A DNA stretch of 44,017 nucleotides from an uncultured Bacilli bacterium. Its GTDB lineage: Bacteria; Bacillota_I; Bacilli_A; RF39; UBA660. The stretch is taken from NCBI GenBank assembly GCA_947623735.1, contig CANQHE010000006.1, forward strand, positions 1 through 44,017. Direction: 5' to 3'. Shown here piece by piece: positions 1 to 44,017 of this stretch. The notes under the pieces were generated by a model. That model was given only the letters and a program-made list of their open reading frames with translations, had not been told where the DNA came from and did not search any database. Made by a program: the position numbers and the translations under genes. Numbering within the stretch: position 1 is the first letter of the stretch; the number at the start of each line of letters is the position of its first letter.

Positions 1-16
1 TATATCACTTTAATTA

Positions 17-74
17 GAGAACTTTTCACTTAAAATTGACTATCATATTTAGAGAACTTTTCATTTAAAAATCA
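17..74. repeat. Two direct copies of TTAGAGAACTTTTCA(C/T)TTAAAA at the left window edge
   Basis: ttagagaacttttcacttaaaa and ttagagaacttttcatttaaaa about 38 bp apart; could be terminal repeats of an element extending left. Confidence 0.5.
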
Positions 75-182
75 CAACAATATAACACTTTCTTTACAAA
101 AACCACACTAACCCTATCTTTAAAAAGACACCCATTTAAAAATATTAGAATATAATAAATTGTAATAAAGGAGGAAATTTTT

Positions 183-1181
183 TTGAAAAAGAAACTTATT
201 ACATTACTTATAGCCCTACTTATAATTGGTATTGCTATAATTACTTATTTAAAATTTACACCCAAAGAAAAGAAAGATTCTACCAATCTTACTAAAATTA
301 AAATTGCCGAAGTTACTCATAGTGCTTTTTATACTCCCCTATATGTTGCGATTGAAAAAGGTTATTTTAAAGATGCTGGTCTTGATATAGAATTAATACT
401 TACTCCTGGAGCCGATAAAGTAAGCGCGGCGGTTTTATCCAATACTGTTGATATTGGCTTCGCGGGAACTGAATCTGCAATTTATGTGTATGCTGGAGGC
501 GAAAAAGATTATCTTGTAACTTTTGCCGGTCTAACCAAAAGAGATGGTCAGTTTATTTTAAGTCGTAATTGTGATACAGATTTTAAACTAGAAGATTTAT
601 ATGGTAAAGAAATACTTGTTGGTCGTCGGGGTGGTATGCCAGCCTTAAATTTCTTAAATGCAATGAAAAATAGTAATATAGACCTAAGTAAAATAAACAT
701 TAATTATTCAATAGACTTTGCTTCCCTTTCTGGTTCTTTTATTGGTGGTATCGGTGATTATGTTAATCTATTTGAACCAACTGCCACCAGTCTTGTTGCT
801 CTAAATAAAGCATGTATCGTTGAATCTATTGGTAAATTATCTGGTGAAGTACCATATACAGCTTTTTATGCTCGTAAAAGTTATTTAGAAAAAAATGAAG
901 CTACTTTAAAGAAATTTACAGAAGCTTTAAATAAAGGTATTAATTATACTTTAAATAATTCTAATGAAACTGTTGCTAAAACCATCTTAAAACAATTCCC
1001 AGATACATCTCTAAATAATCTCATAACTATAATTGATAATTATAAAAAATATGATTCTTGGTTATCAACTCCATTTATCACTGAAGAAAGTTTTAAAAAC
1101 TTAGAAAATTTACTTTTAGAAAATAATTTAATTACCGAAAACGTTCCTTATAACAAACTTATAAAAAATTTAAATGAGTAA
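183..1181 (+). CDS. ABC transporter substrate-binding protein (NMT1/THI5-like, SsuA family)
   Basis: N-terminal membrane/signal segment; KIAEVTHSAFYTPLYVAIEKGYFKDAGLDIEL motif; TTG start after AAAGGAGG. Confidence 0.85.
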   Translation: MKKKLITLLIALLIIGIAIITYLKFTPKEKKDSTNLTKIKIAEVTHSAFYTPLYVAIEKGYFKDAGLDIELILTPGADKVSAAVLSNTVDIGFAGTESAIYVYAGGEKDYLVTFAGLTKRDGQFILSRNCDTDFKLEDLYGKEILVGRRGGMPALNFLNAMKNSNIDLSKININYSIDFASLSGSFIGGIGDYVNLFEPTATSLVALNKACIVESIGKLSGEVPYTAFYARKSYLEKNEATLKKFTEALNKGINYTLNNSNETVAKTILKQFPDTSLNNLITIIDNYKKYDSWLSTPFITEESFKNLENLLLENNLITENVPYNKLIKNLNE

Positions 1182-1932
1182 ATTACTATCTATTAATAAT
1201 TTAGAAAAAGTTTACTATTCTAAAACTGATGAAATCCCGGCCATTAAAGATTTAACATTTACAATTAATGAAGGCGAATTTATTTCGATAATCGGCCCTT
1301 CTGGATGTGGCAAATCTACTCTTTTAAACATTTTAACTGATTTAGAAAATAAAACAAATGGCACTATAACCCGTCATCAAAATAATTTAAAATTCGGTTA
1401 TATGCTTCAAAGTGATTCTCTTCTAGAATGGCGAAATATCTTAGAAAATACTACTCTTGGTCTTGAAATAAAAAAAATAAAAACTAAAGAAAACCTTGCT
1501 TATGTAAATAATTTATTAAATACTTATGGCCTAAATGATTTTAAAAATAAATATCCCCATGAATTATCTGGTGGTATGCGACAGAGGGTTGCTCTAATAA
1601 GAACTCTTGCCCTAAAACCTGATATTTTAATTCTTGATGAACCATTTAGTAAACTTGATTATCAATCACGATTGCAAGTAAGTGATGATGTTTATAAAAT
1701 TATTAAAAATGAACATAAAACCGCTTTAATGGTAACTCATGATATTGGAGAAGCAATAAGTATCAGTGACCGAATTATTGTCTTATCAAAAAGACCCTGT
1801 ACAATTAAAAATATTTATGAAATAAAAAGAACATCAAATAATATTCCCACTATAAATAGAAAAGATAAAAGCTTTCCTATCTATTACGATTTAATATGGA
1901 AGGATTTAAGTAATGAAAAGTACCAATCATAA
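1174..1932 (+). CDS. ABC transporter ATP-binding protein (SsuB/TauB-like)
   Basis: Walker A GPSGCGKST, signature LSGGMRQRVAL, Walker B ILILDEPF; overlaps upstream and downstream genes. Confidence 0.9.
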   Translation: MSKLLSINNLEKVYYSKTDEIPAIKDLTFTINEGEFISIIGPSGCGKSTLLNILTDLENKTNGTITRHQNNLKFGYMLQSDSLLEWRNILENTTLGLEIKKIKTKENLAYVNNLLNTYGLNDFKNKYPHELSGGMRQRVALIRTLALKPDILILDEPFSKLDYQSRLQVSDDVYKIIKNEHKTALMVTHDIGEAISISDRIIVLSKRPCTIKNIYEIKRTSNNIPTINRKDKSFPIYYDLIWKDLSNEKYQS

Positions 1933-2533
1933 ATCATATTTAAAAAAGCTAAAACATGAAAATCATCTAGTATTAATTTGTCAAATCTTAATTCTAATTA
2001 TCTTTTTAATTTCTTGGGAATTATTAAGTAAATATAACATCATTAATCCTTTTATTTTTTCTTCTCCTACGAAAATATTAAAAACCATTAAAAATCTCTA
2101 CTTAAACTATAATTTAATTACTCATATCATGACTACTTTAAAAGAAACATTTATTGCTTTTATTCTTGGCATCACTCTCAGTTTTATTTTTGCAACTATC
2201 CTTTATGAATTTAAAATTCTAAATAGAATTGTTGACCCCTATCTTACAATGTTAAATAGTCTTCCCAAAGTAGCCTTAGGCCCTTTAATTATTATTATCG
2301 CGGGAGCTAATACTAATTCTGTTATTGTCATGGCTCTTTTAATAAACTTAATAGTTGGTATTATAAATATTTATAATGGTTTTAATAACATCGACCCTGA
2401 TTTACTGAAACTATTTAAAACTTTTAATGCTAAAAAAACTACCACTCTTATTAAACTTATAATTCCCGCTTCTTATAAAACTATTATCTCTAGTCTCAAA
2501 CTTAATATTTCTCAAACTTTAATTGGAACCTAA
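1913..2533 (+). pseudogene. ABC transporter permease (SsuC/TauC-like), N-terminal part, interrupted by a serine-recombinase element
   Basis: SsuC-like membrane protein ending abruptly ...SLKLNISQTLIG-T*; the missing C-terminus is at 5203-5382 in a compatible frame. Confidence 0.85.
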
Positions 2534-2561
2534 AACATACGTCGAAAAAATTAATTATAAT

Positions 2562-3926
2562 TTACCCTACATTCCAATAAAACTTTAAAGTAGAACCATC
2601 AACAATAATTTTATCTAATAATTCATTTACAATATTTCTTTTCTCTCCTAACTCTAATTCTTCCCAAATATCTTCTAAATTTTTAATTTTAGAACAAGTT
2701 TTATTATTTTTTTCTTTTAATTTAATATCATCAATCTTTTTTAAAATATCTTCTTTTTCTATCGATAATTTATCTAATTGAATTTTTATTTCTCTTTTCT
2801 CTATATTATCGGCAAGTAAACTAATTAAATTACTAATTCTCTTTTGGATTTTTTCTAATCTATTATTTAATTCCTCCCTAATAGTAGTTTTAGAAACCTG
2901 TAAAGTATCTTTAAAAAATCCTTCATTTAATTTCATACTAAATAATTGTAACAAAAAATTTTCTTCAATTAAAAAACTATCATAACGAATATTATTACAA
3001 TTAGGATTTTTAACATATTTAGGCTTACTTTTTTGCATCGAATAACAATAACAAATTATTCTTTTCCCCCATTTTTGATAACGATATTTTGCTCCACAAT
3101 ATCCACAATAAATTTTACCAGATAACAAATAATGGCGAGCACATCTATTTTTACTTCTAAAAGTATCTATCTTTTCTAATTCCTGGTACTCTTCTTCACT
3201 AATAACCGCCTCATGCCTACCTTCATAAAGCTCTCCCTTATAAGGAATTTTACCTAAATTAGTTTTGGACTTTAAAATCCCCTGAATCCATGATTCATCA
3301 TAACCAGTTATTTTTTCAAGCTGAGCATAACTATATCCCTGAAGTCTCATTGTTTTCATTAAATCAAATATAACTTTTTTAGTATTATTAACGACCAGCA
3401 TTCCCGTTTTTTTATCATAATCGTAAACAAAAGGTATTTTTCCCCCTCCCCGCCAATAACCATCTTCTGCTCTTTTTTTAAGACCAATTCTCGTTCTTTC
3501 TAAAATAGTTTCCCTCTCTAATTGAGCAAATACCGAAAGAATACCTATCATTGCTTTTCCAAAAGGAGAAGTTGTATCAAAATTTTCTCTTATCGAAATA
3601 AAACCAACACCATTAGCATTAAATACCTCTTCAATTAAATACAAAGTATCTTTTTGACTCCGCGAAAGTCGGTCTAATTTAAAAACTAAAACAGTATCAA
3701 TTTTATCTTCCTGACAATCTTTAATTAATTCTTGCATTGCTGGTCTATCCAGATTTTTACCACTAAAACCCGGGTCATTATAAATCTTATATTCTAAACA
3801 CCCCTGACTTTTTAAATAATATTCTAAAGATTCTATTTGAGCTTCAATCGAATACCCATCAACTTGCATATCAGTAGAAACGCGCACATATAAAGCTTTT
3901 ATTTTAGCACTATTATTTTTTATAAT
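2562..3926 (-). CDS. Large serine recombinase (resolvase N-terminus, Recombinase domain, zinc ribbon, coiled coil)
   Basis: YVRVSTDMQVDGYSIEAQ, DTVLVFKLDRLSRSQKDT, QLERETILERTRIGL, CGYCGAKY. ORF track starts at GTG 3887, but the family N-terminus (KALYVRVST) extends upstream, with SD GGAG and a possible ATT start at 3926. Confidence 0.9.
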   Translation of the reverse strand: MIKNNSAKIKALYVRVSTDMQVDGYSIEAQIESLEYYLKSQGCLEYKIYNDPGFSGKNLDRPAMQELIKDCQEDKIDTVLVFKLDRLSRSQKDTLYLIEEVFNANGVGFISIRENFDTTSPFGKAMIGILSVFAQLERETILERTRIGLKKRAEDGYWRGGGKIPFVYDYDKKTGMLVVNNTKKVIFDLMKTMRLQGYSYAQLEKITGYDESWIQGILKSKTNLGKIPYKGELYEGRHEAVISEEEYQELEKIDTFRSKNRCARHYLLSGKIYCGYCGAKYRYQKWGKRIICYCYSMQKSKPKYVKNPNCNNIRYDSFLIEENFLLQLFSMKLNEGFFKDTLQVSKTTIREELNNRLEKIQKRISNLISLLADNIEKREIKIQLDKLSIEKEDILKKIDDIKLKEKNNKTCSKIKNLEDIWEELELGEKRNIVNELLDKIIVDGSTLKFYWNVG

Positions 3927-3941
3927 ATTTCTCTCCCTTAT

Positions 3942-4108
3942 TTACTTTTTAAATATTTTTTTAATAAAGTATATATAAGAGGAGAATCTATAATAATTTC
4001 TTTAGGATTTATCTCTTTTCCATTCTTATCATAATTTAAAATTTTTAACTTTTTAATAATAATAATCGCCTCATCTAATTTTATTTTTAAAGTCCTAAAG
4101 TAATTACA
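3942..4108 (-). other. Small unassigned reading frame directly upstream of, and in frame with, the recombinase
   Basis: Frame reads ...KIKLDEAIIIIKKLKILNYDKNGKEINPKEIIIDSPLIYTLLKKYLKSK*; no ATG/GTG/TTG start; stop is 15 nt before the recombinase ATT. Confidence 0.4.
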
Positions 4109-4136
4109 TTAAAAAATTAATAAATAATCTAAAAAC

Positions 4137-5147
4137 TTATTTTGAATGTTCAACAAATTTAGTTTCCATTAATAATTCATCAAAATCAGATATATATTTT
4201 TGGTCCTGTACAACCCTATATTTTTCATATTCCTGAAGTGCCAACTTTTCAGCTATTTCTCTTGTAATTTTACCATTATCTTTCAAAATATTATATTCAT
4301 TTAACTTTAAGAACAATTCTAATTTTTCTTTCCATTCCTTCATGGAAATAATATGACCTAATTTTACTTGTCTCTCAGCAAAATCTAAATACATAGATAC
4401 TAGATTATTAAGTTCTTTTATTTCTTCTTCCTTCAAATAATTTTTAGCAACTACAACATCATTTTCAAGAATTTTACCATCAGGAGCATTCTTCCAAGTT
4501 TGAAGTCCCATATAATCCTTTTTAGCATTAACACGTGTTTTTATAATCTCCGGTGCTGTCATTCCCGTAATAGCAAAATGTAACTTATTTTGAACATTTT
4601 TGTAAAACTCTTTCGTAATCTCACTATCTTTATCATAATCATAACTACACTCTTTATAAATATCTGTAATTTTTTGATAAAATCTTCTTTCACTGGCTCT
4701 AATTTCTTTGATTTTAACAAGTAATTCATCAAAGTAATCTTTACCAAATTTTGAACCATTTTTTAATAATTCGGTATTTACCACAAATCCTTTCTTAATA
4801 TATTCTTTTAAAGTATTAGTTGCCCATTTTCTAAAATCAGTAGCTTCCTTAGAATTAACCCGATATCCTACAGCAATAATCGCATCTAAACTATAAAAGT
4901 TAGTGTTATATTCCTTCCCATCTTTAGCAGTTATTCGAATTTTTCGAATAACTGAATTTTCATTTAATTCTTCATTATTAAATATTTCTTTTAAATGATA
5001 ATTAATTGTATTAACCTTAACATTAAATAGTTCACCCATTGTTTTTTGCGTTAACCAAAAATCTTCATTATCATATAAAACTTCAATAGTTTTATTAGTA
5101 TTTTGACTTTGATATAAAATTAAATCTTTTAAATTATCTATCTTCAT
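4137..5147 (-). CDS. RhuM family (virulence RhuM-like) protein
   Basis: WLTQKTMGELFNVKVNTINYHLKEIF...YNTNFYSLDAIIAVGYRVNSKEATDFRKWATNTLKEYIKKGF typical of RhuM family. Confidence 0.9.
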   Translation of the reverse strand: MKIDNLKDLILYQSQNTNKTIEVLYDNEDFWLTQKTMGELFNVKVNTINYHLKEIFNNEELNENSVIRKIRITAKDGKEYNTNFYSLDAIIAVGYRVNSKEATDFRKWATNTLKEYIKKGFVVNTELLKNGSKFGKDYFDELLVKIKEIRASERRFYQKITDIYKECSYDYDKDSEITKEFYKNVQNKLHFAITGMTAPEIIKTRVNAKKDYMGLQTWKNAPDGKILENDVVVAKNYLKEEEIKELNNLVSMYLDFAERQVKLGHIISMKEWKEKLELFLKLNEYNILKDNGKITREIAEKLALQEYEKYRVVQDQKYISDFDELLMETKFVEHSK

Positions 5148-5202
5148 TTACTTCTCCTTATTTTTAAAGTTTTAAATTGCTATTATTTTTCTCCCTATGT
5201 CT

Positions 5203-5382
5203 ATTATCGGGGTTATCATGGGAGAGTTTTTAGTTAGTAAGTCAGGTATTGGCTATTTAATTATATATGGTACTCAAGTATTTAATTTAAATATTGTCAT
5301 GAGTGGTATCATAATTCTTATTATTATATCTCTTGCTTTATATAAAATCGTCTCTTACTTAGAAAAAAAACTTATCAAATAA
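5203..5382 (+). pseudogene. ABC transporter permease, C-terminal remnant (other half of 1913-2533)
   Basis: GVIMGEFLVSKSGIGYLIIYGTQVFNLNIVMSGIIILIIISLALY is the conserved SsuC C-terminus; the ATG at 5197 is contributed by the element. Confidence 0.85.
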
Positions 5383-5407
5383 ACCACGTTCAATCGTGGT
5401 TATTTTT
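5382..5407. terminator. Rho-independent terminator downstream of the ABC operon
   Basis: AACCACG-ttcaat-CGTGGTT followed by ATTTTTT. Confidence 0.75.
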
Positions 5408-6611
5408 TGCTTATAGCATCGCCCGCGAGCATTCCTGTTATCCAAGCAATACCTAAATTATATCCCCCACATAGACCTGTAACATCAAGTATTTCTCCCG
5501 TTAAATATAAACCTTTAACCAGCTTGCTTTCCATTGTTTTGCTGTCAATTTCTTTTAATGATACTCCTCCCTGACTTACTTGAGCATCAGAAAAATCTTT
5601 AGTCCCTTTAATCTCTACTCTAAAATTAGTTAATAACTCCCCAATTAATTCTTTCGGAGCCTTATTCCATTTCGTATCCTCATTTATTTTAGCAAGCTTT
5701 AAAATTAAATTAACTAACTTATAATTTAAAAATCCTTCCATAATTTCTTTTAAACTAGCTGTTTTAAGCATTTTATTTTGAACTTCCAAAAAACGCAAAA
5801 ACTCATCCTTACTTCCCTTAAACCAAGGCACTAAATTAAGATATATTTCTTCTTGTTTTAATAAATCTAATCCCTTTGCTACCCTTCCACTTAAATTAAA
5901 AATACATATTCCGCTTAATCCATAATCAGTAAATTGCACTTCGCCTACTTCTTCTGAAACTTTTTTACCATCTTCATATAATGTTGCAATCGCATCACTT
6001 CTAACACCAGCCCATTCTTTATAAAAATTATCACATCCCACTAGTTGAACTAAAGAAGGTAATAATTTATTAATCGTATGTCCTAATTTTTCTACCATTC
6101 TAAAACCAGCACCATCACTTCCCGTTTTAGGCGCGGCTATCCCTCCGGTTGCGACTACCACAAATGAAGCACTATATTCCTCTTTATTAGTAACAACTTT
6201 AAATTGTTTATCTTTTTCTATTCTTAATACTTCTTCTTCTAATTTTATCTTTACTCCCAGTCTTTTAGCTTCATTTACTAAAGCATTTACTATACTAACC
6301 GCCTGATTAGAATAAGGATAATAATAACCATTAATATTTTTACTAATTATTCCGATACTTTCAAAAAAGCCTAATACTTCTTCTTTTTTTAATTGCCAAG
6401 CCTCTTCAAAAATATCTCTATCTTCACTTTGATATTTAAGAATTGTTTGATTATCATTCCAAAAATTACATCTTCCATTACCCGTTAAAAGAAGTTTTTT
6501 CCCACATTTATTATTTTTTTCAATAATTATAACTTCATTATCTTTAGTTTTAGCTTTTATCGCGGCAACTAAACCAGATGCTCCTCCTCCAATTATCAAA
6601 ACTCGTTTCAT
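5400..6611 (-). CDS. HI0933-like flavoprotein / NAD(P)/FAD-dependent oxidoreductase
   Basis: KRVLIIGGGASGLVAAIKA; GNGRCNFWN; ATGGIAAPKTGSDGAGF; C-terminal GEILDVTGLCGGYNLGIAWITG. Confidence 0.9.
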   Translation of the reverse strand: MKRVLIIGGGASGLVAAIKAKTKDNEVIIIEKNNKCGKKLLLTGNGRCNFWNDNQTILKYQSEDRDIFEEAWQLKKEEVLGFFESIGIISKNINGYYYPYSNQAVSIVNALVNEAKRLGVKIKLEEEVLRIEKDKQFKVVTNKEEYSASFVVVATGGIAAPKTGSDGAGFRMVEKLGHTINKLLPSLVQLVGCDNFYKEWAGVRSDAIATLYEDGKKVSEEVGEVQFTDYGLSGICIFNLSGRVAKGLDLLKQEEIYLNLVPWFKGSKDEFLRFLEVQNKMLKTASLKEIMEGFLNYKLVNLILKLAKINEDTKWNKAPKELIGELLTNFRVEIKGTKDFSDAQVSQGGVSLKEIDSKTMESKLVKGLYLTGEILDVTGLCGGYNLGIAWITGMLAGDAISKK

Positions 6612-6711
6612 TTCATCACCTTACCTTTAAAAAAATTTAGATATCCAAAAGCAATTACTTCTATCTATCTAAATTCTATCACACGAACAAATATATGTCA
6701 ACGAAAACTAT

Positions 6712-7719
6712 CTACTCTAAACTAAATTTTACTTTCCCCTTCTTATCTTCCACGCTTATTTCTACAATTGCCCCATTTATTAAAGTCATTCGTGGCGCAA
6801 CATGTCCTAAATCAGCATCAACAACAATCGGAACACCTAAATCTTTTAAACTTCCGTTTATTGCCTCATAAAAACTAATTCCTAAATTAGACTTATAAGT
6901 TCCACTTCTACCAAATATTATACCTTTCGTATATTTAAAATAGCCATTATCTTTAAACTTCCACAATACTCTAATTAAATCTTCACTTGAAAGTTCACAA
7001 TTATCAAAATACCAAACTATTCCATCATCTTTATATTTTTCTAAAAACTCTTTGGTCTTATCAAATCTTGTTCCAAAAAGCTCTCTTAAAACATCGATAC
7101 AACCCCCAATAAGTCTACCTTTAATTAAAGCCTTTTTACCATTTATTACTTCCCATTTAACATCATGAACTAAATTGTAACTGAAAAACTCGGTTTTAGA
7201 TTCCTCATATTCTTCATATTTTAAAAAACTTTCTTGTAAAACTAAATTTCCCTTTAATATTTCCAAATTATTATCTAAAGACTCATGCCATGGCACCATT
7301 CCAAATTCTCCAAAATTACTCGCATAAATTGTTGCTATATCTAAATTAGTTGTAATAACATATAAAAGTCCAGTCGCATCTGAATACCCCTGTATCCATT
7401 TAGGATTATTTTTAACTACTGAAAAATCAAAAAAACTGAGCATTGTAAGCAAAAATTCTCCTCCCGCGGCACAAATAATCATCTGAATATTTTTATTTAA
7501 AAATAAACTAGCTAATTCCTCGGCTCTAACTTCACTTTTAGCACTACACCCTTTATAATCTGTTCTTACATCTTTAGTTTCCTGGATTAAAAAGCATTTA
7601 TCTTCTAAATTCTTAATTGCCCTATTAAGTCTATTTACTTTTAATTCCTCTACAATCCCACTTGATGGCGCACCAACTCCAATTGTACTTCCTTCTTTAA
7701 TAAAATTAGGATAAATCAT
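6712..7719 (-). CDS. S66 family LD-carboxypeptidase / MccF-like peptidase
   Basis: IGVGAPSSGI; QGYSDATGLLY; GRLIGGCIDVL; LGHVAPRMTLINGA. Confidence 0.85.
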   Translation of the reverse strand: MIYPNFIKEGSTIGVGAPSSGIVEELKVNRLNRAIKNLEDKCFLIQETKDVRTDYKGCSAKSEVRAEELASLFLNKNIQMIICAAGGEFLLTMLSFFDFSVVKNNPKWIQGYSDATGLLYVITTNLDIATIYASNFGEFGMVPWHESLDNNLEILKGNLVLQESFLKYEEYEESKTEFFSYNLVHDVKWEVINGKKALIKGRLIGGCIDVLRELFGTRFDKTKEFLEKYKDDGIVWYFDNCELSSEDLIRVLWKFKDNGYFKYTKGIIFGRSGTYKSNLGISFYEAINGSLKDLGVPIVVDADLGHVAPRMTLINGAIVEISVEDKKGKVKFSLE

Positions 7720-7843
7720 AAATATTCACCTCTAAAATTATTTCAACATAAAAACTAACAACAAAAAAGGTTCATAGATTAAAACCAATTACAGTTTATT
7801 ATCTACAAACCCATTAATTTATCAATCGCAAAAGAAACAAAAT

Positions 7844-8377
7844 TTATGCTTTACTAACTTGATAAACTTCTACTTCAACTGGTGTTTCTTGCCCAAATAA
7901 ATCAATTAAAACATTTAAACGATTATTTTCTAAATCAATACTATCAACTTTACCCATCATACCTTTAAATGGCCCATCAACAATATTAACTTTATCTCCA
8001 ACAGCCATTTCTGATTCAATATTAACTCTACTCATACCCATATTAGCAAGTATTTTATCAATTTCTTGAGGTAATAAAGGGGTTGGTTTAGCTCCTTTTC
8101 CTGATGAACCAATAAAACCAGTAACTCCGGGAGTATTACGAACAATATACCAAGCCTCATCACTCATAACCATTTCGACTAAAACATAACCAGGAAACAT
8201 TTTTTTAACTTTTTCACGTTTTACTCCATCTTTTACTTCAACTTCTTTAGTTTCAGGAATAATTACGCGATAAATATAATCTTGCATTCCCATAGATTCT
8301 GCTTTAGCTTCCAATTTTTCTTTAACTTTAGCTTCATGTCCCGAATAAGTATTAACAACATACCATTCTTTTTCCAT
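7844..8377 (-). CDS. nusG: Transcription termination/antitermination protein NusG
   Basis: EWYVVNTYSGHEAKVKEKLE; FPGYVLVEM; VRNTPGVTGFIGS; KOW GPFKGMMGKVDSID. Confidence 0.97.
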   Translation of the reverse strand: MEKEWYVVNTYSGHEAKVKEKLEAKAESMGMQDYIYRVIIPETKEVEVKDGVKREKVKKMFPGYVLVEMVMSDEAWYIVRNTPGVTGFIGSSGKGAKPTPLLPQEIDKILANMGMSRVNIESEMAVGDKVNIVDGPFKGMMGKVDSIDLENNRLNVLIDLFGQETPVEVEVYQVSKA

Positions 8378-8634
8378 TAATTAAACGCCCCCTTTATCGC
8401 TGACATTAAAATACTTAATAAAATAAAGAACCCAACAAGTATAATCATAAATATAATTGTTGCCATAGTATACTTAAATACTTCTTTTTTCGTCGGCCAT
8501 TTAACTTTAGCAAGTTCATTTCTAACCCCTTCAAAATAAGTTTCTTTACGTACTTTTTCTTTCTTTTTCTTATTATTTTTGTCAACTTTTTTCATATCTT
8601 TTTTATTCTTTTTTTCTTTTGCTTCTTTTGTCAT
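8377..8634 (-). CDS. secE: Preprotein translocase subunit SecE
   Basis: FEGVRNELAKVKWPTKKEVFKYTMATIIFM, immediately upstream of nusG. Confidence 0.92.
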   Translation of the reverse strand: MTKEAKEKKNKKDMKKVDKNNKKKKEKVRKETYFEGVRNELAKVKWPTKKEVFKYTMATIIFMIILVGFFILLSILMSAIKGAFN

Positions 8635-8727
8635 AATTTCTCCTTAAATTTAATTAAATTAAAAAACACTTTCGTGTTCATTTATAATTTACCACAAAAT
8701 GATTAAAAATGCAAGCATTATTTTTCT

Positions 8728-9501
8728 TTATTGTAACTTATAACCCATAATTAACCCCAATATCAAATATAATAACCAAACTACTTTAAAAGATTTAGCA
8801 AGCATCATAAATATTAATAACAAAGATGCCAACATTAACCCAAGTATTCCCGCCTTAACTTTAGAAGGATATCTCTCAAATAAAAAATTCATTATATAAC
8901 AAACACTTATAATCCCTATAATTAAACCTATTCCATATATTACAAATATTATTGAATTAGGTTTACTAAGAATACTAAGAACAAAACTATAACACCCCAT
9001 TACCATATATATTGCCGTCCCACTTATCCCCGGAACTATCGAAGTAAAAGCATCAATAATACCTAGTAATATTATATATAAATAATCAAATATTGTATTT
9101 TTAAATATATATACACTATTACTACTTTTGCAAGATAAAACCATTACTATAAAAAATAATAAAACCATTATAAATATATTATATTTATTAAATTTAACTT
9201 CTTTTATAAAAGAAAGTAAAGTAGCTATTATTAAACCTAAAAATAAATACATAACTTCATAATAATAATTATTAAGTAAAAAAAGTATTAATCTACTAAA
9301 TAAAACAATAGCTAATAATACCCCTATCCCAAAATTAATTAATAATTTACTATTATTTTTAATATCATCAAAAAAATTAGTTATGGCTTTTATTATTTTT
9401 TCATATATACCCATAGTAACTGCAAGCATCGAACCACTAACTCCAGGAATTATTTTCCCAATACCAACCACAAAACCTTTCATTATTAGTTTTAAATCCA
9501 T
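8728..9501 (-). CDS. DUF368 family membrane protein
   Basis: GKIIPGVSGSMLAVTMGIYEKII and repeated PGISGTAIYMVMGCY. Confidence 0.8.
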   Translation of the reverse strand: MDLKLIMKGFVVGIGKIIPGVSGSMLAVTMGIYEKIIKAITNFFDDIKNNSKLLINFGIGVLLAIVLFSRLILFLLNNYYYEVMYLFLGLIIATLLSFIKEVKFNKYNIFIMVLLFFIVMVLSCKSSNSVYIFKNTIFDYLYIILLGIIDAFTSIVPGISGTAIYMVMGCYSFVLSILSKPNSIIFVIYGIGLIIGIISVCYIMNFLFERYPSKVKAGILGLMLASLLLIFMMLAKSFKVVWLLYLILGLIMGYKLQ

Positions 9502-9619
9502 ATAACCACCATTAAATTATATGTATAAAACTTAAAAAGTAGAGAAAAACTCTACTCGTTAAGATAGACCGTAAGGATTGGTCTACTTGCCAATAGATAA
9601 TAAAGCACTACTGGCAAGA

Positions 9620-11647
9620 TTAATCAGTTACTACTATATAAGGATTAGTTCTTGTTCCTGAATCTCCTTCACCATCAACTGTAAATTTTGTATCAGCTTT
9701 CAGATTTATTACTGGGCGCACACCAAGGACATGGTTGTACACGAGGGTGTCGTCGAGGTAGCCACTATCAGTCACATAGAACACGCGAGCACTGCTGCCG
9801 CTGTACATGCGAGACGGAGACATTGTCCAATAGTATTGATTTGTATATAACCAATAACCATTATTTGCTTGACCAGCAAATCCTCCGGCATATATTACTT
9901 CATCCATTGTGATTAAACCAACTGGCACTGGTAAGGCTCCATTTCCAGTTATTGTTGTTCCATTACTTCCTTTTGTTCCATTTGCATTTGCACCTGGTCC
10001 GGTATATAAATCTCTTTTTCTTGATGCATCATCTTTACCGCATTTTAATGTAGGTGTTTGTTCAGTTGAATTCCAACTTGTACTATTTGATTGCCATACT
10101 CTATCTGCTCCAGCGTATGCTGTTTGCTGTGTTCCAAAACCTTGTCCTGTTCCGGGATAACTACTTCCATGGTTGGTAGTTGATATTGTTGTATCACTAC
10201 AAAATCCTGTATCTACATCGATGTAATTTGTTGCTAAACTACTTAAATTCGTATTATTTGTATACCAGTTCTCTATTTCGTCTAATACTGTACTTTTTGT
10301 ACTACTACTTGTTACTTTGTGTGCCTGTTCATGACTTGTTGACACTGTTGGATCATTATTATACATATATCCTACATATTTATTATCATTATATTTTTCA
10401 TTAAAATAAACTGACTTTGGATAACTATTATTTGCTGGCGTTCTTGGCGTTATCATTGTATCAGCTCCTTGAGTACTAGGAGCGGTTTTATTACTACTAC
10501 TTGTTCCAGCGTATATCAATCTTATTGTTCCATTGCCATTTATCCGGATAATCCTCCACCATAGATAATTTGCACCACTCTTATCTTTTCCAAATACTAC
10601 CCAGTTATTACTTACTGTTCCACGATAATAATAACTTGTTCCAAAGTCATCTTCTGCTTCATACAAACCATTTTCTGAAACTTTACAGCTTCCGCCACAT
10701 GACGTTCCAGTGAATTTATCTACCTTTCCTTGTGAATCGCCACTTATTCCTAAGTTTGCTAATGTTTGTTTACTAGGATTATATTCATCAAAATATAAAT
10801 AACATTCTGTTCCACTTTGGGTTAAACTTGTTACAAGTAGGCCATTTTTATTATTGTCCCAACTTGGTACTGCTCCATTACTACATTGACTTTCTTTACT
10901 TAAAGTGTAATTTCCCTCTGGTATTGTTTGACTTTCTTCATATTTTCCTGTCTCTTCATTATATACATTAATGGCTAGAATATTTACATCAGGTTCAATA
11001 TTTGATGGTTCTACTGTTACTTCGCCTTCAAATCCATACCCCATATCGAGATTTTGACTTTCATTTAAGTTAGGATATTCTAGTACTACATAATAATACC
11101 ATGATGTTCCTTTAGATGTTGATGTTATAAATTCATTTGATGCTAGTGTTACTGTTATTTCTGAACTATTACCTTTTATTGTTCCTTCACTTATTGATTC
11201 TCCAAGTGATGTTATATTTGATATTTCACACTCTTCATACATCATGATGCCACCTGAAACATTTTTCTTTATTTGATTACAACTTGCATCTACATCTACA
11301 TTATCACTTACTTTGTATACTGTAAATTTTAAATCAGTGTTTAAATTATTTGTTCCCTTCCATACTAAATTATAAGGAATAAGTTCATTATTACCAATCG
11401 CTGTTACAATAATTCCTGAGACATCTTTATGTCCTGGCAACATTCCATCATAATCAAAGTTTAATGTACCTGTTACTGTTACTTTAGAATTTTTTAATTC
11501 AGCTGTTGTGACTGTCGTGGTTGCTCCACTTCCCTCAGTCAGCATTCTTCCGACAAAATAAGCAAAAGTAAAACCACCAAACACTAAAAGTATTCCTACT
11601 AATATTAATAATCTTTTATTCTTTTTCATAACTTTACACCTACTCAT
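9620..11647 (-). CDS. Secreted/anchored surface protein with C-terminal lectin-like variable domain (cassette copy 1)
   Basis: N-terminal hydrophobic segment LLILVGILLVFGGFTFAYF; C-terminal WWRIIRINGNGTIRLIYAGTSSSNKTAPS...YWTMSPS...GVRPVINLKADTKF shared with 27811-29421. True start probably the ATG at ~11629. Confidence 0.8.
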   Translation of the reverse strand: MSRCKVMKKNKRLLILVGILLVFGGFTFAYFVGRMLTEGSGATTTVTTAELKNSKVTVTGTLNFDYDGMLPGHKDVSGIIVTAIGNNELIPYNLVWKGTNNLNTDLKFTVYKVSDNVDVDASCNQIKKNVSGGIMMYEECEISNITSLGESISEGTIKGNSSEITVTLASNEFITSTSKGTSWYYYVVLEYPNLNESQNLDMGYGFEGEVTVEPSNIEPDVNILAINVYNEETGKYEESQTIPEGNYTLSKESQCSNGAVPSWDNNKNGLLVTSLTQSGTECYLYFDEYNPSKQTLANLGISGDSQGKVDKFTGTSCGGSCKVSENGLYEAEDDFGTSYYYRGTVSNNWVVFGKDKSGANYLWWRIIRINGNGTIRLIYAGTSSSNKTAPSTQGADTMITPRTPANNSYPKSVYFNEKYNDNKYVGYMYNNDPTVSTSHEQAHKVTSSSTKSTVLDEIENWYTNNTNLSSLATNYIDVDTGFCSDTTISTTNHGSSYPGTGQGFGTQQTAYAGADRVWQSNSTSWNSTEQTPTLKCGKDDASRKRDLYTGPGANANGTKGSNGTTITGNGALPVPVGLITMDEVIYAGGFAGQANNGYWLYTNQYYWTMSPSRMYSGSSARVFYVTDSGYLDDTLVYNHVLGVRPVINLKADTKFTVDGEGDSGTRTNPYIVVTD
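9714..9822 (-). other. Hypervariable GC-rich segment (DGR-VR-like) in surface protein copy 1
   Basis: 56% GC by hand count over 9721-9820 versus 30-35% in the flanks; aligned to 27905-28012 the core differences fall at codon positions 1 and 2 only. Confidence 0.6.
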
Positions 11648-11683
11648 TATCCTTTACTCTAGAAATATCTAATTTATACAAAA

Positions 11684-11712
11684 ATTATAATATGCGCTAG
11701 TGTAAAAGTCAA
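11684..11712 (-). promoter_or_regulatory. Sigma-A-type promoter for surface protein copy 1
   Basis: TTGACT-N17-TATAAT on the minus strand, same boxes and spacing as at 29478-29506. Confidence 0.8.
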
Positions 11713-11787
11713 GATAAATATCGGCATTTGTCTACAATTTATAAATATTTAACGATTTAATGAGAAAATATACTAGGTGATAAAATT

Positions 11788-12219
11788 ATGAATTATGGAA
11801 AAGTTCTAGAACAAATAAGAGAAAGAATTGGTTACACTAAAAATGACATAGCAAAACTTTTGAAAATTGATAAAAGCTTATATGGTCGTTATGAAAATGA
11901 AACTCAAACAATACCTTTAAAACATTTAATAACTCTTGCCAATTTTTATAAAATGACTTTAGATTATTTATTTGGCTTTTCTAAAGAAAATAATTACAAA
12001 AGTCCAATTAAAGAACCCGATAAATTAAAGATAGGGAAAAAATTAAAAAGCATCCGTAAATTTAAAAAAATAACCCAAGCAAGTCTAGCATCACTTTTAA
12101 ACACAACTCAATCTGTTATCGCTGATTACGAACGAGGAAGATATTTAATATCTACTGCCTTTTTATATGCTATATGCAAAAACTATAAAATATCAGCTGA
12201 TTATATAATAAATTCTTAA
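11788..12219 (+). CDS. Double helix-turn-helix (two XRE/Cro-CI-like domains) regulator, cassette copy 1
   Basis: ERIGYTKNDIAKLLKIDKSLYGRYE and KKITQASLASLLNTTQSVIADYERGR; paralogous to 29583-30029. Confidence 0.85.
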   Translation: MNYGKVLEQIRERIGYTKNDIAKLLKIDKSLYGRYENETQTIPLKHLITLANFYKMTLDYLFGFSKENNYKSPIKEPDKLKIGKKLKSIRKFKKITQASLASLLNTTQSVIADYERGRYLISTAFLYAICKNYKISADYIINS

Positions 12220-12230
12220 GCAAAAAAAAA

Positions 12231-12268
12231 AGACACTGACCCTCTTAATCAAAATCAATGTCTCTTTT
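12231..12268 (+). terminator. Rho-independent terminator after regulator 1
   Basis: AGACACTGA ... TCAaTGTCT followed by CTTTT. Confidence 0.5.
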
Positions 12269-12374
12269 AAAAAAAGTAGGCTAAGATAAAGATTAAGATT
12301 AACTCCTAAGCTCTACTTAAATTTATTATATCATAAATTATATAAATTACAACTAAAAAGAAGAAATAATCTTC

Positions 12375-12737
12375 TTAACAACACTTTCTTTCGTATACAT
12401 TTTGTACTTCATTCTCTTCACAACAAGAATAAGTTGGAGTATAAGTATGTCTATATATATGATGATTTATTATTTTAGTATTACAAGGTTGAATATGTGG
12501 AACTTCATGACAAATATATCTATGACAAACTGTTTCTCTAGGACATTCATAAACTGGTGGACACACAACTCCTGGCATAGTCTCTCCCATCATTCCCATA
12601 TCCGGCATCCCCATATTCATAGAACAAGTATCCATACCCGCTCCCATATTATCTCCCATTTGATATTGTGTATTATAATATGCCGTTTCTTGCATAGATT
12701 CAAAATCACGATTATTATTTATCTTCAAGATAATCAC
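12375..12737 (-). CDS. Cys/His/Met-rich CotD-like spore coat-type protein
   Basis: VPHIQPCNTKIINHHIYRHTYTPTYSCCEEN resembles CotD-family coat proteins; Met/Cys-rich centre; GTG start after AAAGGAA. Confidence 0.5.
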   Translation of the reverse strand: MIILKINNNRDFESMQETAYYNTQYQMGDNMGAGMDTCSMNMGMPDMGMMGETMPGVVCPPVYECPRETVCHRYICHEVPHIQPCNTKIINHHIYRHTYTPTYSCCEENEVQNVYERKCC

Positions 12738-12791
12738 TTTTCCTTTCTAATTTATTTTATGACTAAAATAAATCTCTGTTTAGGTAAAACC

Positions 12792-13178
12792 CTAATTTTT
12801 ATTTAAAAAGTGATTACAAAAACCAATTACTAAATTAACTATCAAACCATAAAATAAACCTGATACTATAAAAAGATAAGCAAGTATTATTAATTTTTCA
12901 TTTGGAAGTACTATAATAAATAAAACCGGTAATATTAAACTAAGTATTATATTTCCTAAAATTATTAAATAAATATAACTTTTAGAATCTAACTTTAATA
13001 TATCTAAAAGTTTTTTTATTAAAAAATATAACAAAATCCCTATTCCTATAAGCACAACTATATTAGCAATTAATTTAAATACTGGTTTATCAGTTATTAT
13101 TTCATTTACCAAAACCATTAAAAATGTATAAATTAAAAACTCTAAAAACGCTAAAGATATAATAATAAACTTCTTCAT
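12792..13178 (-). CDS. Hypothetical four-helix membrane protein
   Basis: Hydrophobic ORF immediately downstream of ffh. Confidence 0.6.
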   Translation of the reverse strand: MKKFIIISLAFLEFLIYTFLMVLVNEIITDKPVFKLIANIVVLIGIGILLYFLIKKLLDILKLDSKSYIYLIILGNIILSLILPVLFIIVLPNEKLIILAYLFIVSGLFYGLIVNLVIGFCNHFLNKN

Positions 13179-13184
13179 AACTCT

Positions 13185-14492
13185 CTAAAATGGCAATTTC
13201 ATATTTCCATTACTAACCTTTTTCATCATATCTTTCATAGCTTCAAACTGTTTTAAAAGTCTATTTACTTCTTCCACACTTCTTCCACTCCCTTTAGCAA
13301 TTCTTTGTTTTCTACTTGCTTTTAATACCTCCGGATGTCTTCTTTCATATAAAGTCATTGAACTTACTATCGCTTCAACATGTAATATTTCTTTTTGGTC
13401 AATTGAAATATTATTAAGTCCCATCTTTCTAGCCCCTGGAAGCATTTTTAAAATATTTTCTAATGGCCCCAATTTTTTTATTTGTTTCAAATTTTGTAAA
13501 AAATCATTTAAATCATAATTTCCTTTTTTCATCTTGGCCATTTGGTCTTTAGCTTCTTCTTCACTCATCAAGCCTTCAACTTTATCTGCAATACCTAAAA
13601 TATCACCCATATCTAAAATACGTTCCGCCATTGCCTCAGGATAAAATTCTCTTAACCCATCCATTTTTTCGGAATCTCCTACAAATTTAATAGGAATATT
13701 AGTTAAATGTCTAACGGATAAAGCAACTCCACCCTTAGTATTACCATCAAGTTTTGTAAGTATAGTCCCCGTAAGATTTAAAGCATTATTAAAACCAGTT
13801 ATAACATTTATCGCATCTTGCCCCATCATCGCATCAATTACTAAAATAGTTTCATCTATCTTAATTTCACTACTTATTTCTTTTAACTCATCCATTAAGG
13901 CTTCATCAATCTGTAATCTTCCCGCGGTATCTATAATTATATAATCAAGATTATTCTCTTTAGCATACTCTAAAGCTTCTTTAATAATTACTGTCGGTTT
14001 AATTTTACCTTTAGTAAAAACGGGAATATTTAAACTTTTACCTATTTCCTGTAATTGTTCTATCGCGGCTGGTCTATAAACATCGCACGCAACAAGCAAA
14101 GGTTTTTTATTATGTTTTTTTCTAAGTAAATTAGCTAGTTTTCCCGCGGTCGTCGTTTTTCCACTACCCTGAAGACCACAAAGCATTAAAATAGTAGTTC
14201 CATTATTTACTGTTAAAGGAACATAATCACTTCCCAGTAAACTTACTAATTCATCTTTAACTAATTTAATAAATAATTCATCAGGCTTTAAACTTTTACC
14301 AACATCTAAACCCAAAGCTTTTTCTTTAACTGTTGCCACAAACTCTTTAACCACTTGATAATTGACATCAGCCTCTAATAAAGCCAGTCTAATCTCTCTC
14401 ATGGCATCACTTATATTTTCTTCGGTAATCTTTCCCATCCCCCGAATATTCTTTATTGCTTTACTTAATCTATCTCCTAAATACTCAAACAT
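13185..14492 (-). CDS. ffh: Signal recognition particle protein Ffh
   Basis: GLQGSGKTTTAGKLA, DTAGRL, TKLDGNTKGG, C-terminal M domain LPGARKMG...KQRIAKGSGRSVEEVNRLLKQFE. Confidence 0.97.
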   Translation of the reverse strand: MFEYLGDRLSKAIKNIRGMGKITEENISDAMREIRLALLEADVNYQVVKEFVATVKEKALGLDVGKSLKPDELFIKLVKDELVSLLGSDYVPLTVNNGTTILMLCGLQGSGKTTTAGKLANLLRKKHNKKPLLVACDVYRPAAIEQLQEIGKSLNIPVFTKGKIKPTVIIKEALEYAKENNLDYIIIDTAGRLQIDEALMDELKEISSEIKIDETILVIDAMMGQDAINVITGFNNALNLTGTILTKLDGNTKGGVALSVRHLTNIPIKFVGDSEKMDGLREFYPEAMAERILDMGDILGIADKVEGLMSEEEAKDQMAKMKKGNYDLNDFLQNLKQIKKLGPLENILKMLPGARKMGLNNISIDQKEILHVEAIVSSMTLYERRHPEVLKASRKQRIAKGSGRSVEEVNRLLKQFEAMKDMMKKVSNGNMKLPF

Positions 14493-14546
14493 TTATATCA
14501 TCTCCAGTAAACTAATTATAACATATGATACTTTTTTTGTAAAAGA

Positions 14547-14573
14547 AAAAGACTTAAAATTTAAGCCTTAATC
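14547..14573 (-). terminator. Terminator following the lipoprotein gene
   Basis: minus strand GGCTTAAA/TTTAAGTC hairpin then TTTTTC. Confidence 0.5.
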
Positions 14574-15584
14574 CATTTTATTTTTCTTATTACTCTTAAC
14601 AAATATCAAAGTTGCTATAACCGCGACTAATAATCCCCCACCCATTAAACCATAAGAAATATATCTTAAATTAGTATCACTAATATTTAATCCTAAAATA
14701 TTAGTAGTATTATTAGTACTTTTATTACTATTATTATCAGTTACTGTATTTTCTTTATTTTCTAAATCATTCAAACTAAACTCATAATTTATTTCTTTAA
14801 CATCATTACCTGATAAATCCCAAGTAAGAGTTTTTTTATCACTTGATACTTCACTGGCATTATTACTAATTGCTCCATTTGGTAAAGTTACAGTATAAGT
14901 AATACTCATTAATCCTTTTAAGTCTACATCATCTAAATCAAATTCCACAAAATCACTTTCATTAACTGTTGACTCTCCTACTACAAAATTAGCTTTATAA
15001 TTACCCTCACTAGTTTTCGTAAAGTAAACTTCTTCAGCTTCACCCGCAAATAATTTATTAATATCTACACTACTTGCACTTACTTCCTTATCAGAACTAA
15101 CATCATCTATATTATTATAATGTTTCTTAATACTTAAAGTATAAACATAACTGTCTTTATCTAAACTTTCATCTACAGTAAACCCTTTATCTGTAAGAGC
15201 CTTTATCTCTTCTTCATTATAACTTTCATCAAGGGCATCATCACTACTCATCGCATCATCCAAATATTTTTTGATATCTTCATCAGTTAATGTAGCATTT
15301 TTCGTATTTTCATCTACACACTTATTCATACAATCTTCATCTAAAGCATCACAAGTATAACTACAAGCTGTCGTCGCGGATTGTTCCAAAAATGATTTTT
15401 TTAACTCTTCATCTTGAAGTAAATTATGCATAAACTTAAGTAAATCAACTTTTGATTCCATACTTAAATCTAAACTTTTATCTTTATTAATATTAAAACC
15501 TACATTATAATCCATACAACCTACAACTAAAAAAACTACTAAAACCATTAATATTATTTTCTTAAACTTTACCATACCACACAT
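14568..15584 (-). CDS. Predicted lipoprotein with C-terminal TM helix
   Basis: Lipobox LVVGC; C-terminal GLMGGGLLVAVIATLIFVKSNKKNK. Confidence 0.7.
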   Translation of the reverse strand: MCGMVKFKKIILMVLVVFLVVGCMDYNVGFNINKDKSLDLSMESKVDLLKFMHNLLQDEELKKSFLEQSATTACSYTCDALDEDCMNKCVDENTKNATLTDEDIKKYLDDAMSSDDALDESYNEEEIKALTDKGFTVDESLDKDSYVYTLSIKKHYNNIDDVSSDKEVSASSVDINKLFAGEAEEVYFTKTSEGNYKANFVVGESTVNESDFVEFDLDDVDLKGLMSITYTVTLPNGAISNNASEVSSDKKTLTWDLSGNDVKEINYEFSLNDLENKENTVTDNNSNKSTNNTTNILGLNISDTNLRYISYGLMGGGLLVAVIATLIFVKSNKKNKMD

Positions 15585-15615
15585 ACCTTCTTTATTATCA
15601 TTATTTTATCATAAA

Positions 15616-15648
15616 TAAAAAAAACTGTAAATTTAAAACAGTCTATTT
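15616..15648 (-). terminator. Rho-independent terminator
   Basis: minus strand GACTGT...ACAGTTTTTTTT. Confidence 0.6.
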
Positions 15649-15657
15649 TATTTAAAA

Positions 15658-16578
15658 TCAACTTAAAGTTGTATTCCTAATATCTTCAATAAATGCTTCC
15701 ATAATTGCAAGATAATCTAAAGAATTAGCTATTTCTTCATCACTTAAAGTATACATCATATTAACTTTTATTATATTAGCATCATAATTTTCTTCTAAAT
15801 CTTTTACTAAATCACTCTTAGTATCATTACTACATAAATATATATCTTTATATCTTTCACTCTTAAAATTCCCTTTAATTGTTGCTTCATTAACATTATC
15901 ACTATCAAGTACTACTACATTAAACCCATAATTCTCTAAAAATTTTAATTTCATTGAAGAAACCACTAAAGTATTATTTCCCTCTTTACTTGCTAATTTT
16001 GCAATATTTCTTAAATCCGCATCCATATAAGATAATTTTTCTTCTAATTCTTTATATTTAGCTTCAATCTTATCAATAACCATTTTACTTGTCGTATAAT
16101 CAATTAAATTATTCTTAATATTTTTCGCAAGCATTAAATAATTATTTGGACTAAGCCATAACTCTTCAATATTATTAGTATAATTAAGTCCATAAGATAC
16201 ATCAATTAGAAGTAATTTATCATTATTATTTAAAAACTCTCTGGCTAACTCTTTTTCATTAGTAAGTCCATTATATATAAAAAGAGCCCCACTTTGATAA
16301 ACTTCTTTTTGTTTATTTGTAAGTTTATATTTATCGATATTAGCTCCCGCGGGATAAATACTTGATACTTCTTTTTCTTCTCCATATAAATAATTTGCTA
16401 AATAATTAATAGGATAAATAGTAGTATAAACATTATCATTACTTAATTTATCATCATTAAAACAACTTGATAATCCTAAAACAACTAATATCAAAGAACA
16501 TATCTTTATTAATTTTCTCATTACTATTCCACCCTTAACATTAATATTGTAATTTATTTTCCCTATTTTTGCAAGCAC
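15658..16578 (-). CDS. ZnuA/TroA-like substrate-binding lipoprotein (divergent)
   Basis: Lipobox LSSC; VYTTIYPINYLANYLYG...IYPAGANIDKYKLTNKQ fold signature. True start likely MRKLIKICSLILVVLGLSSC. Confidence 0.7.
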   Translation of the reverse strand: MLAKIGKINYNINVKGGIVMRKLIKICSLILVVLGLSSCFNDDKLSNDNVYTTIYPINYLANYLYGEEKEVSSIYPAGANIDKYKLTNKQKEVYQSGALFIYNGLTNEKELAREFLNNNDKLLLIDVSYGLNYTNNIEELWLSPNNYLMLAKNIKNNLIDYTTSKMVIDKIEAKYKELEEKLSYMDADLRNIAKLASKEGNNTLVVSSMKLKFLENYGFNVVVLDSDNVNEATIKGNFKSERYKDIYLCSNDTKSDLVKDLEENYDANIIKVNMMYTLSDEEIANSLDYLAIMEAFIEDIRNTTLS

Positions 16579-16693
16579 CTTTTATCTATTATTTATATTT
16601 TAAAACTTGAAGCTCAAGTTTTTCTTTACTTTTTGGTATTTTTTGGTAAAATATTTGCTATATGACGCCTAGCAAAAATTAAAGGGGGATACC

Positions 16694-18136
16694 ATGAAAA
16701 TTGAAGTATTAGGTAACACATTAGACCACGAGCAAACTATCGCGGCCACCACGAATAATGAAAATACAATGATTATCGCCGGAGCTGGTTCTGGTAAAAG
16801 TCTTACGATGGTCGGTAAAGTAAAATATTTAGTTACCCAAGAACATATTAATATTGATGACATTTTATGTATTACCTTTACTAATAATGCCGCGGAAAGT
16901 CTTCAAAAGAAAATCAAAAAAGAACTTAAATTAAAAAATCAAGTCTACACTTTTCATAAACTAGCCTTAGAAATAATTAAAAGTCATAACATCCCCTATA
17001 GTATCGCGGAAGATAATCTTTTAGACTTTTTAATTGATGAAGTCTTAACATCTATTCCAAGTAAAACTTATTTCCGCAATATCTTTTTTACCCGGAACTA
17101 CGAAACAACTAAAGCTTTTCAAAATTACAAAAAAACCATCGCCCGTTTTATTCGTCTTTTTATTGCCAACTTTTATGATTTAAAAAAATTTGATAAAATA
17201 ATTAAAGATGCTAAAACCATGGACCGCCCTTTCTTAAAAATCATTCAAAAAATATATGAAATGTACTTAATTGAAAAAAAATCCCAAAACTTAATTGATT
17301 TTGATGATATGATATATCTCGCTACATCTTTAGTTAAAAATAAAGGCCTTAATAAAACTTATAAATATATTATTATTGATGAATATCAAGATACCTCTCG
17401 TGTAAGAGAAAACTTAATTAAAGAAATAATCCAAAAAACTCATGCTTATATAACTGTCGTAGGCGATGATTTTCAATCAATTTATCGTTTTTCTGGCTGT
17501 GATTTATTTAACTTTTTAGACTTTCCGGAAAACTTTAAACCAGTAAAAAAACTTTATTTAACCTCCACCTATCGTAATAGTCAAGAATTAATAAATGTCG
17601 CTGGTTCTTTTGTAATGGAAAATAAAAGACAAATTAAAAAAAATCTTACTTCTAAAAAAAGTATCCCTAAACCTATTACAATTCTTTATTACGAAGACGG
17701 TAAAAAAGACTTTTTAAAAGCCTTAAAATATATAAACAGCCCTAATCTCTTAATATTAGGTCGCAATAACTTAGACATCTACAACGTTGCTCCCCCTAAT
17801 ATTATAAAAAATAATAATATTACTTATCTAGATACTAATACTTATTATAAAACAATTCATAAAGCCAAAGGTCTCGAAGAAGAAAACGTTTTAATCATTA
17901 ATCTTACTGATGATTCTAATTCTCTTCCCTCTAAAATTAAAGAAGAAAAAATTATTAATTATGTCTTAGTTCATAAAGATTTATTTCCCTATGAAGAAGA
18001 GCGAAGATTATTTTATGTTGCTCTAACTCGTACTAAAAATAATTGTTATTTATTTGTTGAAAAAAATAACCCTTCAATCTTTGTTAAAGAGTTAACTAAA
18101 AAATATAAAAAATATTTAAAATGCATTAAATTATAA
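16694..18136 (+). CDS. Compact UvrD/Rep-like superfamily 1 helicase
   Basis: IIAGAGSGKS, CITFTNNAA, IIDEYQDTSR, GDDFQSIYRFSG, TYRNSQELI, THKAKGLE-like IHKAKGLEEENV, FYVALTRTK; SD AAAGGGGG. Confidence 0.85.
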   Translation: MKIEVLGNTLDHEQTIAATTNNENTMIIAGAGSGKSLTMVGKVKYLVTQEHINIDDILCITFTNNAAESLQKKIKKELKLKNQVYTFHKLALEIIKSHNIPYSIAEDNLLDFLIDEVLTSIPSKTYFRNIFFTRNYETTKAFQNYKKTIARFIRLFIANFYDLKKFDKIIKDAKTMDRPFLKIIQKIYEMYLIEKKSQNLIDFDDMIYLATSLVKNKGLNKTYKYIIIDEYQDTSRVRENLIKEIIQKTHAYITVVGDDFQSIYRFSGCDLFNFLDFPENFKPVKKLYLTSTYRNSQELINVAGSFVMENKRQIKKNLTSKKSIPKPITILYYEDGKKDFLKALKYINSPNLLILGRNNLDIYNVAPPNIIKNNNITYLDTNTYYKTIHKAKGLEEENVLIINLTDDSNSLPSKIKEEKIINYVLVHKDLFPYEEERRLFYVALTRTKNNCYLFVEKNNPSIFVKELTKKYKKYLKCIKL

Positions 18137-19315
18137 TAAATCCCCATATATATTTTCTTCTTTTTCTTTTACTTTAATTATTTCATGATTTTTAACAGCT
18201 TTATATATCATATCTTCATATGCAATTTTTGTTTCATATTCTATGCATTTACCTTTTAAAGGATTTATAACCGGATGTTTTGGTACAAATATAGTACAAC
18301 AATCTTCATAAGGAAGAATACTAGTTTCATAAGTATCAATTTCTTTAGCAATACTAATTATATCTAACTTATCAAAACAAGCAACTGGTCTAATAACGGG
18401 TATTTTAACTACTTCATTTATTGCACTCATACTAGTTAAAGTCTGACTAGCAACTTGTCCAATACTCTCACCATTAACAATTATTTTCGCATTTCTTCTT
18501 CCCGCAATTATCGCACTTATTCGGTACATCATTCTTCTCATAATTGTAATTAAATATTCATGGGGAATATTTTTATATATTTCTTCTTGTATTTCAGTAA
18601 AATTAACTACATGTAAAACTACTTCTCCATTATATTTGGCAAGTTTTCGCGCAAGACTTATAACTTTGTTTTTAGCTTCTATACTTGTATGAGGTGGGGC
18701 TTCAAAATATATTGCCTCTATCTTTACTCCTCTTTTAATCGCAAGATAACCCGCAACAGGTGAGTCTATTCCTCCACTAAGCATGAGAATTCCTTTCCCT
18801 AAAGTTCCAACCGGATACCCACCTAAACCTTTAATTTTATCACTATAAACTAAAACTTCATTCTTTCTATATTCAACATTTATAAGTAATTCGGGATTTT
18901 TAACATCAACTTTTATATTCGGAATATTCTTTAATAAATACCCACCCAACATTTTACTTAAACCAACACTCGTGTATTCAATCTCTTTATTACTTCTTTT
19001 ACTTTCTACTTTAAAAGTTTTAAATTCTTTTTCCTCTACTAACCCTAAAACTTGTTTAAAAACAATATCTATATCGATACTATCAATAATATAACATATA
19101 TTTATTTCATGAATCCCAAAAATATTTTTAACTTTATCTAAAACTTTTCCAAAATCATCAGTATAAATAAACATTCTTCCTAAATCATATTCAACTCTGG
19201 CATCTATTCCTTTTAAAGCTTCTAGAATATTACTCTTAAGTCTTGTAAGAAAAAAATTAATATTATCTTTTTTAGTTGATAACTCTCCATATTTAATTAA
19301 AATTGCTTTCTTCAT
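18131..19315 (-). CDS. thiI: tRNA 4-thiouridine(8) synthase ThiI
   Basis: KKAILIKYGELSTKKDN; THUMP; LMLSGGIDSPVAGYLAIKRGVKIEAIYFEAPP; ESIGQVASQTL. Confidence 0.95.
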   Translation of the reverse strand: MKKAILIKYGELSTKKDNINFFLTRLKSNILEALKGIDARVEYDLGRMFIYTDDFGKVLDKVKNIFGIHEINICYIIDSIDIDIVFKQVLGLVEEKEFKTFKVESKRSNKEIEYTSVGLSKMLGGYLLKNIPNIKVDVKNPELLINVEYRKNEVLVYSDKIKGLGGYPVGTLGKGILMLSGGIDSPVAGYLAIKRGVKIEAIYFEAPPHTSIEAKNKVISLARKLAKYNGEVVLHVVNFTEIQEEIYKNIPHEYLITIMRRMMYRISAIIAGRRNAKIIVNGESIGQVASQTLTSMSAINEVVKIPVIRPVACFDKLDIISIAKEIDTYETSILPYEDCCTIFVPKHPVINPLKGKCIEYETKIAYEDMIYKAVKNHEIIKVKEKEENIYGDLL

Positions 19316-19359
19316 AAAACATCACTTCTAAATTATACTAAGATATCCCCTTTTTGTAA

Positions 19360-19381
19360 AGAAAAAAGATACCTAAGTATC
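19360..19381 (-). terminator. Terminator after cysteine desulfurase gene
   Basis: minus strand AGATACttagGTATCTTTTTT. Confidence 0.65.
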
Positions 19382-20529
19382 TAATCAAACTTTCTAATAA
19401 GACCACTAAGCCTTGCATAAACTTCTTCAAAAGTACTAATAAAACGATTAACTTCATCAGTTGTTGTAAGATGTGATAAACTAATTCTTATTGTTGATGA
19501 AGCCCGCACTTTATCATCATATATAGCATATACACTAGTTGATAAATTTCCACTTGAACAAGCGGTATTACTACTTACATATATTTCATTTTCTTCTAAA
19601 GCATGTAAAAATGTTTCAGCTTTAATATTTCTTAAACTAATATTTAAAATATGCGGTATTGAATATTTTGTTTTATTAATCATTACTCCTTCATATTTAC
19701 TTAAAGCATCAACTATCTTCATATTTAATCTTTCAATAAATCTTTCTCTTTTCTCAATATCAGTTGTCGAAAGTCTCACAGCTTTTGATAATGCGACAAT
19801 TAAAGGTACTGCTGGTGTTCCTGGACTAAGCATATTACTTTTACCAGAACCATATAATATCGGAGTTAAATTAACACTATTATTTTTATATAAAACCCCT
19901 ATTCCTTTCGGTCCATATATTTTATGTCCTGTAAATGTTGCCATATCAACATCATGAAAATTAACACTTACTTTTCCAACCGCTTGAGTCATATCTGAAT
20001 GAATTATTGTCTCAGGATTTTCTTTCTTAACAATTTGTCTAATCATTTTTAAAGGTTGTCTAACCCCTGTTTCACTATTAACCGCGCATATACTTACTAA
20101 AATTGTTTCAGGTTTAATTAAACTTTTAAGGTCTTCAAAATCTATCAAACCTTCTTCATCATTTTTAACATAACTAATTTCAAAACCTAAACCTTCCAAA
20201 TAATCACATATCGCATAGACACTAGGATGTTCCAATCTTGATGTAATAATATGTCTTCCCTTTTTATGATTTTGCAAAGCACACCCAATAATAGCAATAT
20301 TATTTGATGCTGTCGCTCCACTAGTATATGTTATTTCGGTATCTTGAATCCCAAAAATTTCCGCGATTTGTTTAGTTGCACTATTCATTAAATTCTTAGT
20401 TTTAACCCCAAGTTCATGAATTGAATTAGGATTCCCAAAAAAATCTTTACTCGTTCTATTATATGTATCTAGTACTTCAAACCCCACTGGTGTTGTTGCA
20501 CTATAATCTAAATATATCATTTGTACCAC
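19381..20529 (-). CDS. Cysteine desulfurase (NifS/IscS-like)
   Basis: IYLDYSATTPV, YTSGATASNN, HSDMTQAVGKV, TGHKIYGPKGIGVLY, SSNTACSSG. Confidence 0.93.
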   Translation of the reverse strand: MVQMIYLDYSATTPVGFEVLDTYNRTSKDFFGNPNSIHELGVKTKNLMNSATKQIAEIFGIQDTEITYTSGATASNNIAIIGCALQNHKKGRHIITSRLEHPSVYAICDYLEGLGFEISYVKNDEEGLIDFEDLKSLIKPETILVSICAVNSETGVRQPLKMIRQIVKKENPETIIHSDMTQAVGKVSVNFHDVDMATFTGHKIYGPKGIGVLYKNNSVNLTPILYGSGKSNMLSPGTPAVPLIVALSKAVRLSTTDIEKRERFIERLNMKIVDALSKYEGVMINKTKYSIPHILNISLRNIKAETFLHALEENEIYVSSNTACSSGNLSTSVYAIYDDKVRASSTIRISLSHLTTTDEVNRFISTFEEVYARLSGLIRKFD

Positions 20530-20611
20530 CTACTCCTTATTATACAAAATTTTCCCCTATCTTTCTACCTGAAAATTATTTTTTATTCTTTTTTACTATT
20601 TTATGACACAA

Positions 20612-21745
20612 TTATTTTTTATTAAGAATTAACTTCTGATAAATATCTATCGCTTTATTTGTAACATTTAAAGCACTATATTTACTTGCTACTTTCCTTA
20701 ATACTTCTTCATCATACTTATCTATATTTTGATAAACATCAACTATTTTCTGAGCCATTTCTTCTATATTTCCCACATCTACTAATTTGCCACATTTATT
20801 ATCAATATATTCTTCTGGTCCCAAACATTTTGTAGCTACTACTGGCATTCCACTGGCAAGTGCTTCTACTCCGGGAATACAAAAAGTTTCTTTTTCACTT
20901 GCAATTACAAAAACATTATGTCTTAAAAGTTCTTTTCTAATCTCTTCTTTATTAAGTCTTCCTAAAAAATTAACTTTATCTTCCATTTTAAGTTCTAAAC
21001 ATCTATTCTTATATTTATCTTCATAAAAACCATCCCCAATAATAGTTAAAGTAGCTTTTATTTGATATTTTTCATTTATTATTTTTAAAGCTTCAATTAT
21101 ATCATCAATTCTTTTGCCTTTTCTTAAAGCCGATACTGTAATTAATTTTAAATCTTTAATCTTTGCTCTTTTCCCATTAAAATATTCAGTATCAACTAAA
21201 TTAGGAATCACATCACATTTAATATCTTTTGCCATATAATTACTCACGGTTGTAAAATAACTATTTTCTAAAGTATACTCCCCATATTTTTTATAAACTT
21301 CATCTTGAAAAAATCTTTTAAAATAAGAAGAATGTTCCGTTACTACGACTGGAATATTATATTTTTTCCCTAAAACAGCCGCGGCATAACCTGAAGGAAT
21401 AGTAACCTGGGCATGTATTACATCAGGCTTTTCATTATATTTCAAATATTTCTGATAAGCCTTATCCAAAACTTTCACATATTTCTTTAATTGTAAATCC
21501 ATACTGATAATACCAATATCTATCATCTTTCTTATATAAACATCATAATTATTTTGTTTATCAATTTCCCATTTACTCATAAAAGGATATTTTAAAAGCG
21601 ATGTAATCCGTTGTCTATCAATAAAAAGCATATTAACCTTTATATTATCTCTTGCCCCTAATGCCTCACAAAACTCTTTATGATAAATCCCCATTAATTT
21701 ATCTTCCCCATTAGGATACCAAGCGGGAATTATAAGTACGTTCAT
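20612..21745 (-). CDS. Glycosyltransferase family 4/1
   Basis: IIPAWYPN...GIYHKEF; TVSALRKGKRIDDIIEAL; NVFVIASEKETFCIPGVEALASGMPVVATKCLGPEEYI. Confidence 0.85.
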   Translation of the reverse strand: MNVLIIPAWYPNGEDKLMGIYHKEFCEALGARDNIKVNMLFIDRQRITSLLKYPFMSKWEIDKQNNYDVYIRKMIDIGIISMDLQLKKYVKVLDKAYQKYLKYNEKPDVIHAQVTIPSGYAAAVLGKKYNIPVVVTEHSSYFKRFFQDEVYKKYGEYTLENSYFTTVSNYMAKDIKCDVIPNLVDTEYFNGKRAKIKDLKLITVSALRKGKRIDDIIEALKIINEKYQIKATLTIIGDGFYEDKYKNRCLELKMEDKVNFLGRLNKEEIRKELLRHNVFVIASEKETFCIPGVEALASGMPVVATKCLGPEEYIDNKCGKLVDVGNIEEMAQKIVDVYQNIDKYDEEVLRKVASKYSALNVTNKAIDIYQKLILNKK

Positions 21746-21807
21746 TAATACCTCTCCTATCTATTTATAGTATATCATACTTTTTCTAAAATTTAATAAA
21801 TATCACA

Positions 21808-21838
21808 AAAAAAACTATCTTTTTTTAAGATAGCTATT
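21808..21838 (-). terminator. Terminator downstream of ftsZ
   Basis: minus strand AGCTATCTT-aaaaa-AAGATAGTTTTTTTT. Confidence 0.75.
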
Positions 21839-21840
21839 TA

Positions 21841-22932
21841 TTAAAATCTATCATCATCTTTATTATTTCTTAAAAATGGTGGTATATCATATTCATCACT
21901 CGCGGCTTGAACTGGTTCTGGTTGTCTTCTCTTAGGTAAAGTAGTTTCATCAGAGAATAATACTTCTTCTGCTTCACCTTCATCTTCAAATCCTGTTGCA
22001 ATTACGGTAACAATAACTTCATCAGTTAAATTATCATTTTGAATAGCACCGAAAATAATATTGACATCATTATTCGCGGCTGCTCTAACTGTTTCTACCG
22101 CATCTTCAATTTCAAACAATGTTAAGTTAGGTCCACCAGTAACATTTACTATTGCATTAGTTGCTCCTTCAATTGTTGCTTCAAGTAAAGAATTAGCCAC
22201 AGCTTGTCTTGCAGCTTCAATAGCTCTATTTTCACCAGCATTACAACCTATACCAATAATGGCGGTTCCACTTTTTTGCATAACTGTTTTAACATCCGCA
22301 AAGTCTAGATTTATAATTCCAGTAACGGCAATCAAATCAGAAATAGATTGCACCCCACGATGTAAAACATTATCAACTTCTTTAAAAGCATCTTTAAATG
22401 ATGTATTTCTATCAATTATATCTCTTAGTTTATCATTTGGAATAACAATTAAGGTATCAACATGTTTCTTTAACTCTTCTAGTCCAAGTAAAGCATTCTC
22501 CATTCTTCTTTTACCTTCAAATCTAAATGGTTTAGTGACAATACCGACTGTTAAAGCCCCTGATTCTTGCGCAATTTCGGCAATAACTGGCGCGGCACCT
22601 GTTCCAGTTCCACCACCCATACCACAAGCAACAAAGACCATGTCAGCTCCTTTTATAACTTCTTCTAAGTCAGCTTTAGATTCAATCGCCGCGGCTCTTC
22701 CTATCTCCGGATTAGCTCCTGCTCCTAAACCTTCGGTAATCGTAGAACCTATCTGTACTTTATTTTCACAACTTGAAGCATTAAGTACTTGTAAATCAGT
22801 ATTTACAACAATAAATTCTACACCTTTAACTCCTTCTTCAATCATTCGGTTAACTGCATTATTACCGCCGCCGCCTACTCCAACGACTTTTATTTTAGCT
22901 ATTTGATCCATTTGTAAACCGTTCATATGCAT
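21841..22932 (-). CDS. ftsZ: Cell division protein FtsZ
   Basis: [32 protein letters not shown]-terminal IPPFLRN. Confidence 0.98.
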
Positions 22933-22938
22933 CTCTCC

Positions 22939-24183
22939 TTAACTATCAAAAAAATATCCAAATAATTTTCCTAATATTGAATTTTCATTTATATTAACTT
23001 TCTTATGGGCTCCACTAAGTGCTTCTAACTCATCTAAATTAAAAACTGAATACTCTTTATTCTTAAGTTTTAATCTCTCATTATAATACTTAATAGTTCC
23101 AATACCTGTGCTATACTTATTATTCCTAACACCTACAATATCTATTTTACCAAGAATATGTGATTTAGTAAAGACTTTATCAAGCAAATTGTTAAAATCT
23201 CCTAACTCGGTTGTTCCTCCTGTTACTATTATATAATCAATATTCTTTTTCGTAAGTAAATTCATTTGTTTTTTAGCTAAACCAAGTATTTCCTCTAATC
23301 TACTCTCAATAATTTCACATAAATCTTTTTGATTTATTACTACTGTCTCTCCAAGTCTATCAGTTAAACTTATCTTTTCTTCGGGTAAAGCTAAATCCGG
23401 AACTGCAAGTCCTAAGTTTTCCTTTATATGTTTAGCATCTTTCTTGGTTATTTTATAAATATAAGCAATATCATTATCAACATTAGCTCCTCCAAGTTCA
23501 ACTACCTCTGACTTGGTAAGTATTCCTTTATTATATATTGAAACAGTTGTCGTTCCCTCACCTATATTTATTAAAGCACTAACTCCATTAAGAACAAATT
23601 TATTTTTATTCGCTGCCATATCTCCAAGTGGCGATGAAACTACATCTAATACTTTTACTCCAATTTTTTCTAAAACACTTATAAAAGGACTAATATTTAT
23701 TTTTAAAACTGTTACTAATACTGCTTTAATAGTTAACTTATCTGCAATCATATTAATCGGATTTTTAACTACTTCTTCCCCGTTTATCTTATATCTCGTT
23801 GGGACAATACTTACTAATTCCTCTTCATCACTTATTTTATTATAACTAGCTGCTTGCATAGCTCTTATTAAATCTTGATGCGTAATCACATGGTCTTCAT
23901 TAGTAATAGTCGTACTTCCCTCACTCATACTAACCTCAGTATAATAAGATGGTATTGCAAGTACAACTTCTTTAATAGGTATCCCCAGCATTTCTTCAGC
24001 TTTATGAAATGTTTCTTTTAAAGCCGGTATTAAATCATCCCGACTCGCAATTAACCCTTTTTTTATTCCTTTACTGGGAACTTCTGAGGCACAAAGAACA
24101 TTAAGAGAATTTTTAATAAACTCTCCTACGATTAATTTTATTGAACTTGTTCCAATATCTAAACTAGCAATAATCTTTCTCAT
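22939..24183 (-). CDS. ftsA: Cell division protein FtsA
   Basis: ASLDIGTSSIKLIVGE; LINIGEGTTTVSIY; VVELGGANVDNDIA; VTGGTTEL; directly upstream of ftsZ. Confidence 0.92.
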   Translation of the reverse strand: MRKIIASLDIGTSSIKLIVGEFIKNSLNVLCASEVPSKGIKKGLIASRDDLIPALKETFHKAEEMLGIPIKEVVLAIPSYYTEVSMSEGSTTITNEDHVITHQDLIRAMQAASYNKISDEEELVSIVPTRYKINGEEVVKNPINMIADKLTIKAVLVTVLKINISPFISVLEKIGVKVLDVVSSPLGDMAANKNKFVLNGVSALINIGEGTTTVSIYNKGILTKSEVVELGGANVDNDIAYIYKITKKDAKHIKENLGLAVPDLALPEEKISLTDRLGETVVINQKDLCEIIESRLEEILGLAKKQMNLLTKKNIDYIIVTGGTTELGDFNNLLDKVFTKSHILGKIDIVGVRNNKYSTGIGTIKYYNERLKLKNKEYSVFNLDELEALSGAHKKVNINENSILGKLFGYFFDS

Positions 24184-24245
24184 AGCTTCACCTATTCTTA
24201 TATAATTATACTTTAATTTACCTCCATTTTCAAGCCATATCGCAA

Positions 24246-24334
24246 AAAAGACTTAATTTCTTAATTCTCAAAGTAAAAGCTCTTTTTTAAATTGATGAGT
24301 TTTTACTTTGAGAATTCACCAAAAGACTTAATTT
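24246..24334. repeat. 16-bp perfect inverted repeat flanked by 14-bp direct repeats
   Basis: IR AATTCTCAAAGTAAAA (24263-24278) / TTTTACTTTGAGAATT (24301-24316); DR AAAAGACTTAATTT at 24246-24259 and 24321-24334. Confidence 0.85.
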
Positions 24335-25797
24335 AATTTTCTAACTAGACCTATTCCCCTTAATCCTTCTTCAATTTCTTTTTTAGCCAAAGTTGTTACA
24401 ACAAAATCTAAAGCTTCTCTTTCTTGTCTTAATTTATTTTCTGAAATTATTATATCAACGGTATCTCCTTCTTTTAAAATATAGTTAATTCCTACTTCTT
24501 TTCCATTAACTAAAGCTCTATCAGCTTTATTTCCTAAATCTACACTTAATCTAAAAGCAAAATCTAAAACCGTAGAACCAATAGGCATTTTATATAAAAC
24601 TTTTCCTCGCGAATAAACTTTAACTTGTTTACTTAATACTTCCCGACATACCTGTTCATAAAAACTCCCATCTTCTATTTTATATAATTCTTCTATTTCT
24701 TTAATAGAGGCAATAAAACTATCTCTCTTCGCTAAATAATCTTGAATTTCTTTAATACTTTTATCCGGAAATATTTCTTGTAATACGGCAAAACCATATC
24801 TATTTTGTAAAGCCATTTTAAAAGTAGCTATCCTCATTTGAACACAATGTTCACTAAAACCATGCACTGTCGTATGAATTGCTTTATATCCATTAGGCCT
24901 AGGATTAGATATAAAATCTCTAAAATAACCCGCATTAACGGCATTATATTTTTGATGCAAATGCATAAGGGCTAAATAACAATCACTTAAACTTGCAACT
25001 GAAGTTCGATATATAATTAAATCATGAATATTAGCCATCTTTTGATTTTTCTTATATCCCTCATATAATTCATATAAACTTTTATAATCTCTAACTACTC
25101 TATTATTAATATTTTCTTTATTTAAAATACTTCCAATATTATTTTCTATTTCATCTAATTCTAACTTATGTCTATCAATATAACTTAATAAACTAGCTTC
25201 TAAAACTTTAAACTTTCGCGGATATAATTCTTTAAATGCTAAATCTTCTAATTCACTTTTAACTTTATAAGCCCCTATTCTATCAGCAATCGGCACAAAC
25301 AAATATAATGTTTCTAAACACTTAGCTTTAGCCTTTTCTCTATTCTTTTTAAACTTAATTGTTCGCATATTATGTAATCTATCAGCAAGTTTAATTAATA
25401 TTACTCGATAATCAAGAATCGCTGCTTTAAGTAAAATACATGTATTAGCTCTTTCTTTTTCAGTTTTATTCGTAAAATTTATATTTTTAATTTTTGTAAC
25501 CCCATCTACTAAATTAGCTATATCTAAATTAAATTCTTCTAAAATCTCTTCTTTAGTCGTATCTGTATCTTCTAACACATCATGTAAAAAAGCCGCACAA
25601 ATACTATTTACATCTCTTAAATGCATTTCCTTAAATAGTATCCATGCTACATTAAGAGGATGAGTTATATAATCTTCTCCACTATCCCTTTTTACTCCTT
25701 CATGTTTAATTGAAGCATACTGATAAGCCTTAGTTATTAAGGCTATTTCTTCTTTGGTAAAACATTTTTCTAATTCTAAAACTAAATCTAAAAACAT
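24328..25797 (-). CDS. RelA/SpoT homologue (HD hydrolase + degenerate synthetase + TGS)
   Basis: HPLNVAWIL, AAFLHDVLEDTDTT, LIKLADRLHNMRTIKF; TGS KVLYKMPIGSTVLDFAFRLSVDLGNKADRALVNG. Confidence 0.88.
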   Translation of the reverse strand: MFLDLVLELEKCFTKEEIALITKAYQYASIKHEGVKRDSGEDYITHPLNVAWILFKEMHLRDVNSICAAFLHDVLEDTDTTKEEILEEFNLDIANLVDGVTKIKNINFTNKTEKERANTCILLKAAILDYRVILIKLADRLHNMRTIKFKKNREKAKAKCLETLYLFVPIADRIGAYKVKSELEDLAFKELYPRKFKVLEASLLSYIDRHKLELDEIENNIGSILNKENINNRVVRDYKSLYELYEGYKKNQKMANIHDLIIYRTSVASLSDCYLALMHLHQKYNAVNAGYFRDFISNPRPNGYKAIHTTVHGFSEHCVQMRIATFKMALQNRYGFAVLQEIFPDKSIKEIQDYLAKRDSFIASIKEIEELYKIEDGSFYEQVCREVLSKQVKVYSRGKVLYKMPIGSTVLDFAFRLSVDLGNKADRALVNGKEVGINYILKEGDTVDIIISENKLRQEREALDFVVTTLAKKEIEEGLRGIGLVRKLN

Positions 25798-25889
25798 ATA
25801 TCCCCCTTAAACTCTATTATAAAGTAAAATGTTTAAGATAATGAGATAATAACAAATATCTTTTATTTTGTCAATTACCAAAAATATTT

Positions 25890-27512
25890 TTATTTAAGTT
25901 TTATCTCATAACTAACATTTCTAATATTTAAAACAGCTTCTATATTCGTAGCATTTACTATATCTTTATCTATTTTAAACACTAACTTATCACTATAATT
26001 TACTGGATTAATTAAATCTACATCACTTACATATTCTCTTCCATCTACATCATATTTAATACTCATAAAATCTTCAAAAAAATTTTGATAATTTTTATCT
26101 GAATACATATACATAGATTCATCATCAAGTACTAAATCATAATCCACAACCATTAAAGTATATCTACCAATATCATTACCTGATATCGTTAAAGCATTAT
26201 GTGATGTATAACAATCACTTCCCAAACAATATTCATATTCATAAGGAAATCTTGTCATAAATATAAAATCTTTAATACTAACTTGCGATTTATTTAAATA
26301 AGTACTTCCTAAATTAATATTAGCTCCCATATTAACTTCATTAGAAACTGCTTCACTATCATATTTAACTGGATTAATAGCAATTCTTTTATTTACTGCT
26401 CCAACATTTTCTTTACTATTTCCAAAGCCTGAAAAAACTGCTATTTCAAAATCATTATTAACCAAATATTTATCTATTTCATATACTAAAACATATTTAT
26501 TTTCACTAACCCCTTTAATAGGAGAACCATCATAAGGATCAGCAAAATCTCTAAAATAGTTACTAACATTTAAATTAGGTGATATATACCTTTTATTAAC
26601 TTTTAATTGAACATTAGGATAATTAAAAGGATGATCTTCTCTATATCTATTATTAATCTTTACAACTATTGCAATATATACTTTATCATTTTTAATAGTT
26701 TTACCCTTTAAATCATAACTAGACATATAAGAATTTTCTACTGTCATATTTAAATAGCCAAAAGCAATTGTATCTTTTTCTCTATATACTTTATCATGTA
26801 CTTCACTATTTACAAACAAAGTTGTCGCAAGTATTCCCGCCAAAACTATAAATATAACCGTAAATATAAACTTATTTTCTTTATAATAATATCCTAACTC
26901 TCTTATAAATCTTCTTATATTTCTTTTAGTTTTATAAGTATCTCTTCCTACCAAAAACTCAAATTCTTCACTATCTTCCGCACTAATCTTTAAATCTTCA
27001 ATATCACTTTTAAAATTAAACTGTTTGATATTAAAACCAACACCCCGAACAGCCGTAAATATAATAATTATATATTGACTATAATGTACAATCAAACATA
27101 AATCTCTAATAATTCTTGCAAAAGTACTATCCAAAGTATCATTTTCAATCATTCGAAATATTACAAACGCTCCAGTAAGTAAACCAAACATTGCAATATA
27201 ATATATTATTCCCGCCCCATAATATTTAGTTGGTTTATCTTTAAGTTGTAATACAAATGCTAAAATTATAAAAATAGCCAGGATAAGTACTACAGATATA
27301 TACATAAATATATTAACATAATTATTAGCCAAATTAGCCAAAGGTATTGCTGAACTAACCATGTAACCATTACTAACATAATCTCGAAAAAATACCATTA
27401 TTTCTCTAGTTTGAGTAAGTAAATATATCATTGGTATTAATAATATTAAATGTATAATTCTAAAATGTTTAATAATAAATGCATATGGTTTTTTAAGTAT
27501 CATAATTAACAC
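25890..27512 (-). CDS. Hypothetical multi-TM membrane protein with extracytoplasmic domain
   Basis: Several N-terminal TM segments, further TM FIFTVIFIVLAGILATTLFV, then long polar domain. Confidence 0.7.
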   Translation of the reverse strand: MLIMILKKPYAFIIKHFRIIHLILLIPMIYLLTQTREIMVFFRDYVSNGYMVSSAIPLANLANNYVNIFMYISVVLILAIFIILAFVLQLKDKPTKYYGAGIIYYIAMFGLLTGAFVIFRMIENDTLDSTFARIIRDLCLIVHYSQYIIIIFTAVRGVGFNIKQFNFKSDIEDLKISAEDSEEFEFLVGRDTYKTKRNIRRFIRELGYYYKENKFIFTVIFIVLAGILATTLFVNSEVHDKVYREKDTIAFGYLNMTVENSYMSSYDLKGKTIKNDKVYIAIVVKINNRYREDHPFNYPNVQLKVNKRYISPNLNVSNYFRDFADPYDGSPIKGVSENKYVLVYEIDKYLVNNDFEIAVFSGFGNSKENVGAVNKRIAINPVKYDSEAVSNEVNMGANINLGSTYLNKSQVSIKDFIFMTRFPYEYEYCLGSDCYTSHNALTISGNDIGRYTLMVVDYDLVLDDESMYMYSDKNYQNFFEDFMSIKYDVDGREYVSDVDLINPVNYSDKLVFKIDKDIVNATNIEAVLNIRNVSYEIKLK

Positions 27513-27579
27513 CTACCATTATAATTTTAACAAACTAATTGCCCTTTGTAAATTATTTTAAAAAAATTTGAGAAAACTG

Positions 27580-27608
27580 TTGACAAAATCGTCTTTATCC
27601 TTTAATAT
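27580..27608 (+). promoter_or_regulatory. Consensus sigma-A promoter driving the candidate sRNA
   Basis: TTGACA (27580-27585) - 17 bp - TAATAT (27603-27608). Confidence 0.8.
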
Positions 27609-27614
27609 AACAAT

Positions 27615-27714
27615 CACCAATTCACTTAACAAGGCGAATTGGTGCTAGTATCACACTAGTCAACCCCTTTTTATTCTTTTTGAAGCTGTCTTCAGGGGGC
27701 AGCTTCTTTTTTTT
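27615..27714 (+). ncRNA. Candidate ~100-nt structured small RNA
   Basis: Consensus promoter; 9-bp stem CACCAATTC/GAATTGGTG; stem CTAGT/ACTAG; C-rich linker CAACCCC; terminator; no plus-strand ORF downstream. Confidence 0.65.
27682..27714 (+). terminator. Strong rho-independent terminator
   Basis: GAAGCTG-tcttcaggggg-CAGCTTC-TTTTTTTT. Confidence 0.9.
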
Positions 27715-27810
27715 ACTCAAAAAAGATAGAGAGTAACCTCTATCATGGAGTTTCTTCCTGCCCATATATAAATTCGAAAGCAATATGAGCAAGCGATAAT
27801 TTATTTTTAA

Positions 27811-29421
27811 TTAAGATGTTTGGACTACGTATGGATTAGTTGTTGTGCCTGCTGGTTTATCATTATCGAAGGTAAAGGTTGTATCAGCTTTGAGATTTAT
27901 TACTGGGCGCACACCATTATAGTTGTTCACGAAGCCGTAGCCGAGGAGGCCACTATCATACACATAGAACACGCGAGCATCGCTGCCGCTAAAGTGAGAC
28001 GGAGACATTGTCCAATAATACTGATTTGTATATAACCAATATCCATTATTGGCTGTTCCATAAAATCCTCCCGCATGTATTACTTCATCCATGGTGATTA
28101 AGCCTACTGGTACAGGAAGTGCATTATTTCCTTCTACTTTTCCATTACTTCCATTTGTCCAACCACTCGTTGCACTTGGATCTGTATATAAATCTCTTTT
28201 TTGTGCTTCTGTCTTAACTTCTTTTGTACTTAAATCTACTCCACACTTGAATGTAGCAGTTTGTTCATCTGTATTATAACTAGTACTATTTGCCTGCCAT
28301 ACTTTTTCTGCTCCATATACTGTTGCTGTACTTCCATAGCCCAAATTTTCTGTTCCTGAATAAGTACTTCCATGAGGATTTGTTGTATATGTTCTATCTC
28401 CGCAAAAACCTGTATCTACATCTATTTTAGTTGATAAATCTCCTAAATTTGTTTTATTTTCATACCAATATACTATTTCTTGTAATACTCTACTTTGTAC
28501 ATCAGATTTATGGGCTGTATCATAACTTGTACTTGCAACTCCATTTGCTCCCCCATACATATATCCTACATACTTATTATCATCATCATTTGTATTAAAT
28601 CTTACTGATTTTGGATCACTACTAACTGCTGGCGTTCTTGGCGTAATCATTGTATCTACACCGGTTGGACTTGGAGCTGTTTTATTACTACTACTTGTTC
28701 CAGCATAGATTAATCGTATTGTTCCATTTCCATTTATGCGGATGATTCGCCACCAAATATAATTACTGCCTTCTTGTCCAAAGACTACCCAGTTATTTGT
28801 TCCACTTTCTTTTCCTCTATAATAATAACTTGTTCCAAAGTCATCATTTGCTTTACATATCATGGCATTTGTACTCTCTACTCCTGGTATTTTGTCAACT
28901 CCATCTGCACTTGCTTCTGGACAACTTGCATTTATTGTAGCATTCCCAAGTAATGTTTTACATGTTGTATCTCCTTCTTCACATAAAGGTGGTAAACTTT
29001 CTTCAAAATACAAATGACATTTAGTTCCTTTTTTACTATATGGACTTACACTTATTGTTTTACTTTCTTTATCAAAATTTATTGTTAAACTTTCATTCTT
29101 TACATCTTCAAAACTATTATCTTCTTTTGTATACTTCTCCGTACAATAACTTTTTTCTTCATTTATAACATAATTACCATCTTGTATCTCATTTACAACT
29201 TGATAATCACTATCACTTAACCCCTTTACTCTTATTTCTACCAATTCAAAATCAACTAATGTATAGTTAATTGTCCCAGTGGCTAGTTTTCTACTTTCTA
29301 CTAACTTATACTTTGCTCTTGTAAAAAATAAATTTATTACTATTACTAATATAAATGCTATTACAAAGCCTATTAATATTCCCTTTTTCCCATTTACATA
29401 ATTTATTTTCTCAAACTTCAA
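27811..29421 (-). CDS. Secreted/anchored surface protein with C-terminal lectin-like variable domain (cassette copy 2)
   Basis: N-terminal hydrophobic GILIGFVIAFILVIVINLFF; C-terminal WWRIIRINGNGTIRLIYAG...YWTMSPSHFSGSDARVFYVYDSGLLGYGFVNNYNGVRPVINLKADTTF, paralogous to 9620-11647. Confidence 0.8.
   Translation of the reverse strand: MKFEKINYVNGKKGILIGFVIAFILVIVINLFFTRAKYKLVESRKLATGTINYTLVDFELVEIRVKGLSDSDYQVVNEIQDGNYVINEEKSYCTEKYTKEDNSFEDVKNESLTINFDKESKTISVSPYSKKGTKCHLYFEESLPPLCEEGDTTCKTLLGNATINASCPEASADGVDKIPGVESTNAMICKANDDFGTSYYYRGKESGTNNWVVFGQEGSNYIWWRIIRINGNGTIRLIYAGTSSSNKTAPSPTGVDTMITPRTPAVSSDPKSVRFNTNDDDNKYVGYMYGGANGVASTSYDTAHKSDVQSRVLQEIVYWYENKTNLGDLSTKIDVDTGFCGDRTYTTNPHGSTYSGTENLGYGSTATVYGAEKVWQANSTSYNTDEQTATFKCGVDLSTKEVKTEAQKRDLYTDPSATSGWTNGSNGKVEGNNALPVPVGLITMDEVIHAGGFYGTANNGYWLYTNQYYWTMSPSHFSGSDARVFYVYDSGLLGYGFVNNYNGVRPVINLKADTTFTFDNDKPAGTTTNPYVVQTS
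27905..28012 (-). other. Hypervariable GC-rich segment (DGR-VR-like) in surface protein copy 2
   Basis: 53% GC by hand count over 27901-28000; identical flanks and divergent NNY codons compared with 9714-9822. Confidence 0.6.
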
Positions 29422-29477
29422 GTTTATCTTCCTTTCTATTTTATCAAATATATTAGTTTTTTCTAACTTATATTTAA

Positions 29478-29506
29478 ATTATAAACTTGTAAATAGAAAA
29501 AGTCAA
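29478..29506 (-). promoter_or_regulatory. Sigma-A-type promoter for surface protein copy 2
   Basis: TTGACT-N17-TATAAT on the minus strand. Confidence 0.8.
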
Positions 29507-29582
29507 TAAGTTTTGTCGTATAATTCCAGTGAATTAAGACAAATTACAAGAAATATGGCAAAATTTATATGGTGAATATTTA

Positions 29583-30029
29583 ATGTATAGTGAAAAATTA
29601 GAATCTTTAAGAACAAGAATCGGTCTTACTCAAAAGGAAGTAGGACAATTAATTAATTTAGATAGTGGAACTTATTGTCATTATGAAAAAGAAGATTTAA
29701 TCATCCCTCTTAAACACTTAATTACTTTATGTAATTATTATGATGTTTCTTTAGATTATATATTTTCTTTTAGCAATAAGAAAAAATACAATAATTTAAA
29801 AACTAATATCGATATAGCAACAGTTGGTAAAAATCTACTTGCTTTTAGAAAAAAATATAAACTAACTCAAGAACAACTTGCTGAAATTTTAAATACTCCT
29901 CACTCAGTGTTATCTGATTATGAACATGGAAAAAGATTAATTCCAACTCACGCTTTATTTGCTATATGCAAAAAATATAAAATATCTGCTGATTATTTAC
30001 TTGGTAGAATTGATAAAAAGCCCTTTTAG
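29583..30029 (+). CDS. Double helix-turn-helix (two XRE domains) regulator, cassette copy 2
   Basis: TRIGLTQKEVGQLINLDSGTYCHYE and YKLTQEQLAEILNTPHSVLSDYEHGKR; paralogous to 11788-12219. Confidence 0.88.
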   Translation: MYSEKLESLRTRIGLTQKEVGQLINLDSGTYCHYEKEDLIIPLKHLITLCNYYDVSLDYIFSFSNKKKYNNLKTNIDIATVGKNLLAFRKKYKLTQEQLAEILNTPHSVLSDYEHGKRLIPTHALFAICKKYKISADYLLGRIDKKPF

Positions 30030-30038
30030 GCTTTTTTG
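30017..30038 (+). terminator. Short terminator after regulator 2
   Basis: aaaaGCCctttta-GGCtttttt hairpin overlapping the stop codon. Confidence 0.5.
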
Positions 30039-30081
30039 TTTGTCGAATTTTGTCGAGCGATTTTTCTTTACTTATATATAA

Positions 30082-30150
30082 TTAATATTTATAATAAATA
30101 ATCGAACATTTAAGGCGGGTGTCTACCTCTTTTAGTGTTCTTCTTTCCAT
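30082..30150 (-). CDS. Candidate 22-aa peptide MERRTLKEVDTRLKCSIIYYKY
   Basis: ATG preceded by AAGGAG at 6-nt spacing; too short for the ORF track. Confidence 0.3.
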   Translation of the reverse strand: MERRTLKEVDTRLKCSIIYYKY

Positions 30151-30209
30151 AACTTTCTCCTTTGCATGTCAGGGGGTTTGTTTTATGGTAAAGGAGGGAC
30201 TAGGTGGTC

Positions 30210-30323
30210 ATGATAAAAGTGATTTTATCCATGATATTATTGTTTATAACAATTAAAAAGGCACTTGTTTTTATCAACATAAAAATTGATATCAACATAA
30301 GTGTCTCCAATACAAAATTGTAG
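30210..30323 (+). CDS. Candidate 37-aa hydrophobic peptide MIKVILSMILLFITIKKALVFINIKIDINISVSNTKL (type I toxin-like?)
   Basis: Upstream AAAGGAGG/AGGTGG; hydrophobic N-terminus with charged C-terminus; ATG lies within hairpin CATGATAAAAgtgaTTTTATC. Confidence 0.4.
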   Translation: MIKVILSMILLFITIKKALVFINIKIDINISVSNTKL

Positions 30324-30352
30324 GCATTTAGTCCTTAAATGTTCTACAATTT
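30315..30352. repeat. Long AT-rich hairpin overlapping the peptide stop codon
   Basis: AAATTGTAG-g-CATTTA ... TAAATG-tt-CTACAATTT. Confidence 0.75.
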
Positions 30353-30420
30353 AATATTAACATAGTTTTATTATAAATACAACCATTATTTTAAAAGAAA
30401 ATAGAATACTTTAAATTAAT

Positions 30421-31629
30421 TTATTCTTCACTTAATAACCATTGTACTACATTTATTTTTCTTATACCATCATAATCAGCTTCTAAATCCATATCTAAAG
30501 TAAGTAATACTTTAGGATAATAATCCCCTGTTTTTCGCAATGACTTTAATTCTCTTTCTAAAACTTTCTCATCTCTAACCGATAAAGCAACTTGAAAATA
30601 TTTTAGTCCATCTCTATTTTGCGCCACAAAATCAACCTCTAAATCATCAACTTTCCCCACATATACTTTATAACCCCTTCTAAGTAACTCTAAATATACT
30701 ATATTTTCCAATATATGTCCCATATCACTATCAGCCTTTTTTCCTAATAAATAACTTCTAAGTCCCGTATCTACAACATAATATTTATAATCTCTTGAAA
30801 GTAAATTTTTTCCTTTTACATCAAATCTTTCCGCTTTATATATTAAAAAACTTTCTATAAAGGCTGTTATATAATTTTCTACTGTATGATTACTTGTTGC
30901 CATCCCTTTACTTGTTAATGTATCACTTATTTTTTTAATTGATATAGAACTTCCTATACTATCAAACAAAAACTTTAAGACACTTTCTAATAATAACTTA
31001 TCAGATATATTAACTCTTGCCATTATATCTTTATATACAATCGTTGAAAATATCCCATCTAAATATTTATCTATATCATTAGGATTAGTTTTTAAAATAT
31101 TTATATTTCCTGGCATTCCCCCATTTTTCATATAATCTAAAAATAATTGTTGATAATTATTATCATTAAAAATACTAACATATTCCTTAAAAGATAAAGG
31201 CAACATTTTTATCTCAATATATCTACCTGAAAGTAAAGTTGCAAGTTCTCCCGATAACAAATAAGCATTTGACCCAGTTATATATAAATCAACATTTTTC
31301 TTTATATATAAACTATCTACTGCTTTTTGAAACTCTTTCACATTTTGTACTTCATCTAAAAATACATAATACTTATTTTCAGGTTTTATTTTATTATTTA
31401 TATACTGATATAACTCTTTATAATCTTTAAAATCATAATTAGCATCTTCTAAATTTATCTCTATAATTTGCTCATCATTAATTCCTATTTTTTTTAAATA
31501 ATTAATAAACAGCAAAAACAAAGTTGATTTACCACATCTTCTTATACCTGTAACAACTTTTATTAAATCTTTATCTTTCCATCTTTTTAATTCTTCAAGA
31601 TAAACAGGTCTTTCTATCAATTTTATCAC
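30421..31629 (-). CDS. AAA ATPase with DUF4143 domain
   Basis: VVTGIRRCGKSTLFLLF; YYVFLDEVQNVKEFQKAVDSLY; ITGSNAYLLSGELATLLSGRYIEIKMLPLSFKEY; C-terminal EVDFVAQ. Confidence 0.92.
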   Translation of the reverse strand: MIKLIERPVYLEELKRWKDKDLIKVVTGIRRCGKSTLFLLFINYLKKIGINDEQIIEINLEDANYDFKDYKELYQYINNKIKPENKYYVFLDEVQNVKEFQKAVDSLYIKKNVDLYITGSNAYLLSGELATLLSGRYIEIKMLPLSFKEYVSIFNDNNYQQLFLDYMKNGGMPGNINILKTNPNDIDKYLDGIFSTIVYKDIMARVNISDKLLLESVLKFLFDSIGSSISIKKISDTLTSKGMATSNHTVENYITAFIESFLIYKAERFDVKGKNLLSRDYKYYVVDTGLRSYLLGKKADSDMGHILENIVYLELLRRGYKVYVGKVDDLEVDFVAQNRDGLKYFQVALSVRDEKVLERELKSLRKTGDYYPKVLLTLDMDLEADYDGIRKINVVQWLLSEE

Positions 31630-31700
31630 CTCTAAATAAGTATAAATTATTTTTCAAAAAAAGTCAAGTTTTGGAAATATTTTTCCAAAACTACTAAAAA

Positions 31701-34700
31701 TTACAAACTTTTGGAACTTTCACTTAATTTTTTATAATATGCATATCTTTTTTTAGCATACTCTATTTGACTATTAAGTAAACTTTGAGCTTTTTCTTTA
31801 TCTTTAATCTTTAAAGCATTATATCTCACTTCATTATCTAAGAATTTATCATACAAACTAAAATCAGGTTCCACATTATCCATATATAATTTTTCTTCTT
31901 TCGGATTATATCTCATAAGTAAAGTATAACCACATAAACTAGCAAGCTTCTCTTCTTCTATCGAATGTGCCATTCCGGTTTTAATTCCCTGTTCTATACA
32001 AGGAGAATAAGCAATAATTAATGCTGGACCATCATGTTCCATGGCTTCTTTCATGGCTTTTATTGCTTGTTGCATATTAGCCCCCAAACTAATACTTGCA
32101 ACATAACAATTAGGAATGCTACTAGCTAGTCTAAATAAATCTTTTTTATAAGTTTTTTTGCCCATATCCGCAAACTCCGCAACTTGTCCCATTTTACTTG
32201 CTTTGCTAGCCTGTCCTCCGGTATTTGAATACACCTCAGTATCTAAAACTAGCATCTTTACTGGTTCCCCACTATGAAGCACATGGTCTACTCCACCATA
32301 TCCAATATCATAAGCCCAACCATCACCACCGATAGCAAGCACTGTTCTTGAAGGAATAAATTTAAGTAATGTTTTTAACTTATCCGGAATATCCAAAGAT
32401 TCTAAAGCTTTTTTCACTTCCATAGTTATTTTAAAATCATTCATATTATCAATATATTTAATAAATAACTCTCTTACTTCATTAGAAACTTTATCTTTAT
32501 TATCCAGCATTATTTTTTTAATTAAATTTCTTTTACTTTTATAAGAAAGATGCATACCTAATGCAAACTCGGCATTATCTTCAAACAAAGAATTAGCCCA
32601 TGGAATTTTATATGGAGTACTTGGCGCTGACCCACCATAAATACTTGAACATCCTGTCGCATTCGCTATTACTAATTCTTCCCCATAAAGTCTTGTAATT
32701 AAATTTATATATGGAGTTTCGCCACATCCAGCACAAGCTCCACTAAACTCTAACTTTGCTTCACATAAACTAGCCCCTGCAACACTAAATTTATTTACTA
32801 ATAAAGGATTAACATAATTATTAAAATATTTATTTGCTTCCTTTTGTTTTTCTAAAGATACTTCGCCAAAATCTAAAGCTTTAACGCCATTTTTCCCAGG
32901 ACATTCTGTAATACATAAACCACATTCTGTACAATCAAATTCACTTACTAAAACTTGATAATTATAATCTTTATTAATTAAATAAGGAATCCCTACTTTA
33001 TCTTTTGCCACAAAACTTCTAATAACCGCATGGGGACAAACAAAACTACATCTTCCACACTGAATACAATTTTCTTTAATCCATTTTGGTGCTTTAGCAT
33101 TAACTCTTCTTTTTTCAAAACTACTTAACCCATTTGGAAAAGTCCCATCCATAAAAGCACTAAGTTCCGAAACTGTTAAAGTATCTCCCATTCTTCGATT
33201 AATTTTACTAATAACATCAATATTTTCTTCTTTATCTATATTATCAGACAAATTAATTTTAATTTCTTTTAAATTATCACTAGCTCTTTTTATAGCCAGA
33301 ATATTACTATTAATTACATTTTCTCCTTTAGTTTTAAAAGCTTTCTTTATATTATCCGTTAGTATTTCTATTGCCCCATCTATTCCTAATTCTTTTAAAA
33401 TTAAAAGTTCCATTATTTTACTAATTTTTCCTTTAATTCCCACTTCTGTTGCAATATCTTCAGCATTTATCGCATAAACTTTAATATTTCGAGCATTTAT
33501 TATTTTCTTATCTTTATTTGTTAAAACTTCATTTATTTCTTCTTCATTTTTACTTGTACTAATAATTAAAATACCTTTTTCTTTTAAATTATCTAGCATT
33601 TGAAATTTTTTAAAATACTCTAATTTTGTAACCACAACCATCTCAGGATTTTCTACATAAAAAGGTGCTTCAATATGTTCTTTTCCAATTCTTAAATTAC
33701 AAACTGTAACTCCTCCTGATTTTTTCGAATCATAAGAAAAATAACCATTTACAAAATAACCTTTATTTCCCATAATTTTTAAAATATCTTTTGAAGCACT
33801 AACCATTCCATCAGAACCAAAACCATATATAAGCAATTCTTGAGCATTTATATCAATTTTATATTCTTCTTTAGGTAAACTTGTATTAGTAACATCATCT
33901 ACAATTCCAATCGTAAAATTATTTTTAAGATTACCATCTAACATCGTATAAACACTTTTAATATCCCCTGGTGTTGTATTCTTACTTGAAAGCCCAAATC
34001 TTCCTCCGACAACATTTATATCAGTATCAAAAAGAGCATTAACAATATCTAAATATAAAGGTTCACCATTAGCTCCTGCTTCTTTAGTTCTATCAAGAAC
34101 CGCAATATTTTTAACACTATCAGGTAAAATATTTTTTAAATATTTAGGACTAAATGGTCGATATAATCTTACAATTACTAAACCAATTTTCTTTCCCTTT
34201 TTATTTTCTTTATCAACTACTAATTTAATTGTATCAGTAATACTTCCCATCGCCACTATCACATTTGTTGCATCTTCTGCTCCATAATAATTAAATGGTT
34301 TATAATTAGTTCCCATTATTTTATTAATCTTTTCCATATAATCATTTACTATATCTGGAAGTTTATCATAATATTTATTTCTAGCTTCACTAGTTTGAAA
34401 ATAAATATCTTCGTTAAAAGCGAGTCCTCTTTGAATACCCGCATCAATATTTAAAGCCCGATTTTTAAATTTTTCGATATCTTCCCAAGGAATAATTTCT
34501 TTTAATTTTAAAGTATCTAATTCTTTAATTGTACTTATTTCATGACTAGTTCTAAATCCATCAAAAAAATGTAAGAAAGGAATACTTCCTTTTATCGCGG
34601 ATAAATGCGCAACCGCGGCTAAATTTTGAGCATCATATACATTACTTGACGAAAGAATGGCAAAACCCGTTGCTCTTACTCCATATATATCACTATGGTC

Positions 34701-35081
34701 TCCAAAAATTGATAAAGCATTAGTGGCTACAGTCCTAGATGCCACATGTATTACTCCCGGAAGCATTTCTCCGGCAATTTTATACATATTAGGTATCATT
34801 AAAAGTAAACCTTGACTAGCTGTAAAAGTTGTTGCTAAAGCGCCACTTATTAAAGCTCCATGTAAAGCTCCCGCGGCTCCAGCTTCACTTTGCATTTCAA
34901 CTAGTTCTACTTTCGTATCAAATAAATTATTTTCTTTATTTCTTAAACTATCAATATTAGATGCCATGGGACTACTTGGCGTAATCGGATATATCGCACA
35001 TAATTCACTAAAAAAATAAGCTATATCACTACAAGCTTTATTACCATCACAAATTTTCAAAATAGCATCACCTATTATCAA
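31701..35081 (-). CDS. nifJ: Pyruvate:ferredoxin (flavodoxin) oxidoreductase
   Basis: YPITPSSPMA; two 4Fe-4S motifs CIQCGRCSFVCPH and CTECGLCITECPG; TPP-domain GDGWAYDIGYGGVDHV; 1126 aa. Confidence 0.95.
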   Translation of the reverse strand: MIIGDAILKICDGNKACSDIAYFFSELCAIYPITPSSPMASNIDSLRNKENNLFDTKVELVEMQSEAGAAGALHGALISGALATTFTASQGLLLMIPNMYKIAGEMLPGVIHVASRTVATNALSIFGDHSDIYGVRATGFAILSSSNVYDAQNLAAVAHLSAIKGSIPFLHFFDGFRTSHEISTIKELDTLKLKEIIPWEDIEKFKNRALNIDAGIQRGLAFNEDIYFQTSEARNKYYDKLPDIVNDYMEKINKIMGTNYKPFNYYGAEDATNVIVAMGSITDTIKLVVDKENKKGKKIGLVIVRLYRPFSPKYLKNILPDSVKNIAVLDRTKEAGANGEPLYLDIVNALFDTDINVVGGRFGLSSKNTTPGDIKSVYTMLDGNLKNNFTIGIVDDVTNTSLPKEEYKIDINAQELLIYGFGSDGMVSASKDILKIMGNKGYFVNGYFSYDSKKSGGVTVCNLRIGKEHIEAPFYVENPEMVVVTKLEYFKKFQMLDNLKEKGILIISTSKNEEEINEVLTNKDKKIINARNIKVYAINAEDIATEVGIKGKISKIMELLILKELGIDGAIEILTDNIKKAFKTKGENVINSNILAIKRASDNLKEIKINLSDNIDKEENIDVISKINRRMGDTLTVSELSAFMDGTFPNGLSSFEKRRVNAKAPKWIKENCIQCGRCSFVCPHAVIRSFVAKDKVGIPYLINKDYNYQVLVSEFDCTECGLCITECPGKNGVKALDFGEVSLEKQKEANKYFNNYVNPLLVNKFSVAGASLCEAKLEFSGACAGCGETPYINLITRLYGEELVIANATGCSSIYGGSAPSTPYKIPWANSLFEDNAEFALGMHLSYKSKRNLIKKIMLDNKDKVSNEVRELFIKYIDNMNDFKITMEVKKALESLDIPDKLKTLLKFIPSRTVLAIGGDGWAYDIGYGGVDHVLHSGEPVKMLVLDTEVYSNTGGQASKASKMGQVAEFADMGKKTYKKDLFRLASSIPNCYVASISLGANMQQAIKAMKEAMEHDGPALIIAYSPCIEQGIKTGMAHSIEEEKLASLCGYTLLMRYNPKEEKLYMDNVEPDFSLYDKFLDNEVRYNALKIKDKEKAQSLLNSQIEYAKKRYAYYKKLSESSKSL

Positions 35082-35113
35082 TTATACCATGATTTATATT
35101 ATCTCGCAATTAA

Positions 35114-35608
35114 TTATTTATAAAGACCGACGACAACTTTTTTTGGTGCGACACTTTTTAAAACTATCGCCCCTGCTCCAATCGTTACGCCTTCTCCAAT
35201 AACAATATTCCCTAAAACTATTGCTCCCGCGCCAATAACAACATTATCTTTAATTGTCGGATGTCTTTTTATCTTTTCTTTACCAGTTCCACCCAAAGTA
35301 ACACCATGATATATCATTACATTATCCCCAATTATTGCTGTTTCTCCAATTACTACTCCCATCCCATGGTCAATAAAAAAATTCTTTCCAATCGTCGCTC
35401 CGGGATGTATTTCTATTCCAGTTCTCTTCTTAGCTTTTTCACTTATTAATCTTGCTAAAAAATAAAACTTATGTAAATAAAGAAAGTGTGCTATTTTATA
35501 ATATATATAAACTTTAAAAAAAGGATAAACTAAAACTTCTAAGTTACTATGTATCGCAGGGTCTTTACTTCGTATTAATCTAATTAAATCTTTAAAAAAT
35601 TTTATCAT
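35114..35608 (-). CDS. cysE: Serine O-acetyltransferase CysE (short form)
   Basis: [46 protein letters not shown], hexapeptide repeats. Confidence 0.9.
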
Positions 35609-35651
35609 TTAAAATCACACTATAATATATGTTTAAATTTATAAAAAGCCA

Positions 35652-35682
35652 AAAAAAAGAATAGCCTCACTATTCTAAAAAA
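35652..35682 (-). terminator. Terminator downstream of yebC
   Basis: minus strand AGAATAG-tgagg-CTATTCTTTTTTTT. Confidence 0.8.
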
Positions 35683-36395
35683 TTATCTACATTATGATAT
35701 ATTTCAGTTACATCTTCAATTTCATCAAGCATTTTATAAAGTTTACTAAATACTTCTAAATCTTCATCATTTAACTTAACTCTATTTTTAGGATACATTC
35801 CTACTTCATCAATTATATAATTAATATTATTATCAATTCTTTCTAATATATCTTTAACTTTATTAATATCATTAGGTTCTACACTTATTGTAAGATTACC
35901 ATCTAAAGTCTCAAAATCAACTGGTTCAATTCCTTCTTCTAAAAGCGCTTCAAATATTTCTTCTTCTTTATTTGTTTTAAAAGTTACTATTGCTAAATAA
36001 TCATAATTATAAGTAACACTATTAGTAACTCCTAAACTTTTATTAACTTTATTAAAAGCCGCTCTAACCATTCCCACCGTTCTATTAACATTATCTGTTA
36101 AAGTTTTAATAATTAAAGTTGAAGCTCCGGGACCAAATCCTTCATAAATAACTTCATGATAATCTTCTCCCCCTATTCCTTTAGCTTTTTCAATTGCCCG
36201 ATTTATAATATCACTAGGAACTTGCTCTTTCCGTGCTTTTTCCACTACTCTTTTTAAAAATACATTACTTTCTAACTCTGGAACTCCTTTTTTCGCGGCT
36301 AAATATATTTCTTTCGCAAAATTCGAATAAAGCTTAGCTTTCATTGCTCCTGTCTTTTGAATACTAGCTTTTCTAACTTCATAAGCTCGTCCCAT
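35670..36395 (-). CDS. YebC/PmpR family protein
   Basis: MGRAYEVRKASIQKTGAMKAKLYSNFAKEIYLAAKKG; YEGFGPGASTLIIKTLTDNVNRT. Confidence 0.93.
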   Translation of the reverse strand: MGRAYEVRKASIQKTGAMKAKLYSNFAKEIYLAAKKGVPELESNVFLKRVVEKARKEQVPSDIINRAIEKAKGIGGEDYHEVIYEGFGPGASTLIIKTLTDNVNRTVGMVRAAFNKVNKSLGVTNSVTYNYDYLAIVTFKTNKEEEIFEALLEEGIEPVDFETLDGNLTISVEPNDINKVKDILERIDNNINYIIDEVGMYPKNRVKLNDEDLEVFSKLYKMLDEIEDVTEIYHNVDNFLE

Positions 36396-36464
36396 AAATA
36401 ATCCCTCCTAAAAACTTAATCATTATAACACTTAAAACTAATTTCGTCTAGTTATTTATGATAC

Positions 36465-37514
36465 TTAAATTAAACCTTTAAGTTTTCTAACATAATCATA
36501 TATAAAATGTTTCTTTTTATATTTTTTCTTAATTAATCTTATAACTTTTCCCACTTTATATATTTGATAATAATTAATCCCCTCTTTTTCCATAATATAT
36601 TCTATTGCTCTTATAGTTGTTTCTTTATAATTTTCTCCTTTAAAAAATAATCTTACTCTATTATATGTTTGTCCACTTACTTTTCTATTTATATAATTAT
36701 AATAATTTTCACTTTTTCTTTTAAAAACAAATTTCTCTCCATCTAAATTCTTAAGGACCCTAATTCCATCATAATATCCCATTTTAATATTCTCAATTAC
36801 TCTATTTTTATCCAAATCCATTACTTTTCCTAAACTTCTTTTAGATTCAATTACTGTAACATTAGCATCCTCCGGATATTTCCGATGAAAGCCAATTCCT
36901 TTTACTTTCACTAAATAAATCTTATCATAACCTTTTCTAATTAATTCATTTACCGGTCCTAAATCATAAAAACCTCCATCTAAATAATAATTATCATCAA
37001 TTAATTTCTCTCTTCTAAATATCGGTAAACTAGAACTAGCCAAAATATAATCTTTAATTTTATCTTTATCCATATCTTTTTTCCATAAATAAAGAGGTTT
37101 TAAATCTTTAAATCTAACCGTACATATTCCAAAATCAATTTTACTATTAAATAACTTATCTTTATCTAAATTTTCTTCAATAACTTTTTTTAAGCCATCA
37201 AACAAAATCCCTTTATTAGCAATTATTCCTAAAATACTCGTAATCGATAATTTAAAAAAATTTATATTAATATCTTTATCCACCATCGCTTTAATAAAAT
37301 CATCAGAAAAACCAAAAACATGTCCCATTGATAGTTTTCGCCATATCTTCGGTAATTTATAACCTTCTCCACTAGCAATCACCGCACCATTTAAAGCCCC
37401 AATACTAGTTCCAATTACCCCATCAATATTAATTCCACATTCCCACATTGCCATATAAGCTCCCGCTTCATATGAACCTCTAACTCCGCCCCCTTCAAGC
37501 ACCAGTCCTGTCAT
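36465..37514 (-). CDS. Patatin-like phospholipase
   Basis: LVLEGGGVRGSYEAGA; GVIGTSIGALNG; LDGGFYDLGPV. Confidence 0.9.
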   Translation of the reverse strand: MTGLVLEGGGVRGSYEAGAYMAMWECGINIDGVIGTSIGALNGAVIASGEGYKLPKIWRKLSMGHVFGFSDDFIKAMVDKDININFFKLSITSILGIIANKGILFDGLKKVIEENLDKDKLFNSKIDFGICTVRFKDLKPLYLWKKDMDKDKIKDYILASSSLPIFRREKLIDDNYYLDGGFYDLGPVNELIRKGYDKIYLVKVKGIGFHRKYPEDANVTVIESKRSLGKVMDLDKNRVIENIKMGYYDGIRVLKNLDGEKFVFKRKSENYYNYINRKVSGQTYNRVRLFFKGENYKETTIRAIEYIMEKEGINYYQIYKVGKVIRLIKKKYKKKHFIYDYVRKLKGLI

Positions 37515-38500
37515 TTATTTTTCTTCCTTACTAAAAAACGCCATGGTTTAGTAATAATATTTTTAATTTTTTGTTCATGTCTAAGTATAAATACAAAAGG
37601 TTTAGCCATTAATATTGCTAAATATCTTCCCTTTTTAGTTCTTTTAAGTCGCATATAATAAGAAGATAAAGAATCACTTCTAAATTCTAAAATATCATTT
37701 AACTTATCCCCATCAGTATAAATATGCGTATAAAAATTCTTATCCATAAAAAACAAATTTGCTAAATATTTAATACTTAATCCATATATATTTAAAACAT
37801 TTGCTAAAATATTCGCATACGTATCCCGCATACTTTCTCCTCCGGTTGCATTAAATATTTTTCTATTTAACTCTTTCCCATGATTAATCGCACTCACAAA
37901 TAAATAAGCGGCATCATTATCAGTTATAGCTTCTACCATCCTATTTCTTTTACCATTATACATAAAAGCTCCACTTTTAGGATTACATAAAACCAAAGGA
38001 AGGCGAAGAATCGTATAATTCTTAAGTTTACTTTGAATCAACTTTTCGCATTTCTTTTTATTATTACTATAATAATCAATCGGTAAAATATTTATTTTAC
38101 TAGTAACACTTGCTTCACTTATATCGCCATACAAAGTCGTTGATGAAGCATAAATCAAAAAACATTCCGGATTATAAAAATTTATCGCTTTAATAATATT
38201 TTCTGTTCCATTATATTCGACTAATCTACTTATATCTTTTTTAATATCCGCAAGCGGAGGAAGTACCCCCGCTAAATGAATAATATAATCTTGGTCTTTA
38301 ACTAAAGCTTCCATTAAAACATTATCATTTATATCTCCAAATATTAAATTTACTCTTCTTCTATATTTTCTAAGTTTCTTTTGATTATCTTTACTTCTTA
38401 AATCAAGCGCGGTAATTTCATATTTCCCTTCACTAAGTAAATATTTAATTACTTTTATTCCTATAGCACCTGAAGCACCTGTAACTAATACTCTTTTCAT
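37511..38500 (-). CDS. NAD-dependent epimerase/dehydratase (extended SDR)
   Basis: RVLVTGASGAIGIKVIKYL; YIIHLAGVLPP; YASSTTLYGD; DYYSNNKKKCEKL; overlaps patatin gene. Confidence 0.85.
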   Translation of the reverse strand: MKRVLVTGASGAIGIKVIKYLLSEGKYEITALDLRSKDNQKKLRKYRRRVNLIFGDINDNVLMEALVKDQDYIIHLAGVLPPLADIKKDISRLVEYNGTENIIKAINFYNPECFLIYASSTTLYGDISEASVTSKINILPIDYYSNNKKKCEKLIQSKLKNYTILRLPLVLCNPKSGAFMYNGKRNRMVEAITDNDAAYLFVSAINHGKELNRKIFNATGGESMRDTYANILANVLNIYGLSIKYLANLFFMDKNFYTHIYTDGDKLNDILEFRSDSLSSYYMRLKRTKKGRYLAILMAKPFVFILRHEQKIKNIITKPWRFLVRKKNK

Positions 38501-38511
38501 CTTCTACTCCT

Positions 38512-39264
38512 TTATATTAAAAACGAAATAATTAATATCCCTATACCTGATATTAATCCCCATATTGTTTCTTTCTTTTTTATTTCTTCTTTAACTTCTG
38601 GTAATAACTCAAATAAAGCAATATATATAATCATTCCTAAAGTTATAGCCATTATCACTCCTAATATTAAATTACTTACATTTCCTACAATTAAAAATAT
38701 TAAACTACCTATCGTTCCCGAAAAAGTAAGTAAAAATATTAATAATTTATTATTTTTTTCATCTATTGTACTAAATATATGTGTCCCTAAAGGTAAATTA
38801 TGAAGGATAACTGACAATGCTAAAAGTAAACCCATCTTAAATTCATTTATAGTTACGCCATATATCATAAATCCTTCTAAAGCATTATGTAATATTAAAC
38901 TAATTATCGTTAATTTTCCAATATGATGCAAATGATTTTGATGTTCTACTTTATTATCATTATGTTCTTTATGTTTATGCGTATGACTTGGTACTAATAA
39001 ATCCAACATTTTTAAAATCATAAATCCCAATATTATAAAAATAAGTGCCATAATTATTCCATTACCAATCGCATATTCATCAAGTAATTCTAGTATTTCT
39101 GGACCTAAATCTAAAATAATTAATCCCAGCATAATTATTAAAGCTAGTCCCCCACTAAAATGGTTTAACTTATCTTTATCTTTAATACTCCTAGATATTA
39201 CTCCCCCCACTAGAAAAAATAAACCTGTAATAATAGTTAAAATTATTGCATATACTTTATCCAA
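38512..39264 (-). CDS. ZIP family metal transporter
   Basis: HNALEGFMIYGV and HNLPLGTHIFSTI; His-rich loop SHTHKHKEHNDNKVEHQNHLHH. Confidence 0.88.
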   Translation of the reverse strand: MDKVYAIILTIITGLFFLVGGVISRSIKDKDKLNHFSGGLALIIMLGLIILDLGPEILELLDEYAIGNGIIMALIFIILGFMILKMLDLLVPSHTHKHKEHNDNKVEHQNHLHHIGKLTIISLILHNALEGFMIYGVTINEFKMGLLLALSVILHNLPLGTHIFSTIDEKNNKLLIFLLTFSGTIGSLIFLIVGNVSNLILGVIMAITLGMIIYIALFELLPEVKEEIKKKETIWGLISGIGILIISFLI

Positions 39265-39368
39265 GTGTATTCACCCATTTCCTATTCTTAATTATACCTT
39301 TATTTTACCATTAAAGCAAGAACAAAGAAAAAGTATTTTAACTTCTATTACTTTAATTTTCATGCCAC

Positions 39369-39408
39369 AAAAAAACTCAAGCCATTTTTTAAATTTGAGT
39401 TTTTTATA
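39369..39408. terminator. Bidirectional-looking terminator hairpin
   Basis: AAAAAACTCAA...TTTGAGTTTTTT. Confidence 0.65.
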
Positions 39409-39418
39409 TCCTATTTAA

Positions 39419-40279
39419 TTACCAATTAAAGATATCATCTAAATCAGAATCGTAGCTACTACTACTACTTGAATACTTAGAAGCAGTATCATTATAAACA
39501 TCTTTACCTACACTTACAAATAAATTAAAGATAAAGATAACGGCGATTATTACTTCTATTACTATCCAAGCAATAAGTGCGGTTGTAATTGCATAACTCT
39601 TTTTGTTTTCTTGAATTTTTGTTGCCTCTGCAAATCCTAAGATATAATGGAAGAAACAAGCAACTCCAACTACACAACCTATTAATGCTCCAACCCAAGA
39701 TAAGATATCTAGATAATATAAAATAGCCATAAGTAAGTTTGTAAATACTGTTGGTGCCATACTAGTTGTATATAAACTTATTGCTTTTTTAAAATCAAAC
39801 TCTCTACCTCCAAATATCTTTGAACTTAAGAAAGTACAAACTATTGGAATAAATGCTAATAAGAAATAAATAATTGTCACATATAAGAATATCTTTAAAT
39901 AAGGAATTTCGATATAATCATTAATATCCGCTCTTGCTGCTCCATTTATTAAAGCAATTATTGATGCAAAAGCTCCCATTATAAATAAGGCATAAGATAT
40001 ACTTATCGCAACAAGCATAATCATGTTACTCTTAATATCTTTCTTTTGAACTTCTTCTCTTACAGTTGATGCTGGTTTCTTATACATATTAAGTACTGTA
40101 TCTAAAAAACCTTTCCCATAAGAAGCAATCGCTTGGGTATTTACACCAGATGTTGCCGCTGGTTTAGCTTCTTCACAATTACAAACTTCCCCTTCACTTA
40201 ATTCTCTTCCGCACTTTGTACAAAATCTTTTTTCTACTTGAACTTCAGTAGACTTCTTATCTTTCTTTTCTTCAGCCAT
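39419..40279 (-). CDS. Zinc-ribbon, Yip1-like multi-TM membrane protein
   Basis: CTKCGRELSEGEVCNCEE; several TM segments. Confidence 0.7.
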   Translation of the reverse strand: MAEEKKDKKSTEVQVEKRFCTKCGRELSEGEVCNCEEAKPAATSGVNTQAIASYGKGFLDTVLNMYKKPASTVREEVQKKDIKSNMIMLVAISISYALFIMGAFASIIALINGAARADINDYIEIPYLKIFLYVTIIYFLLAFIPIVCTFLSSKIFGGREFDFKKAISLYTTSMAPTVFTNLLMAILYYLDILSWVGALIGCVVGVACFFHYILGFAEATKIQENKKSYAITTALIAWIVIEVIIAVIFIFNLFVSVGKDVYNDTASKYSSSSSSYDSDLDDIFNW

Positions 40280-40299
40280 TTTAACTCACACTCCTTTTT

Positions 40300-41757
40300 C
40301 TATTTATATAAATATGGCTCAACTAAGTAAATATAGAAACTTGCCCAACCATCAGGCTCGCTCTTTGTTTGGAACTCTATTCTAAGGTCATCAACACCAG
40401 TTATATCAATATCGATATCCGCGATGAGTTCACTTGTTTTAGTTATATTATCGCTCTTATAAATTTCTTTATCATCACCATAAATAACTATCTTTCCTTC
40501 AAAATCAGGATCCCAATTCTTTCCTCTAACAATCGTCGCTTTAAGTTTTTTATACTCCTGATTTAAACGATAAGTTATTTGATCTGTTTCTCCTTCAAAT
40601 CTAAATGCTATCATTGTATCATACGTTTCATTATCTACCGTTCTTGAATAATTATAACCAGAGGTATTTTTACTTGAAACTTGATATTTTGAAGTTAAAT
40701 TATCCGGTAATTTATCATTTAAAGTTTTCTTAAGTTCATTTAACTCTTTATAAGTATCACTATCACTATCGGTAATATATTTTAAAGCATTATCAATTAC
40801 TTCAATGGCATCTGGATATTTCAAATCCTTTTCATACTCACTAACCATCTTCTTAGTAATTTCTACTATCTTACTTTCCGTATCACTATATAACTTTTTG
40901 TAATCTTCTGTAACACTTAAATCAATATTATTCTTATATTTATTATTTCTTAAATAATTAATTTGTTCTACATAAGCATCAAGTTTCTCTTTATCAGTTG
41001 CATTATCCGCTAACTTATCAGTAATCTCTTGAGCTTCTTTAATAAAATCACTTAATTCTTCTTTAACATAATTATTAATAAAATCTTGAGCTTTCTTATA
41101 ATAACAATCACTCTCTACTACTTTTTGATAATAGTAATAAGCTTGATAATCATTAGACCCTTCATTTTCTTTACCTTCTAAGTAATATCCTTTAGAACTA
41201 TATAACTCTGATAATTCATTTCTATATTTTGTATATAATTCATCATCAAGCATATATTCTAAACCATCATAATAATCATAGATATCTTTTAAAGCCCCCG
41301 CAACTTTTTGATAAGCCGTTTTAAGTTCATCAGTGTCTTTATATTCTTTATTAAAATTCTTAACCCATTTTTCGGTTATCTTATGCGTTGTATCTTCAAT
41401 CTTACCTAAAAGTTTTTTATCACTCTTATTACTCTTTAAGATTTTCCCAATTTCCACTAATTCTTTAGTCTTATCTTTATCATAGTTAGTATAAAATCTC
41501 TCTAAGCTATCTTCAACTGTTTTAAGGGGATTATTAAGTAATACCGTAAGAGCAATAATCGCTATAATAATTATTAATCCAACTACACCCATAACTATTT
41601 TCGCTTTTTTAGGTAAATTCTTAAATTTCGTAATTAAACTATTACTATTTTCTGTTTTAGTACTACCCTTTGATTCTTTCCCAGGCATTTTATTGCCACA
41701 TTTCTCGCAAAACTTAGCACCACTTTTATTTTTGGTACCACACTTTTCACAAAACAT
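40300..41757 (-). CDS. Zinc-ribbon membrane-anchored protein with large extracytoplasmic region
   Basis: MFCEKCGTKNKSGAKFCEKCGNKM; TM IVMGVVGLIIIIAIIALTVLL. Confidence 0.75.
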   Translation of the reverse strand: MFCEKCGTKNKSGAKFCEKCGNKMPGKESKGSTKTENSNSLITKFKNLPKKAKIVMGVVGLIIIIAIIALTVLLNNPLKTVEDSLERFYTNYDKDKTKELVEIGKILKSNKSDKKLLGKIEDTTHKITEKWVKNFNKEYKDTDELKTAYQKVAGALKDIYDYYDGLEYMLDDELYTKYRNELSELYSSKGYYLEGKENEGSNDYQAYYYYQKVVESDCYYKKAQDFINNYVKEELSDFIKEAQEITDKLADNATDKEKLDAYVEQINYLRNNKYKNNIDLSVTEDYKKLYSDTESKIVEITKKMVSEYEKDLKYPDAIEVIDNALKYITDSDSDTYKELNELKKTLNDKLPDNLTSKYQVSSKNTSGYNYSRTVDNETYDTMIAFRFEGETDQITYRLNQEYKKLKATIVRGKNWDPDFEGKIVIYGDDKEIYKSDNITKTSELIADIDIDITGVDDLRIEFQTKSEPDGWASFYIYLVEPYLYK

Positions 41758-41830
41758 AAATTCTCTCCTAACTTCAAAATTATTTTACAATATTTTTTTA
41801 ACAAAATAAATACTTTTTTCGACATTTTTT

Positions 41831-42940
41831 CTATTTTGTATTATTTTTTTCTAATTCCCTTTTAATAAGCGAAACATTATTTTTTATTCGCTCTGATTTT
41901 GGATTTTTATTTAATGCTTCTTCCATATTATATAACGACTCCGGAATTAGCCCTAAATTATAACAGACAATTCCCATTAATTCATAGATATAATCATTCC
42001 ACGCAAAAGCTTCATTAATATAAATATCTTCTTTATTTTTAATCAAAAAAGCTTCTTTTAACAACTGATAAGCTTCATCATATCTTTTATCATCACAGTA
42101 TAGTTGAGCAAGTTCTACATATCCTTCCCGAAGTTTTGGTTCTTCTTTTATCGCGAGTTTTAGCCACATCTCAGCTTCTCTTCTTCTTTCAAGATTGATA
42201 TAACACCGCGAAATAAACCGCATTGATGCACATCTCTCTGCCCTCCAAGTTGCTCTTTTTAAACTAAGATGCTTAATTAAAGTATCGATAGCCTCCTGAT
42301 ATCTTCCATAATACATATACTCTCTTCCTAAATAATGCATATTTCTATCGTCTTCACTATCTTCTTTTACACTTAACTCTAATAAAGGAAGATAGCTACC
42401 TCTCGATTTCGTATTATCCGGATAATGTTTTAAAATAACCCCTGGAACTATCACTTCTTTTTCGCCAACGATTGTATTTAACACTTCATGCACAGGATGA
42501 TGCCATTTATAACCTTCTCTTTTATGAACTTTTGCCATATAAAATGTTGTCGCGGGCTTACCAAATTCATCAAAATTCCAAATATAATAATATTTTAGTT
42601 TATCAGCCCCTTTACTCCAAGCATCTTCCATTTTACTTCTCCAACCTATATCAAACACTTCATCTAAATCAGTACAAACACATATATCGGTATCAAGGGA
42701 CACCATATCTAAAGATTTATTCCGTGCTACATCAAACCGCCAGGGCTTAATTTCTTCTTGAACTACTTTTACTCCTAATTTTTTAAGTTTTTCTACGGTA
42801 TTATCAGAAGAACCAGTATCAAGTACATAAATTTCATCCGCTTCCTTCATCGAATTAACCCATCTATCCACAAATTTTTCTTCATTTTTGCATATCGCAT
42901 ATACACAAACTTTATATTTACTCAAAAACAATTCACCCAC
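41831..42940 (-). CDS. Glycosyltransferase family 2 with TPR-like repeats
   Basis: VCVYAICKNEEKFVDRWVNSMKEADEIYVLDTGSSDNTVEKLKKLGVKV; TPR repeats in C-terminal half. Confidence 0.88.
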   Translation of the reverse strand: MGELFLSKYKVCVYAICKNEEKFVDRWVNSMKEADEIYVLDTGSSDNTVEKLKKLGVKVVQEEIKPWRFDVARNKSLDMVSLDTDICVCTDLDEVFDIGWRSKMEDAWSKGADKLKYYYIWNFDEFGKPATTFYMAKVHKREGYKWHHPVHEVLNTIVGEKEVIVPGVILKHYPDNTKSRGSYLPLLELSVKEDSEDDRNMHYLGREYMYYGRYQEAIDTLIKHLSLKRATWRAERCASMRFISRCYINLERRREAEMWLKLAIKEEPKLREGYVELAQLYCDDKRYDEAYQLLKEAFLIKNKEDIYINEAFAWNDYIYELMGIVCYNLGLIPESLYNMEEALNKNPKSERIKNNVSLIKRELEKNNTK

Positions 42941-43029
42941 TAAAATTATATCTTTTAAGAAATAATACTAGAACCTAAATAAATATAGTTTTTTGCCATC
43001 AACACTAATTTTTATCTCACATATATTAA

Positions 43030-43896
<867 letters not shown>

Positions 43897-43901
43897 CTTG
43901 T

Positions 43902-43934
43902 AAAAGGCAAATAAAAAAATATTTGTCTTTTTTT
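43902..43934 (+). terminator. Terminator after the collagen-like gene
   Basis: AAGGCAAATA-aaaaaa-TATTTGTCTTTTTTT. Confidence 0.75.
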
Positions 43935-44017
43935 AATTTATTTATGTTATAACCCGAGTTTGACAGATGAAGAAATAAAAAAAGTTTAATTTCTATTGAA
44001 ATTAGGCTTTTCTTTTT

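Follow-up and report, generated by a model that had tools for sequence, protein, structure and literature searches.

Variable repeats of two surface-protein genes in an uncultured Bacilli bacterium are very probably served in trans by a DGR with dispersed template genes

Introduction

The DGR of Bordetella phage BPP-1 (mtd-avd-TR-brt) combines a reverse transcriptase (RT)/Avd pair with a noncoding template repeat (TR) that is followed by a structured RNA, and its mutagenesis falls on adenines (PMC12875486). Its single TR lies between avd and the RT gene, and its single variable repeat (VR) is located at the C-terminal end of a C-lectin-type protein. The TR is described as staying unchanged (PMC10907252). 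Cellular DGRs with dispersed targets, some of which are diversified in trans, have been found in Thiohalocapsa PB-PSB1, in which nine loci of four classes serve 15 targets with 21 VRs (PMC10907252). One RT serves remote VRs in Treponema denticola (7 VRs in several strains), where the single TR is linked to the RT (PMC4891356). VRs are also carried by the DUF6273 domain, modelled as a C-lectin fold, in proteins of gut phages and Faecalibacterium prophages with linked cassettes (PMC10743442, PMC11792537). Trans action and several TRs are thus known in small numbers (PMC10907252, PMC4891356, PMC6642488), and the large Roux 2021 survey accepted only RTs with a repeat no more than 1 kb away (PMC8144416).

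The system described here shares with the BPP-1 DGR the RT/Avd pair, a noncoding TR with structured RNA behind it, changes at adenines and a C-terminal VR, here in a putatively C-lectin-type protein, and the best PDB relative of its RT is 8ub7, which we take to be the BPP-1 DGR RT complex. In contrast to BPP-1, a dozen autonomous TRs are located far from the RT, and there are about 39 VRs. Each class in PB-PSB1 has one complete RT-TR locus and no TR arrays detached from the RT, unlike the present genome. Unlike the DUF6273 targets of phages, the targets here are cellular, anchored surface proteins forming a large paralogous family. No description of detached TR gene arrays was found in the open-access literature searched, which leaves out most subscription papers.

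Results

Target genes in the window

The window, meaning the whole stretch of 44,017 nucleotides that was analysed, is contig C6 of a 1.34-Mb draft genome in 77 contigs (91% complete). It contains two target genes, each with a VR at its 3' end (Table 1), the limits of which were set by boundaries common to all related copies. The domain of target gene 2 barely passes the Pfam DUF6273 cut-off (23.6 bits against 23.5). VR1 is a GC-rich segment (57% GC; A18 C34 G28 T28), as opposed to 17-43% GC in most intervals around it. The sequences bordering VR1 and VR2, TGGACAATGTCTCCGTCT and GGTGTGCGCCCAGTAATAAATCT, are identical between the two genes. VRs and TRs share the GTGTGCGCCCA end, after which their flanks become VR- or TR-specific: in the alignment of copies, the 3' flank GTAATAAATCTGAAAGC is found in VRs and missing from TRs, which read AATATCCTTTTA at this place. 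No IMH hairpin was found directly 3' of the VR. The RVT_1 search revealed no RT in the window, and the genome-wide search for TR RNA revealed no TR RNA there.

Table 1. Coordinates of the target genes, variable repeats, flanks and neighbouring regulators in the window
Feature	Position	Strand	Description and evidence
Target gene 1	9620..11647	-	ORF; 675-aa surface protein with N-terminal membrane anchor and C-terminal DUF6273-like (C-lectin type) domain; ORF, domain searches and alignment with 31 further genomic copies
VR1 (TCTCCG...GCGCCCA)	9713..9820	-	108 nt, at 3' end of target gene 1
Conserved 3' flank of VR1	9690..9712	-	GTAATAAATCTGAAAGC; alignment of all copies; candidate IMH-type element
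Divergent double-HTH (Xre type) regulator	11788..12219	+	Pfam HTH_19/HTH_3; 140 bp upstream of target gene 1
Target gene 2	27811..29421	-	ORF; 536-aa surface protein, N-terminally anchored, DUF6273 domain
VR2	27904..28005	-	102 nt, at 3' end of target gene 2
Conserved 3' flank of VR2	27881..27903	-	Alignment of all copies; candidate IMH-type element
Divergent double-HTH regulator	29583..30029	+	Pfam HTH search; about 160 bp upstream of target gene 2

The initial annotation, made from sequence alone, had quoted the codons of a hypervariable segment in target gene 1 and compared them with the paralogue. These codons were confirmed on the minus strand, with the VR limits refined to those of Table 1, and so were the identical flanks of the two genes, the location of the core differences at first and second codon positions, the two length differences of one codon each and the absence of an RT or TR from the window. 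Two of its caveats are resolved. The one-codon indels reflect different TR length classes, and the apparently conserved adenines (e.g., GAT AGT) are either letters of the best TR, that on contig C18, or adenines that were not hit.

Genome-wide copies and target proteins

The VR-like segment has 45 matches in this genome. The lowest DNA E-values are 5.7e-37 (window paralogue) and 1.1e-36 (remaining copies); recurrence on this scale is far beyond chance. Thirty-six of the 45 copies are located inside 34 genes, with GGTGTGCGCCCAGTAATAAATCT or something close to it as their ending; nearly all of the encoded proteins have 377-1016 aa with an N-terminal membrane segment. The other nine copies are noncoding, richer in A, commonly contain AAC runs and end in GGTGTGCGCCCAATATCCTTTTA. 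When the three VRs of the divergent TR on contig C44 are included, TR matches extend to at least 39 VRs, which are spread over about 37 genes for anchored surface proteins.

DUF6273 was matched by 29 of 32 C-terminal domains. An AlphaFold2 model of the target domain was too poor to use (pLDDT 40.5), and a sequence-profile search of this domain against the PDB gave nothing convincing. The targets are inferred to be variable surface adhesins or receptors, and the binding of variable ligands is likewise an inference. A domain profile search of the own genome yielded 61 copies in all, about 22 of which are DUF6273-like copies without a detectable template; these may be VRs that have decayed or a pool of paralogues that are not targeted.

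A divergent double-HTH regulator is present about 160 bp upstream at 13 of the 27 assessable targets, so it is possible that each surface gene possesses its own HTH repressor. Another divergent double-HTH gene, likewise upstream of a target, was observed at L028 5213-5662. In viral contigs, TR RNA was absent and the target and the RT had distant relatives only; a prophage origin is therefore without support.

Template repeat units

A genome-wide pattern search for the TR-type ending, which gave no site in the reversed control, located 12 noncoding TRs: five on contig C12, two each on C1 and C10, and one each on C18, C35 and C44. Each TR is a stand-alone, AAC/AAT-rich unit of about 230-290 nt, occurring in tandem or scattered; on C12, four units follow one another with a spacing of 304-316 nt. 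In the alignment of the 12 units, the template core is preceded by a leader (mostly GGGTTAATCT) and continues into roughly 145 nt of conserved 3' sequence, which closes with a terminator-like hairpin and a stretch of T. Base pairing of the leader with AGATTAATCC in the 3' part forms a terminal stem, and both this stem and the terminal hairpin contain pairs changed on both sides. One folded unit was better than 199 of 200 shuffles (z -3.2). The units are thus shown to be noncoding and structured, and no Rfam family matched them. Scans for promoter and terminator consensus sequences did no better than shuffles in such AT-rich DNA, so that the TATAAT-like boxes 5' of many aligned leaders are the sole basis for claiming a promoter.

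Most TR sites have a VR gene only a few kb away (C1, C10, C12, C18 and C44), and from this closeness it is conceivable that template and target spread together. Related ORFs were observed beside or between TR units (L028 2973-3911 on C12 and L056 514-1425 on C44). By eye only, they resemble Rpn-type PD-(D/E)XK transposase-family proteins, and a role in TR spread is no more than a possibility.

Adenine specificity of the differences between templates and variable repeats

Each of 36 VRs was aligned to its best TR with symmetric scoring that does not favour A. Mismatches fell on 512 of 1160 template A (0.44), compared with 136/944 C (0.14), 139/775 G (0.18) and 104/931 T (0.11). By column, VRs differ from the TR majority in 53% of cases where this majority is A and in 7% where no TR has A. 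VR2 differs from its best TR (C18:147) at 17 of 33 A and 1 of 69 other letters, with one codon deleted, so that one or two sites besides the A differ. A textbook case is the divergent TR on C44 with its own three VRs, in which 18-24 of 37 A and none of 20 G are changed. For VR1, the best TR (C10:19210) gives 21/35 A, 1/27 C, 1/20 G and 5/26 T (non-A 7/73); there is no clean template for VR1 in this draft, and its TR may have been lost in assembly or VR1 may be a mosaic.

Many VRs carry 5-15 non-A differences from the best TR. Fitting VRs with two TRs removed 83 mismatches, compared with 26 +/- 5 in simulation. Missing TRs, mosaic VRs and the decay of some VRs are all possible sources of the non-A differences. 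In the sister species G018 (99% complete, 11 templates), the best 12 VRs gave 145/355 A (0.41) and 112/881 others (0.07-0.16 per base; p = 4e-26). The mismatches are strongly adenine-specific in the own genome, in this second species and in the linked DGRs of sister genera.

The reverse transcriptase operon

Only three RVT_1 proteins are present in the genome, on contigs C12, C28 and C57. On C28, which is not the window contig, a MutS-like ORF and an Avd-like ORF precede the RT gene. The RT frame is intact (370 aa), with GLPIGNMTSQ and YMDD (GxxxSQ and YMDD motifs), and matches PHROG 1423 (E 2e-82) and, as the best solved relative, PDB 8ub7 (E 5e-29). This RT is of the DGR type as judged by PHROG and PDB matches and by motifs, not by an RT tree. 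The Avd-like protein matches a PHROG (E 1.5e-14), its NCBIfam match (E 2.8e-9, 37.2 bits) is well under the cut-off of 80, and its score against Pfam bAvd (38.8 bits) falls just short of the cut-off of 40. The MutS-like ORF contains MutS_I (PF01624) above cut-off, a domain also present in the MutS-like protein described as a DGR accessory (PMC10053308). This gene inventory is shown, and no TR was found anywhere on C28.

The C12 RT (L001, 436 aa) was rejected as a DGR RT since it resembles group II intron RTs; it sits on the contig with the five-unit TR set. The C57 RT (L005 3430-4542) is a second DGR-like RT, 64% identical to that of C28, at a contig end and adjoining an ABC transporter. Its partner template might be the C44 TR.

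The whole-genome search for a DGR RT and a template repeat, proposed in the initial annotation, therefore found both. The claim made there, that the segment is a DGR target on which an RT encoded beyond the window acts in trans, is supported by the RT, Avd and MutS-like genes, the AAC-rich TRs and the adenine-specific mismatches. What was not foreseen is that the TRs are many, autonomous and dispersed, instead of one beside the RT.

Distribution in the genus and sister genera

A covariance model of the TR 3' RNA, used across 36 genomes of the genus, revealed TR units in 32 of them, with up to 25 units per genome; in G030, nine units form a cluster. Relatives of the C28 RT occur in 29 of the 36 genomes, and a detectable DGR RT is missing in 4 of the 32 TR-bearing ones. 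As a separate observation, RT genes with stops occur in G007, G009, G013 and G001, where TR units are kept; there the enzyme decays and the templates remain. For the listed matches in the genus, RT and TR contigs differ. No TR RNA was found in L004, L005 or 22 RT loci of relatives (named gut MAGs), nearly all of which have MutS-like, Avd and RT genes; one of these loci is from Candidatus Caccenecus avistercoris. The genus-wide separation of TR and RT is thus shown.

A TR within about 1 kb of the RT is absent from the genus loci tested and present in sister genera. Matches of the TR RNA model in sister genera are weak but consistent. A TR is located beside Avd-RT in G089, G258 and G212; G238 has four TRs in tandem beside Avd-RT, and G139 has one linked TR plus eight dispersed ones. 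These linked DGRs have TR RNA, Avd and RT homologous to those of the present system, and their TR/VR differences are confined to adenines (22/34 A and 0/71 others in G258), but they differ from it in keeping the TR beside Avd-RT. Because sister genera keep linked TR-Avd-RT cassettes with homologous RNA, the simplest reading, and a likely one, is that the template of a linked cis DGR was multiplied and the copy beside the RT was lost, giving a dispersed trans system.

Variation among the templates

The constancy of TR sequence expected of a DGR is not met here, as TR cores vary at adenines. In nine TRs, 25 of 28 core columns with an A majority vary, compared with 7 of 50 other columns (p = 4e-11); in the adjoining RNA flank, used as a control, A columns vary no more than others. 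Between pairs of TRs, differences amount to 3.9% at core non-A sites, 42% at core A sites and 17% in the 3' RNA. The C12e and C18 TRs have no differences at 48 non-A core sites and 14 at 30 A sites, while their flanks differ by 26%. Only 7 of 82 TR deviations are at third codon positions. The TRs of G018 display the same adenine trend, and those of G015 a weaker one. In G030, A sites vary most (0.39) and G sites also vary highly (0.25), which makes it a less clear case. Two successive TR units in this genome (G030:C20 25035 and 25339, L200) are identical over the stretch shown; the other units of the cluster differ and are poor in A, and the identical pair looks like a recent duplication in an A-depleted template set.

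Discussion

Alternative explanations

Three other accounts of these data can be considered. In cassette gene conversion of the VlsE/PilE type, the noncoding copies would be silent donors and no reverse transcription would be involved. Tandem noncoding copies do adjoin expressed paralogues, VR mosaicism is significant and the TR units are unlinked to the RT, as such a system would have it. However, gene conversion ignores base identity, whereas the mismatches fall on template adenines, and none of the donors accounts for the VR letters at many adenine sites, so that the VRs are not verbatim copies. The donor units also carry a conserved, covarying RNA with a terminator-like hairpin, homologous to the linked TR RNA of sister genera, and RT and Avd are kept genus-wide. 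Gene conversion is thus very unlikely, and as the sole cause it is rejected on adenine specificity. Another account invokes only conserved paralogous DUF6273 domains under ordinary point mutation and positive selection. It finds some support in the roughly 61 domain copies, some 22 of which have no TR match, but the GC-rich nucleotide identity extends to third positions, the differences are adenine-specific against noncoding templates and an RT-Avd operon is present. This account is practically ruled out.

The third account accepts a DGR and attributes the adenine differences among TRs to relaxed constraint, with the scaffold letters under selection and the A sites drifting without any overwriting. 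The low divergence of non-A core sites relative to the RNA flank (3.9% and 17%) is what strong constraint predicts, and canonical TR DNA is reported to be unchanged (PMC10907252). On the other hand, the noncoding TRs show little variation at third codon positions (7/82), yet synonymous change is tolerated, as seen from the other third letters in the C44 TR and its VRs. Moreover, A sites exceed the flank rate (42% and 17% pairwise), and some TR pairs combine 0/48 non-A core differences with 26% flank divergence. The balance tips against relaxed constraint without dismissing it. We infer that the best account of the core variation is recent overwriting by mutagenised copies, since pairs of the C12e/C18 type suggest recent copying of the core alone; this is the least certain step of the present analysis.

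Proposed mechanism

VR1 and VR2 are very probably genuine DGR variable repeats served in trans. In the proposed mechanism, the enzyme would come from the single MutS-like/Avd/RT operon on C28, and about a dozen small TR genes elsewhere would give rise to structured template RNAs. The RT would copy these with errors at adenines, and in about 37 genes, whose products are membrane-anchored surface proteins of the DUF6273 (C-lectin) type, the cDNAs would take the place of the 3'-terminal VRs. Recruitment and priming of the RT are ascribed to the conserved 3' half of the TR RNA, an inference drawn from the BPP-1 spacer RNA. The TR cores may now and then be overwritten by mutagenised copies, so that the template pool would evolve. 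Use of these RNAs by the RT and present-day activity are inferences; the genomes are draft MAGs, one per species, and do not show strain variation or present activity.

Implications

Such a system would escape surveys that demand a TR no more than 1 kb from the RT (PMC8144416). This is a DGR whose hub enzyme stands apart from many autonomous, guide-like template RNAs in small-genome gut Bacilli, with targets far more numerous than in the characterised cases cited. The occurrence of linked, tandem and dispersed templates in one family shows a route from a cis retroelement to one that works in trans. With their minimal size, the TR RNA genes hint at a template format that could be programmed. 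On a bolder reading, towards which we incline by a narrow margin, the detached TR-RNA genes are a heritable library that mutagenised cDNA rewrites, with transfer both from TR to VR and from either kind of repeat into TRs. If this is true, the library would be a pre-diversified template pool usable by any of about 40 surface genes, and the system would combine hypermutation with cassette-based antigenic variation, both run by one RT acting in trans. If the templates are rewritten, the view of the TR as a fixed master copy would need revision for this lineage.

Follow-up and report, generated by a model that had tools for sequence, protein, structure and literature searches.

The DNA analysed here (the window) is a stretch of 44,017 nucleotides that constitutes contig C6 of the source genome (1,338,852 bases in 77 contigs, 91% complete). 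Two loci in the window have the same architecture, a surface-protein gene on the minus strand that diverges from a gene encoding a double XRE-type HTH regulator, as the initial annotation had described. At the first locus, a membrane-anchored surface protein of 536 aa with a C-terminal DUF6273-like domain (target 1; 27811-29421, minus strand, TTG start) lies behind a predicted promoter (29478-29506, minus strand; -35 TTGACT, 17 bp, -10 TATAAT) and diverges from a regulator of 148 aa (29583-30029, plus strand). At the second locus, a protein of 675 aa with another N-terminal region and the same C-terminal domain as target 1 (target 2; 9620-11647, minus strand) diverges from a regulator of 143 aa (11788-12219, plus strand). 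The surface proteins were found to be identical at 263 of 495 residues (53%, E 5e-147) and the regulators at 67 of 139 (48%). Each regulator consists of two XRE/HTH_3 domains, in agreement with the two fused HTH domains proposed initially, and the C-terminal motifs quoted at that time are indeed common to both surface proteins, while the N-termini diverge. An AAA_14/DUF4143 ATPase gene (30421-31629), apparently unrelated, follows 3' of the first double-HTH gene, and an intergenic hairpin-like segment (30230-30320; CACTTGTTTTTATCAACATAAAAATTGATATCAACATAAGTG) has no exact copy elsewhere among the loci examined.

The interpretation given to these pairs in the initial annotation is partly supported; what it missed are C-terminal DGR variable regions (VRs). 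In DGRs, a template repeat (TR) and a VR differ almost only at template adenines, Avd or an equivalent is present and the RNA 3' of the TR is structured; the VR lies near the C-terminus within a C-type-lectin fold, and the TR is usually, not invariably, adjacent to the RT. In the targets the VR corresponds to the C-terminal ~35 codons, at positions 27904-28005 (minus strand; TCTCCG...GTGCGCCCA) in target 1 and 9713-9820 (minus strand) in target 2. Alignment of the two window genes at the DNA level revealed a high GC content in the final ~100 bases of the variable block, and the two VRs have the fixed blocks GCGTGTTC and GGTGTGCGCCCA in common with variation in between. Since the last ~35 codons are DGR variable regions, the variation is attributable to a named mechanism; the earlier statement that no named system was known does not hold for the diversification, and only the layout looks new. 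The targets carry an N-terminal hydrophobic anchor, as judged from sequence. The lectin-like fold expected for the C-terminal domain was borne out only to the extent of weak resemblances to C-type lectins, DUF1566 and DUF6273 (E 5e-5 for the latter, at the Pfam cut-off), and the model of the domain (pLDDT 77) gave no significant PDB match (best E 0.28; best viral match E 2e-5).

A search for further pairs, as had been suggested, showed that the module is multi-copy, well beyond a coincidental resemblance between two loci. In the source genome 67 stretches match the surface protein, representing about 57 distinct ORFs that total 97.9 kb (7.3% of the 1.34 Mb assembly), together with about 30 full-length relatives of the double-HTH protein. 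A divergent target lies at most 1.1 kb away for 29 of 33 HTH hits, with a gap of typically 160-180 bp. Both families were found, in multiple copies, in all 24 sampled congeners and in 0 of 15 genomes from other genera of the class. The target core promoter (TTGACTTTT...CTATAATTTA) is nearly identical in most of 16 aligned divergent gaps. Because of the divergent arrangement, a role as local repressor or switch is probable for the double-HTH protein. Gene-specific palindromic operators were sought in the same AT-rich gaps and discarded, as one of 16 regions scored above shuffles and none was clear. On five contigs of the source genome (G000 C27, C13, C5, C54 and C63), target ORFs of ~750-1035 aa contain the variable domain twice in tandem, which gives each of these proteins two VRs.

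Among the genome regions searched, short intergenic copies of the VR block were detected which are rich in AAC codons and end in GGTGTGCGCCCAATATCC followed by a common tail. These copies are DGR template repeats. The source genome contains 12 TRs, of which 11 have the exact common tail and the twelfth, on C44, belongs to a second family. Comparison of VRs with their best templates revealed a strong preference for adenines: target 1 differs from the C18 TR (~146-256) at 17 of 33 adenines and 1 of 69 other bases, with one 3-nt gap, and target 2 from the C10 TR (TR8) at 21 of 35 adenines and 7 of 73 other bases. For the C44 target and the C44 template the values are 19/35 and 0/66, and for a C4 target 23/35 and 2/66 against its template. 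Twenty of 37 VRs, chosen on the non-adenine side (mismatch <15%), differ from their templates at 47% of adenines versus 7.8% of other bases (p 1.5e-93); in 39 VRs taken without selection the values are 48.5% and 20.8% (p 2e-68). The remaining 17 of the 37 VRs had no good match among the TRs found in the genome, and the 15% cut was passed by 1 of 14 VRs sampled in the congener G014 and 2 of 11 in G016; the templates of poorly matched VRs may be missing, drifted or inactive. Both TR and VR possess a GTGTGCGCCCA junction followed by ATATCC (TR) or GTAATAA (VR), reminiscent of IMH and IMH*, where TR and VR agree as far as a G/C-rich end and diverge beyond it. A stem-loop 3' of the VR was sought in four VR 3' flanks, none of which folded above shuffles; in BPP-1, such a stem-loop immediately 3' of the VR is stimulatory and not strictly required. 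The second template family (C44:4786-4947) has different wobble bases, ends in AATGCGTTGCGGCC and has two targets of its own, with VRs at C44 ~1083 and C4 39036.

These data bear on the initial proposal of an individually regulated antigen or adhesin repertoire, read as varying by ordinary paralogue divergence and recombination, with no dedicated mutator. The large paralogous family, the divergent N-termini and the paired HTH genes fit such a reading, but it leaves unexplained the restriction of differences to adenines, the GC-rich VR blocks matching intergenic TR RNAs and the DGR operon described below. The TR/VR adenine bias contradicts ordinary divergence as the sole cause, which we regard as the least probable of the explanations considered, with hardly any weight.

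The TRs are embedded in a structured RNA. A segment 3' of the TR is folded, and the TR RNA comprises 39 pairs, 16 of which show compensatory changes. In the tails, ATATCC and GGATAC form a stem that carries an inner arm; there is also a small hairpin, and a terminator hairpin precedes a run of T's. A closing helix is formed between the 5' motif GGGTTAATCT and AGATTAATCC downstream of the first stem; all 10 pairs are present in 54 of 65 TRs, and the 65 TRs together form 628 of 650 pairs compared with at most 605 in 10,000 permutations. A -10 box is located ~12-15 bases upstream of the TR 5' motif and is perfect in 40 of 73 cases. With its -10 box, covarying closing helix and tail hairpin, and terminator, each TR looks like a transcription unit of its own. 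No Rfam family covers the TR RNA, the only matches in the loci searched being tRNAs and group II introns. The TR tail was not found in the IMG/VR viral contigs and thus shows no sign of phage carriage. A fixed pairing of TR arrays with target/HTH cassettes was considered and dismissed, as most TRs have no target or HTH gene found nearby; on C1 and C12, a TR is convergent with an HTH gene at a distance of 12-26 bp.

The source genome encodes two intact DGR RTs of 370 aa, on C28 and C57, both with LPIGNMTSQ and YMDD motifs; an (I/V/L)GxxxSQ motif in region 4 is the signature of DGR RTs (PMC3521204). The C28 RT matches RTs of Bordetella phages, and among PDB entries its best match is the reverse transcriptase 8ub7 (E 5e-29). 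We take 8ub7 to be the BPP-1 enzyme. The C28 RT is preceded by an Avd gene (NCBIfam DivGenRetAVD NF033474, E 2.8e-9; PHROG phrog_3206 'Avd protein of DGR', E 1.5e-14; Pfam bAvd PF22296, E 1.5e-9, just under the family cut-off) and a gene for a 151-aa protein with MutS domain I (MutS_I, E 1.1e-5). The lineage has at least 18 other loci with this MutS-I-like/Avd/RT order, across which Avd identity is mostly 85-93%. Contig C57 ends just upstream of its RT, which possibly serves the second template family. C12 encodes a third RT, which belongs to the group II intron type, carries a QGxxxSP motif (TPQGGNLSP) and adjoins intron RNA; group II introns lie at C12:28713-31621 and C44:1-167. The named relatives of the RT stem from gut MAGs labelled uncultured Bacilli, Mycoplasmatota or Tenericutes and from Candidatus Caccenecus avistercoris.

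Neither window locus contains a TR or an RT and both are therefore targets in trans. Drawing on sequence inference from draft MAGs, as does all of our evidence, we conclude that the window pairs very probably belong to a repertoire of ~57 membrane-anchored proteins that a DGR targets in trans at their C-terminal tips. A largely fossil network, in which the RT was once active and the TR/VR patterns are decaying remnants, would agree with the state of the RT in several congeners: it is broken by stops or frameshifts in G007 (C43), G010 (C50) and G021 (C51), where targets persist, and it was not found in the draft genomes G009, G012 and G015, which keep their TRs. Breakage of the RT with persisting targets points to repeated decay of the system; the RT of Candidatus Caccenecus avistercoris is frameshifted as well, again with targets retained, and many VRs have drifted at non-adenine sites. 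On the other hand, the source genome retains uninterrupted reading frames for both DGR RTs, including the SQ and YMDD motifs, the Avd and RT sequences show strong conservation between species, and some VR/TR pairs combine 17-23 adenine changes with 0-2 others, which argues for recent transfer. A fossil network is therefore unlikely, and it is still the strongest of the competing explanations.

A covariance model identified TR RNAs in 21 of 24 congeners (22 of 25 with the source genome), at 2-25 per genome, and no TR RNA within the examined flanks (mostly several kb) of ~20 RT loci in the genus; counts and linkage both come from draft MAGs, in which fragmented assembly can distort them. The same TR RNA occurs more sparsely in other genera of the family, where a DGR RT was present in all 12 TR-bearing genomes checked. 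In five of these related genomes (G183, G124, G113, G136 and G084) the TR lies beside the RT as in a canonical DGR, and in G077 one TR lies beside the RT and eight are dispersed. The RT-linked TRs suggest that the template was released from a canonical cassette and expanded, and the related genera, as far as their sequences tell, may form an evolutionary series towards dispersed templates. This homology also bears on gene conversion of the pilS/vls type, in which the TR-like elements would be silent donors used by RecA-type recombination with no reverse transcription. Arrays of partial, unexpressed copies alongside many expressed paralogues would fit such a system; however, its donor-recipient differences are not limited to one template base and it involves no RT. 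Here, all 19 substitutions in one pair and 17 of 18 in target 1 fall on template adenines, a DGR RT and Avd are present, and the putative donors code for folded RNAs, have a promoter and a terminator, and are homologous to the RT-linked TRs of related genera. On the basis of the adenine-restricted differences and the DGR RT we rejected silent-cassette conversion, which we consider very improbable, if marginally less so than ordinary divergence.

The likely mechanism, by analogy with BPP-1, is mutagenic retrohoming in trans. The MutS-I-like/Avd/RT operon and the second DGR RT would use the RNAs of at least 12 free-standing template genes. Each RNA is predicted to start just after the -10 box at GGGUUAAUCU, which would pair with AGAUUAAUCC downstream of the TR, so that a closed domain would hold the TR, the IMH*-like junction (GTGTGCGCCCA) and a stem-loop, followed by a hairpin and an intrinsic terminator. 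RT-Avd would copy the TR with errors at adenines, as in BPP-1, and the cDNA would replace the VR of any matching target. The double-HTH protein may repress the adjacent target such that few variants are displayed at once. The products might bind ligands of host, bacterial or phage origin, or their variation might serve to avoid being recognized; such ligand binding or antigenic change are guesses.

The closest parallel is the DGR of the Bordetella phage BPP-1 (PMC12875486, PMC3240598), for which mutagenic retrohoming has been described and a reconstitution in laboratory E. coli carried out (PMC12875486). It shares with the present system an RT with the SQ motif, an Avd protein, a C-terminal VR, TR-to-VR differences specific to adenines, an IMH-like junction and RNA structure 3' of the TR. 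The single TR of BPP-1 lies between avd and brt and serves one local target, whereas here 12 free-standing TRs and dozens of targets are present, no TR was found near the RT within the flanks examined, a MutS-I-like gene is part of the operon and no VR 3' stem-loop was found in the four flanks analysed. The Tvp DGR of Treponema denticola likewise acts on several remote surface-protein targets, up to 7 in one genome, but its main type has a single TR and a single RT without a template-RNA array (PMC4891356). Remote dispersed VRs are also known from cyanobacterial DGRs, with 18 loci of TR/VR homology in Trichodesmium; according to the accessible parts of these reports, the TRs stay in DGR cassettes, unlike here (PMC8867640, PMC7517822). 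Thiohalocapsa PB-PSB1 has several DGRs per genome, for which trans action was argued from sequence; the portion of that paper available to us lists nine loci, of which several have a TR and an RT to themselves, and does not describe stand-alone multicopy TR genes (PMC10907252). The multi-TR DGRs of Yan 2019 have more than one TR and many VRs, DUF1566 targets included; the largest case quoted, in Pseudomonas costantinii, has 6 TRs and 91 TR-VR pairs and is atypical with few A-to-N changes, and the accessible text reports no solitary folded template genes (PMC6642488). In the literature outside subscription papers and preprints, we found neither a description of solitary folded template genes in arrays nor a paper linking these bacteria with DGRs. 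By its own account, the metagenomic search of the largest DGR survey would miss DGRs whose VR does not adjoin the RT (PMC8144416).

The mechanism is thus a known one, that of DGRs, in an architecture which we did not find described in the searchable literature. The broader reading towards which we lean, with clearly less assurance than for the trans targets themselves, is that of a distributed DGR. In one gut Bacilli lineage, its template RNA would have left the RT cassette and multiplied, giving rise to self-contained genes for folded template RNAs, each driven by a promoter, and tandem arrays of up to 25 per genome would serve the RT-Avd-MutS-like operon in trans, rewriting a surface-protein repertoire that runs to dozens of members, many of which are paired with a double-HTH regulator of their own, with the template library itself evolving. 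The usual description of a DGR is that of a compact locus whose single template adjoins the enzyme. This minimal 1.3 Mb genome gives 7% of its sequence to DGR-type targets, which would be run from many unlinked template RNAs, and diversity would arise at two levels, namely which template is used and then which adenines are changed. If active, the system would give a gut commensal a hypermutation network of many templates and many targets and would offer a natural collection of portable template RNAs of the DGR type, and the series of genera from RT-linked to fully dispersed templates would make the evolution of trans-DGRs and RNA recognition testable.

The templates themselves also vary. Differences between TRs are mildly adenine-biased, affecting 27% of adenines versus 17-24% of other bases here and 41% versus 18-29% in G014; because this bias is mild, retrohoming into the TRs is only an idea. 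The congener G014 carries about 13 tandem template RNAs within ~3.4 kb (C20:22674-26088). Many templates of this array are adenine-poor, as if mutated themselves, and two have identical cores, indicating recent duplication.
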